Origin: Daphnia pulex
Lineage: Eukaryota > Arthropoda > Branchiopoda > Diplostraca > Daphniidae
Assembly: GCF_021134715.1 (NCBI RefSeq)
Contig: NC_060026.1
Coordinates: 1,240,001-1,304,000 of the forward strand
DNA length: 64,000 nt
Direction: 5' to 3'
Under the pieces are notes generated by a model. The model ran no database searches. It saw only the letters and a list, made by a program, of their open reading frames with translations, and had not been told where the DNA came from. Positions 1-64,000 of the stretch are shown piece after piece; positions within the stretch are counted from its first letter, which is position 1, and each line of letters opens with the position of its first letter. Made by a program: the position numbers and the translations under genes.

Positions 1-679
1 GGTGGAAAGGGGGAATCACGCCGACAAACTGGATTTGCGCCACGCCCAGTAGCTTCGGTCATTATCACTACACAGCTCCATCCGTGTTAGAGGTTATATC
101 AAAGTCCACCTGTAATTTGACGGCCATTTGAATTAATTAGTCGGAATGCAAATTTCATCTCCAGCAGAATCGCGAAAAAGAATTGTGAATGAAGAAAATC
201 TACAATTTGTTTAATGGGCAACTTAAATTTCGTTCTATTTAACATTCTGTCAATTGTTTGGAATACAAATTTAGATTTGCGTATGGGATTGGCAAACCAC
301 TCAAACTTGGCGACTCCTAAAATGGGCAAACAACAAGTCGAGTAAATGCATCTTATTAATACCTTACCTGTTATCAGTTGTTTGTATTATACGATTTTCA
401 AAATGATCCGTCAAGTCACTGGCCGTAAGGAAACACGTTCAATCGTCTCCTTTACTGGGGTGGAAAAGTTGGCGAAACGATTCACCTGGCAACCAAATCA
501 CCTGAGCATTAGTGAGAACTTCAGTTTCTTAGTCTCTTCCACTTTTGGCTAATTTTAACCAACACAGAAAAATTCACGATTAACGAATTTAACATCCGAT
601 TACTGAAAAGCTTACGTTTCAAATCCAGTGAGCGAGCAAATATTTGATAATTTTTTTACCAAAAATTTTTTGTGTTGAA
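1..679. repeat. Remnant of protease-promoter segment of the array
   Basis: No gene is supported here. The first ~130 bases match the stretch upstream of the other array proteases (about 31,930-32,050, and more loosely 7,260-7,440 and 18,740-18,870), so the window opens inside an array unit whose minus-strand protease lies to the left. Bases about 400-550 match 7,620-7,790, 19,190-19,350 and 32,210-32,330. Those four copies differ by indels that are not multiples of three, so the plus-strand open frames there are probably not translated. Confidence 0.6.
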
Positions 680-735
680 GGGGGTATAGCTCTGTGGTAG
701 TCGGAATGTCCCCAGTTCAAACCTGGGTGCCCCCT
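680..735 (+). pseudogene. tRNA-Cys pseudogene, anticodon arm deleted
   Basis: This is a copy of the intact tRNA-Cys at 19,766-19,837. The acceptor stem (GGGGGTA/TGCCCCC), the start of the D arm and the T arm are preserved, but about 16 bases are missing between the D loop and the 3' side of the anticodon stem, removing the anticodon GCA. It cannot fold as a functional tRNA. It sits in the same place relative to the downstream cassette as the tRNAs at 19,766 and 32,422. Confidence 0.85.
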
Positions 736-925
736 GAGGATACAATTATTTGACGTGATCATAATTTTTAATTGAAGAACGTATAAATCTTAAAATCAAA
801 CTGTCAGAACACCCAATACTTGAAAGTAAACACTTTTGTAGATAATAACCTTAGATTGTTTAGAGTTTAGACTCCTTTTGCCTTTAGATATTCAGATGCA
901 ATTTTTATTTTCTTTTTTTAAAATT

Positions 926-1729
926 GGCGGGGAGGTCGGGAAGAAACAGAAGTTAATTTAATCATTTGGCAACGGCGTTAATGGCTGCACGGTACAATTT
1001 GCAAGTGATCGTCTCTCATCCCTTATTCATGAGATGTATATTGTTTAAGTCCTGCAGCTGCTGTTTAGTAGGTAAATAACTCAAAATAAAGAGTAATAAT
1101 AAAAGTAGTATGATTATGGAGACTTTTTATCTTATGAGGGATTAAGAAGAGTATAACCTGGGGATGAAACTTGTAAAATGTTGGTTGCTGACAAGCAATT
1201 TTTATGTCAGCCCCCATGAAAGCATGGCATTCATTTTCCATTTGCTTAACAAGTTGATGTTTTTCTTTTCTCTCCCCAGATTTGAGTATTGAGATAATCA
1301 TCATCAACAGCAATGAGTGCAAATTTTGCTTGTGCTTGAATTGACCGCTATCAATCTATCATCATCAACAGTTGTCAACAGTCTGCTACTTCATCCCTAC
1401 GGTATTCATTTTGTGATGCAATTACTTATTCCATTTGGGATGTTTTTCAAGGCTTGCATATAGGTGTGCGTGCAAAGTCGGAACATTAGAATCTCTTGTT
1501 TATGAAAATACTGAATAATGTATACCCATCTCATTGTCAACTTTTCATCGTTTGTTTCCACAAATGTATCTATAACATCTATTATTTTTCAACTTAGGTT
1601 TACTGTCTTTTGTCGTCTTGCACATTCAAGTGAATGTGGGTTTATTCACGGAGACGCCCGTCTAATGTACCCAACTTTTCAGCTGATGGAACACGTGTGG
1701 ATGCCTGGCAGTATTTTCCAGGCTTCAAG
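926..1729 (+). repeat. Exon-like cassette, copy A
   Basis: One of several copies of a plus-strand block with gene-like structure. A first exon-like block starts GGCGGGGAGGTCGGG and ends at a donor (gtaaat at 1,072). A second block (about 1,280-1,400) starts after a pyrimidine-rich ctccccag acceptor and ends at gtattc. A third (about 1,597-1,729) ends at gttaga. Splice-like sites recur in copies B, C, D and E, but the exon-like blocks differ by frame-breaking indels and share no continuous protein. It could be a non-coding spliced RNA, 5' UTR exons of the transporter next to copies C and D, or a decayed gene. Confidence 0.6.
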
Positions 1730-1865
1730 GTTAGACACTATTTCATCCTTTCCTTATTATTGTTTAGTATTTTGTCACATGACTTGTCGTAAACAGTGAG
1801 GCAGCTCAGCTCATGAAACGATACATGGTTCCAAAATCCTGTTGGTTTCAATTGAGACTTTATGT

Positions 1866-2110
1866 TTAGAACCTACTTCTGGCAGAGTCGTCCTTGGTGA
1901 CACAGTGAGCCGCTGTTAGGATCTTTATCGGGTTAATCAGAGATCCACTGCAGGCCAACCCAAATCTTAGATTGGATTTTCCAAGTCGTCGCCTTTCAGT
2001 TCGACCAATGCCACCTGTACAAATGGATTCGAAATGGACTGATTTTAATTCGTCATTTGAGAATGTCAACTTACCATGAAAGGATATTCATTCGGGGAAG
2101 CTTTGTCATT
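1866..2110 (-). pseudogene. Trypsin-like protease fragment (unit A)
   Basis: Minus-strand fragment matching exon 3, and a little of the exon 2 end, of the intact protease at 16,850-18,469. The catalytic-His block reads LTAAHC, and the upstream half-site reads CSGSL where the intact gene has CGGSL. Exon 3 runs into a stop soon after the His block and exons 4-7 are absent: the cassette follows directly. It is a truncated remnant, duplicated at about 8,985-9,240. Confidence 0.8.
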
Positions 2111-2200
2111 CTGAATTTAGAGCTGAGGGTGAACTTGGGGTTTTGGGGTAGGCCGGTTGCCGGTAGATATTTTGGTTGGGGCTTTTCGGGCATATTATAC

Positions 2201-2450
2201 CTATGACCTGTCCGTGTCTATGATGCCAAAACCCATGGCAATTCCGTCACATTCCGTTTGAATTAGGCGCTGAATTTCAGATCTGTGTAACAGATACAAA
2301 AGGGCAAATCCGATGTATCCGCTCATCGTTTCCGCTCCGACGATAAAGAAATCGATGATGACTCCAATCCAATCAATTGATTTCCGTTCAAGTTCACTCT
2401 TTGAAAATGTGATTATCATCGGTGGATTGACGTTTGTTCCTTAGGATCAT
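2201..2450 (-). pseudogene. Cytochrome P450 I-helix exon fragment (unit A)
   Basis: A minus-strand frame contains IIDFFIVGAETMSG followed by FALLYLL, the P450 I-helix pattern (A/G-G-x-E-T) of microsomal CYP clans. The segment then continues in the style of the helix J region (SEIQ...ECD). No heme-binding Cys loop or ExxR motif lies nearby, so only one exon is left. A second copy is at about 9,288-9,560. The family call is from the motif; a decayed exon carried along with the duplication is the simplest reading. Confidence 0.7.
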
Positions 2451-2605
2451 CATCAGAGCGATCCCTTCCCGAAATTTAACTTCGCAAATGCGTTTTATTA
2501 ATAATTAGAGTTTACTCAGTGTCTCATTTTAAAATTTTCCTGACTTGTTGTTGTTATTTTGTGAATATTTATTCGTAACCCATTTTATTTTTGGTTTTTA
2601 TTTAG

Positions 2606-2827
2606 ATTCACAGCATCCAGTTTTCTTGGATAAACCACCGAGGCCGATCGAGTTACGGATCCCTTCTTCCCCCTTTCTTTATATGTCCTCGTGTACGCCC
2701 ATGCGAGTGTGGGTGTATTCACGAGGACACCCTTTTTGACCCTATCCCGTCTGGTGTAATTCAACTCTTCAGCGGATGGATGGAGCAACTGACCGTAGAT
2801 TCCTGGCTGTGCTTCCCAGGCATAAAG
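2606..2827 (+). repeat. Extra copy of cassette third exon (A2)
   Basis: A second, diverged copy of the third cassette block, flanked by an acceptor (tttag before 2,606) and a donor (gtagg after 2,827). It shares with 1,597-1,729 the motif GAGTGTGGGTGTATTCACG and the ending of the exon. A sister copy lies at 9,778-9,989. The two A/B copies are nearly identical; differences from the first cassette copy include frame-breaking indels. Confidence 0.6.
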
Positions 2828-4485
2828 GTAGGACAAAATTGATATCTATTCTTCCTTTTGGACAATTTTCGGTGGCGTTCATTATAAAATCGATTGTTAG
2901 TACAGACTACGTTTATTCGTGAGTTAGGCGGTTGACTGCAACTGTTAAAGTTAAGCTAAAAATCTCAGTAATCGAACGACTGCGCAGATCAGGCCTGTTT
3001 TTGGTACCTTCAACTTTTCCTGTTGAGTTAACTACATCACATTTGCAAATATTTGAATTTCCTCGTTGGAATTGTTTGCCCTTCTATCGAGTAACTAATT
3101 TCGTTCGTAGGTGGCAGCACGTCGATTTGTTAAAAAACATTTCCCCTTGTATTTTTTGGTGCTTGCACTAAATGCTGATTGAAATGTAAAACCGTTGGAG
3201 GGAACGTTTAGGGATTTCCCTTTCTTGTCTGACAAAATCAACAAATCTGGTCGTGTGCCAGCGACAGATTTCTCGATTAGGTGTAAACTCGTTTGGCAGA
3301 ACTGCGTCTCTCCCACTCGCGCACTCTTCCGTGTTCGTTGGCAATTTTCTCGAGTTGTCTACCTTGTGCAAGGTATCAACACATGGATACGCTAACCTGT
3401 TTAATGTCACTGATGAATTACTTTGTCTGCGAATTTTTGGGGTGGTGACCAGCGCCAATTTGAACGAGACAGATGCGATTCAACATTTTCTTTCTTGTTT
3501 GGTAGTAGCAATTTGGGGCGTTTTTTGGCTCAGTTTATCGCTGTGGGCAGAGCCAGAACGGCAGATTGATCTACCCTTTTACTCTTCTTGTGGGATTGAA
3601 GTTCCTGGTGCGAATCGCAGTTGATGAGAAACAGCAATTGAAATGTCACACATACGTTTGAATAGCTTTGTTGCTTAAAACTCGCTATGGCAGTTTATTC
3701 AAATGTTGGTTAAATTATTCAGGTTGCGCTGATGGCTACATTCAATTCGCAAATTACAAAAATAATAATTACTATCGCTCTGTATACTTTTATATGGCGC
3801 AACGGTGGTTGAACAACGAGATGCGTTCGTCAGGTTAAAACCCTCAGCCACCGGTTTTTCATCTCTACAAGGTCAAACATTTCGTGACTCGTGTAGTGAA
3901 GTCGATGCCTTCAGCCAACCAGTCTCCAGAGCGTCCATCCAAGATAACTAATAGCCATCAACTTTGATTTTTGAACGGTTAGAACAACAATAATCGAATT
4001 CCCAATGACTCTGGGAGGTAGCATCGCCAATACTGCCCACAAGATTTCTTAAATAATTTTCTTTTATCGTATCAACATTTTCACACAACTTTTGCTCCCG
4101 TTTTGGCTCGGCCAATCAACGTCCAACCTTCCCTTTTAGCCGCCATACCAATCATACTTTTATTATATTCTAAACTTCCTTTTATTTTATCACACGAATT
4201 AAAATTCGGAAACACAAGACGTTTATGATGTTATCGGAATTTTTCTTTTCTTTAAATCAATGTATTCTTCTACTCTTTTTAAATATTACATCGACATTTG
4301 AACGTCAGTGTAAAATTAAATAAGCCCCGTCGATATCGAGAGCTACGGCAACATTAAATGGTTGTTTGAACTCTTGATTTCGATAACATACAACAAGCGA
4401 AGCTAAAAACTATGCAAAGATATAATAAGTATTAAGCATTAAGTAGGTCTGTTGCGGTGTACTTGCTGTAGAGCACGTCGAGTGA
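2828..4485. other. No recognised gene; segment shared with unit B and diverged third copy
   Basis: About 1.65 kb with no supported gene. It matches 9,990-11,620 closely, and about 13,200-14,100 weakly. A plus-strand frame around 3,350-3,500 differs between A and B by two silent and several replacement changes, but a one-base indel just upstream (near 3,325 versus 10,490) breaks the frame, so I do not call it coding. Confidence 0.5.
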
Positions 4486-5459
4486 TTATTGTGAGGTCCA
4501 TTTGCATTTCAATGAGCCGGTCGCGGTGGAAGTCGCAAGCAACACGATTGGTTTATCTTCAAGCGCTTCCTTAACCGTTGCTGATAATTCGGTGGTTTTC
4601 TACGGAAACAGCGAAACAGTCTCTCATCATGCGGCTAAATACTTGAATAGACAATTTGACACGAGAGCAGACTTACCGTGAAGGCTTTAACATTCGTGAG
4701 GGTATCGCAGGTGACTTTCACTTTGGTAAAAAAAAACTTGCTCGGCCCGATCGACACAGCAACAGTTTGGGCATTTGCACTAAACGTAACCGTAAAAGAT
4801 CCTGTCGGTGTGCTGGATGCCAATATACAATTGCTGGAGGTGGTGGCGGCAGCGATGCACGCTGTTGGAGGAAATGAAAATGCGCAATGGAACTGATATT
4901 AGATGTGCAATCAAACAAATGTCTAAGAGTATTAAAAAAAGGACGGCTTTTTACATGTAGCTGATGGCGCTAAAGTAATTTCCGGAACTGGATTCTGCCT
5001 TTCTTCTATTTCCGATTCATAGCCGCCTTTCGCATTAGCGAAATACATATCAGAATTATGCAATGAGAAAATATGACCAAAAGTTAAGATATGTATACAA
5101 CGAAATAGATGGCCTATACGTGTGTTTCAGTTAAATTTACCTTGTGCTGCTGGCACCATCATCTGATACCCATAGGGATTGAAATAATTAAATAGCGGCG
5201 GAGGCATGACGAACATTTGCCTGGATTGGCGATGGCTAGTCCCGGAAGGAACGGGTAACAGATTCTTTTCGGCTGCATTCACGACGAAACAGCAAACCGT
5301 GGCCAGAACCTGACATTTGTAAATAATGGACATTCTCAGAACCAGCAATTTGGTTTAATAATACAAGCTTAACGCGAAAATCGGAATCAAACAGCAACAT
5401 AAAATTAGAAAATTGGAATTAATTTTAAAATATACCAAAAGTGAAGTCGAAAACGCCAT
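4486..5459 (-). CDS. Secreted four-cysteine protein, unrecognised family, paralogue 1
   Basis: Five exons on the minus strand: 5436-5459, 5141-5309, 4955-5026, 4677-4861, 4486-4599. Phases agree and give 187 residues. Residues 1-21 are a hydrophobic signal peptide. RQSR (35-38) is a furin-type site, which would release a short propeptide. A Pro/Tyr/Asn-rich stretch (about 39-65) follows, then a Thr/Ser/Ala-rich domain with cysteines near 90, 100, 140 and 182, allowing two disulfides. The end reads KCKW-x-SQ. A TATAAAAAG box lies at 5,526-5,534 upstream. Paralogues at 11,621-12,590 and 14,800-15,781 keep the same exon layout and cysteines. I do not recognise the family; extracellular location is inferred from the signal peptide. 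Confidence 0.75.
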
Positions 5460-7040
5460 TGCTGCAAAGTTGGACGCGTGGACGAGAGATCTCAGTGATG
5501 AAGTGTCGATTGAAATGATGCGTGGCTTTTTATACCTGTCGGGAGGTTGGAACTTTTGCGCAGAGTAAAAATAGAGTAGAAAAAAAAATAAAAAATAATA
5601 ATTATTTTCTAAATTGCGCATTCGTTCGTTGCACTTTAAGACTGGTACTTCAATAACTTGGTCTCTCATCTCCATATTTGAGTGATTATGATACCTCGAG
5701 GTTTGGTATAAAATTGTTAATTCAACTTGGAAACGGGTTTGTTTGCACGCCAACTTCATTTCGGTCCACACTCTGTTGATTTGAATCGATCGAACGAGGT
5801 TTTGTAAAAGTACTCTATCTTACTTTATATATTATATACTTACTATATGCTGTCGGATTCAACTTGAAAAAAAAAAGAAAACTGGTTTGTTTTTTCTATC
5901 GTCAATTTCAATGTCAGTCCGTAGTCTGTCGACTTCAAGCAATCCAAAAGAATAATAATTATTCAGACCCTCCAACTATAATAGCTGATTGTACAGCGGA
6001 ATTCATCCCGCTCAACCCTAAGGGTGTAGACTTATTTTATTTTGCACTTCAAAGAAAAAATGAAGGCCATCTATTCCCCAGACTTATTTTTGCTCTGTTA
6101 CAAGTAACACGCGTTAACAGAATGTCTAGATATCGCCCATCGTTTAAGTGAATTTATCGATGGCCAGTTTTTTGAGCCACGTGTTGGTTTTCGAATAACC
6201 CAGGCTCGAGTGCGAGAGAGCGCACGATCGTGAATTACGTAGCCGTCCTCTATCGTCACCAATCATCTTAATTATCAAGTAAGACCTCGATCATCCGTCG
6301 CTCTTTCTCGTTCGATTCTCGTTACGTTTCCCGCTGCTAGACAAGTACAATCTTGACGTTTTTGGACCTGAGGGGCTCGGTTTTGTGCTCCTTTTCGACG
6401 ACCGTTGCGTGCTGGAAGTCAATCAGGCCAGCAGTAGCCGACGCGACGACAAAAGAGAGTATACATAGAAACGGTTTCTATTTTTATAGCGACGACGGGG
6501 CTGCTATGATGATGATGGTTACGGCTATCGTTTCGGCCAAGATGGTTTTCATTGCGATACAGAGACTGGCTATCGTTATGGCGATGGGAGAGACGTTTGT
6601 TTTTAGTCGCGTAGAACCAGAATGGCGACAAACGCGTTAGATCAATCGGTCCACACCGAGTACTGGAACGATTTCCCCTCTTGCAGAATAGCAGTAAAGA
6701 CTTCGTTTGATGTCGTTCCGATCAGCGATCAAGTGGCTGAGGTTCGCGACCACTTTCAGTCCCTAAAACCATATCTCCGATGAGATTTCAATTGTATGAC
6801 GACCGTGCTGATATCCACCGACATGTCGAAAGCAATCCTGAAAGAGATTTCTCTCGATGATGCGACACCAACTTTTCTCTGATATTCCCCAAACTTGAGG
6901 GATTGGATAACTTTTTGAAATGGTGGGTTGGATACTTGGATTACCCCCCGGGTCCTCCTAAAATCGTACAATAACTTGTAAAAAAGTTAAACTTGTTAAA
7001 ACTTGTTAAAATAATTCATTTAATTTAAAAATATGCTTAC
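5460..7040. other. Mostly unassigned; duplication end point near 5,993
   Basis: Homology to unit B runs to about 5,993 (matching 13,107) and then stops. About 6,180-6,640 is more GC-rich than its surroundings and unlike the rest of the array. Open frames there do not resemble a known family. No gene is supported. Confidence 0.45.
5526..5534 (-). promoter_or_regulatory. TATA box of secreted paralogue 1
   Basis: TATAAAAAG on the minus strand, about 67 bases before the start codon. The same position holds TATAAAATG at 12,657-12,665 in paralogue 2 and TATATAAAG at 15,838-15,846 in paralogue 3, so the core promoter is conserved in all three. Confidence 0.6.
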
Positions 7041-7117
7041 CGTTGATTTCATTGCTGCTTCTGGAGCTGCTGGGCATGAAAACTGACCCTTTCTAGGATG
7101 GAACCGGCTCTTTTATA
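7041..7117 (-). pseudogene. Orphan protease promoter and first mini-exon (unit B)
   Basis: On the minus strand a TATAAAAG box (7,110-7,117) is followed by a 12-base first exon, ATGAAATCAACG (7,041-7,052), and a gtaagc donor, exactly as in the intact protease (18,458-18,537). The next sequence is not protease exon 2 but the unrelated 6,200-7,000 segment, so the promoter and exon 1 have lost their gene. Confidence 0.7.
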
Positions 7118-8068
7118 CTCATCCGCGTGACGAAACTCGATGTGGGGTGCAAGTTTTGTGATCGATAATTTGCCAACAGTATTCGACTTTTTCGACTTAT
7201 TATTGACCACGCCCAGTGTATGGCGATGGTATCGGCGATAAGCGCTACAAAATAACTCCCCGTAAGTCGTGAACATGGGGTTAGTAACGGCTAGAACGGG
7301 AATCGCATCGACAAAAACAAGAGGAAAAAAGTAGAACTGGAATTGGATGCCCAAGGACTGGAGAAACGCACAGTAGCTTAGGTCATTATCACTAGACAGC
7401 TCCAATCCTGTCAGAGGTCATGGTAAAGTCAATTCGTCCTCGAAAGTGTTCATGGTCATTTGAAATTGGTAAAAGCAACTGAAGTTGGAATGCAAATCTT
7501 ACTTTTTCTGGTGAAAAAAAGAATGGCAAATTTGATTATTGTGAAAATTAGAAGCCCGTTTAACAGATAACCTTAACCACCGGTTGTCAATTGTTAGGAC
7601 TGGTTAGACGATTTTTAAATTTTTCTTTGTTACTGGCCATAAAAAGAAACAGGTTCCGCAGCACTTCTGACTTTGTTGGCAGAGTTGGCGAAACGATTCA
7701 TCTAGCGACAAAATTACCTGCAGATCAGATCAACGTGACAGTAACTGATTTTCTTGATTTCTTTCTTTCTTGTCTAATTTTAACATACCGTTAATAGATT
7801 TACATTTGGCAGTCTTTGTTGGTTTAAATTAAGGACATTCTAGTTTAATTTCCTCTCCCCTTTGCACATAATGTGAGTAATTGCACAATTCAATACTTGC
7901 CATATTACATGCGAAAATTAACGTTTTGTTTAGTTGGCTTGGCTTGGTTGCTAATTAGAAGATGTAATTACAAATAGAAAATTCCGACGAGGGTTTGAAG
8001 AGTAAATTACTATCGTTTCTCTTTTTTGTCTTCAGATGTTCAGATGCCAAATTTTTTCTTTTAAAATT
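7118..8068. other. Array segment upstream of the orphan promoter, no gene
   Basis: Matches the upstream region of the intact protease (18,700-19,370) over much of its length, including the stretch around 7,590-7,790. No tRNA-Cys is present before cassette B, unlike units C and D. Nothing else is supported. Confidence 0.5.
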
Positions 8069-8852
8069 GGCGGGGAAGTCGGGAAGAAACAAAAGTTTAT
8101 TTGGCAACGGCGTTAATGGCTGCACGTGAAATATAGAATTTACAAAAATCAGAAAAATGTGATCGTCGCTCAACCCTTCATACTTCAAAGATGTACGTGA
8201 TGTAGCTGTTAGTAAGTAAATAACTCAAAATTAGGAGTAATAAATGTTGTATGATTATGGAGACTTATTACCTGATGAGGGATGAAGAAGAGTATAACCT
8301 GGGGTCGAAACTTGATAAATGTTAGTTGCTGACAAGCACTTCTTATGTCATCCCCCTGTGAAAGCATGGCATTTATTTCCCATTTGCATAACAAGTTGAT
8401 GTTCCTTCTTTTCTTTTCTCTCCCCAGATTTGAGCCTTGAAAAAACCATCATCATCAACAACAACGAGTGCAAGTTTTGCTTGTGCCTGAATTGACCGCT
8501 ATCAATCTATCATCATCAACAGTCTGCTACTTCATCACTATGGTATTCTTTTTGTGATACCATTACTTATTGCATATGGGATGTATTTCAAGGCTTGCAT
8601 ATTGGTGTGTGTGCAAAGTTCTGTCAGAACATTAGAATCTCTTGTTTATGAAAATGCAAAATGTCATCGTCAACTCTTCCTAATTTTTTTCCACAAGTGT
8701 AACATCTATTATTTTTCAACATAGGTATACTGTCTTTTGTCGTCTAGCACATTCTAGTGAATGTGGGTTTATTCACGGAGACGCCCGTCTAATGTACCCA
8801 ACTTTTCAGCTGAACACGTGTGGATGCCTGGCAGTATTTTCCAGACTTCAAG
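8069..8852 (+). repeat. Exon-like cassette, copy B
   Basis: Near-duplicate of 926-1,729, with the same splice-like sites (acceptor ctccccag before the second block; donor gttgga after 8,852). Small indels relative to copy A fall inside the exon-like blocks and are not multiples of three. Confidence 0.6.
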
Positions 8853-8984
8853 GTTGGAAACTATTTCATCCTTTTCTTATTATTTTTTAGTATTTTGTCA
8901 CATGAATTGTCGTATAACAGTGAGGCGGCTCAGCTCATGAAACGATACATGGGTCCAAAATCCCGTTGGTTTTCAATTGAGACC

Positions 8985-9240
8985 TTATGTTTAGAACCTA
9001 CTTGGCAGAGTCGTCCTTGGTGACACAGTGAGCCACTGTTAGGATTTAATCCGATTTTTATCGGGTTAATCAGAGATCCACCGCAGGTCAACCCAAATCT
9101 TAGACTGGATTTCCCAAGTCGTCACCTTTCAGTTCGACCAATGCCACCTGTAAAAATGGATTCGAAATGGACTGATTTTAATTCGTCATTTGAGAATGTC
9201 AACTTACCATGAAAGGATATTTATTCGGGGAAGCTTTGTC
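8985..9240 (-). pseudogene. Trypsin-like protease fragment (unit B)
   Basis: Duplicate of the 1,866-2,110 fragment: exon 3 with the catalytic-His region, and part of exon 2, of the array protease. It carries additional small changes and has no downstream exons. Confidence 0.75.
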
Positions 9241-9287
9241 ATTCTGAATTTAGAGCTGAGGGTGGGCTTTGGGTTTTTGGGTAGGCG

Positions 9288-9560
9288 TTAGATTTTTTGG
9301 TTGGGGCATTTCGGGCATATTATACCCATGACCTGTCCATGTCTATGACGCCAATACCTATGGCAATTCAGTCCAATTCCGTGTGAATTAGGCGCTGACT
9401 TTCGGTGCTGAATTTCAGGGTTGTTTAACAGATACAAAAGTGCGAATCCGATGGATCCGCTCATCGTTTCCGCTCCGACGATAAAGAAATCGATGATGAC
9501 TCCAATCCAATCAATTGATTTCCGTTCAAGTTCACTCTTTGAAAAAAGGTAATTATCAAC
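9288..9560 (-). pseudogene. Cytochrome P450 I-helix exon fragment (unit B)
   Basis: Minus-strand copy of the 2,201-2,450 fragment, again with IIDFFIVGAETMSG and then GFALLYLLNNPEIQ, a typical I-helix to helix J stretch. No other P450 signatures are nearby. Here the last residues (NNPEIQ) look more canonical than in unit A. Confidence 0.7.
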
Positions 9561-9777
9561 GCACCGTGGAACGAGGAGTCGGTGGATTGACGTTTGTTCC
9601 CTATCAGAGCGATCCATCGCTTGGGATCCAGTTCCCGAAATTTAACTTCGCAATTGCAATATCGTTTTATTAACAATTAGAGTTTACTCAGTGTCTCATT
9701 TTCAACTTTTCCTGACTTGTTGTGGTTGTTGTTATTCTGTGAATATTTTTTCGTAACATATTTTCTTTTTTATTTAG

Positions 9778-9989
9778 ATCCACTTTTCTTGGATAAACCA
9801 CCGATGTCGACGAGTTACGGATCTCTTCTTCCCCCTTTCTTTCAATGTCCTCGTGTACGCCCATGTGAATGTGGGTGTATTCACGAGGACACCCTTTTTG
9901 ACCCTATCCCGTCCGGTGTAATTCAACTCTTCAGTGGATGGATGGAGCAACTGACCGTAGATTCCTGGCTGTGTTTCCCAGGCATAAAG
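9778..9989 (+). repeat. Extra copy of cassette third exon (B2)
   Basis: Duplicate of 2,606-2,827 with conserved acceptor (tttag) and donor (gtagg). Confidence 0.6.
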
Positions 9990-11620
9990 GTAGGACAAAA
10001 TTGATATCTATTCTTCCTTTTGGACAATTTTCGGTGGCGTTCATTATAAAATCGATTGTTAGTACAGACTACGTTTATTCGTGAGTTAGGCGGTTGACTG
10101 CAACTGTTAAAGTTAAGCTAAAAATCTCATTAATCGAACGACTGCGCAGATCAGGCCTGTTTTTGGTACCTTACAACTTTTCCTGTTGAGTTAACTACAT
10201 CACATTTGAAAATATTTGAATTTCCTCGTTGGAATTGTTTGCCCTTCTATCGAGTAACTAATTTCGTTCGTAGGTGGCAGCACGTCGATTTGTTAAAAAT
10301 CATTTCCCCTTGTATTTTTTGGTGCTTGCACTAAATGCTGATTGAAATGTAAAACCGTTGGAGGGAACGTTTAGGGATTTCCCTTTCTTGTCTGACAAAA
10401 TCAACAAATCTGGTCGTGTGCCAGCGACAGATTTCTGATTAGGTGTAAACTCGTTTTGCAGAACTGCTGCGTCTCTCCCACTCGCGCACTCTCCGTGTTC
10501 GTTGGCAATTTTATGGAGTTGTCTACCTTGTGCAAAGTATCAACACATGGATACGCAAACCTGTTTAATGTCACTGATGAATTACTTTGTCTGCGAGTTT
10601 TTCGGACGGTGACCAGCGCCAATTCGAACGAGACAGATGCGATTCAACATTATCTTTCTTGTTTGGTAGTAGCAATTTGAGGCGTTTTTTGGCACAGTCT
10701 ATCGCTGTGGGCAGATTGATCTACCCTCATACTCTTCTTGTGGGATTGAAGTTCCTGGTGCGAATCGCAGTTGATAAGACGCAATTGAAATGTCCCACAC
10801 ACGTCTGAATAGCTATGTTGCTAAAAGCTCATTTTGGCAGTTTATTCAAATGTTGGTTGCATTTGCATTATTCAGGTTGCGCTGATCGCTACATTTAATT
10901 CCCAATTTGCGCTATCGCTCTGTATTTTTTTACATGGCGCAACGGTGGTTGAACAACGAGATGCGTTCGTCAGGTTAAAGCCCTCAGCCACCGGTTTTTC
11001 ATCTCTACAAGGTCAAATATTTCGTGACTCGTGTAATGAAGTCGTACACTTCAACCAACCAACCCAGAGCGTCCATCCAAGATAACTAATAGCCATCAAC
11101 TTTTATTTTTGAACGATTACAACAACAATAATCGAATTCCCAATGATTTTGGGAGGTAGCATCGCCAATACTGCCCACAATATTTCTCAAATAATTTTCT
11201 TTTATCGAATTAACAATTTTCCACAACTTCTGCTCCCGTTTCGGCTCGGCCAATCCAACCTTCCCTTTAAGCCGCTTTTAGCCGCCATACCAATCATTCT
11301 TTTATTATATTCTAAACTTCCTTTTATTTTATCACACGAATTAAAATTCGGAAACACAAGACGTTTATGATGTTATCGGAATTTTTCTTTTCTTCAAATC
11401 AATGTATTCTTTTTAAATATTACATCGACATTTGAACGTCAGTGTAAAATTAAATAAGCCCCGTTGATATCGAGAGCTACGGCAACATTAAATGGTTGTT
11501 TGAGCTCTTGATTTCGATAACATACAACAAGCGAAGCTAAAAACTATGCAAAGATATAATAAGTATGTAAGCATTAAGTAGGTCTGTTGCGGTGTACTTG
11601 CTGAAGAGCACGTCGAGTGA
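9990..11620. other. No recognised gene; duplicate of 2,828-4,485
   Basis: Runs parallel to the unit A segment with small indels. No coding region is supported for the same reasons as there. Confidence 0.5.
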
Positions 11621-12590
11621 TTATTGTGAAACCCATTTGCATTTCAATACCGCTCCGGTGGCCGCGGTGGACTTCGCAAGTATCACGATTGGTTTATCTT
11701 CAGTCGCTTCCTTAGCAGTAGCTGTTATTTCGGTGGATTTCTACGGAAACAGCGAAACAGTCTCATCATGGTTTAAAATGAACAATTTGACACGAAAGCA
11801 GACTTACCGTGAAGGCTTTAACAGTCGTGAGGGTATCGCAGGTGACTTTCACTCTGGTAAAATAATACTTACTCGGCCCGATCGACACAGCAACACTTTG
11901 GGCATCTGCACCAAACGTAACCGTAAATGATCCTCTCGGCGCGCTGGATGCCAATATACAATTGCTGGAGGTGGTGGCGGCAGCGATGCACGCTGTTGGA
12001 GGAAAAGAAAATGCGCAATGGAACTGATATTAGATGTGCAATCAAACAAATGTCTAGAAGTATTAAAAAAAGGACGGCTTTTTACATGTAGCTGATGGCG
12101 CTAAAGTAATTTCCGGACCTGTATTCTGCCTTTCTTCTATTTCCGATTCGGAGCCGCCTTTGGCATTAGCGAAATACATATCAGAATTATGCAATGAGAA
12201 AATATAACCAAAAGTTAAGATATGTATACAATGAAATAGATGGCCTATACGTGTGTTTCAGTTAAATTTACCTTGTGCTGCTGGCACCATCATCTGAGAC
12301 CCATAGGGATTGAAATAATTAAATAGCGGCGGAGGCATGACGAACATTTGCCTGGATTGGCGATGGCTAGTCCCGGAAGGAACGGGTAACAGATTCTCTT
12401 CGGCTGCATTCACAACGAAACAGCAAACCGTAGCCAGCACCTGACATTTGTAAATAATGGACATTCTCAGAACCAACAATTTGGTTTAATATTACAAGCT
12501 TAACGCGAAAATCGGAATCAAACAACAACATAAAATAAGAAAATTAGAATTAATTTTAAAATATACCAAAAGTGAAGTCGAAAACGCCAT
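11621..12590 (-). CDS. Secreted four-cysteine protein, unrecognised family, paralogue 2
   Basis: Five exons on the minus strand: 12567-12590, 12272-12440, 12086-12157, 11808-11992, 11621-11740, giving 189 residues. It is the unit B duplicate of the gene at 4,486-5,459: same signal peptide, RQSR furin-type site, Pro/Tyr-rich stretch and four mature cysteines. The last exon is two codons longer and its C-terminus reads KCKWVSQ. Many differences from paralogue 1 are single amino acid changes with the frame intact, so both copies appear to be under protein-level constraint. Function unknown. Confidence 0.75.
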
Positions 12591-12656
12591 TGCTGCAAAG
12601 TTGGATGCGTGGACGAGAGATTTCAGTGATGAAGTGTCGATTGAAGTGATGCGTGG

Positions 12657-12665
12657 CATTTTATA
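12657..12665 (-). promoter_or_regulatory. TATA box of secreted paralogue 2
   Basis: TATAAAATG on the minus strand at the position equivalent to the paralogue 1 TATA box. Confidence 0.55.
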
Positions 12666-14387
12666 CCTGTCGGGAGGGAGGAACTTTTGCGTGGGATACA
12701 AATGGGAGTGAAAAAAAAATTTAAAAAATCATTATTTTTCTACAATTGCGCATTCGTTCGTCGTACTTTTAGACTGGTTCTTCATTAACTTTGTCTCTCA
12801 TCTCCATATTTGAGTGATTTGTCTATCTCGAGGTTTGGTATAAAATTGTTAATTCAACTTGGAAACGGGTTTGTTTGCACGCCAACTTCATTTCGGTCCG
12901 CACTCTGTTGACTTGAATCGATCCAAAAAGGTTTTGTAAAAGTACTTTATCTTAAATGTATATGCTGTCGGATTCAACTTGAAAAAAACAAAAAACAAAA
13001 CTGGTTTGTTTGCTATCGTCAATTTCAATGTCAGTCCGTAGTCTGTCGACTTCAAGCAATCCAAAAGAAGAATTATTATTGAGACCCTCCAACTATAATA
13101 GCTGATTAATGGCTATTACTAGTCTTATAAATCGATGAATGCTTTTTTATTCAACTGAAATTGATTTTTCAAATTGATGATCAGCAATCCATTCTTCCGG
13201 TCGAAATTCGCATATGAATTAAGCGGACGCAGTTAAAATTTGTTAGCATATGCTGTACCTATAGCGAATCATGCTTGGAGCCAATGTCTAGACTTTCCTT
13301 ATAATTGTGGTTTGGCAAAACTAATGAACCTGTTATTTGTTCGTCTGCCAGCGGGTACGTAGATTTCCGATAAGGCGTTATAGGAACTGCTGCTGAATTC
13401 ATTTGCGTCTTTCCCAAACTCCCAATCTTGGAGTTCTGCCACAGCGACAGTTGACCGTTTTCAACATTGTGAAGATAACGCGTGCGTTTGATAACCTGTC
13501 GTATGACATTTGCAACAAATGATTTTGATTCGGTCATAACTCTGGCTGGTGCTCTTTCAAATGGCGAGTCAACTGTGCGATTCGACATTATCTTTCTTAT
13601 TTCAATTCAATTCAATTTTCAATTCCCAAAACGTTTTGGGCTCAAACTGTCGAGGGAAAAAAGGAGAAAACTTAAACAGCATTAAACCGCGCATATCAAT
13701 TAATTATATTCACCGTCGAATATCAGTTATTCCAAAAACGTGTTTACGACACCCTTAACAAGCGAGAATATAACTAAGAGTTTAATGGCATGCTGCATGT
13801 TGGCTGATGGCTGTCCAACTCCAAGGTGAAGTTTGAAATTTCAATGTTTGGAAATTCAAGGTTTAAAACTGTCTTTGCTCTGTACTTAGATGGTCAACGC
13901 GAATGGAACGAAGAGCGTTGGCACCTTCCACCAGCACCGGTTTATGTTGCGTCTCCAAAGTAAAATATTTCCCCGGGTTTGTTGAAGTCTGCAAATGCAT
14001 TGATTATTCAAAATGAAAAAAATCGCCCATCATGCCAAAATACCGGTAATATCAGTTTTGTTTTAAAAATGAACTCGGTACCCATGGTCAGCCCACCTAC
14101 AGCGTCATCCATATGATGGTATAAATATTATAAACATCGACGTTAATTTTGGAAAAGTCGCGATCGTCACCAACAGCTGTTCTCGACGAAACACAGCAAT
14201 TAATAAGAACTTATTTATGGTCAAGTTTAACTTATTTAAGTCAAGAAAATGAGAATGACTTTAGAAATGTATTCAACGAATTTGAATTAACTACCAGCAG
14301 GGCTGCCAGTTTTGCAAGACTATATATGTATTAGTTGGCCAGTCAACGAACTTTATACAGGCCACCTGTTCCGGCCAAACGGTTACT
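12666..14387. other. No recognised gene; includes end of unit B and a diverged module copy
   Basis: Homology with unit A ends near 13,107. About 13,200-14,100 is a weak third copy of the 3,240-3,960 / 10,380-11,090 segment (for example the GTGCGATTCGACATTATCTT stretch). Its open frames are short and not shared between copies. Nothing coding is supported. Confidence 0.45.
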
Positions 14388-14444
14388 CGCGGTTATTACT
14401 TATAGCGCTTATTACTTATAGCGCTTATTACTTATAGCGCTTAT
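14388..14444. repeat. 16-bp tandem repeat, about three and a half units
   Basis: Direct repeats of GCGCTTATTACTTATA with perfect central units. The array is too short and has no spacers, so it is a minisatellite-like repeat and not a CRISPR array. Confidence 0.85.
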
Positions 14445-14799
14445 CTTTACCTTTTCCAGTCAACAGTTTAAGCCATTCTCTACTCCAAAACATTTTTCTC
14501 CTTATAATAATTATTATAGATTGAAAACAAATAAAAATGCAAGCATTTTATTGTTGAAGTTTTCAAATAAAGGTATTTTTATATTTTTATATATTTTTAT
14601 AAGTATCAAACAGACAAGTAGGTCTACAACGCCAGTGTGAAATACATTTAAATTATATAGCCCATCGACCGTCACAGTAACGACAATATTAAATCGCTGG
14701 TTGTGTTCTTGATTAAGATTGCACGGACAAGTGGAGCTAGACTATATGCACATAGATATTAGCAGCTCTGCTGTCATTATTGTAGCACACGTCGAGTGA

Positions 14800-15781
14800 T
14801 TAAAGTGAGGACCACTTGCATTTTAACGTGCCGCTAGTCTTGGTATCGGCTACAGTCGCTACCAATAGTGCTGGTTTATCTTCAGTTACTTCCTTAATGC
14901 CCGTTGCTTGTAACGTGCCGGATTTCTGTCGATCCAAACCAAACGAGAGCAAAAACTGTACAATTGGGAACTTAACAATTTGACACTTAATCAGACTTAC
15001 CGTGAAAACAACAACATCGACGAGATCGGTACATGTGATTTTCACTTTGGTATATCTCGGCTTCCGTGGCGCGATTGTTACAGCAGCTATTTGTGCAGCT
15101 GTAAAAGTGATGGATATACTTCCTGTCGCCGCAATCGTTGATTTTATGCAAGGGATAAAGCCGAGAGTGAAGGCTGAAGAGACTTTGCACACTGTATGTG
15201 TTAAAGAAAATTAAAATACACGCACAAATCAACGGAAAACCAGTATTAGCCTATCAAAGGAATCAATTTTCAGCTTACGTGTGCTATCTGGAGATAAGGT
15301 GATTACCTCATTTGTATCCATTACTATTTTTCCCATCACCATGTCCGATTTGGAATCGCCTTTTGACATTATGGATAAATTACCAATAAAATATAGGGTT
15401 TTAATTTAGGTGCATCAAGAAATCTGTGTATTCCTATTGATTATACCTGAAAACGGCCCGGGGTCAATTTGATCTTGTTCTGTCGGCAACAGTATCTGAG
15501 CTCCATAGGGGTTGTAATAATGAAATAGCGGTGGTGGAGGCATGAAGAACATTTGCCTGGATTGGCGATTGGCAACGACTGCCAATGGCAATTTCTCTTC
15601 GGCTGCATTCACGACGGAACAGCAAACCGTCGCCACCTTAATTTGTGATAATACATGGATTGAAATAATATAGGACAATTTACGAAACAAACTATGCAAT
15701 CGTGATAATACGGAAATAGGCAGAAAGTTAAAATAATTAAAATTATACCAAAAGCAATGAAACTGATGTAGAGAATTTCAT
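14800..15781 (-). CDS. Secreted four-cysteine protein, unrecognised family, diverged paralogue 3
   Basis: Five exons on the minus strand: 15749-15781, 15447-15636, 15279-15359, 15001-15191, and 14800-14925 (an alternative in-phase acceptor would start the last exon at 14,955). The likely product is about 206 residues. Exon phases match paralogues 1 and 2, although the sequence has diverged strongly in the middle. Conserved features are the signal peptide, the RQSRQMF furin-type site, MPPPPLF..Y.NPYG, four mature cysteines and the KCKW-S-S end. A TATATAAAG box lies at 15,838-15,846. This older copy supports the family as real and maintained. Function unknown. Confidence 0.75.
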
Positions 15782-15837
15782 AGCTAATCTTGGCGAAGAA
15801 CCAAAGTCTCAACTGAAGTTCCCACTTGAATGCGCGG

Positions 15838-15846
15838 CTTTATATA
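15838..15846 (-). promoter_or_regulatory. TATA box of secreted paralogue 3
   Basis: TATATAAAG on the minus strand, about 57 bases before the start codon, in the same place as in paralogues 1 and 2. Confidence 0.55.
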
Positions 15847-16162
15847 GCTGTCGGAAAAAGGGAGTTACTTAATTTGCATACTATTTATTTCTTTATTTTT
15901 TTGCTCGCCAATTTCTTCTGGTTCTTGTCTAACTTTGTTTGGTTTGCATCTCCAAATCTGGAAAAACCTCCTTGGACAATAGAGAAGTGCAGATGATATA
16001 CTGAGTGCCACTGCCACTTTAATTGAAACTGGTTTGCGAGGAGTTGTCGTTATTTGAGTGTAAGAATTATCAAATAAAAATATAATTTTAATTTCATAAT
16101 TTTTTCATTTTTTTTTTTTTTTTTCATTTAATGAACATTTTTTCTTTTTTAAAAATTGCCTT
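15847..16162. other. Intergenic, poly-T tract
   Basis: AT-rich spacer with a T-rich run at about 16,100-16,150. No gene seen. Confidence 0.5.
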
Positions 16163-16346
16163 GGCGGGGAGGTCGGGAAGAAACAAAAGTTGTTTTGGCA
16201 ACGGCGTTAATGGCTCCACGGGAAATAGTAAAATTTACAATAATGTGATTGTCTCTCATTCCTTCATAATATACGTGATGCATCTGCTGTTTTGTAGATA
16301 AATAACTTAAAATTAGAAGTAATAAAAGTGGTATGGGTATGGAGAC
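16163..16346 (+). repeat. Truncated cassette copy C0
   Basis: Starts with the same GGCGGGGAGGTCGGGAAG block as cassettes A and B and continues to the 'tatggagac' stretch of the first intron-like segment. It then jumps at about 16,346 to sequence (TCCAAAATCCTGTTGG) that lies about 700 bases further on in unit A, after the third block. This is an internal deletion removing the second and third exon-like blocks. Confidence 0.7.
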
Positions 16347-16849
16347 GTCCAAAATCCTGTTGGCGATTCAATCTATTTAATTGATTGGTTAATTGTAATG
16401 TTTCAGGGGACTTTTGCGTGTCTGAGGCGAGGCCGTAAAGCCTCAAGGGGTACCGATTGGCTGCTGTTTTCTCGCGTCCATCCGTTCCCAATGTCCATTA
16501 ATCCTGTTTATTGGCATGATCAATCGGGATCAATATCCGAAATCAATTCGTGTGTAATCTGTTAATCATCCCATAATTCCCAATTGAAAACTCAACAAGA
16601 GTAATCGGGCAAAACCTTTAATGCTGTATAATAGGTTTAGTTGTATTAAAATAAGACGTCAATCATCACCGAAACGAGCAATTATATGATAATAAAGTAC
16701 ATTTAACAACTTTTGATAAAAAAAATGTTCCACCATTTTAACTGCTGTTCGAATTCTCACCCAGGTCCAAATGGCAGAATCCACAACATCAGTAAAGTCG
16801 CGCCTGTTTTCCAGTAGGTCCAGCCGTGAATCGTGAGTGGGGCTCACGC
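16347..16849. other. Intergenic spacer
   Basis: Between the truncated cassette and the protease stop codon. Part of it resembles 31,020-31,370 in unit D. No gene seen. Confidence 0.45.
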
Positions 16850-18469
16850 TTAGATGTGCTCCTCAATCCAAGGCAAGAAGGACGACACTTTTGCGTAAAC
16901 TCCTGGGGTGCCCTTGGCGCATTCTAGGATACCGGCATGTACAGAATTCATTCTCATTTCAATGAATCAAAATATTGAACACGTATTACCATCGCCGTAG
17001 CTGACTACGCCGACCTGCATGAAACGACATTTATCGTCGTCCAACAACTCAATAACCGCCGGACCTCCGCTGTCGTTCTAAATCAACCGCAAATCAGCCA
17101 AAGGTATAAGATAAAATGTCTCTCCATGTCCATTTGTAATGCAACTTACTTGGCAAGCGTCTTGTCCTTCAGAATAGGCGCACAGCACATTGTTGGCAAG
17201 TTCATCGTCGTCTAGATCGATTTTGCATTGCTTGTTGTCGACCACATGCATGAAGGCGTGCCTGAGAACGTGGGAATTCAGGCCTCCATCCGTAGTGTGT
17301 CCCCAGCCCATGACGAATACGGATAGTTCATTAGAATCAAAACATTTCGGCACCAAGCAAACGGGAGCGACCTTCTTCGTGTACTTTACAGGTGAGTCCA
17401 GCGTCAGAACGGCGATGTCATTATCCTTAAAATTATAAGAGAAACTTGATATTTGTTAATTGGTCGACAGCAAAAGAAATGAAGCGATAGAGACTTACAA
17501 GCGACTTATCGTCATAGTCTGGGTGAATTTTGATTTTAAGGACGTTGCGCGTTTGCTCGGCATCGTTTTCGGCCATGGTCTGCTTGTGGATGCCGAGTCT
17601 GACTTGGAAACGCCAAGCGTCTATCGGTCTGTGGAATCCGATGGTTATACACGGTTATTAGCAACGTTGTTTTGATTTGAGACCTTTTGTTTAGACCATT
17701 TACTTGGCAGAGTCGTCCTGGGTGACGCAGTGAGCGGCTGTCAGGATTTTTGTCGGGCTAATCAGTGATCCACCGCAGGCCAAATCGTAGACTGGATTTT
17801 CCAAGTCTTCGCCTTTTAGTTCGACCAATGCCACCTGTAGTACAAATTGATTTGAAATGGGCTGATTTGCATTCGTTAATCGAGAATGTGTCAACTTACC
17901 ATGAAAGGATATTCATTCGGGGAAGCTTCTTTACTCCCAACCATTCTGGCGAATCTAGACGAGCTGAGCTTGGCCTGGGGTGTTTTGATATCTGAACGGA
18001 CTACGTTGCAAGCGCCAACTATCGGAGCGGTACCCACTTTGCTCAGGTCGGATAGGACATTAGGAGCCACTCGCCTTTCGTTGGTGGATGAGACGAGGAA
18101 GCCTCGCTCGTCAGCCGTGTAGGAGGCGCGGACCAGGTTACCATCGGCGTCGACATAACTCCAAGAACCGGCCATGTTGCCATCAGGATCGCGAATTGTG
18201 ACGGCAGCCTGACCGGGGTAGGAATAACCGAAACTGGCCCGTCCCTGCCCGTCCTGTGTTTGCCATTGTTTCCGGGGTAGCGAAGCTGACGTAACGTCGG
18301 GTAACTCCGGAAGAGTACCAACATTCTTAGCTTCAGTACCAGCAACAACCAACAAGGACAATACCGTCAATAACATCTACATGCAAGGAATTTTTTCTAT
18401 CAGTTTAATTGTTAAGACTTTTTTCATTTAATTCATTTAATTCTAAAATATGCTTACCGTTGATTTCAT
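16850..18469 (-). CDS. Cuticle-type RR domain fused to trypsin-like serine protease
   Basis: Seven minus-strand exons: 18458-18469, 17900-18376, 17704-17834, 17499-17628, 17150-17425, 16990-17077, 16850-16923; all phases agree and give 395 residues. A signal peptide (1-20) is followed by a region (about 44-103) matching the chitin-binding RR (Chitin_bind_4) consensus, with GSWSYVDADGN and YTADERGF. A linker Cys (127) could tether the pro-domain to the catalytic domain. The activation site is R148|MVGS. The catalytic triad is complete: TAAHC, DNDIAVL and NDSGGP. Asp189 (DACQ) predicts cleavage after Arg/Lys. Oxyanion-hole Gly193 is Asn. Secreted, possibly cuticle-anchored protease; fusion and protease class are seen, function is inferred. 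Confidence 0.88.
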
Positions 18470-18529
18470 TGCTGCTTCTGGAGCTGCTGTTGGACGACGA
18501 AGCTGATTTGCCCTGTGATGGACCCGACT

Positions 18530-18537
18530 CTTTTATA
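18530..18537 (-). promoter_or_regulatory. TATA box of RR-trypsin gene
   Basis: TATAAAAG on the minus strand about 61 bases upstream of the start codon. It is conserved at 7,110-7,117; in unit D the equivalent segment near 31,717 has a degenerate version (TATAGAAG). Confidence 0.65.
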
Positions 18538-19765
18538 CTCATCCGCGCGACATAACTTGATTTGAGTTGCAAGTTTCGTGATCGATAATTTGCCAACAGT
18601 ATTCGACTTTTTCGTTTTTGTTAATGACCACGCCCAGTGCATGGCGGTAGGATCCCAGATATGGAGTACCATATTAAAAAAAAAAAAAGATTAAAAAAAA
18701 ACGATGATGCAGAACTCCCCGTAAGTCGTGAACATGGGGTTAGTAACGGCTAGAACGGGAATCACAACGACAAGAAGAAAAAAGAAAGAACTGGAATTGA
18801 GCTACGCTAATAGCTTTGGTCATTATCACTAGACAGCTCCAATCCTGTCAGAGGTTATGGTAAAGTGAATTCGTCCTCGAAAGTTTTCATGGTCATTTAA
18901 AATTGGAATGCAGATCACGTTTTAATTTTTTGATTTTAAGAAGAATGAAATATGTAATTATTGTCAAAATTAAAAGCCTATGTAACAGTTTCTTTTTTAA
19001 ATAGGAATTTTTTTATTCTGCACTATCAAAACGTTAACCTTGGTAGCCTACTATTTTTAATTGCAAGAGGAATTGGTGGAACCGCCAGACATATCCTGTA
19101 GCAGTTGTCTCTCGTACACCAATTCGGCTAAACGCATCTTATTGGCAACCTTATCGGTTGCCAGTTTGGGACTGGTTAGAAGATCTTTCACTTTTACTTT
19201 GCTACTGGCCATGAAAAGAAACAGGTTTCGTAGCTCTTCTGACTTTGGTTTTAGAGTTGGCGAAACGTTTCACCTAGCGACAAAATTACCTGCCGATCAG
19301 ATCAACGTGATAGTAACTGATATTCTTGTTTCTTTTTCTTTCTTGTCTAATTTTGCCATACCGTAAAGATAGATTTACAGTTGGCAGTCTTTGTTGTTTT
19401 GTATTAAGAACATACTTATTTGATTTCTCCCCTTTCCACATGGTAATAATTGTCTAATGAACTGTTGATCTCATTACAGACGCCAATTAACATTTTTGTT
19501 GAATTGGCTGGCTTACCTACAAATTGACGGTGAAATAGGGACAAGACAATACGAACTTTACGGTAAGCTTTTTTAACTTTATTAAACAGTCATAGACAAC
19601 ACATGATAAAACCCCCTGGTTTTCCCCTGGTTTTACAGTCGCATCATGCAAGGGTTGCCTTGCATTGTTAGTTTTAATTCTGATACTTAAAATTACATGG
19701 GTAAATTGCACACCAATTTCATGTGTTCAAATTACAAATCCTGAGTGTATGTGATAATAAATAAG
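18538..19765. other. Upstream region of the RR-trypsin, conserved among array units
   Basis: About 18,540-18,870 and 19,130-19,360 match units A, B and D. A 101-residue plus-strand open frame (19,061-19,366) has partial counterparts in unit B, but the A and D copies carry frame-breaking indels, so I leave it unannotated as a gene. Confidence 0.5.
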
Positions 19766-19837
19766 GGGGGTATAGCTCAGTGGTAGAGCATCCGACTGCA
19801 GATCGGAATGTCCCCAGTTCAAATTTGGGTGCCCCCT
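19766..19837 (+). tRNA. tRNA-Cys (anticodon GCA)
   Basis: A 72-base gene with a full cloverleaf. Acceptor GGGGGTA pairs with TGCCCCC, D arm is GCTC/GAGC, anticodon stem TCCGA/TCGGA encloses loop CTGCAGA (anticodon GCA), T arm is CCCAG-TTCAAAT-TTGGG, and the discriminator base is T, as usual for tRNA-Cys. The A and B box promoter elements (TAGCTCAGTGG, GTTCAAAT) are intact. It decodes UGC/UGU. It is the best of three copies in the window. Confidence 0.95.
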
Positions 19838-20004
19838 GCAATCGATTGAAGTGTTGCTAGTGGAATGCATGTAAAACTTGAATAGTATAAGTTAACATTA
19901 TGTAGTAACTTGAATCCTGTTTAAAAATGATCCCCTTGCCAAATTATTATTGTTTCTTGTATTAATCTTAGCCGAGTCTCGGCCTTAATGTTTATTTGAA
20001 AATT

Positions 20005-20819
20005 GGCGGGAGGCTGTGAGAAAGCAGAAGTATCTGTACATTTGGCAATGACGCTAATGGCTGCAAATCTGCTGTAAATATTCCAAAAATGTGATCGTCG
20101 TTCTCGTGCCTCATCTTTCTTTGCAGATTCAATTGCTGTTGTGTTAAGCAGGTAAAATAACCATAAAACCAATAATAAAAAAGTATGATTATTTTGGGGG
20201 CTTTCATTTCAAGGAGTAACTAGGTCCAAACTTGTTAAATTATGGTTCTTGTCTTCTTGACAAGCAATTATTGTGTAAGCCCCAAGTCATTGCAAGGGTT
20301 TGCATATGCCATTTACTTAATTCATGATTTAAATTCATCTTTTTCCTTTGAAAAGGTTTGATGTCTGAGACAGCATTCATCATCAGCAACAATACATGCC
20401 AGTTTTGCTATAGTGCTAGTAATGGCCTGTCATCAGCAACAGTTTCATCGACAGGGTAACTATTTTGGACTACCATTATTCCTCTGATCTTCTGCTATAT
20501 ATTTGAGTGATGGATAAATTGCATCTGCACAGCTTGTTGTATAAACAATTAACACATTTCTTTTTATCAAAAATGAATGTTCAGCCTCCATCTCATTTCC
20601 TTTAGTTTTGGTTATCCGTAGTTATTTTCTGTACTTGTTTTCATTTCTTCATGTTGGTAAACAGCATCCTGTTTGATTGATGACCACTTCTTCTCCCTTC
20701 ACATTTTCGTGAGTGAATTTACGAGGACGCCCATTCTCCCGTCTCACTTGAAATCCAACTTTTCTGCAAGCGGACTGTGGAGCACTCGTCCGTGTCTGGC
20801 GGTATTTCACGGAATCAAG
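20005..20819 (+). repeat. Exon-like cassette, copy C
   Basis: Diverged cassette copy downstream of the intact tRNA-Cys. The first block starts GGCGGGAGGC and ends at a gtaaaa donor (about 20,152). The last block ends GGAATCAAG with donor gtagga after 20,819. In unit D the equivalent is followed 240 bases later by the transporter exon; here the NACHT gene intervenes. It may represent 5' UTR exons of the transporter at 28,351. Confidence 0.55.
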
Positions 20820-21589
20820 GTAGGAAGTTTTTTCCTTTCTTCCCTCCCATTTAGTGGCGTTGATTATTGTTACATAAAAGTTATGGCCCGATGTAGACGT
20901 GTGATTCTGATATCGAACCAACGGTAGGCGAAAATCTCATTACAAATCTTGTAATTATCCAGTTAGCTTTTCAATGATTTTGATCCTTTATCTGCATTCA
21001 GGATCGCCCTTTAAAGAGTCAACAGCGGTAAAAATTGCGTAACAACAGTTCAGTCGGTAGCAAACTAGATCAAGTAAAGATAAAATCAATGAAAGGTCGT
21101 TTTTGATTCAGGGACTTACATTAATTTTAGAAACAAAAGAAAGCTCATAAAATCTTTTGAGTGTCAGTTTTAAAAGACCCGCTATTTCTGTTATTTCTGG
21201 TATGAAAGGGCCACTTCTCTGCTTCGTTTTCGGTACACAGGCTTCAAAAGTTAACACTAGATGTCGGTTACAGAATTCCCCGGCGACCCCTCCCTTTGGC
21301 TATTGTTTGTCAGCAATCCTCATACCAAGCTCATACTCTCCCCACGCTGAAACCAGAGAAGCATTCAGTCAGTAGTCAGACGTTCGCTCTTCGACCGACA
21401 CGTCAGAGTTAAAACCTCTGCATTTCAGATTCTTTAAACATCGACAAAATTAAATATGTTGTGTGTAACAATTTGTTTGTAGCAAGTGTGAAGTGCTGTT
21501 TTGCTTGTCGTTTTAACCCTGACATTAACACAGCGATTTCAAATTTGTGCTAACAGTTAAATTCCGTGCTAACATAGCATTTCTCCGAA
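20820..21589 (+). other. Upstream region of the NACHT gene
   Basis: The first ~60 bases match the intron start in unit D (33,441-33,500). No TATA box is visible near the start codon. TCAGT motifs at 21,365-21,373 (TCAGTCAGT) resemble an arthropod initiator about 220 bases upstream of the start; this is only suggestive. Confidence 0.35.
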
Positions 21590-24500
21590 ATGGCTAGTAG
21601 ATCTGACGACCTTGATACCGATACTCTGGATGTGGAGAGACTTACGGTTTCGGGCACTCCGAATTCCCCAACGAAGGCTATTAACAGGCCCATTGCCGGC
21701 AGCTTATTCCAATTGAAATTGTCTAGTCTCTTTTTGATTCGGGGAGTGACTGCCAAATACCAGTTTCATTTGGGCACGGAAGTTGCCCACGAAGGCGGTA
21801 AGTTCGACGACCTAGTATTCAAGTATCAAGTGTCAACAGGTGGCGACCACCATCAGTGGCGCTATCGATTTTTACAAGCCAAGCACAAGCAAAACGAGAT
21901 CAAGAATCAGATAACGTCGGAAGCGCTTCTGGACGACGATCACGGAGATTTCAGCGTTTCCAAGTATTACCGTTCCTATTGCCGTGAAATTCTGAAAGGA
22001 ATTGAAGGTCGCCGCCCAGAAGAAATCGACGACGTCATCATTTGTACTAACATTAATTTCAACGAAGCTAATCTCAACGCTTATGGAATTGAGTTGGTGC
22101 CTCACAACGATCCGTCCGATAAGATTTTGTCTTTTGAAAAGTTGCCGGGAGGAAAAGTGCCAGTTCGTTACAAATTGAAAAATACGGGAGTGCTGCGCAA
22201 GAAGTTAAACGAAAGCTCGAAAAAGTCCAAGTTTTATTCACTGGCCAAAAAGTTGATTGAATTTGAAACGAGAAACATCTGCCTGTCCCTGACTCATGAG
22301 CTCATCAAAAATTGCCATTTGGCTTTGGTGAAGGAAAAGGTCATCGACTTGACAACTCAAAGGCTCCACTCGGATTTCATTTATGGGAAAAATTTGTCGA
22401 GCGATGCCAACGAATTACGAAGAATTCTCCGTGATTTTTCCATGAGAAAATTGATCTGGAAAGAAAATTGGAAAAGCTGCACCTTCAAGCTGGACGACGG
22501 GTTTGGAATTGGCGAGGAAGTTCAGTGTCTATCTGGTCCCGAGGAAGAAATCGACAGTTTCTTGGATAAGTTTGTCTTTGCTGTCAACACTCCAAACGAA
22601 GTGGAATTAGACGTCATTATGAAAAACGAGCTGGGGAAGTATTACAATCTACTCGTGAGCGACGTGCAATTCAATCACTTTTCAAACACGATGCTCGACT
22701 GGTTCAAGAACAAAGATTCCCAGTGGATGACATCAGACGAAGGGATTCGTATTCTTGCAGATATTCAAGAAAAGGTGGATCAGAGCCGCCGTTCGGTTTT
22801 AATCGATTACGGAAATCAGATCAATAAAATCGCAGAAATAACCGACACTGCGACTCAGGAAATGGCCGAGAAATTGAAACCTTTTCTTGCATCGTCCGAT
22901 AAATTGGAAAATATCAACTACATCCGAACCGACTGGCCAGATTTCACGGCTCTCAAAGTCATCGCGGCCATCAAGACCCTTCCCAATTTCAAGTTCACCG
23001 ACAGCTACATGGTTATTTCATCGAAACACGCACAGAAGAAGGAAGACTTTCAAGATCTGAGGAGAATGTTCAGCAACGGAAAAGCTCATCATCTTCTTGT
23101 AATCGTCTGCGAAGACCACAGTCCCATCAGCTACGACAAGTACGTGAATCTCGTGGCCGATAGCGAAGAAAAGAAAATTTTGTTAATCGTGAAAAAAGGC
23201 ACCGATGTCCGTCCGCAACTTCTCATCAACGAAGACGTCATCAGCTACGGGCAACTCAGCGAAAATTTCAAAAATGTTTTGCTGTCGAAAAAGGTTTCAT
23301 TCCAGGGAAAAGACATGCCCGTCAGAGATCTGATCCCGCCGGACAAAGCTGAAAATGTATTGGATTGGGAATCGATCAAAATGTTGGCGGCGCAGAATAA
23401 AATCGTCGTCCCGTCGTTCAACACGACACGTTTTGAGCGATCTCTCTACATCAAGAGGCGGATGGCGTTACCGTTTGAGTTCGACAGTAAATTTTGGGAG
23501 AATTTGGCCGAAGACATGAAATGTTCAAAAACTCTCCTCATGTCCGAATGCAAATTCAATACCAAAGGTGCCATCGTTTGGTCTGCCAGTGAAGAACGAA
23601 AAGTGGAGATATGGGAGAAGATAAAAATTAAATTAAGTGATAGAAGCACCTTGGGTCTTCCGGCTAACGCAAACATTTCAGAAGACGAGTTGATTTTTGA
23701 CAAGAAGTGGAAAAATAGTGCCATTGTCATCTCTGGTGGTGCCGGAACCGGAAAGTCGACGGTATTATCTCACTACTGTGAAACAATCAAGAAAACAAAA
23801 CCAACTCGCTGGATCAGTAGAATCAATTTGGTCGATTATTGCGAAATTCTATCGAAATTTGAACCCAAAATGAAGGATAACTCGTCCAACGAAGAAGATG
23901 AGGAGGATTTCTCTACGACCATCGACTTTTTCGTCGACGAACTCAACATTCGTGACTGTGAAAATGCGTTTTCCCGTTCGCTATTGAGGCACCAGCTGAA
24001 GATGGGCGACAATAGGGTCGTCGTCATGTTGGACGGTTTCGACGAAATCAGCAGTCAATTTCAAGAGAAAGCGATTCACCTGATGAAAGCCATCATCGCC
24101 AACAAATCGGTTCAACTAATTGTCACTACTCGGCCTCACATGATGGACCAGTTGCAGTTGCAGTTGTCTCAATTGGCTTACAGTCTGGAGAACTTCACCG
24201 AAAAGGACCAAATTGATTACCTGTCCGAGTATTGGGAAACTAACCTGAAGGAGCTGGAAGACAAGTCCGTCGTCATCCGCAAGTTTTCCGAGTATTTCGT
24301 CCAACGTGTGTCGCAAACTCTGAAGGACAAGGAGAAATCCTTCATCGGAATCCCGTTGCAGTGCCGCTTAATGGCCGAGTGCTTCCAGTCAGACCTACAG
24401 GGAATAATAAAAGAAAATAGAAACGACAGTGAAATCCAGAAACTGCTGGACGGGCAGAAATTCGATCTGGCCACCATGTACAATCGGTTGATGGAAACGA

Positions 24501-27328
24501 AACGACGAGTGTTTCTCCAAGAAAAGATTAGTGTGTCAGCTCCCAACCCAATAGTGGCCTACGCTATTGACAGTTTCATCAAGAAGATCGAATTTCACCT
24601 GACCAAATTGGCCATCGAGACGATTTTTATCGATCAGGGGACAGTGAATCTTTTGTGCCCACCCAATTCGCAGCACCAGTCCAAATTCGAAAAGGCCGCC
24701 GAGGAAAAAGCCTTTGCCGAATGCGGACTCAAATTTGGTTTGACGTTTCATAACGGCGAAAAAGTTCAATTCCTGCATCGAACCTTGGCCGAATATTTAG
24801 TGGCAAAATTCTTTTTCCAAGGATTCAGTTTGGATCAAGAAAAACACAATGGGCTTTTGGATAAGTCTGTCGTTCGAGATTTGATTTTCAGTGTCGTGAT
24901 GACGAAAAATAACGGCATCTACGATGGCGTCCAAATGTTTTTCGATTCGTTTTTGGCAGAGTTAGTCGACGAAGATGAAGAATGGCGCAACATCATCGAC
25001 AAACGCCTCAAGAACAAATTCCCTGAACGCTTCAAATCTTTTATGAATGGCATTATCAACAAACAGCAATCAGTTTACGTTGTGGATCCCAACATTTTGG
25101 ATGTGCCCATCATTCAGAGGAATACGAACCTCTTTAAATTCATTTGCGACTGCCTCGACATGATGATCGAGCCGGTTAAACTTCGAAAAAGTATGTCCTC
25201 TTTGTTTCGTGTCATTTGCAAATTCTTTTACGAGCAAAGTAGCGATGCTTACAAGCGACTTCTCAGCTATTTCAGTAGTCCTAGCGAAATCGAATTTATC
25301 AATATTCTTAGCCACATTTTGTACTACCCCATGCAAATTTACCAGGATGATTTGTTTTGGAATGAAGTAGAAAAGAAGAAGATCCTGAAACTTGTTCTCG
25401 ACTTTATGGGAAAGAACCTGGCGACTTTGAAGCGAATTTTGAAAAACCGTCCAAATGTAGTTGATGTGATGCAAATGAAATTTGCACTTCACTTTTTCAT
25501 GTGCAACGATTATTACGACAACGAACTGAAGCAGTATCTTGAACTCTTGTCATTCGCCTACTCCAGCGAACCCTCGTTTCTCAACCTGTTCGGGGCTACG
25601 TTCAACATATCCGAATCGCATTTCGGGAGCTTTCAGCTGAATGGCAAAATGGAGAAGACGGTGATTATCCTACGAAATCTTGGACGGATCAGAGTGCTGG
25701 AGGCACTTTCTCATGTAGTGCTCCTGCGGGATCCGGAAGTGTTTCGACGCTATTACGAACCCTCTCTATCACTAGACGAAACGGACGTCGTGTCGACTAA
25801 TTTGCATCAGATGTTGGCCCGGGACCAGTACCGAATGACCCGACTCGACCGAGCTGCATTCCGCGGTGACACGGGAGCTGTCGATCGCATACTGCAAACG
25901 CTTCGCCACAGTCTATCATCTGCTGAAACCAACGAAAAGGTGATGAAGACGGCCAAGGAAGTTGTAGATGACATTGTTTTTCGTGAGAGTCAAGAATTTA
26001 CTTCATTTTTCGTGGCTGCCGCCTTCGGTCACGAAGAAATCTGCCGCAAACTGCTCATCTTCTTCAAAGAACTTGTGAACATGAAGGTATTGCCCTTGAA
26101 ACAGTTACAAGATTTCTACGTCTCCCCAAATGGAATGATCTACAGCGCCGCTCAGCTTGCCATTCGCTTCCTGAAATTGCCAATGTTCCGATTGATTCTG
26201 ACGTCTGTCAAACAAATAATGGGGCAGCGCCCTCTCGTTTTCCTACTAAAACAATTCATTTTGAATAACAAGGAATGGTTCGAAACGTTGGCCGAAATCG
26301 TCGTTGATGGCACGGACGGAACTACCGGATACCAGCAGTTGAACGAGATCGTTTTGCAAGACTCTAGTACCCTGGAGGCACTACGCATCGTCGAGAAAGA
26401 AACTTTCAACCAAATGGTGTCGGTAGACGGAGTCGAAAAATGGACGAAATGTCTACTGGATATCGACCTTCCCAAGGGCTTCCATTTGCTCTCCCGTCAC
26501 CACCTGAGTCACTTTGATCGAACCCAAATGCGCAGTTTCATTAAGACCATCATTACCGACAGCAGCGGCCAAGAAAATAGCTACTGGGATCGCTTGCTGT
26601 TATTGAGTGCACAAGATTTCCCGTGCAATGACTTTGAGATTGATTTCGATCACATTTTGAAATGCGCCTGGGATAAATTGGTTCAAGGTAAAGAAAGACT
26701 GGTACTCTGTCGTTTCAATGGAATTACAGGTTTCCTGCTGTCGCTCTGCGAGTCGTTCTGGTTTTACGGCGACAAAAGTCTTGGGTACCGGCTGTTGGAT
26801 TTCGTTAAGGAACGCCAAGACGAGGAAGTGATCCGACGAATGATGAAGTGTATGCCCACCTTTTTACACTACGTCATGGATCCGTTCGGAAAAATTCCGG
26901 TCCGTGGTACTGTCATCCAGACCCGGATGAAAGTTTTGGAGTTTGCCCTGGATCACGCCGGTCATCTTTCCAATACTCGTCAATTCTCGGATTTGGTCGA
27001 CGCTCTATTGATCCCGCTCGTGGACTACGACGGTAGAACGCGCAGTATTTGGTGCTACCAGTTCCGTTTCGACTTTTTCTACGCCGAAGAAGTTGTGGCC
27101 AGCAGAGTGGGCCAGTTCTTGTCATGGGTGTCGACGAAACTCAACAAACGTAAAGTGAAAGAGCTGGTGACGCACAGGTACGAAGATGAATCCGGATCTA
27201 CAAATGTCATCTTTTACTTGGCTTCAAAGCACCGCCGGAGTCTGGTCGAAATCATGCTGTCTCATCTGGAAGAGTCGGATCGTCGAGAAATCCGCCTCAT
27301 TGCAGCCGCAAGTGGATGTCTAATGTAA
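21590..27328 (+). CDS. Intronless NACHT STAND ATPase with N-terminal nuclease-like domain
   Basis: A single 1,912-codon frame without introns. Residues about 35-200 carry a spaced motif set E64, D73-D74, Q96-x-K98 (…TEVAHEGG, FDDLVF, FLQAKHK), the active-site pattern of PD-(D/E)xK nucleases of the DUF4297/Cap4 type. The NACHT ATPase follows: Walker A GGAGTGKST (716-724), Walker B VVVMLDGFDEIS (D815, DE at 818-819) and a sensor-like VTTRPH near 846. A helical C-terminal half follows; about 1,417-1,550 has ankyrin-like repeats (DRAAFRGDTGAVDRIL; VAAAFGHEEICRKLL). NLR/STAND proteins oligomerise on ligand binding; with a nuclease effector this resembles bacterial Avs or Cap4 defence proteins. The nuclease call is motif-based. 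The stop overlaps an AATAAA signal. The lack of introns suggests retroposition or transfer. Confidence 0.85.
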   Translation: MASRSDDLDTDTLDVERLTVSGTPNSPTKAINRPIAGSLFQLKLSSLFLIRGVTAKYQFHLGTEVAHEGGKFDDLVFKYQVSTGGDHHQWRYRFLQAKHKQNEIKNQITSEALLDDDHGDFSVSKYYRSYCREILKGIEGRRPEEIDDVIICTNINFNEANLNAYGIELVPHNDPSDKILSFEKLPGGKVPVRYKLKNTGVLRKKLNESSKKSKFYSLAKKLIEFETRNICLSLTHELIKNCHLALVKEKVIDLTTQRLHSDFIYGKNLSSDANELRRILRDFSMRKLIWKENWKSCTFKLDDGFGIGEEVQCLSGPEEEIDSFLDKFVFAVNTPNEVELDVIMKNELGKYYNLLVSDVQFNHFSNTMLDWFKNKDSQWMTSDEGIRILADIQEKVDQSRRSVLIDYGNQINKIAEITDTATQEMAEKLKPFLASSDKLENINYIRTDWPDFTALKVIAAIKTLPNFKFTDSYMVISSKHAQKKEDFQDLRRMFSNGKAHHLLVIVCEDHSPISYDKYVNLVADSEEKKILLIVKKGTDVRPQLLINEDVISYGQLSENFKNVLLSKKVSFQGKDMPVRDLIPPDKAENVLDWESIKMLAAQNKIVVPSFNTTRFERSLYIKRRMALPFEFDSKFWENLAEDMKCSKTLLMSECKFNTKGAIVWSASEERKVEIWEKIKIKLSDRSTLGLPANANISEDELIFDKKWKNSAIVISGGAGTGKSTVLSHYCETIKKTKPTRWISRINLVDYCEILSKFEPKMKDNSSNEEDEEDFSTTIDFFVDELNIRDCENAFSRSLLRHQLKMGDNRVVVMLDGFDEISSQFQEKAIHLMKAIIANKSVQLIVTTRPHMMDQLQLQLSQLAYSLENFTEKDQIDYLSEYWETNLKELEDKSVVIRKFSEYFVQRVSQTLKDKEKSFIGIPLQCRLMAECFQSDLQGIIKENRNDSEIQKLLDGQKFDLATMYNRLMETKRRVFLQEKISVSAPNPIVAYAIDSFIKKIEFHLTKLAIETIFIDQGTVNLLCPPNSQHQSKFEKAAEEKAFAECGLKFGLTFHNGEKVQFLHRTLAEYLVAKFFFQGFSLDQEKHNGLLDKSVVRDLIFSVVMTKNNGIYDGVQMFFDSFLAELVDEDEEWRNIIDKRLKNKFPERFKSFMNGIINKQQSVYVVDPNILDVPIIQRNTNLFKFICDCLDMMIEPVKLRKSMSSLFRVICKFFYEQSSDAYKRLLSYFSSPSEIEFINILSHILYYPMQIYQDDLFWNEVEKKKILKLVLDFMGKNLATLKRILKNRPNVVDVMQMKFALHFFMCNDYYDNELKQYLELLSFAYSSEPSFLNLFGATFNISESHFGSFQLNGKMEKTVIILRNLGRIRVLEALSHVVLLRDPEVFRRYYEPSLSLDETDVVSTNLHQMLARDQYRMTRLDRAAFRGDTGAVDRILQTLRHSLSSAETNEKVMKTAKEVVDDIVFRESQEFTSFFVAAAFGHEEICRKLLIFFKELVNMKVLPLKQLQDFYVSPNGMIYSAAQLAIRFLKLPMFRLILTSVKQIMGQRPLVFLLKQFILNNKEWFETLAEIVVDGTDGTTGYQQLNEIVLQDSSTLEALRIVEKETFNQMVSVDGVEKWTKCLLDIDLPKGFHLLSRHHLSHFDRTQMRSFIKTIITDSSGQENSYWDRLLLLSAQDFPCNDFEIDFDHILKCAWDKLVQGKERLVLCRFNGITGFLLSLCESFWFYGDKSLGYRLLDFVKERQDEEVIRRMMKCMPTFLHYVMDPFGKIPVRGTVIQTRMKVLEFALDHAGHLSNTRQFSDLVDALLIPLVDYDGRTRSIWCYQFRFDFFYAEEVVASRVGQFLSWVSTKLNKRKVKELVTHRYEDESGSTNVIFYLASKHRRSLVEIMLSHLEESDRREIRLIAAASGCLM

Positions 27329-27332
27329 TAAA
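27327..27332 (+). terminator. Polyadenylation signal overlapping the NACHT stop codon
   Basis: AATAAA begins inside the TAA stop codon (27,326-27,328), implying a very short 3' UTR if used. Confidence 0.5.
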
Positions 27333-28350
27333 AGAAAACCGCTACACCAAGCATTTCTGATCTCCAATCGATACCCTGCAGCAGTTCACTGTGTCGTTCA
27401 CCTGTTTTCAAGTCCCCGGAATAGCCTGCGACTATGCCGGATACTGTCGGCTGGCAGTCTCGAGGCGCAAGTCAAGCCGGATTGTCGCTCAACAAAGGGC
27501 CGTTCCGTGGCGTCACTTTGAGCAGAGGTCTGAACAGTGGAGCCTGGCAGGTCCAGTTTCCCTTATTTCTTTATCCTATTGAGTAATTTTTATTTAGTCA
27601 AGATGCCAAAATCAAGCTGGTCATTGCTCTATTTGCTTGCCAAATTCATGTGTACCAAGAAATTATGCTGAAATACAATATCGGCTGCTCAATTTCTCAG
27701 TAGCGCCGCTCATTAAGAAAACATGAGTAACATTTCATTTTCTTTTAATATTATCATTTTTAAAATCTTAATCTTAATTTGATAATTACCTCTAAACAAT
27801 ATGTACAATTAATTTATAATCAAATTTTCCTCGTAGGTTCGTGAGCCACATTGATCGTTGACTCTAATCAGGTAAACTAAAAGTTAATTTTGTAAGCCAA
27901 ACATCGTCTCATAATCTAATCATTTTTCTGTTGATTCACAGCGCAGACCGAAAGAAACAACAGGAATTAATGGCTTGGCAAATAATTACAGGAAGATATT
28001 AAGAAAAATGCTGCATGCTGTCCACCGGATTCATAAATTCACATCCGCATGACTTACGACTAAAAACAACACCGCCCTTCAAGGTAAAATATTGAGAATG
28101 GTCGGTGAACCTTAATATGTTACTCGCGTCATTCCTTTTTTATTTTTTAGGGAAATTTTGGCAGCTCGTGACTGGATCGGCCGTTCTGTTTTTATCTGGG
28201 GAAATACAAACGCTCTCTACGTGACTTCAATCATGGCCTTATCACGCGCTTCTTTTTCCGCCAGAAGGCTCTGGCTTAACATTCTGTATAGTTCTAGTTA
28301 CCGATTCGGCCACAGGTATTCTCACTCTTTGATCACTTTTCACCACAACA
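27329..28350. other. Spacer between NACHT and transporter genes
   Basis: AT-rich, with several AG/GT splice-like sites around 28,150-28,320 that could be 5' non-coding exons of the transporter. No coding region is supported. Confidence 0.4.
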
Positions 28351-30196
28351 ATGGTGGTGGTCAAAGTTTGGTGGAAGAGTTTTATCCAGATTTTACCACA
28401 GGTGAGTTATCCAATTATCTCCCGTTTTAGATGGCTTATTTTTCATTTGCTTGTCCACTTATTCTTATTATTCAGTGCAGTTGATGGTGACAATATGGGG
28501 ATCGTGCGGCTATTTTTGCATGGGTTCCGTCCGAGGCTGGAGTTCTCCTGCTATCCCATCACTAAATCGGACAGTAGACTTTGAATTGTCTCCGTCAGAC
28601 CTCCAGTGGATATGTAACAATTTCAAAGATCAATTTCACTTCATTTTAACGACAGTTAAATTGTTTTTTTTATGACAGCTTCGTTCCCGTTGCTAGGAGC
28701 TGTTCTCGGTTCCTTATTCATCATCAAACCGATGGAGTATTACGGCCGGAAGAAGGCTCTGATCGGCCATTACTTTGTCTTCGTATTCGGTTTTCTCATC
28801 ACCGCATTGGCAAGTTTCGGGAAACACAAATCCATGTTGTACGCTGGCCGATTCCTGATGGGTTTCGCCGCCGGATCTACCATCCCCGTCTGTCAAATTT
28901 ACGTAAGCATTGTGCTGTAATACTTGGGTGTATATTCTCTAATAACAACGCGATTTATTGATAAAAATAGGTGAGTGAGTGCGCCTCTCCGAAAATTCGT
29001 GGTCGACTTGGATCAACTACAATATCTGCAATGGCTCTGGGCGTTTGGACAACTTACATAATCGGGATATTTGTCGACTGGCACCTTCTGACATGGGTCT
29101 TTTGTTGTTTACCAGTTCTTTTCCTCTTCGGTACCATGGTGATGCCCGAATCTCCTTCCTGGCTTCTGTCAAACAACCGAGAACAAGAGGCTCGGCAATC
29201 GCTTCAGTTCCTCCGTGGAAAGTATTCACTACACTTTTATTTAAAATTGGGTAAAGGAAAATAGGTTATCGGTTATATGCAATTTTTTTACAGAGGTACC
29301 AACATTGAGGCTGAAATGAAGAGGATTAAAGAGTATCAAGAAATGATCAATATCAATGATCCTGCATCAACTACTTCCATCGTCAAACCCCTGGGCATTT
29401 CACTGGGAGTCATGCTATTCCAGCAGACGACCGGAATCAACGCCATCGTTTTCTACGCGGACGACATTTTCCAGGCAGTTGGCAGCACAATGGACGAAAA
29501 ATACGCCACAATTATCGTCGGTGCTGTCCAACTGGTTTTCACCATCGCATCCGGATTTCTGGTAAGGCACTCACTTGTTGTCTTATCCCAGTCAAAAGAC
29601 TAACTATAATTCATGTGCTATAGGTGGACAGATGCGGAAGGCGGATGCTATTCCTCGGTTCAGCCATCACTTCTTCAGTGCCTTTGGCTACCATGGGAAC
29701 GTTTTTCTACTTCGAACGCCAATGGGGCGACAAAGAAGCGACTCGATACTTTGGTTGGCTGCCACTGGCCTCTCTAATCGTTTTCTTCGTCACTTATTCC
29801 GGCGGAATGAGTAACGTTCCTTTCATCATCATGGGCGAAATGTTTCCCGCTCGCCATCGGACATCACTGGGAGCCATCAGCTCTTCTTTCAATCTCTTTT
29901 GCACTTTTGCCATGGTCCAACTTTTCCCTGACATGTCACAAGCGTTTGGCAAAGACGGCACTTTCTATTTTTTCACCGGATGTACTTTACTGAGTGCCGC
30001 TTTTGTTTATTTCCTTCTGCCGGAGACGACAGGCAAAACACTCGAAGAAATGGAACAGTTATTCCGCTCCGATAAAAGTCCAGGCTGTCGTAGCAATAAC
30101 CATAGTAATTACGTGGATGTCATCATGCAGGTTGAAAGTAGCAAAAATAATTATATTACTGAACTATGCAATTCAGAAATATATTTCATCATTTAA
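28351..30196 (+). CDS. MFS sugar transporter (Tret1/GLUT-like)
   Basis: Six exons: 28351-28401, 28481-28613, 28679-28902, 28971-29221, 29294-29561, 29624-30196; phases agree and give 499 residues. Sugar-porter signatures are present in order: GWSSPAIPSL after TM1, EYYGRKKA between TM2 and TM3, GRFLMGFAAG (TM4), PKIRGRLGS, PESPSWLL before the central loop, QQTTGINAIVFYADDIF (TM7), DRCGRR between TM8 and TM9, and PETTGKTLEEME after TM12. Twelve membrane segments fit. It would carry hexoses or trehalose across the plasma membrane. The start is the least certain part: the first exon is short, and an ATG at 28,484 or upstream non-coding exons are alternatives. Confidence 0.88.
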
Positions 30197-30289
30197 ATGA
30201 ATTAAAATGCACGCCTTAGAATGAATTTTTCCGGTACAAGTCGTGAACTTGAACTTGATTTATTTTCAAATCAGCGCTTATTTGTATAA

Positions 30290-30870
30290 TTTCTTTTTTA
30301 AATTTTTCTGCGTAGAGAGTTGGAAATGATGCGAATAGCGGTGTGACGGAGGGGAATCAGAATTTTCCCCTTTTTTCTGTGTCCGTCCCCATCCCTTGGC
30401 AGTGGCCATCTGGTTCGTCGCTGGATCCCGCCGGAGGTAAACAGACGGGTGAAATAGCCGAAGTGAAAACAACGGGCGACTCCAACGTCAGGATGGCGAT
30501 GTCGTTGTACTGAAATTAAAATTCAGTCAACGTATAGGTAACTCTTCTTTATTTATTGTTGTTATTTATTGTTGTACTCACGTGAGTGATTGAATCAAAT
30601 TCCCCCTGAACTGATGTCACACCCCTGACTCGTTCATGAAGTACGTGCCTAGTAACACTTTGAAACGTTCGGGGCCCAACATCTGATCGAAATTGAAACC
30701 ATAAAATCAATTTAAATAGTTTAAGGGACTTAAAACAATCATTTTCAGAGACTAGGTCGTTAACGTAATAAGCCGCTATTAGGATTTGAGTCGAAGTAAT
30801 CAACGATGCTCCTCAGTACAAAAAGTATTCGTCAGTTAGTCCGTCATTGCGTTTCTTTAGTGCTCCCTTG
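30290..30870 (-). pseudogene. Broken trypsin gene, related to the 56,657-57,928 protease
   Basis: Minus-strand remnants of three exons are recognisable: the Asp-containing exon 5 (about 30,310-30,513), exon 4 (about 30,590-30,690) and exon 3 (about 30,750-30,860). They align with the intact protease E but have lost the Ser exon and the catalytic-His region is degraded (LIAAYYV where LTAAHCV is expected). Frames are interrupted. Non-functional. Confidence 0.8.
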
Positions 30871-31379
30871 TGAATTTAATTAGATTATGTCGACGTAAAC
30901 CAGTCCAACTACATACGATATTGTGATTACGTAATCCAAGGACATAAAAGTCTGGTCGCAAGGTCGGCCATTGACTCCCGCCGTCAGACTACGAATGAAC
31001 AACTCTTTATGGCGTGATCGATCGCTTTCAATTTACCGGTCCATAATCAATTCAAATGTAATCAATTAATCATTCCACGATTGGCCAGAGACTCAACAAG
31101 AATAATCAGGTTTAGCTTTGTAATGCTGTTGAAAGGTTCGGTTGTATTTGAATAAGACATCAATCAACATCCAATTCAACAATTTTGATTAAATACATTA
31201 AAAACTCATTGATCAAATTATTAAATCTGCTCCACGATTTCAACTGCTGTTTGGATTCGCATCCAGATCTAAATGGACTTCCCAACATTAGCATAATTGC
31301 GTCCGGTTTTTCAGTAGTGCCAGTCGGGGTGGTAGGGGTGCGTGAATCTCGAGTGCCTTATTTCCTCACATGTGTTTTT

Positions 31380-31690
31380 CTATCCAAGGTAACGACGCCA
31401 CTTTCGCATAGAGGCCGGGGATGCCCTTGGCGCATTCTACTCATTTTCATCATGCACAGAATGAACTTTAACTGTTTTCAACGAATCGAAAGATTTTACG
31501 TACCATCGCCGTAGCTGACGAAGCCGATTTGCTTGTAAGGGTATTCGGCATCTTTCTTATCTTCAATGACCAGCGTCCAGCAGACCTCCGCTGTCGTTCT
31601 ATTAGATCCGACCAACCCGAGTTATTACAAATCCTTAGATTCATATCAAAATTGTGAAGTGCCACTTACCTGGCAAGCGTCTTATCCGTT
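31380..31690 (-). pseudogene. Broken RR-trypsin gene (3' exons only)
   Basis: Copies of exons 7, 6 and the very end of exon 5 of the RR-trypsin. The Ser-containing exon begins NDSGG and then shifts frame into a stop; the last exon keeps ECAKG..GLYAKV. After about 20 bases of exon 5 the sequence jumps straight to the gene's upstream promoter segment, so exons 1-4 and most of exon 5 are deleted. Confidence 0.8.
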
Positions 31691-32421
31691 ACCAATTTCT
31701 GTTATCGGCCCGTCTCTTCTATACTCATCCACCAGACGGGAATTTGATTTCGAGTGCAACTTTACGTGATCGATAATTCCCCAACATTATTCGAGTTTTC
31801 GTCTTTGTTAATAATCACACCCACTGCAGTTGGTTGTCAGGGCTGTAAAAGGAAAAAAAGGAAAAATAAAATGATGTTGCAAAACTCATCAAACTGTCGT
31901 TCCAAAGTTGTGCATGGGGTTAGCAACGTCGGGAAGAAAAGGGGAATCACGCCGAAAAACTGGACTTGAGCCACGCCCCGTAGCTATTAGGACATTATCA
32001 CCACACAGCTCCATCCGTGTTAGAGGTTGCGGCAAAGTCTATTTCGTCTTTGAAGTGTTCACGGTCAATTATAAGTAAAAATGCAATTTGAATTGTCTCT
32101 CCAAAGATCGCACACAACAGGCAAAAACACATCTCATTATCCTTACCTGTTGTCAGTTGTTATGACTGGTTATAAAATTTTTAATTATCTGTTCAATCTG
32201 TTCAATCACTGGCCGTAAGGAAACACAATCAGCAGTCTTGTTGGCTGTGGTGGAAGAGTTAGCGAAACGATTCACTTGGTGATCAGATTAGTGATAACTT
32301 GAGTTTCTTAGTCTCTTTCTTTCTTTGCTAATTTAAACACAAGTACATTTGCTATTGAAGATATTAATTTAATTCAACTTTTATTAACTTGTGACAAAAT
32401 TTATTAAAAATATGCTAACAT
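31691..32421. repeat. Promoter and upstream segment of the array protease (unit D)
   Basis: Matches 18,510-19,370 and 1-550, with a degenerate TATA box near 31,717. It is not linked to an intact gene. Confidence 0.6.
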
Positions 32422-32493
32422 GGGTGTATAGCTCAGTGGTAGAGCATCCGACTGCAGATCGGAATGTCCCCGGTTCAAACCCGGGTGCCCCCT
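32422..32493 (+). tRNA. tRNA-Cys (GCA), one acceptor-stem mismatch
   Basis: Same 72-base structure, anticodon stem-loop and promoter boxes as 19,766-19,837. The acceptor 5' strand is GGGTGTA, leaving a T-C mismatch at pair 4-69, while the T stem is better paired (CCCGG/CCGGG). It may be functional, or an early-stage pseudogene. Confidence 0.8.
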
Positions 32494-32578
32494 GTGTGTG
32501 AATGAATTTCTGTATATGATATTCTAAATTGTCTTTCTGCCCGTCTTCAGAGAACTTTTCAAATTTTCTTTAAAATTG

Positions 32579-33440
32579 GCGGGGAACTCGGGAGGAAATA
32601 GAAGTACATTTGGCAACGTCGTTAATGGCTCCACGAAAAATAGCAGAAACACCTACGATTCTACGAATTAAATGTGGTCGTCGTCTCGTCGAGTCGTACG
32701 TCTTGTCTCACGTCTCATGTCTCTTTTCACAGATACACTTGATACCGATGAGCAGGTAAATAACATAGCATGATAAGATTAATAAAAAGAAGCTGTTATT
32801 AAAAATAGTGTGATTATGGGGGCTTTCATTTAGAAGAGTTCCAAGAGTAACACAGACCCAAACTTGTAAAATTTTGATTCTTGAAATTTGAAAAGCAATT
32901 GTCATATAAGCCCCAAGTTAATGTGTGGCAGTAACTTGCTGTATGCACAATGTAAATTCATCTTTTCTTTTGAGCTGGTTTGATGCAAGTCAGCGAACAT
33001 CTCAGTTTCATCGACAGGATACTTATTTTGTGATACCATTATCGCTGTGTATGTATGTTACATATTCAAAAAGTGCACACCTTGCATTCGTGCAGTGTGC
33101 TACTTAGCCTACAAATCTTACATTCACTTGTTAATTAAAATCAAATGATTAGTTGCTGTTGCTGACCCACTAGCTCATTTCACTTATTGTATGGTTTCCA
33201 TAAATATTTTTCATTACATGTTTTTCATTTCTGAGTGCAGATATTTAGCATCCTGTTTGATTGGAGATTCAACCGACGTCGGGTCATCTCTTCTTTAAAT
33301 CCCTCTTGTCTTCGTGATGTACACCCATGTGAGTGGTATATTCACGTGAACGCTCTTTTTCATCTCTCGCCTGCCTACGTATTCAACATTTCTGCGGATG
33401 TAGCACTTAGGATGCCTGGCCGTATTTCCCAAGTTTCAAG
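32579..33440 (+). repeat. Exon-like cassette, copy D
   Basis: Diverged copy following the tRNA-Cys. The first block starts GGGGAACTCGGGAGG and ends at gtaaat (about 32,755). The last block ends TTTCAAG, but its donor is GA instead of GT (gaagg at 33,441), so splicing at this site should be lost. Confidence 0.6.
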
Positions 33441-33679
33441 GAAGGAAAGTTTCTCCTCTTTTTTCGCTATTTAGGGGATTGATTATCGTGACATCGTTCC
33501 CCAACTACTGGTTCTTATGCAACTTGCATATAATTGCATATCATGCTCAACTTCCATTGGCAGAAAAATACTGAGAATCAACTAATGTTTAAGAGAGTCA
33601 TTCAACTTCCTTTGAATAGTCTCTTTATCACTTCTTTCAAAGTACAGTTTAATTATTAATTTGCTATTATTCATTGCAG

Positions 33680-33812
33680 TTTACGGTGAGATTATGGAGA
33701 TGGTGCTGCTACTTTTGCATGGGTTCCGACAGTGGCTGGAGTTCCCCTGCTATTACATCAATAACCAGGACAGTACACTTTCAATTGTCTCCATCAGATT
33801 TTGAGAGAATAT
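33680..33812 (+). pseudogene. Isolated copy of the sugar-transporter second exon
   Basis: 133 bases, exactly the length of exon 2 of the intact transporter (28,481-28,613), in the same phase with intact acceptor (attgcag) and donor (gtaatt). The frame is open and reads YFCMGSDSGWSSPAI, but the start ATG of exon 2 is ACG here. No further transporter exons follow in the window, so it is an orphan exon. Confidence 0.75.
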
Positions 33813-34762
33813 GTAATTTAGCTTTGTACTTGTTATTATCACATTCACATGAGACTTCATTCTTCGATAGTAATTGAATTTTTCAAGTAGGATTAACAGC
33901 CAGTTGATGAGTTGAAGTCTCGGCTTCTATTGTTTAGTTTTAAAATTGTTGGACTTCATCAGTGACAATTCTTTCTTTCTACCATGTATTTAGTTATGGA
34001 TTCTGTAAAGGGAAATGGGTGTATACAAGATCCGTTGATACAGAAAGAATATTTTGATCAGTGGAGAGTAAATAGGGCTAATGACTTTGTATTTAAATCT
34101 TGTATGAGTCATCTAGTTATATGTACATCTTGTTTCAACAATGGCTATCAGATAAAGATTTCAGAATATTTGGGTTAACTATGGAAAACAGCATAAAGTG
34201 TCATTAATTATTTGTCTTTTCAGGCAGCATTTCCATTGATGCTTAAGATTAATTCATTTAATTTTGGTTATAGGTTTATTGTTTATGGTCCCGTAGTTGC
34301 AGCCTATGCTGAGTGAAAGATCTTTTTGCATCAAGTTAAACTGGCTTTTCCTTGGTGCTGGTGTCGTGCTACCGAAGTGGTGTGATACTTAACTATGCCT
34401 GTGCTGTTCAATGTGCAGTGGTTTTGCAGCCTGTTTCCAGTTGAGAGATGGAGGTGATACAGGATTGAAGAAAAAGAACTGAAGTAGCTGTGCTGGTGTT
34501 CTCCTGAAATTGCTGTGCCACAGGAGTTGCAGATAGTGTTTATTTAAAGAGTCTGGAGATGATCAGCCACTTCTGCCTATAACTTGTGTAAAACTTCAAA
34601 GTTGTAAGAAATACACAAGTCAAGTGCTAAACATGACTTTATTATAAATTATAAGACACAGCAAACAAAAAACTTTAAAAGGAATTGCTTTATTGTCCCA
34701 CCTCCACCCACAATTCCACCACATTTTATAGTCACATACATACATACATACACTTAAGTTAA
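33813..34762. repeat. Segment duplicated at 37,820-38,190
   Basis: Bases about 33,850-34,380 match about 37,820-38,190 with many differences (shared blocks: GCATTTCCATTGATG, GGTGTCGTG-TACCGAAG). No gene is supported in either copy. Confidence 0.6.
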
Positions 34763-35088
34763 CCCGTTGGCTGCCACGCCATACAACCCGTAGGTTGTTT
34801 TTCTACTACTCTACGCGCCACGTCAGAAGGATCCATGACCAAAGTGGGACTTGCCATTGCTGACAAGTCCGGGCTGACACGGTGACAGGAGAAGATGGAA
34901 TGCACGCCTCTAGAATCCATCACCGTATCGAAAAGGGGGAAGTCCCTATGGTGCACTGCCTAACGGGGCCTTTCGGCGAATCTGGGGCTGGTGCGACTGT
35001 CCGACCCCGCGGCATGTAAACCACGAGACCGAACAGCGCGGCCCGTGCTAAGGAGCTAGGGGAGAACAAAGGCGTGGCAGCCAACGGG
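34763..35088. mobile_element. piggyBac-type MITE
   Basis: A 326-bp element with perfect 18-bp terminal inverted repeats (CCCGTTGGCTGCCACGCC at the left, its reverse complement at the right end). Both sides are bordered by TTAA (34,759-34,762 and 35,089-35,092), the piggyBac target site, and CCC at the tip fits piggyBac ends. There is no transposase frame; internal DNA is GC-rich relative to its surroundings. Non-autonomous element. Confidence 0.85.
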
Positions 35089-35116
35089 TTAACTAACACA
35101 CACGAAAACATATTAC

Positions 35117-36272
35117 CAACAACAAATGATTGTCCGCGCTGACATTTTGGAGATACCGGAGATGTTTTGGCGCTCCATCTTCTCGACGTTTCCTCTGCAT
35201 TACCTGAATAAAGAAAAAACAATTCTTATTTATTGACATGCCAATAAAAGTTACATAATACAGATAGAAATAATAATCATGTTTTTTAGCTCAAAGATTT
35301 AAAGTTGCAATTTCTAAAATTTAAAATCAAGCTTGCAATATCTAGAACTGTAAACAGAACAAAGCTCACTTGGTAGTTTTTTTAAAATTTTCCGGAAGTA
35401 TACCGGAAGTAACCACAGCGCCTCAACCATTGAGCTGTCGTCAAATTAAACCACATATTCGTGATCTCCATGAAATTTGGGGTCGATTAGATGTGATTTA
35501 AACGAAATCCAAAATTTGGCCAAAATCGAGAATTTTCCTGAACTATAGTTCAGGAAAATTTTCGAAACCGGAAGTACGAATACGCAAAAACGATAACGTG
35601 AACTTTACCACAAATTTGACGAGGATCACGAATATGTGGTTCTTTTGCTCCTCGAATGAATATTTACTGAACTACTGACTAAAATGAGCAAACCGGAAGT
35701 AGAAAAAAAAGGGCAATTATCGAAAATTTTACAAGTGAGCTTTGTTGCAGGAATAGTAATCGTCAGTTATTACTAAACATTTCAACAAAATAACTGCCAA
35801 TAAATGTTTAAATAGACGTGCAAAGTAACTGAAACTGACTGTTATGACAGCTGCAAATTATCAAAAAGCCATCTAGCGTTAGAAAAAAGAAACGTCCAAG
35901 TAAAACTTCGTTGGCGCGTAAGAAGGGCCTGATTTTGAAAACTATTACACAGACAGAGTCTAACGCAACTAGACTATTAGTAGATAACCTACGAAAATAA
36001 GTCAATTGTTGGGTACCTGGGCATAATCCCGTGGTGAGTGACTGCAGGTGCGTAACAGCGGACGGAAGCGATCACTGAAGTGGTCCAGAAACTCGCCAGT
36101 GAAGTAAAACAAATTGTGTTTAGAAGCAGTGAAGTTAGATGAGCGTGTGTCGCGAAGATAAGGATGGAGAAGAACGTTGATGGAAGTCCCTCTTCCGTCA
36201 TGGACAAAAGCCAGCGTTGGCTCAAGAATCTCCGTGCTAGGACCACATGATTCCACAAAGAAACTGCGTGCT
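35117..36272 (-). CDS. Possible two-exon fragment of an unrecognised gene
   Basis: Two open segments on the minus strand join in phase: 36017-36272 (acceptor ttttacag, donor gtaccc) and 35117-35203 (acceptor ttattcag, donor gtaata). Together they give about 114 residues containing PSTEILEPTLAFVHDGRG and NLFYFTGEFLDHFSDRF. The segments are protein-like, but no family is recognised. Neither a start codon nor a terminal exon could be placed: an upstream open segment near 36,335-36,418 is out of phase, and the MITE occupies the downstream side. The intron holds the 35,358-35,746 fold-back element. Likely a gene remnant. Confidence 0.35.
35358..35746. mobile_element. Fold-back element with nested inverted repeats
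   Basis: A 389-bp segment bounded by perfect 15-bp inverted repeats (AACAAAGCTCACTTG; reverse complement at 35,732-35,746). Inside, an 18-bp inverted pair (AACCACATATTCGTGATC near 35,450; complement near 35,620) and a 30-bp perfect palindrome centred at 35,545 share the same axis, so most of the element could fold into one hairpin. No target-site duplication is clear. It may be a fold-back MITE. Confidence 0.75.
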
Positions 36273-37819
36273 CTGTAAAAAAAATGTTTAACATAATGAA
36301 AATATAAAAATGAAGAAAGCATATCAATCTTTACCTTTTCTAAGAAGCACACTGAAAAGTTCATGATGACAAAACCGTAAAAATGGAATTCACAGCAACT
36401 AACAGCATTAATCCACATGTTGAGATAAATTTCTTGATGCTAAAGAAAGTGTCATGAAGTATTGCAGTAGCGTGGTGATAGGTGGTTCACTTCACACTCT
36501 TCATGTCACTGAAACTCTAAGTGAAAATGGGACAAGAAAATTCTCTACGTTATTTACAAATTTACACAAATTTACCTATAAGAAAAAAAACTCTACCTAT
36601 CTCTTAGCTGGGTTGCCTTCTAAAAACAGCCATAACAACAAACATGGTGTTGCAGGGTACACCACCAAAATTGCCAGATTCAGAAAAGATCCTAGGGTTA
36701 AAAAGCAAGAATTCCTATGTTATACGAAAATCTGAATTGTAATGGTTTGGTAGCAGTAATGGGGAAATACCTTATCTCGGCACATTTGTATTCCACTATA
36801 TGTGTGCTTCAAATATGAGTTTTAGGTTTTTGACAGCATGAGGATCTAATTAGATCCATTATTGGATGGAAATTGACTGAGCGCTAAGTCAACTTGTTGG
36901 ATGACTGACAGTATGCTTCTAGAATTGAAGAAATAAGTTGGTACAGTATAAAAATAAGAAAACTAGATAAAGATAAACCTACATAAGATACGAAGTTCAA
37001 TTTGGTATTTTAAATCACAGGAATAAGTGTAAATTAGCAACAATTTCGCTTCGTTTCACCATGAAAAACAACATCGGCGACACTGGCGACATCTAGTAAT
37101 GAGTTTTGAATCTTAAGTTACAGTCAGCTGTCACTTGTCAGTCAGTCACAGTCACAGACAGACATGACACATGACATTACACGTCGTAATCGTAACTTTC
37201 ATAAGTTAACTTAAAAAGTTTAACAACGGAGATCGGATAACAATTTAAGTGTTTTAAGTAATAGATAAAACAGTCTTTAGCTTAAAACTCTTACTGCATT
37301 CTTGACTAAATGCTTTCAGATAATTTCAGTTTCAGCTGAAGTTTTCATGTACCTGGCCAACTAGGTGCTCGTTAAAATAGAAATGAAATGGTCTAATCCA
37401 AAAATGCATGCTCACAATCTATGTCTTCTGAAGCAAAATCATTTCTGTTGCAGGTTAGTTATTTTACAAATTTGAATTACTGTATTCTTTAAGGCAATAA
37501 TGTTCATGTTAACTTTTACCTGTCAAGTTGTAAATCTTCAGGATATTGATGCCTTCGCCAGATTCAATTCCTTGTGGCTATCTATTTTCCGGACAACAGC
37601 AAGAAAATGCTGCTACTCAAGATTTTATGGTGACCACCACTTTGTTCTAATTTAGGACAAGGTAAGATTGATAGATTTGAGGTATTGTTTTCTGTTACTA
37701 CAATATGTAGTTTGGAAATTATATCTAAATTTACTCTCCATTCAAAAAGCTTGCTAACTGACACTGAGAAGTTTCATAGTAAGCTAGTTCTACTTGTGTC
37801 ATTTTTGTTATCGTCACAT
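36273..37819. other. No gene seen
   Basis: AT-rich sequence with only short open frames. About 37,040-37,200 is a less AT-rich patch with repeated GTCA/ACAG words. Nothing is supported. Confidence 0.4.
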
Positions 37820-38190
37820 GAGAATTCACTGCTTGAAACTAATAATTTCTTTTAAAGCAGGATAAACATCCAGTTAAAGTCTTAGCTTCTCTTTCTTCTT
37901 TGTTGTAGTTTAAATGACACATTTTGTTTTTGTTTCAACAATAGATATCAGATATTGTTTTCAGAATATTTGGTTTAACTAAAACTACATTAAGTGTCAT
38001 TAATTTGTCTTTTCAGACAGCATTTCCATTGATGGTGAAGATTAATTCATTTCATTTCGGTTTATCGTGTATGTTCGCGTGGTTGCTGTCCGCTGTGGTA
38101 CGTTGTTGCAGCTTACGCTGGTGATAGATCTTTCTGCATCAAATTCAATTGGCCGTTCCTTAGTGCAGGTGTCGTGTTACCGAAGTTGCA
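37820..38190. repeat. Diverged duplicate of 33,850-34,380
   Basis: Second copy of the segment downstream of the orphan transporter exon. Alignment requires several indels, so it is an old duplication. Confidence 0.55.
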
Positions 38191-38279
38191 TTTTTTTTTT
38201 AAATCAGTTTACCGTTTATATGTTCAGTCAGAAGGAACAAAAACAGAAGTATGGGGATGTTTATGTCAAAAATATAAAC

Positions 38280-38479
38280 ATGTTTATGGGATTGGGAAAG
38301 GAAAGTGGAGAATGTTGGAGGGGGAGGAGATTATAAGTTTGGATAAAAAACCTTTAATATACAATCTTACAATCATATCCCAACCAATTAAACTTCCAAC
38401 CCCACCAACTTACACCTTCCAATTTTTCAAACCCCACAAACATACACTTACCAAACTCTAAATTTATACCCTAACCAAT
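38280..38479. other. Abrupt strand-composition switch
   Basis: Bases 38,280-38,350 contain no C (with about 27 G), while 38,343-38,479 contain no G (with over 40 C). The two halves are loosely inverted relative to each other (GGAAAGTGGAGAATGTTGG versus the complement of CCAACTTACACCTTCC), so an imperfect hairpin is possible. No coding function seen. Confidence 0.7.
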
Positions 38480-41400
38480 GTTAAACCATAACGATGTAAT
38501 ATCTGTAAGAAAATATATAAACCAATATTTATTAATTTATTAAACAAAACGTCCGGTTCAAGACGGTTTTTCTTCTGTACGAGTTAAAACGCAATCGTTA
38601 TACCATCGCTGCGGCAATGAGACAAAAAGCGTTGGTTTAGTTTAGCGGAAATATGCATCAGTCTTTGTAACTTGACCGACGGAAATTTTCGCAAAAAATA
38701 AACCATAGCTATTTGTTTCATTGGGTAATGGGTTGAACTTTCACATGCAGTTATAGGACATGTCTACGGCCCCCAGAGATAAGTCTCTGGACCGAGAAGA
38801 AGGGGGAAGTACGAGGCAAGTTTTACTGGGGAGATGTAGTCATACTAGGCTTCCGGGTTAGACTCATGACCCTCCAAAAGTTTTCATCGGATCATGTGCC
38901 TTCCAAGTCGCCGTTCGACCAGAGCCCTCCTCTCCGCCTGGTTTCACAGCGGGTGAGTGACCACCGGCGGGCGTTGGTTAGTGGTTAGTTAGGGAAACGG
39001 GGCCACAGAAAAGAAGGAAGCCCAGATATCCACTTGTCTACATCTACATCATAAACTTCTTCAGTTACGTCCAATCATCTCGGTAAGTCACAGAGACATC
39101 GACACAGGCATTACACACAAAGACTGATAGACATTGACAAACAACACATTACAGGATAACACCAGCACCACAGGCAGCATGAAACAGCTTGAACTGGAAA
39201 TGGCTGCAAAACCACTGCATATTGAACAGCATCGTACAGTTGAAAAACACCTTGCCACAGAGTCCTCAGAGAAAAAAAGCAAAATTAATGTTAATGAAAA
39301 AATAGAACTTCAGATGGAAAAGATATCTTGGCAATGGCATGGCAAGTCAAGAATCTCAATCTAATTACCATTTCAAGAAGTCTTCGTGAAGTTGTAGTTG
39401 GGTTACGCTTTCGCACTTCAGGATAACACCAACACTAAAGACTGATGCAGCAATTGCAGCTCAACTTGATCACACCTTTCACCAGCTGGCTACAACAAAA
39501 CCATTAACGCGAAAGACAGCAATGAAGTTCAGATTTAGCGTGTTCTTAAATTCCTCGATATGTAAAGGGATCTCTAAACATAAACTAATAAAATGTATTA
39601 CATTATTACAGGGAAATTGATCAACAAAATTACTTTAATCTAATATTCAGTAAATTTAACGACACGCAAACTAGAATTACCTATTAAATTTCTTGATTGA
39701 AAATGTAGAACGACGCCGTAAATCCGCAATGCATTTGGAATACATTTTCACTCGGTGTCTCAGAAACAAATGGCGGAATTTTGTCCCCCTCACGAAGACA
39801 CTCGCGTCAACCTAGAGTATGGAGGATATGATTTTAAATTTTTAGCTAAATTTTTAAATTTACTTGTCATACTAAACACGGGTCAAGGCCCGCTTAAAAA
39901 ACTACCCAGCTGGTTAAGTAAAATAAATTAAGTTTTGTTGAGCCCTTGATATATTTAAACGAACAAAACTAAAGATGACAAAGCGAAAATTAGTTAGTTC
40001 ATCATTACATTCCCAAAAAAATATTAATATGGGATTTTAGACTAACAAGTGAATGAAAAAGGGATTCGGTTTTCCGAAGCGTTCAATGCAGATGCGAATC
40101 ACATCCCAATCCTTTTTCAGTTTACTTTAGAAATGTAGGTAATACAAGTTTTAATTCCTCTACTGAGATCATCTCAATGTCCACTTTCTTGACAGGGAAA
40201 GAGCCACAAGTCTATTCTTCTTAGTGGGGAGTGAGCTAGGATTTATCTTTAGACATGGGAACAAAAATAAAAACAATCCACCAAATGCCAACGATGACTG
40301 CTGAAATACCTTTCAGAAAGGTTTCTTAACTAATTATATCACATACCATCTTATATTTTGCAGTTATAAAAATAAACATTGGTAAAAATAACTACCTTGC
40401 AAACAGAAATTCCTGGTTATGAAAGACACAGCTTGCATTATTGGATTGGAACATTTCATCTCTATTGCCAAGAGCACTTGGGCACACGAAAACTTCAGCT
40501 GCAGTCGTCTGAAAACATTTAATCAACAATGCAAGAAGAATCATTAGCTGAATGTTTTGTTATCTGTTAATTAAAAAAGTAAAACCATTTAAGGTTTATC
40601 TCAGCCAACATTATTTAAGAATCAAGACCAATAACATCTCTCATGAAGAAATCTGCTTTACATAAGAGGTAACTGCCTTTATTATCTTATGGAAAAATGC
40701 AATAACCCGATAGACAGCTACTCTTATACTAATTGTGCTAATAACCATGACATATAATACATATTACCAAAAAGCTGAGAATTGTAATCACCATCACAGG
40801 AATCAATTCAACAATGAACATGCCAGACGGCCACCATTTTGAATAATTTGCAATGAAATTGAGGAGGAATGGGCAGGGTTGCATGAAAATGAACAAGGTA
40901 GATCTAAAAAATTTATTTATTTTAAAAAATAAATAAATTTTTGGTAAATCAATTGGAATAATTGTATAAATTAACAAGAATTTGAGGCCACAACCACAGG
41001 AGTGCTGGATAACGTAAGAGGGGGAATTGACAACGAGCAGTTGAACACCCATAGAACGTCGAAAGAGTTTTTATCTTTCCTTTTTAGGTTTAAGAAAGTG
41101 AAGCGCAGTTCATGAAAAGGAAAACAATAGAGAAGAGCCAGATAATTGAAACGAATGGCAAAAGAGGCGCAATAAAAGAGCAAACTCTTGATCTATGGAC
41201 AGCTTATGTATATCGACGAGAAATGTACGCAGGAAAACCACACACGCACCAAAATGCTAATTCTGCATGATTAGCCACAACGAAAACGGGCGTAGTCTCT
41301 CTTTAATGTCAAACAAACTAGTTACTCTGGCATTTCTGCTTCAAATTTTAATAGATTTTGTTTGACCACACTCGGACTCGGACTTGACGGCACAGTGACA

Positions 41401-42008
41401 GAACGTATGTGTCAAACATGTAATGTGCATTCGTTTTTAAGATCACTGAGCAGTGGCATTGATAACCACCACATGCCACCGGGGAAAGCTCAATTCTCAC
41501 AACAGGGGAAGTTGATCAAAAAATATTGATGCTCCGAACGGGAAAGAAAACCCTGCACTCCAAATCTTGTTAATGGGTTGCATCATTAGCTCAGATGCGA
41601 GTGGCGTTAAAATTCGATGGTAAAATTCAAGTACAAAGCGGTACAAAGAGTAGTTTACCTGATAATGTTTTTTTCTTCCCCCCTTCCCCCAAACTTGTAT
41701 CAAATGCATTAAACCTGTCAATATTTCAGTGTTCAATATTTCATCTGCTAAATTGGGGTTTTGTTACTGGTCGTTATCAATTTCTTGTACATCAATAGAC
41801 AGCAATTGTTAAATATGCGTAACAAGGTAGTAAGTGAATAATCCCATTAGATATGTTCTGGTTTAAGATTGAATTCTCATTAATCATTTCGTCAAAATTG
41901 CCCGACATTGTACATTGGTAAAACTTGAAAATTTGAGCCACAAATAAACCTTGTCCCAAGAGCGTCAAATAACAAAAGAGGGAAATAATACAAACAGCAA
42001 ATCTAACC
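38480..42008. other. No gene seen; short low-value open frames
   Basis: 38,760-39,010 is relatively GC-rich. Around 39,150 and 39,420 there is a repeated CAGGATAACACCA motif. 40,908-40,945 is an AT-only inverted repeat. Minus-strand hydrophobic frames at 40,740-41,180 do not match a family I recognise. Confidence 0.4.
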
Positions 42009-42300
42009 TTGAAAAGGGCCCAGTGTCTAATCGAGCGTTGGCGATGCAGAATTGTACTTTCCATCCGCACGGAATGTTTGCTTCCTCTGTCAATCCATCC
42101 AAAACATGAAGCTAGAGAATAAAAAATAAAAAAAGCAATTAAATACAAATCAAAAGATTCTAAACACCGACTAGAACATAAGATACCGCCTCTTGAACGT
42201 GTCATAAAGTGATGTTGAAGCTTCCGCATAAAACGTGATTCAAAACATAATTGCAACTTTTGAAGTGATGTGAATAGGCTCTGTTGCGTGCAATTTTGCA
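42009..42300 (-). pseudogene. Decayed gene fragment, copy 1 of a pair
   Basis: An exon-like block (42,009-42,111; acceptor ctctag, donor gttaga) reads LHVLDGLTEEANIPCGW and onward. Compared with copy 2 (44,833-44,936), the differences at its first and fourteenth codons and one later codon are silent in this frame and one is a replacement, so this frame was the coding one. The preceding block (to about 42,300) has a stop in the matching frame. Family not recognised. Confidence 0.45.
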
Positions 42301-42563
42301 AAGGGCCGAAGTCCTGTATTCAGACCTGCGAGGGGGTCGGAAAAGCCAATTATAAGAGGCAACAACTGCTGAAACACAAAGGCAAACTCAAAAATATAAT
42401 AATGATGTCGTTGAACCTGTAGGTGCGATTCGCGTTGACAAATGGGTGTCCTTCGCGCGATAAACCTCGTCGAGTTTCTTATTTACTTCACGTGCCGACC
42501 ACCTGTGGAAATACGTACCGTGGGCATTTTCAATCGGTATGAAACTGTGCGGGTTCCAGCCTG

Positions 42564-42570
42564 TATAAAA
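42564..42570 (+). promoter_or_regulatory. TATA box
   Basis: TATAAAA 100 bases upstream of the start codon at 42,670; transcription would start near 42,595. Confidence 0.55.
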
Positions 42571-42669
42571 CTAAACACGTCGTTAACTAAAAGACCACAC
42601 AGAAAGTCGATCATTCTATTAAGCACAGTCATTAGGATAAGACAGGTAAATCTTTATTTAGCTTTAGAC

Positions 42670-42930
42670 ATGGATCTGCTTAGTGCAAGGTCGTACGCAA
42701 TGATAATTCTTTTGGTAACGCACGCTCATGCTGGACAAACTGAAGAGAAACAGCTGGAACTTCTAAGTGAAAACTACGTAAGTGGCATCATTTTTTTCTC
42801 TTTTCAACTGATATTTTGTAGTGCTGTTAACTTCACCCATTAGGTCAAAATGCAAGAAATGTTTAAAGAGCAAGCCACCCAATTGGAAGAGCTGAAGATT
42901 AAGAGTTCAACAACACGAGTCGGTTATTAA
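42670..42930 (+). CDS. Small secreted coiled-coil protein, probably a truncated gene
   Basis: Two exons (42670-42777, 42844-42930) encode 64 residues: a signal peptide ending near THAHA|GQ, then a heptad-rich segment (LELLSENY..KMQEMFKEQ..QLEELKIK). The stop comes early. Shifting frame near 42,910 lets the sequence continue to RIPRSCADLKNI at about 43,015-43,050, which resembles the 'signal + coiled coil + SCADL' N-terminal layout I associate with secreted Daphnia proteins that often end in a C1q-like domain. I therefore suspect a frameshifted member with its globular domain lost or split. The short form could still be expressed. Confidence 0.5.
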
Positions 42931-44832
42931 TTCCATGCAGAGAGACAAGTCGATTGAAATGGACTACAAGTCAGCCGGAATTATCAATGCTACCCTTAGG
43001 CAAGGGACATCAAGAATTCCGCGATCCTGTGCGGATTTGAAAAATATAATAAGAGAGACAAAACACAATCAATGTAAACTGCAATACAATTTGAGAAAGA
43101 AACAGAAAACGATTGGGATCATGTGATGCATTAAGTATCGCTGAAAGAGGGTTTAGGATTATTCCAATTACTTCTGCGACAAAAGACGATGAGTTAAAAA
43201 CTCAAGTCTAAAAATCTAAGAATAACTGAGATCTTATATTGCAGAGACAATTCATGATTTTTTCAATGCACGCGGATTGAGTGCGGATTGAGTTAATTGA
43301 ATGAATCAAGTGACGAGATAATTTGGGATCTGAAAATAGGTAGAGAACGAGCCCAATAAGAGGTTTTACATTGCTAATTTGGCCACTGAGGGAACTCTAG
43401 AGACTAATTAAGTTAATACATTGGTGAAAAATTGAATAATTGGGTGAGACTTCAACCGAATGAGTTAAAACAGAATCGTTAAGAATTTCAATTTTCGGCG
43501 GGATTTAAACTGGTTTTTACATATTCCCATAATCCGACCACACTTCTATTTGGGAAATTCTATTGGCTGTGGAAACTAGCAACGCATATCAAAATCCAAC
43601 ACGCACCTGTCGATTGGGTCAGCAACTGAGTAAACAAAAGAAGGAATACACAGATCCCAATCGATGTTTTCTATTAACAGGGTATCGCATAACTCAGATG
43701 CAAATGTTTGAACTCTTTAAAATCAATTTCCCAACTCTATTAGTGCAGTGTAGGATGCCATTCTCATACACACTGCAAAATGGCGATGGAAAAACAACAG
43801 TGTCTACTTTCGTCATCGTTCCCCTTTGAAAAGAAACATGAATATTTAAAAAAAAAAGAAGTATTCAATGAAAAGAGAAGTAAACGCCTTTGATCAGTAT
43901 AAAATTCGGCGAATTACTCATACAAAAAAACACAAAGCCGAACAATTAGTAAACATCTGGAAAAAAAAAATCCATCCCAATATGACTTTATAAATGAAAC
44001 CACTTTTAGCCGTAAAGACAGGCCAAAGTACAAACGTAAAATATTCAATCAAGCAATCAAACTATATGGAACTGGGTGGATTAAACGCGGCGTCACTCAA
44101 TTTGCTGGTTTTAGGCTGAAAGAAGAAAATTTGCTATCAGTCAAATTGTCGATTTGGGTTGATGTGACAAATTAAAGGGAAATTGCAATATCATTAAAAG
44201 GTTGGGTTCGTCGCATCCGCCTAATGCGTTTAACAGGATAAAAAATAAACAAAAAAGTTTTAACTGATAAGGTGCTGCAACCATGTTGCTGGTTTCGATA
44301 AAACCCCGGAAGTACTACAATCGCTTGACTAGGCAACTTATTCTGTTGTCAAATAACGTTTGACACATCTAATTCATGTTGAATTTTTGATACGTACAGT
44401 CAACAGAATGGTTTGTAAAAAGACACCCTGGGCGACAACAAGCATGAAATGATTTAAAAAAAATTATTTCCTATCCTCGTGAGAACAAGGCGAAAGGGAA
44501 ACGGGAAAACTACTGCCGGGCTTCTAAGAATATCGTAAAAAATACCAGAGGAATTATTTGTTTTAATTAAAAGACGCTACCTCATATTCTTTATCAATTG
44601 CTTGAATTGTAGCAACGCACATCATTTTTAAAGTATGCGTAACAAGGCAGTAAGCGAATAATCCCATCAGATATGTTCTGGCGACGTTGATAAGATTAAA
44701 TTCTATCATTACGTCAAAGTTGCCTGAAATTGTACATCTGTCAAACTTGAAATTTTGGGCCAAAAAAAATAAACCTTGTCCCAAGAGCGTCAAATAATAA
44801 ATGAGGGAAATAATAAAAACAGCAAATCTAAC
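42931..44832. other. Possible decayed remainder of the coiled-coil gene
   Basis: 42,931-43,125 holds the frameshifted continuation (SCADL motif). Around 44,060-44,174 a plus-strand frame reads QFAGFRLKEENL, reminiscent of a C1q-like C-terminus, but the intervening sequence is not open. No intact gene. Confidence 0.3.
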
Positions 44833-45221
44833 CTTGAAAAGAGCCCTGTGTCTAATCGAGCGTTGGCGATGCAGAATTGTACTTTCCATCCGCATGGAAT
44901 GTTTGCTTCCTCTGTCAATCCATCCAAAACATGGAGCTAGTAAATAAAAAAGAAAGAAAAATCAATTAAATACAAATCAAAAGATTCTAAACACCAACTA
45001 GAATGAGATCCCGCAATTTGAACGTGCAACAAAGTGATGATGAAGCTTCCGCATAAACCATGACTCAAAACATAATCGCAACTTTCAAAGTGATGCGAAA
45101 AGAATAATAGGCTACGTTGCGTGCAATTTTGCAAGGGGCCGAAGTCCCGTTCAGACCTGCGAGGGGGCCGGAAAAGCCAAATGAGCTTTATTTTTTCAAG
45201 GTGGAAGAGGTTCAGCTTCAA
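44833..45221 (-). pseudogene. Decayed gene fragment, copy 2 of a pair
   Basis: Duplicate of 42,009-42,300. The exon-like block 44,833-44,936 is intact, but the donor of the preceding block is changed (GG instead of GT after TTGCG), so the splice pattern seen in copy 1 is lost. The upstream frame (from about 45,221) reads through FGPLQNCTQRSLL. Not identified. Confidence 0.45.
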
Positions 45222-45418
45222 GCGATTATTGTTAAAGAAAACAGAGCCTTATTTTAATGATTGTTTACGATGTCTGACGTCTGTTCGCAAAAATTGGCGA
45301 ACGCCAAAGGCAAGGGCAAGTACACTTTCGATGCCGCAACCAAACAAGACACAAAGAGCTAGTTCTGCTGGTCATGTAACGGTAAAATGCCTCCGCATTC
45401 AGATGATGAGCAGGCATC

Positions 45419-45425
45419 TATAAAG
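45419..45425 (+). promoter_or_regulatory. TATA box
   Basis: TATAAAG, 80 bases upstream of the start codon at 45,499; CAGTT-like initiator words follow. Confidence 0.55.
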
Positions 45426-45498
45426 ACTGTGTTCCCAGGACTTTCGTTAGTTGAAACGCAGAGTTCTTTTCGATAGCACAAGACGAAAGAGACTCAAC

Positions 45499-45860
45499 AT
45501 GAAAGTTTTGGTAAGTTTGATTCAATTAAAAATGTGTTTCACTTATTAATTTTACAGAGTTTTAGTAAAAGATACGCTGTTCTTACGTCATTTCAACAGG
45601 TAGTTTTGGCCTTTGTTCTGACATTGGTCTGTGTCGCCTGTACTCAGTTACCGGATGGATGGAACTACAATCTGTTTTTCATTTCTTTCTTTTCTCTTGT
45701 TCGTTCCCTTCCATTGGGGCTCGAGGAACACACACGGAAACTTGCAACGTATCCAGACAAACTTAAAGTTAAATGCAAAAGAAAGGAAACGGAAAATCTC
45801 CAGCTTCTCACCTCATCAGAATCGACCGGTGTGCTAGTTGATGACGTGATTGTCCCATGA
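45499..45860 (+). CDS. Small secreted protein, unrecognised
   Basis: A 12-base first exon (45499-45510, ATGAAAGTTTTG) with a gtaagt donor is joined to 45600-45860 (acceptor caacag), giving 90 residues. The joined N-terminus MKVLVVLAFVLTLVCVACT is a clear signal peptide split by the intron, a common arrangement for arthropod cuticle and secreted peptide genes. The mature part is short and Leu/Lys-rich, ending DDVIVP. The pyrimidine-rich stretch after residue 30 could instead mark another intron, in which case the 3' end differs. Confidence 0.5.
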
Positions 45861-47690
45861 ACGTGACAAATGAGAAATTTTCATTGGTACAGCTTAGTGA
45901 CTGTAGATTCATCAGTGCATCTTTTGACTGTGATTTCAACCCGAACTGCATGGGGTTCCGTTTAGTACGCCAGATCCATTCTGAAAACCGAGTAACGGAA
46001 AAACAAACAAAAATTAGTCTCAAGTTTCGTTTGGATAGAAATATTGGCGACTAAAGTGGCTTGGGAATACTCTGACCATAATTGACGGAACAATTTCAGG
46101 GGGGGGGAAGAAAAAGATATCCTAACCCATCTAAGTCTGAAAAATGATAATTATTTTGTTCCTAAATCTTTTCAGAAATTCTTAACTGCATCGGGTCATC
46201 TGAACTGTTTTCCCCGGACGTCATAAAGAATCTCATTTTCAAACAATTAAATAATACAAACAATATCAATACTACGTTACAATTTTTCAGATTACACTTC
46301 TTCCTGTTCATCTAACCTTTTGTGGATTCGTTACTTCTAGTTAGTTCTCACCAACTTATCCTGATTAACAGTTTTCCTTCAGTTTTGTTGCCCTAAACAT
46401 CAGTCACCAGCTAATTGGTTGTAAAAAGTGTTTGAGTTCTATGAAAGCAATGGAAGTAAAAACTCAATTGTGTCCTGACAGTTGAATTAATTAAAAATAA
46501 ATTACCTTTTGGCTCTAACACGACTTTGAGGTATTATTTCAACTCATTTTCATTTAGACTTAAGGATAGAAACCTGTTTTAAGGAGAAATTGGTGTACAT
46601 TATATGGCAAAACAAATAAGGCTAATAAAAGCAAAACCAAAAAAGAACCTGAAGCTGTCACCATTGAATCAAGGGCCATCCATCCTTTTCACGTGATTAA
46701 TGTTGTGCAAATTGTTCATTGCTGCAAATGTATGTTTCATAAATCTTTCGCCTCACAGCTAGAGGAAGGGATAACACGAACTTTATAATGCTAAAAATTT
46801 AAGAAAAATACAGCAAAAACAGGTAGGAAGCTCACTTATCCAGCAGATGAGTCAGTATTCCATCGCATACCCATCACAACACTAGAGCTTTCCTTAGCAA
46901 AATCTGCGACACTGTGTTTTAGCTAACACTTAAGACTTAATAGATGAAAAATTGAAATATTGAACAATAAATAAAACGGCAGTAAGCCGGTAATTGAAAT
47001 CCACTGTACCAGACTTCCTGTACCACCTTCCTGTACCAGACTGAGAGCTCATGCTGAGAGACTGAGAGAGGTAGGGGAGAGAAGGTTTTCCCCTTGAGGC
47101 GGCGGCCATCATGATTATTATTCCTAACCCTTCCCCCTTCCTCATCTTGAAGCCGTGTGATACAAAACAAATAGATACAATGAATTATGTGATTACCAAT
47201 CAACAAAATTTACATATGGTAACACCGATCAAAATGAGTAATCTCTCGGCTGGGTGGAGGGATGGAATTGGGTGTTCGTACGCGGCTAACAAGTGTGAGA
47301 GCAAGGCAGAATTTCGGGCAGAGACCGTCGAATGCTATTGTAGTATTGCATTGGGCACAGCAGCGATATTCTTCCCCTTAGAATCGCCATTGATGGACGA
47401 ATCGGATTGAGGAAAAGTTAATTTTAGAACGGAATAATTTTATTGAAACTGAGAGTGACTAAATACATTCAACATATACTAGTCGATCCCCCTTTTTTTA
47501 AAACATTAAGCACATAAAACCTTCAAAGAATTTCCTAGTTACCCATTTCTAGATTATGAATGAACGGATGTTCAATACCAATTTGACGAACAATAACTTA
47601 GAATTGATAAGCACTTCACGAAGTTTGTAAGTTGGTGTAACATTTTACACTTCAATTTAAAACACTTTCAGTGGTACATTTTCAGCCGGT
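45861..47690. other. No gene seen; holds one copy of a 30-bp repeat
   Basis: Only short open frames. About 47,000-47,110 is G-rich on the plus strand. The 30-base repeat at 47,202-47,231 recurs at 51,933-51,962. Confidence 0.4.
47202..47231 (+). repeat. 30-bp perfect direct repeat, copy 1
   Basis: Thirty bases (beginning AACAAAATTTACATATGG) identical to 51,933-51,962 in the same orientation. The two copies flank the UBF gene. Similarity does not extend beyond the 30 bases. Confidence 0.85.
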
Positions 47691-50600
47691 TTAATCTTCG
47701 TCCGAGGACATTTGGGGGTCATCGTTGTCAGAGCAGCCGCCACTTGTTTGATCTTCATTTGAACTAGTCGATTCAGATTCTTCGTCAGAACTTTCTTTAT
47801 TTTCATCCGCCTGATCCTGAGCACGATTCTTCATGATTGTGCGATAAGATCTAAGTTCGGCTGGATTCAATGTCTAAATACAAAATTCGATTAGTTAAAA
47901 ATCAACATATAAAAAAGTGGACACTTGAATTTACCCTGATGAATTTTTCAAATTCACAAACATAGTCTTGATGCTTCTTTTTGTGTTCTTCAATGCACTT
48001 CTTCTTCTGTTTCTCAGACACCTTTCCCCAAAGAGCATCAATTTCAGCAGGAGTAAGATTGCCCAATTGGGAATGATGCGTCATAACGTAATAAGCAGCA
48101 GCACTCCTAGTAATGAAAAATAATTCAATGGTGCCGTCACTCTACAGTACAACAGAAGTTTTAATTACGCTGGTGGTTTAAGTGGTTCAGTCATCTTCTC
48201 TCCTTTGAACAACGATTGATTAGCCGCCAAAATAGGGGATTTCAGTGTTTTTGAAGCCACTTTCTCTGTTGATGACTTCGCATTGGCATTCAAAGATGGT
48301 TTCGCAGATTTAGAATCAGCATTTGCCGCGGATCTTTTGGACGGCGAATCACTTGAACGCTCTGGGGATTTTGAAGTTGCGGAAGTAGGCTTGACAGTTT
48401 TCTTTGAGGTCTCGGATGCCTTTGAAATTTTTGATTTCAACCTACTGGACGCTGACTTTTTACTTGTTGCAGACATTTCATTTTTAGACTCTTGAGCCAT
48501 ATTTCCATAGATCTTCTTTTTTTCTTTGCTAAGCTTGGCAAATTCTTTAGCCATTAATCTTGTGAGTTCTTGTTTGGTCAGCTTGGGATGTTTAGAGGAG
48601 TACTTATCCATATTGGAATTGCAAAACATTTGAAGTGAAGAATTTGGCTTTTGAATAGTGGCCTTGGGGGGGATTTCTAAATCCTTCTCATCACTATCTA
48701 CATCCTCACTCTCTACTTCTGACGAAGAACCAACATCAACAGCTGTACCAATTTTTGGTTTCTTACCCACCGGCTGAAAAAAAATTATATTTATTATGGT
48801 TTAAGGCTAATTAATTTAATTTGAGCAGAAACTATATTACCTGTCCATCTTCAGCCTTTTTGGCAGCCATTCGTTTCAGATTTTTCCCTACAGAACTTAA
48901 CAGTTCTGCATTTCGCTGTTCAGGAGTCAGAGTTTCAAGATAAGAGGCATACTTCATTTTGTAAGCGTAATTCATCTGGAAAAAGGTTATCAAGAGAGAA
49001 AACAATTATAACTTTTCTCCGATTAACATTGTTTTAATAAATGTTACTTGTGTAGCTTTTTCATTGTATTTAGTCTTTTCTTCATCACTTAATTCCTTCC
49101 AGAGTCTTGATATTTCAGTCATCCTTTCTTTAGTCCCAAACTGCTTCAAAGAATTGCCCGAGAGAAGTTTTTTGGAAAATAGACTATATCCAGAGTTTGG
49201 TGGTTTAACTGGTTTGCCCTCATTCCTTGAACATGAAATCTATTTTAGTCATTGTACAATATTTGTTTAATGGTAAATAATTACTTGTGTTTGATCTGTA
49301 ATTCATCTTTGGTCAACAGACTCAATTTCTTTGCTGGGACATCAACATCTGGGTGCTGCGTTTTAAATTTTTCCATCTCCTCCTACAGAAAATAATGCTC
49401 AATCCTGATGCTGTAATTGTGATCTGGTAAATCCAGAGGCTGTTGCAGAAAATAAGAACTTACATTAAACTCGGGTTCTTGTTCCAGAGCTCGATAAATC
49501 CACTTTAGTTTTTGTTTATCCTTCAACTCCTTGTAGGCATCTCTACATTTCTCTCTGAAATGAAAGAATAATACACAACCAAATGTAATTTGAATGAAGA
49601 TTTGTTGAAAATCATGCCACACTAAAGTTAATTTGTATAGTGCATAAAATGTCAAACCTGGCTTCAGTCAATGACATTCCTTCACCCACAAATTTTGGCA
49701 TCTTTTCATCACTAAATAGTTTGAATGGTGTAGGGGGTTTAGGAGGAACTGCCTTAGAAGTTTGTTTTGATTTTGGTAGTATATAGTCTGGGTGAGCATC
49801 CCTATAACAAAATAAGGCAAAATATATTTTTTTTTTTACATTTATGGATTAGAAATAATTTTGGTTGATATTAGAAACATACATAAACGTCTTCATCTTC
49901 TCTTGGTACGCTTCTTTCTCTTTTTCCGCCAGTTCTGAATACTTCATTTTCTTCCGATCGCTTAGTTCATGATACATTTTGGCAATAATCTTGCTCAACT
50001 CCGTCTAGTGATAAAACAAATTATGTCAATAAAATATCACGAGGTTTTACTACCTATTTTTCATACCATTCCAAGCCCTGGTTGTTCCTCCAAAACAGCA
50101 TCTTTCTGTTCCATGTAGAACAACATGTAGGAAGTTAGTGGTTTTTTAGGCTGATCAGGATGCTTCTGGTTATTCTAGAGAAAAAAATTTTGAGGCAATG
50201 CTTAGATAAAGAAACTGAGTTAAAACTACCTTTCCGCCTTTGTTAAAGTTGTACCACGGTCTATCTACCCACGATGCAGCATCATCTAAAACTTCGGCAA
50301 GGATCCGATAATGCCTCAAATGAGTCTATCGAAGATATTGATTGGTTACTTAATGATTTATAAAAGTTACGTCTTTCGGACATGAATTTTAGAACATCGT
50401 TTACTTACTTGAACATGTAACCATCGATCTTTACATTGTTCAGCAGAATAATCTTGAAATTTAATCTGAAATTAGAGGACATTTGTCAGGTAAGCTCATT
50501 GGAATACAAACTTGGAATTACTAAAATAACTTACGGAATCCCAATTTAAGTGGTTCACACGCGAGTCGTACTTCATGGCATCTTCCTTCGGACATGCTTT

Positions 50601-51300
50601 TCGGATACGCTTGAAAAGCTCGAAGTCGTCACTCTTAGGCCATGCTATAATTAGAGAATAATTACACGTTGATCAACACAACAGCGTGTTCAGTTTTATT
50701 ACGTAAAGGGGTCCCATTTTTTTCTTCGTCCTCATCCTCTTCGTCTTCTTCCACTTTGTCATCTATTTCTTCGTCACCATGTTCTTTCTCTTCCTCCTCC
50801 TCATCTTCTCTTTCTTCGTCTTCGGGCTCTACTGTAAAAAAATAACAAAAAAAGATTACATAACATGTTTATAGTAAATACACATACAATTTCTATACTT
50901 AGTGGGATAAAAATAATTTAGAAATTATTACGTAGGCAAAACATCTAACTGATTATTACTAATATAATTGTAAACGGGTGATGGTGGTTCACTTGTTACT
51001 ACAACTGTATTGGGCTTACGTTAAATAATAAAATTATTGAAATAGTACCAAGAGGTGAATTTGAATGTTCATCTGGTATTGGACTGGAAGGTACTTCGGG
51101 CTTTTCAGAAACTAAGAAAATGACAAAATAGCAAGTATTAACAACAAAAACAAATCTAGTTGTAAAACTGATAATAATTAACAATGTCACTGACCTTCAT
51201 TCTTTCGCTCCATTGCAGATGGGGTTGATGAACTCGATGCTACAACCTTATCTTCAAGATTTTTGGTTCTTGACTTTTTTGGTTTTCTTTCGTCAGCCAT
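47691..51300 (-). CDS. UBTF: Nucleolar transcription factor UBF-like, multiple HMG boxes
   Basis: About 16 minus-strand exons from ATG at 51,300 to TAA at 47,691, roughly 810 residues. The N-terminus is Lys/Ser-rich, then a strongly acidic stretch (50,703-50,831). A UBF-type N-terminal dimerisation segment follows (DWD-like LNWDSIKFQDYSAEQCKDRW, LRHYRILAEVLDDA), leading into HPDQPKKPLTSYMLFYME, the classic start of UBF HMG box 1. Further boxes are seen at about 49,800-49,500 (PPKPPTPFKLF), 49,230-48,940 (KPPNSGYSLFSKKL), 48,650-48,475 and 48,110-47,935. The C-terminus is acidic/Ser-rich, as in UBF. UBF binds rDNA promoters in the nucleolus and recruits Pol I via SL1. Box number and tail fit UBF and not SSRP1 or HMGB. 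Confidence 0.88.
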
Positions 51301-52300
51301 AATAACAGATCTGAAATGTAAAACAAAAATTGTTGAGCCAACACTTAGACTTGGATAACAGGGTGACCGTTTTTAATGAGGCAAGTGGATCGATAAAGCA
51401 ATTTTTTTATAAATCAAAAGCATTTGCATAATTTCAATGAAAAACTAAAGGGCGAAACTTAACTTTAAAGTCACTATCGGTACTACAAAACCATAAGAAA
51501 ATTACTGCGAATGTTAAAACATGCGCGGTCATTGGCGAGAGACTCTCATACGAGGCCGACAAGATGGGCCCGGGTAACCGCCATGTTTCGGGCAACCGTT
51601 TTTTGCCGGAGCTATCGGCAAGTCCCATGGCTACGTTTTTCGACCAGATAGCAAAGATTTTTTTTATCTACAAGACTTGCAATTTAAGTCTACACGTTGA
51701 TTGTATAAATTTCAACAACAGAAACTGTCCACAGAAAATAATAATAACGTTAAACTTACCAAAAATTGAAGAGACAAACTAAACGCGTCAGACGTTAACT
51801 GTGAATGTAGAAATTGAAAGTTGAAAGGAACGCTATCTCCCCTAGAACTCGCTGCTCTTTTTTGCACGCTTGAAACAGTTATGACTTTACTGCCACCTAG
51901 CGGCCATACTGTATGTTATGTACGCGTCCATTAACAAAATTTACATATGGTAACACCGATCACATTTTAACTATCTGGATGATGGTTTGAGTCGAAACAA
52001 AAAGCTCGTAATACTAAACTAGCTAGCTCACTTTGATGTAAGCATAGTTTTTTAAATGTCAAAATTACGAGATAAAATGGCCACCTATCAAAGATTGACT
52101 TAAGTTTTCTAGAACCCATCATCATCACAAGAAAACACCAAACAATACAAGTAGTTCAATTAAATCCTGTATAAACTATAACTAAAGAAATAAGATGCAA
52201 GAAACTGAAAATTGTTCTGCTTTAAATTTTAATTTTGCAATTAGAACAGTAGAATTAGAATCATTGACTGAAATAAATGATTAATCAATTTCAACAAATG
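51301..52300. other. UBF promoter region and intergenic sequence
   Basis: Contains the second 30-bp repeat (51,933-51,962). Around 51,480-51,620 is a GC-richer patch upstream of UBF. No gene seen. Confidence 0.4.
51933..51962 (+). repeat. 30-bp perfect direct repeat, copy 2
   Basis: Identical to 47,202-47,231, 4,731 bases away in the same orientation. Confidence 0.85.
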
Positions 52301-52590
52301 TTATTGGTGTTGGGGAGTATTCCAAACGGGGCGAGAAATTTCACGAGAAATGCTGTCTGTCAAGAAGTTCACCTGTGCAAATTAACATAAATTAATAAAC
52401 TTTTGGTCATTTATTATTCAAATCTTACCCTTTGAATTAAATCAAAAAGCTGTTTCTTCAGAACATCCAACTCTGATTTCCAAAGCATTAGTTCAGACAA
52501 TTCTATTTCAACTTTGGCATCCGATGCCCCAGATGGGGGGGATTTGATTGCTTGAGGATTAGATCCTTGTTGGTCATTGTGTTCAGCCAT
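52301..52590 (-). CDS. Small acidic coiled-coil protein (77 aa), unrecognised
   Basis: Two exons (52429-52590, 52301-52372) with good splice sites (gtaaga/ttgcacag) encode 77 residues. There is no signal peptide. Residues about 28-60 form an amphipathic helix with heptad spacing (ELSELMLWKSELDVLKKQL), followed by a short basic/polar tail ending WNTPQHQ. The 5' UTR contains another intron (acceptor just upstream at about 52,616). Short intracellular coiled-coil subunits of larger complexes look like this, but no family is recognised. Clean splice structure supports a real gene. Confidence 0.65.
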
Positions 52591-52616
52591 CTTTGGTAGC
52601 CTTTCAAATATCAATC

Positions 52617-53845
52617 TGAAAATATACGAAGATGTAGAAATATCAAATCAGTAAGTGATATCAATGCAACTTCAGTTCAACGGTAGCAGGACATTTTTAA
52701 AATTCTTTAATTTGACGACATGTAGGCGAAGTAAAGCTAAAGCATAAAGGTTAGCTTCGCAAAAATAAACTAGGAAAAACTAGGCTCGCTTAGCAATGAT
52801 AAACTAAGATATTAAGCATCTACAATTTACATCAACACAACAGTCAGACACTCACCGTAAAACCAATACAGAGATGAGTAGTGGTCGCGATTCTGAAACT
52901 GATTAAATTGAAATCGCAATGTACAGGATTACGTTGACAGTGAGGGTATAGGGGGTAGGGCACATACACGTCATACACCATGTACACGTCATCACTCAAG
53001 TCATCACTCAGAATTCACCATTTATGACAGATCGTGCGCGTTGCGCGGGCACTAATATGCGCGGAAATTTTTTTCGCGCAAAAGATGAGGGAAAAGTGGT
53101 ACTAAATAATAACATATTTCTAATGCGGGGAAGAATTTTAGGGATTAGCAACTATGGATTAAAATGTTTTGAAAGGGTTTACTTGTGCATGCATTATTAC
53201 GTTTCGCAAGAAAAATTAAATATTAAAATGATATAGAAATAAACGGCAGCCACAAATTTGTAAAAACTAAAAACAAAGCAGACGACGAAATAAAAATACC
53301 TAACGATTAGAACGATTTTCATCAGATAGCACCCACTTCATTTGCTCATTCACACATTCTCTTCTCATTCAGTAAGTTTTTCAGTGTTTCGTTTTGTTTT
53401 ATTTGTTAATGGAGTTTATTGAAGCTTAATCTCAAGTATGAAGGGCGGGTTTTAACTTTGCACTTTTTATTTTAACTTGCCCTAATAATGTCAGAGTCAT
53501 CCTCGTGCTGGTGGACGGATGACTCCAATAATAATGTCAAAATTTCAGAAATTTTGTAACTGGGGGAGCTGAATATTATATATTGCAAGTTACTGTGTTA
53601 GGTAGCCAGCTGTTGGAAGCTGGCTGTAAAATTATTGCTCACCGTTCATGTAACATACATTTTGTTTAGTATATGGCTTCTAAACTATTTTGGCAACATT
53701 TTAGTGCAAGACTTTTACTAAACATCCCTATTAATCTATATATAACTGGCTGTTTCTGTTCTTTTATCCAGTCTGGAGGAATCCTTCAAGCTGATGGATT
53801 CTTTAAGCTATCCCCTTGACAACGTACCCCATTCTAAACGTTGCA
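52617..53845. other. Intergenic between divergent genes
   Basis: Contains upstream exons or promoter of the 77-aa gene and of the LRR gene. Repeated TACACGTCAT / CATCACTCA words occur at about 52,965-53,010. A short plus-strand frame at 53,024-53,236 shows no recognisable protein features. Confidence 0.4.
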
Positions 53846-55462
53846 ATGCCTAGAGTGCATGAAATCGGATCTCTCGTTAAACTTTGCGCAGATTGCATTA
53901 GAAAATCTGTTGATAAAAACAAGTATGCAGGTTACCCACGAGAAGTCAAGCCGAATGTCGATGCGAACGCTTTGATTCACGAATTGCGTAAGTTTACCAC
54001 GGAATCACCAATAATTTTCTTTATCTCGTTTTCATCTAAAATTAATTATTTTTTTTATGTTTTACTAAATGTATTTAGCCGTTGTTCTTTTGGAGGAAAT
54101 CATTCGGTCTTTCACAAGCATCAGGCAAATTTCAGATGCAAATGTCCTTGTTCGGCTCATCACAGAAAAGCTTCAACATTTATCTTTTCCTGTTTACTAT
54201 GACGGTTACTTGAATTTATTTCCCAAGCTTGGAAATTTGTTAATATTGAACATTGAAAACACGGAAGTGGGAGACAAGTGTTTACAAAGCATTGGGATTC
54301 ATTGTTCCAAATTAAGGTATTTCAGCTTACTTAATTACATTATTATTTTTCTTTTTTTAGAATAAATCGTCATTTATTAACTATTACTTTTTAAAACAGA
54401 TCGTTGAATTTAACTCATTGCCGTAACGTGACAAACACCGGAATTCAATGGCTGTGTAACGTTGATTATCCGGGGATGGGAAACGGAAAATCAGGACTAT
54501 GCGAGACCATTAAAAAATTATGCATTTGTTACACTGGTGTTACTCAGCAAGGAATTCAAGTGGCGCTGACACATTTACAGTCCTTGAACATCCTTGAAAA
54601 TTTTTATATTTTGGAAGCCTTGGTAGAGTTGTCCTCACCAACGATAGACTCTAAGCCACCCGGATTATACAATAATAATATTTTCTCAATATCTACTCTG
54701 TACACCTCTCCTGATAAGCCCTACATAAGTAATAGCATTTGTTTTGCACTCTCCTTATGCCATTCAGTAAATCATGTTTTAATTCATGTAACGAAAGGAC
54801 TTAAGGACAGTGACCTTTTGTGTTTAATGTCTCTGAAGGTTCTTCGCAAACTGAAAATCTTCAAGTCTAACTTCTGGGTACCAAATGACACTGAAATTAC
54901 TTTTGATGGTGGAGTTGCTCCACTCCTCAAGGTATTTGGAAGATCATTGGAGACTCTTGCGTTGGAGTGTTTCGATTTAATTCGTATTTCTGCCATTATC
55001 GACTTTTGTCCAAATTTGAATTTCTTGTGCATCAGGGACGTTACGGGCTCGCTTGAGAACGAACGACACCTCTTCCAATCTGAAAAGAAGCCTCCTGTTT
55101 TCAAGGAACTAAAGCAATTATTTTGTATTCTCGATGTACCAGTTGATATTTTGGTTTTTCTGTTGTCCTCCCCTTCACTGGAACACATTGGAATTTCTTG
55201 TTGCGATGTCCTTACAGATGAGATCTTACTGGAGACCGTCAAATGTCAGCACCGATTGAACAACCTTAAAAAGTTTGAGCTAGACAAGTGTGATTCGGTG
55301 ACGAAACGTGGCATCGATGCGTTATTGAGAAGTGGCTGCAACCCGCTAGAAGTCATCGATATCTATCGTTGTAAAAATATTGTGGATATAAACTATGCTG
55401 ATTGGAACTCCCTAATCGCAAATAAAAATTGGAATTGTGAAGTTACAAGGAAATCGAAATAA
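53846..55462 (+). CDS. Leucine-rich repeat protein, F-box-like N-terminus
   Basis: Three exons (53846-53987, 54079-54316, 54400-55462) join in phase to 480 residues. The N-terminal region (about 40-60, ALIHELPVVLLEEIIRSF) is F-box-like in spacing. The rest is built of RNI/LRR-type repeats of the F-box/LRR (AMN1/FBXL) kind: LRSLNLTHCRNVTNTGIQWL, LEHIGISCCDVLTDEIL, LKKFELDKCDSVTKRGIDAL, LEVIDIYRCKNI. Such proteins usually select substrates for SCF ubiquitin ligases, but the F-box is weak, so that role is inferred. The stop overlaps an AATAAA signal (55,458-55,463). Confidence 0.8.
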
Positions 55463-55631
55463 AATGTTCGAATCTTGCATCCGCTTTTATCAAATTTCTT
55501 GTCCTTTTAAACGTTTGCACTTTCGTAGTCTTTATCCAAGTTTTTACTTACAAATTAAATGTTGGAAAAACATAGAAATAAAGAAAAAAAAACAGCTTTC
55601 ACTACCTTCGCGTTTGACGTCAATTGAAATC
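55463..55631. terminator. 3' region of the LRR gene
   Basis: A second AATAAA (about 55,574) lies downstream, a likelier polyadenylation signal than the one overlapping the stop. Confidence 0.4.
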
Positions 55632-56508
55632 CGGCAGGTAACAAAAAGTAGAATTGGCAACGGCGTTAACAGACGTAATTGTTAAACAGAAAAATACGAA
55701 ACTGGAAAGTGGAAACTGATCGTCGTGTTCATGTCATCTACGTGCTGCTGTTTAGCAGGTAAATTAAAATTAAGAAGTTTGATTATGGTCCATAATCATA
55801 TTCCATAATTTATGGAGGCTTATTATTATGTCGTGGGGGCTAAAGAAGAGTAACCTTGGGTCGAATCTTGTGTTGGTTCGTGACTAGCACCCGCTAGCAC
55901 TTCTCATGTCAGCCCTCTGAAAGCATGGCGAAAGCATGGCCTTCATTTTCTATTGCTTTCTTTGCAATGCAAGTTTGATGTTGTCCTTATTCTTTTATTT
56001 TTTTTTAAATTTCAGTCCTGAAGTAGCCATCATCATGAACAACAATGAATGCAGGTTTTGCTTGTGTTCGACCATTCATCAGCTCGGCAGTCTCTACTAC
56101 TTCATCATTATGGTATTCAATTTTTGTGGTTCTATTCCTTATTTCGTCTGTTATATAATTGAACAATTTGTATGGGTGTATGTGCAAAGTGTGAAATGTG
56201 TTGAGAAATTTTAACCTACTGTGTCCCGTTGCTAACTTTTCCTCTATTTTAAATTGTGATTTCTATAATATGTTCATTACGGTTATTATTTTCAAATTTA
56301 GGTAAACAGCATCCCGAAAATCCAGGTCAAGTGGTTTACCTCTTTTTCTCCATTGTCTAATCCCCTCTATCCTTGTGTACACCCATTTGAGTGTTATGGG
56401 TGTATTCACGATGACACCCTTTCTCTCATCCCACCTGAAGTTACTTTTACAACTTTTCTGCGGAATGGGACACTTGGTAATGCCGGGCTGTATTTCCTAG
56501 GCTTAATG
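55632..56508 (+). repeat. Exon-like cassette, copy E
   Basis: The most distant cassette, 22 kb from copy D. It keeps the TTGGCAACGGCGTTAA core, the GCAG|gtaaat donor (about 55,758), the second block with CATCATGAACAACAATGAATGC, and a last block ending at gttag after 56,508. It is followed directly by a protease on the opposite strand, as in units A and B. Confidence 0.55.
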
Positions 56509-56656
56509 GTTAGAAAATGTTTCTATTTTTTTCATCATAAGATGTCTTTGATTATTGGTACAAGCATTATAAGTTTATTATTTTATTGCTTTTTTAATTC
56601 CTTGTTCACCAGGACTTATCAGACAGCTGGAAGCTTCTCTTGCAATAACTTCTCAC

Positions 56657-57928
56657 TCATATGTTCATGTGATTCTTGATCCAGGGTAGGAACGATGTCA
56701 TTCTCGTGTACACCCCTGGATATCTCCTAGCACATCCTATTGTACAAAAAAGTACATAATTGATGCGGTAGAACTCACATAATCAATCAAAATTATGACA
56801 CACCTCGACCGAAGCTGACGATTCCAACCTGAATCCAAGGACATTTCTGATTATGACCGTTCGCTTCGATGACCAAGGGTCCGCCGCTATCGTTCTGTGC
56901 AAAGAAGAAACCGAATTTTATACTACAGGTAATATGTCGTCAATTATTATTTAACTTACTTGACAGGCATCTCTGCCTGATAACCAAGTACAGAGCATAT
57001 GATCTGCAATTTTATCGTCATCCATGTAACTTTTTCTGCATAGAGAGTTGGAAATGATGCGAATGTTGGCGTGACGAAGGAAATCGGAATTTTTCCCTTT
57101 TTCGAGCGTCCGTCCCCATCCCTTGGCAGTGGCCATCTGGTTCAGATACAGTTCGCTGGATCCCGCCGGAGGTAAACAGACGGGTGAAATAGCCGAAGTG
57201 AAAACGACGGGCGACTCCAACGTCAGGATGGCTATGTCGTTGTACTGAAATTAAAATTCAGTCAACATAGGTATAACTCCTCTTTACATATTTTTATACT
57301 CACGTGAGTGATTGAATCAAATTCCTCGTGAACTGTCACGCCCCTGACTCTCTTCGTCACCCGAGCGTCGTTCATCGACTCGTTCATGAAGTGCATGCCT
57401 AGTAACACTAAGAAACGATCGGGGTCCAAAATTCTGTTCCGAGATTGAAACCATAAAATCAATTGAAATAATTTAAGGGACTTGATTCAATACTTGTCTG
57501 AGGCGAGGTCGTTAACGCAATGAGCCGCTGTCAGGATTTGTGTCGAAGTAATCAAAGATGCTCCGCAGTACAAAAAGTATTCGTCAGATAATCCATCGTT
57601 GCGTTTCATCAGTGCCACCTGATGAATTAATTAGAAAATAATGTTTCTTTTTTTTTTTTTTTAAATCGATTAGTTACCATGAAGGGGTACTGGTTCGGTG
57701 CTGTTTCCTCCCCACCAACCATTCTCGCTGTCCGTTTCTCACTTTGTTTAATTTCATCTGGTTGCAGATGTCAAGAGAATAATGAAACGTAATTCCATAA
57801 GATTAACTCTTCTTACCTTTAATGGTGATTAAATCATCCGTTTGATAGGAGCGACCGTTGGCTGAGCCGGAAAAGAGTAGCAGGATTTCCGTTAAAACAA
57901 TAACTGTTAAGTGAAAAACTCGAGCCAT
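56657..57928 (-). CDS. Secreted trypsin-like serine protease
   Basis: Seven minus-strand exons: 57817-57928, 57678-57757, 57494-57618, 57304-57433, 56960-57244, 56804-56894, 56657-56736. Phases agree and give 300 residues. A signal peptide is followed by a short propeptide, with activation at R|MVGGEE. Catalytic residues: LTAAHC (His57), YNDIAIL (Asp102), NDSGGP (Ser195). Asp189 (RDACQ) predicts trypsin specificity. Gly193 is replaced by Asn, as in the RR-trypsin. The end reads RYPGVYTRMTSFLPWI. Intron positions in the protease domain match the RR-trypsin exactly, so they are paralogues, but this one lacks the RR domain. Extracellular digestion or immune cascade are both possible. Confidence 0.88.
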
Positions 57929-58682
57929 ACTTAAAATATCACTACGACAAACACACAGAAATGAATTAGCCAACTTAATTAATAACCTAGTTCTTTTGAG
58001 TTTAGCTGAGCAGCACAACTTGTAAAGACCTACTGAGTTACTATCTCTAGCAAACTGGCTTGTTCTGTCGTGTGAAGGTGTTTCCACGCGGCTGTGACGG
58101 CATTCAGCCAAGCGGAATCCCGCCGTCATTTCCTTTCATATTAATTTTGTTTTAAGGTCCTTGAAATGTACAGAGAAATTTTGTACCTTGAACTTTGCTC
58201 TTTTTGTGATTTTGTTTGTTTTTAATGTGTGCTGAATTGTCGTTTATGTTTAGGATGTCCGGAGTGAGTGATGTAAGGAAATCGTAAAACCTTTCAAGGT
58301 TGCCGATGACTGAGTGAAGGACGCCGAAGGACCCATGATACTTACTGATCGCCTTATTGACAGCACCGAAGACTACGGATGTAATTTGCCTTTCCAGGCG
58401 CAGGATGACGACATGGTTAAGTAAAATTACATTAGTATTCTTCCAAACGTATTGCAGACTAGTAAAGGCTTCAATTGGCTTTTCGGAAAGCAAAATACGT
58501 CAACAGTCCATTATAAGTGATTTTATTGTACTTGTATTGATACTTGTTTAAATTTAAAAAGGTGCAAAAAATCTGTTTGTGATTATTAAAAAAATGTTGT
58601 TTCAGGTCGATTTGGTGTTTCCACATCGCCAAGTAAATTTAAAGGATTAAAAGACAAAGTTGATGCTCAACTTTTCAATGCC
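57929..58682. other. Intergenic, with one unassigned minus-strand open frame
   Basis: A minus-strand frame at 58,152-58,493 (113 residues, LNHVVILRLERQITSVVFG.. and a following basic tail) looks protein-like, but has no recognisable family, signal peptide or clear splice context. It may be a relic exon. Otherwise empty. Confidence 0.3.
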
Positions 58683-59087
58683 TTAGCACCATCCGGTAAG
58701 CTTACAGAAACGACTTAATGGTTTCGCAGTTGTGCCTATGCTTGTCTTTGGCGTCGTCTTGTGCGTTGGCTTCGGTGTCCTGTCCGTTGGCCTTGGTGAC
58801 GTCTTGTCTGTCGGCTTCGGTGTCTTGTCCGTTGGCTTCAACGTCGACCCATTTGGCCTAAGTGAAGTGCGATAAGTTGGCCTCTGGGTGCTTTGCTTTG
58901 TTGTCTGGCCCATCTATTTTACACGGAATGAATTTTCAACGGATCAAACATATTCGAAGAGAAAAAATCAACAAATTTGAAATCTACTGTATACGATCCA
59001 CCTTAAGAACTATCAAAATAAAATTCAACTTACCACGACAGCGGCCAAGCAAACGGCAGTCAAGAAGAGGACAGCGGCGAATTTCAT
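58683..59087 (-). CDS. Secreted Thr/Pro/Lys-rich repeat peptide
   Basis: Two minus-strand exons (59034-59087 and 58683-58913) encode 94 residues. Exon 1 is exactly the signal peptide (MKFAAVLFLTAVCLAAVV), with cleavage likely after MG. The mature part is a mucin-like tract of KPTDKTP-type repeats (at least four units: KPTDKTPKPTDKTSPRPTDR and KPTHKTTPK), with many Thr/Ser sites for O-glycosylation and high Lys. The C-terminus is compact and has two cysteines (FCKLTGWC). Possible roles are gut-lining (peritrophic) mucin-type peptide or cationic defence peptide; both are guesses. Confidence 0.7.
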
Positions 59088-60496
59088 ATTGAAGGATCGA
59101 CTGATGGATTCGTTATGAGTTGTTCAATTCGACTACGAGTTTCTACGTGGAAATCTTTTGAAAGAGCTACACAGCTGCGCAGGTTGCTGACGACAGCAAA
59201 TCCTGAACAAAACGTGAACTAATTAACGCTTAACACTTTTACATGGACTAATAGGCCTATCTATTATTCCCATCTGAGTGTCTGTAGTTCGTCCTGCAAT
59301 CCCAGCATATTCGATAAACTAAAATGTTTTCCATGTTCCACCCAACATGTCTGGCGTTCTAGTTCTATTCAATATTGCTCCCCTGTTTTCGACGAACTGA
59401 TCTAATCGAAACACGAATGCAACTTGTGCATCTGTCTAGTATTAAGGCCAAACGACACAGCGAAGCGTAAATCACCTAGAACGTTCTGGGAAAAATTAAT
59501 AACAACGACTCTCAGTTTTGTTGCTAACTGGATATATTAGACGTGATGCTCAATTTCTGTTTTATAGCCGGTATAGACGCTATACCCTGCAAAACTGACG
59601 CTGTCACTACAAAACAATCTATAATTACCTAATCTGCCTTTTAAGACTCATAAGATTGTTTTGCTTGTTTCTCAAACTAATGATCATTTCTTTTTACCTC
59701 CACAGTTGAGTTGCTGTCACTCATAATAGCCTATTACTATTTTGATATTGGCAGTGGAATGGGTGAGTGGCATTGTTACGTATATTTCTTACCTTTCCTT
59801 TTCGTAATTGTTTTTAAATATGTTTTCAGGAGTGGGAGAGCTGATCATCTTAAACAATTCCGGACAATTCTCTTGGATCGACATTTTTGCTGCCTCCCAG
59901 GATAATACTCGGTAACGCAACGGTTTTTACTTTATCAATCGGATTCCCTATCAAAAGATATACTAGACAGCAGCACTAATGATAAGATGTGGTTTGTGTG
60001 GGTTGAAAAGGCGAAAAGGCCAGAAAGAAAATATTTCAGTCTAATTTCATATCGTCGCTATCCATGGGGACAGTTTCGTGGTGTGTCTAGTAAGCAGTGC
60101 GTGAGAACATCTACAGATAATTCAAATTTTTTGCCAAGACCCGTGTTAAGCAAACTCTAAAAGTGCTAAAAGAACCTATTGTAGAAACGATTAAACATTT
60201 CAATTTAATTAGATAGCAGAAAACTACCGGCGACTTTTAGGATGTGAAATTGAGCTTTCAAGTGCTATACTGCAATATCGATAAGAATCTCGACACTGCG
60301 ATAAAACCAAACCTTTGCTCTCCGTATAGTAGATTGATATTACGGCGTTGTATTATAACGTTATACCTTTATCTGTGTTGTTGTGGCGTCAACGCAAACT
60401 GTTCCGGCTTGGTATTTTTGTACCTTTTGACCAGTGAGGAAAAAAGAAAGGATTCAGTGGAATAGTAGAGGTTAACTGAATTGTTATTCACTTGCA
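59088..60496. other. No gene seen
   Basis: Short frames only. It includes the upstream region of the Thr/Pro-rich peptide and of the ARF gene. No TATA box is evident for ARF. Confidence 0.4.
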
Positions 60497-61187
<691 letters not shown>

Positions 61188-61867
61188 AACAACCTAGGCA
61201 CCGATCTTTGTACAATTTGAATTTAGAACCATTTTACGTATCAAAGTAAATTTTTTTATCAGATAAGCGAAATTAATAAAAGTCCTAAAGGATTTTTATT
61301 AATAAATTAAAGTTTGCAACATTTTCATAACTATTTAATTATATTAGAAGTAGACAACAAACTGACAGTCTAAAAAGTTTTTTTTTTTTTAATTACCGGA
61401 ATTCTGTAGTTATCACGACAAGCTCTCTGAATCCCTCATTATTAGTAACCAGTTCCGTCCATTGGCCTCGGCTATCCAAATTATAAGCAACACGTAATAG
61501 AAGAATTCGCGCTTATTAGGAATAACAGAATAACACGTAGGATGTTGACATTATAATTGAGTTTCGTCACTGTTCCCAAGTTCGTTGTCGTCTACGAGAA
61601 TAATGTAGAAATTGAATTTTAACAAGTTCACTCGTTCGAGAGGGAATAAGGAAATTTAACCTTCAAAATTTCGTAGAGTACATTTTGAAAACTTGTTTTG
61701 CAGGAAATTAATTGGAGAAGAATGTCTTATCTAAGATCAATTTAATGTCCATACCACTGTTTTGTTTTAACAATTTTTCTAATTGTAAGAAGAACAAGAC
61801 AAAAGGTATTCCAAGTCGTGATCCGATGAGCGTCGTAGATTTTAAACCAGTTAGGCGAACCGTCTCA
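61188..61867. other. Intergenic
   Basis: ARF 3' end with AATAAA near 61,274 and again near 61,300. No gene seen. Confidence 0.45.
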
Positions 61868-61875
61868 TATATAAG
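61868..61875 (+). promoter_or_regulatory. TATA box
   Basis: TATATAAG 40 bases upstream of the start codon at 61,915, implying a very short 5' UTR. Confidence 0.6.
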
Positions 61876-61914
61876 AAAAGGCGAACCCGTCGAAAATTGA
61901 GGTACATTTAGAAA

Positions 61915-62867
61915 ATGTCTGTTTTACTCTTCAGTTGTCTTTTCGTCTCCTTTTTGTCCATCTGCTCGGGCGAAGGTCCGGCAGGATTCACTCCTTACCT
62001 TCCCCCGTTAAATCATGGAACATCATTTGCCCGTTTGAACTCACTGTTGCGCTTCTTCTCCAGGATGGAGCCATTAGAATCAGCAGGAAGTTACCACCCG
62101 TACAACCCATACAATCAATACAAATACAACCAATACAACCCATACATACATGGACATCCCCAACGAGGTAATATAAAAATAACATTTCCTAAGCTGTTGG
62201 TCTTGAATGAAGTTCCAAATTATTGCCGCCTAGAATTAAATAATAAATCCATTTGTAACTTAATTTTGTGTATTGTAGGATGGCCTTATTATAGCACCCC
62301 GATGGTGCCCGATTACATGGATTATCACCCGCCAGCATATCCTGCTGAGGATGACATGTTTTATCCAAATTATTCACCGCTATTTGATCACAGATACGTT
62401 GGATATCAACAGGAGGGTCCGAGTGAATTCGGAGAAATGTTTGGATCCGACGGTACGTAGAAAATATCAAATTCCGTGTAGCACAATTGAATCATTTAAA
62501 CTTATTCACGATCAGATGCATTACTGGGCACTCTCATCACTGATTACCTGCTGGCAACTTTGTCGCAACCGGCAATTCACCAAAAACCCAAACAATTCCC
62601 TCCTGTTATCCCTAAGCCTTCGAGCGGATCATTCGGTAACAAAAACAAATTAACTGTTTTATTTCTACCTTTTTTTACCTCGGTCTGCCAGGTACAAAAG
62701 GAAACAGGGTACCAAAACCTGTCTCTTTTGATCTAGCCGGTAAAGATGTCCAACCAGCCACCAGTGTCAAAACTTCGGTCGGAAGCGAAGCATCCGCTGC
62801 CCTTTCTGATGCCGATCCAGTTGTTCCACCCAAATCACTTGTTGCAACTACAACAGCCCACCCGTGA
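61915..62867 (+). CDS. Secreted Tyr/Asn/Pro-rich protein, unrecognised
   Basis: Four exons (61915-62167, 62279-62452, 62516-62635, 62692-62867) join in phase to 240 residues. A signal peptide (MSVLLFSCLFVSFLSICSG) is followed by a low-complexity tract with YNPYNQYKYNQYNPY repeats, a second Tyr/Pro/Asp-rich part (YYSTPMVPDYMDYHPP), a short helical segment (LITDYLLATLSQ) and a Ser/Thr/Ala/Val-rich tail. No cysteine lies in the mature protein. Tyr-rich disordered secreted proteins in arthropods are often structural (cuticle, egg shell, adhesive) and can be cross-linked through tyrosine; that role is inferred. Confidence 0.7.
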
Positions 62868-63447
62868 TATGTCGGGATTATAATGCGAGTATGCACTGGA
62901 CTGTGTGCTCTCAAACGGAGAATGTTAACAGGAATTTTATTTTGGGTAGAAATAAGGTTAACAATGTCCACATACCTTTTATTACCTTGGTGCGTGCTCT
63001 TTCTCGGTATTTATAATTTGGGTTTACGGAATTCGCATTAATTACAGGAATTTAATTATACACATTCCAGCTGTATTGTCTCCGACATTGCTACGGAATA
63101 AAATATCCAATCTGAAACAATTTCCTCATTCACATTTTTCAGCTATAGGAACCTTTATACCTGTTGGTCGAAAAGTCCATGATTCAATAGTTACACGGAT
63201 GTTTCCGCAAGTGCGACAACGTCATCACAAAAGCGATCAATACTTTTCGAAAGTTAGACGTGTCAATGGCTTATTGGCACTCCGGAAGTAATGGCTTTTT
63301 GACTCAGTACTCACTTTATTCGTTAGTAACACTTGTCACGCTCGAACCACCTGTGCGCAAATAATCTAATGTGTTATAAAGTTATCCCTTTTCCAGCATC
63401 CGACATTAATCACTTCCCGCTGCTCAGAGCGACGGATCTACATAGTG
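62868..63447. other. Intergenic, one candidate exon
   Basis: A plus-strand open segment after an acceptor-like ttttcag (about 63,143-63,291) reads FIPVGRKVHDSIVTRMF and ends in a stop. It might be an alternative last exon of the preceding gene, but it was not joined because the preceding frame already ends. Confidence 0.35.
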
Positions 63448-64000
63448 ATGAAGACTGCTGCTAACTTTATTTTCTTCGTGGTCTTCCAGGTAGCCATTAA
63501 TAGTCACCTGTCTTTTAGCCAATCCCAAAACTGGGACTTGCAATTCAACTTTGATGGCTACACCAGGCAAAACAAAGACTTTCTAATGAAGAACTGCCCG
63601 GCAAACATCAATCAAAACATCAACCAAACAGGTAAATTAATTAACCGTTAATCACAGTGAATCATCTCATAATATCTCATGGCGAATTTTTATAAAACAG
63701 TGAAGATGATCGAAGCGTCTCTCCAAAAAGACGCGGTGGAATTCCCCACGACCAACAAGGAAAAGATTCACCTCAAATGCGTCAAAGATTCGCTGATGGG
63801 CAACGTCGTCAACTTCACCATCTACCGAGATGGCGATAACGATTACACGGGAAAGGGCGACCGGCAGCGGATGGAAATGAAGGGCAAAGAAGATGGTAAA
63901 AAAGGAACGAGCTTCATTTTCGCTTGGTGGTTCAAACTGGACCCGAAAATGAAGAACACTTACGACGATTTTTACCACATTTTCCAAATTAAAACTGGCG
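63448..64000 (+). CDS. Secreted polysaccharide-lyase-like protein (partial, runs off the end)
   Basis: Exons 63448-63631 and 63701 to beyond 64,000 join in phase. A signal peptide (residues 1-25) is followed by an N-terminal motif WDLQFNFDGY, an Asn-rich linker, and a domain with NFTIYRDGDND, GDRQRMEMKG, FAWWFKLDPKM and FYHIFQIK. The D-RQR-x-E-x-K, W-F-x-L and H-I-F-Q-x-K order resembles beta-jelly-roll lyases of the heparinase I/PL20-like group (Polysacc_lyase). If correct, it cleaves uronic-acid polysaccharides outside the cell. The catalytic C-terminal part is beyond the window. Family assignment is tentative. Confidence 0.5.

Follow-up and report, generated by a model that had tools for sequence, protein, structure and literature searches.

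A NACHT protein family of Daphnia pulex with an N-terminal domain probably related to Cap4/Avs-type nucleases

The stretch of DNA analysed here (the window, 64,000 nucleotides) occupies C10:1240001-1304000 in the 133-Mb, 13-contig genome of Daphnia pulex. Its plus strand carries a real open reading frame of 1912 codons (21590-27328) with no internal stop, the parts of which are listed in Table 1. The encoded protein contains a canonical NACHT ATPase with the Walker A motif GGAGTGKS and the Walker B motif LDGFDE, in agreement with the preliminary description. The Pfam NACHT family (PF05729) matches with an E value of 3.2e-10 and 40.5 bits (cut-off 26.7), and it is the sole Pfam family above its cut-off in a scan of the whole protein. 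The residues proposed as the catalytic set of a nuclease (E64, D73, D74, Q96 and K98) were found at exactly the positions claimed for them.

Table 1. Parts and motifs of the NACHT gene, in window coordinates (aa, residues of the encoded protein)
Feature	Position	Strand	Basis or remark
ORF, 1912 aa: nuclease-like domain, conserved middle region, NACHT, long C-terminal half	21590..27328	+	
Variable leader, aa 1-31	21590..21682	+	dN/dS 0.71 vs C2 paralogue L002, fast evolving
Cap4/Avs-type PD-(D/E)xK nuclease-like domain, aa 32-190	21683..22159	+	profile comparison
E64, proposed catalytic acidic residue	21779..21781	+	12/13 copies; Q in L014
D73-D74	21806..21811	+	D74 13/13; residue 73: D 11/13, E 2/13
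Q96-A97-K98, QxK motif	21875..21883	+	13/13 copies
Middle region, aa 191-640	22160..23509	+	aa 400-640 recognisable in 14 aligned loci
NACHT ATPase, aa 712-883; Walker A 716, Walker B 814, TTRPH 846	23723..24238	+	Pfam, motifs
FLHRTLAEYL, aa 1061-1070, after NACHT	24770..24799	+	motif
C-terminal half, aa 1131-1912, putative helical-repeat sensor	24980..27325	+	least conserved, identity 0.30

The nuclease-like domain had been described as lying directly ahead of the NACHT domain, and this proved incorrect. The former ends at about residue 190 and the latter starts at residue 712, which leaves a gap of about 520 residues, partly filled by a second conserved region (residues ~401-640). Behind the NACHT domain lies the motif FLHRTLAEYL, which we take to be of the winged-helix type. 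The C-terminal half is indeed long, and may act as a sensor built of helical repeats; its supposed ankyrin-like character was not borne out, with Pfam Ank_2 scoring below threshold in both the window protein (0.15 and 0.07) and the paralogue L010 (0.019). Leucine-rich repeats (LRR) and death-fold domains were absent by Pfam from the window protein and from the three paralogues scanned whole, and no SAVED sensor domain was found among the Pfam matches of the whole window protein. When the whole protein was compared with the PADLOC models, no Avs model matched, and the only match was mad8, on the ATPase (2.3e-5). A PDB search with the whole window protein gave no meaningful match.

The neighbouring exons in the window encode, by Pfam, an insect-type cuticle protein, a trypsin, a sugar transporter, an HMG box protein and an Arf GTPase, and therefore place the gene in an arthropod context. 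Two tRNA-Cys genes that are 93% alike (19766-19838 and 32422-32494) flank it 12.7 kb apart and in the same direction, and over roughly 500 bases downstream they are accompanied by other similar stretches (77-81% alike). These copies and the similar stretches are probably an old segmental duplication around the locus.

The window gene (L001) is a member of an expanded family. A protein search of its own genome gave at least 30 matches, several of which are pieces of one gene; 25 of the 49 candidates were scored, so that the copy counts are lower bounds. Fourteen loci were examined (L001-L014), 13 of which are on C10 and one (L002) on C2, and further family fragments occur on C7, C8, C10 and C12. 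Two domain-based genome searches yielded 18 matches each. At least 12 copies of the nuclease-like domain are open, and 11 of these share a frame with a NACHT domain, forming the genes L001-L006 and L008-L012, with open frames of at least 1286 codons. The domain of L014 is found in a 759-codon frame without NACHT, that of L007 in a broken gene, and the remaining domain matches are short remnants; these domain counts omit L013 and the NACHT-only frame of L007. L013 itself (L013:970-6000, minus strand) consists of NACHT and middle region and has no nuclease-like domain. Pfam detected 17 NACHT matches in the genome, 13 in this family and the other four at three places, and both Walker motifs are kept in all 13 NACHT-bearing proteins. 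The protein of L012 (L088:172-7611) reaches 2480 residues, with a C-terminal half that is longer than that of the window gene and has no Pfam match at E 0.1.

Of the five parts for which mean pairwise identity was calculated (36 pairs of nine proteins), the nuclease-like domain is the best conserved, at 0.52, followed by residues 641-1130 (NACHT) at 0.43, residues 191-400 at 0.39, residues 401-640 at 0.38 and residues 1131-1905 at 0.30. For the pair L001-L002, dN/dS takes values of 0.71 (leader), 0.17 (domain), 0.16 (residues 191-400), 0.23 (residues 401-640), 0.21 (NACHT region) and 0.36 (C-terminal half); five other pairs were not relied upon because of their higher dS, in part saturated or undefined. 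The nuclease and NACHT parts are thus under purifying selection, the L001-L002 ratios being well below 1. That observation bears on the idea of a decaying or selfish family with little present function, for example one whose long, single-ORF copies were propagated through a mobile element or retroposition. The single-ORF genes, the copy on another chromosome (C2), the broken or cut-short L007 and L008 and the small remnants, some of them on C7, C8 and C12, would all fit such an origin. Nevertheless, we consider it highly unlikely, since 11 copies with domain and NACHT have stayed open over at least 1286 codons, since dN/dS is so low in both parts, and since a search of 19000-33200 for repeats of at least 25 bases showed nothing beyond the tRNA-Cys duplication and, within the ORF, a single inverted repeat that is short and imperfect.

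The proposed catalytic residues are conserved among the paralogues. In 13 aligned copies, counted with the broken L007 and without L013, which has no domain, E64 is retained in 12, and D74, Q96, K98 and E103 in all 13. In the 12-row alignment, 24 of the 159 domain columns are invariant; alignments A2 and A3 omit L007. A loose form of the motif, E-x(5,12)-[DE]D[VLI]-x(12,35)-QxK, was found over the domain in all 12 domain-bearing proteins tested, although a glutamate further upstream supplies its E in L014, where E64 is missing, and also in L005 and L008 as a result of leftmost matching. Outside the domain the pattern occurred once in L008 and once in L013. It also appeared in 40 of 5000 shuffles of the domain, and its presence in one protein alone is therefore weak evidence.

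Bacterial nuclease domains were used for profile comparison. A small set (A7) gave P 0.0045 against the family and led to a larger one (A8), an alignment of 18 Cap4-type and Avs-like domains. Ten of these come from Cap4-type proteins (six annotated SAVED, three identified via a PADLOC effector model and one hypothetical protein) and the other eight from proteins that are STAND-type or short; L072 (near L071), L067, L069, L070 and L086 were omitted. Of the plasmid records, seven of 19 were retrieved and six used from the first search, and 7 of 27 were retrieved and used from the second. Two further loci, L090 and L091, were retrieved and left unused. Comparisons were made with five bacterial sets or subsets, of which two gave no significant match; their choice after weak PADLOC matches amounts to a mild selection. 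In the PDB, the A8 profile retrieved Cap4 (7yib, 2.7e-51; 7yia, 1.3e-49). Because the A8 member L080 looks near-identical to 7yib, this match serves to identify the set and not to test it.

The family profile (residues 32-190, 12 rows) matched A8 over 116 columns with Prob 80.4, P 1.3e-5 and a score of 37.5, and a longer family alignment (residues 32-270) gave P 4.6e-5. The alignment is in exact register from the G..FQ start through E64, DD and QxK, and extends to the CTN strand. Shuffling of columns (300 runs, best 22.4) or of blocks of 20 (300 runs, best 21.6) never attained that score; the reversed control scored 10.8, and the middle region gave P 0.39. Removal of L014 changed the match little (P 1.7e-5). 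The ten Cap4-type proteins alone were sufficient for a match (P 9.3e-5; 0 of 300 shuffles reached the score), and the Avs-like/STAND subset alone was not significant (P 0.025; 7 of 300 shuffles). Eight positions are invariant in the 18 bacterial domains, and seven of them correspond in the family to G (12 of 13 copies), Q (11), E (12), D (11, with E in two) and D, Q and K (13 each). In place of the eighth, a leucine, the family has isoleucine in its nearly invariant column 151. Through the bacterial profile, K98 aligns to the lysine of the Cap4 QIK motif, a position that is alanine in 7yia.

As a second method, an HMM of A8 was run against the 14 family proteins and 280 shuffled decoys. L012, L011 and L010 ranked highest, with whole-protein E values of 1.1e-6, 7.4e-5 and 8.9e-5 and best single stretches of 2.7e-4, 0.001 and 0.0052 respectively. 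Ten of the 12 domain-bearing proteins surpassed the best decoy by whole-protein value (0.22) and nine by best stretch (0.73); L004 and L006 scored below the best decoy, and the window protein itself gave E 0.093 (best stretch 0.4). In the reciprocal search of 1165 bacterial and phage-contig ORFs, the best Cap4-type ORF was L084 (E 0.0027), placed behind the unrelated ORFs L063 and L062, both of which had themselves been retrieved with the family profile.

The preliminary description had called the domain Cap4/DUF4297-like. This proposal is supported in part, by the match to the Cap4-type/Avs-like profile, the conservation among paralogues and the purifying selection. The LmuB-type DUF4297 set A6, by contrast, (six-row profile) gave P 0.46, 0.33 and 0.16 against the family. 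A6 and A8 do match each other by profile-profile comparison (P 5.8e-7). One might argue instead for convergence or an alignment accident, in which an unrelated alpha/beta domain carries E, DD and QxK by chance and takes part in signalling between proteins, as death-fold domains do in other animal NLRs. The failed LmuB comparison, the similarity missed by single-sequence searches and the occurrence of the loose motif in shuffled sequence are all in keeping with it. A chance resemblance of this kind is improbable in view of the in-register match over 116 columns with a score reached by 0 of 600 shuffles, the direct finding of L012, L011 and L010 by the bacterial HMM, and the bacterial-invariant positions largely matched in 13 copies. 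The N-terminal domain is thus, very probably, homologous to the Cap4/Avs nuclease domain, as judged from these sequence comparisons.

The relationship is a distant one. The Cap4_nuclease family (PF14130) had no match in the D. pulex genome or in the domain copies, and we therefore class the domain as a distant homologue and do not assign it to PF14130. In the window protein the domain is not marked by any Pfam family, an NCBIfam scan of the domain gave nothing usable, and a PDB search with the domain profile had no meaningful match (best E 0.37). Among PADLOC models, the 12 aligned domains matched LmuB (0.0016), endonuclease effectors (0.0055 and 0.011) and SAVED_PDDEXK (0.015), each in one member. 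With longer N-terminal pieces of 10 proteins, L004 matched LmuB (0.0028) over DD and QxK, L005 matched an endonuclease effector (0.011) and SAVED_PDDEXK (0.03) over QxK and the part behind it, not DD, and no Avs model was matched. Direct searches found no bacterial relative. NACHT-based scans returned 15 and 8 loci with weak matches to the ATPase region; plasmids yielded none, and phages one that was spurious.

Several candidate matches were rejected. Phage_TAC_4, the best Pfam match in the 12 domain copies (6.1e-5), was attributed to chance because 11 of the 12 members do not match it; in L010 it covers residues 70-172 at 0.0041 and 17.8 bits (cut-off 21.1). A PADLOC match of L011 to Cas8b (0.019) was likewise judged to be chance. 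Searches with the family profile in two bacterial phyla (292 and 299 genomes) gave one match each (L062, 0.002; L063, 0.019), both situated behind the motif region and taken as chance.

Among known systems, the CBASS effector Cap4 (EcCap4; 7yib/7yia) shares with the window protein the order and spacing G..(Y/F)Q - E - DD - QxK. Unlike Cap4, the window protein has a NACHT domain and a long C-terminal half, no SAVED domain was found in it, and it has no match to Pfam Cap4_nuclease. With Avs-type STAND nucleases (L068, L071 and L073; SeAvs3) it has in common the order of a Cap4-like nuclease, a STAND/NACHT ATPase and a C-terminal part. L071 combines in one chain Cap4_nuclease at residues 7-177 (29.1 bits, cut-off 26.2) and NACHT from residue 262, both above the Pfam cut-offs; over the ATPase region it also matches Avs1b (1e-16). 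In L073, which bears a NACHT annotation, endonuclease-effector (PADLOC) and NACHT matches occur together; this protein was seen whole, and L068 and L071 are cut by the locus end. The ATPase matches of all three start near residues 257-273, in contrast to residue 712 in the window protein, which also differs in having an animal host. The suggested architecture of bacterial Avs/STAND nucleases therefore holds for the domain order and the NACHT motifs, and fails for the closeness of nuclease and ATPase and for an Avs match in PADLOC.

What PMC11291478 sets out on these domains includes the structural likeness of the DUF4297, Avs3 and Cap4 nuclease domains, the tetramerisation of Avs3 by viral proteins, which pairs its nuclease domains, and the placing of DUF4297 proteins (LmuB of Lamassu; DUF4297-HerA) in the same PD-(D/E)xK superfamily as Cap4. 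DUF4297 proteins have no direct profile match to the family described here. Animal NLRs, as represented by shrimp LvNLRC (PMC12370184), resemble the window protein in their NACHT domain and large C-terminal part. They differ from it in that the window protein is without LRR or death-fold by Pfam and has a nuclease-like N-terminal domain.

The additional spacing in the window protein amounts to 400-450 more residues between the nuclease-like part and NACHT than in the bacterial STAND nucleases. None of the three compared has room for a counterpart of residues 191-640 before the ATPase. Residues 400-640 (22787-23509) are recognisable in all 14 loci aligned, L014 included, with 23-83% identity to the window protein, and had no PDB match better than E 0.13.

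L014 differs from the other members. The locus (L087:2505-6280, minus strand) lies at about 14.927-14.931 Mb of C10. Its 759-codon frame has no NACHT; it encodes the nuclease-like domain together with a middle region of weak similarity (23% identity), and Pfam recognises no family in it. In the domain, Q replaces E64, while D74, Q96 and K98 are kept. The frame opens with a stretch resembling the end of a protein kinase: in a PDB search with the first 35 residues, 36 of the 37 chains listed were protein kinases, matched weakly (0.095-1.1) at the end of the C-lobe. Immediately upstream are three frames with Pfam matches to the kinase domain, of which one exceeds the cut-off and two fall short of it. 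The nearest of them ends three bases before the L014 frame, and its best PDB match is eIF2AK3 (5e-24), followed by GCN2 and eIF2AK1. The arrangement of the frames suggests that kinase and nuclease-like frame are likely to form one fused gene.

The leaders ahead of the domain also vary. By a simple pattern, short basic runs resembling nuclear localization signals (NLS) were seen in six of the 12 leaders examined (L001-L006 and L008-L013), namely those of L005, L009, L010, L011 and L012, which have the domain, and of L013. The other six, that of the window gene included, have no such run. Some members could thus be nuclear, and the location of members may differ.

Fold families of the PD-(D/E)xK kind act on many substrates. 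A true Cap4/Avs relative might accordingly do other work: it could serve genome maintenance or the control of transposons by cutting RNA, or DNA that is damaged or foreign, or it could bind nucleic acid without cleavage. The NACHT domain would then regulate this activity, and the family need not be immune. Besides this breadth of substrates, possible nuclear targeting through the basic runs in 6 of the 12 leaders agrees with such a role, and non-cleaving use is conceivable from L014, which is without E64 yet keeps D74, Q96 and K98. The joint presence of E64, D74 and QxK in 12 of 13 copies argues against it, as does the resemblance of the family to receptor families in its NACHT fusion, clustered copies and faster-evolving C-terminus. 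We regard this alternative as unlikely, with a minor but real chance of being correct.

Our preferred reading, which we hold to be moderately probable, is that the family encodes a NACHT-gated nuclease effector, that is, an NLR-like receptor with a distant Cap4/Avs-type nuclease domain. Such a receptor, cytosolic or nuclear, would sense a ligand with its fast-evolving C-terminal half. Binding would cause the NACHT ATPase to oligomerise, and this would pair the N-terminal domains, presumably of PD-(D/E)xK fold, by analogy with Avs3. The paired domains would be catalytically active and cut nucleic acid, most likely DNA, which would disable an invader or kill the infected cell. For nuclear members, self-damage, or defence against nuclear viruses, would be at issue.

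A broader proposal is put forward more tentatively, as possible but somewhat doubtful. The proteins may constitute an arthropod NLR-like multigene family with a built-in nuclease executioner of bacterial type, an animal equivalent of Avs that has gained a middle module, and the nuclease-middle module may in addition have been moved onto a kinase of the eIF2-alpha type, giving nucleic-acid cleavage and translation arrest as the two outputs. No description of the architecture of nuclease-like domain plus NACHT in arthropods was found in the open-access literature, which leaves priority unproven. If the family works in the way preferred above, the NLR-like repertoire of at least one arthropod is of a different kind, in which the effector lies inside the receptor, as in bacterial Avs, in contrast to recruitment through death-fold adaptors. 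A connection of animal receptors to the STAND nucleases of bacteria would then become testable, and the question would arise of how an animal cell keeps a DNase off its own chromosomes.
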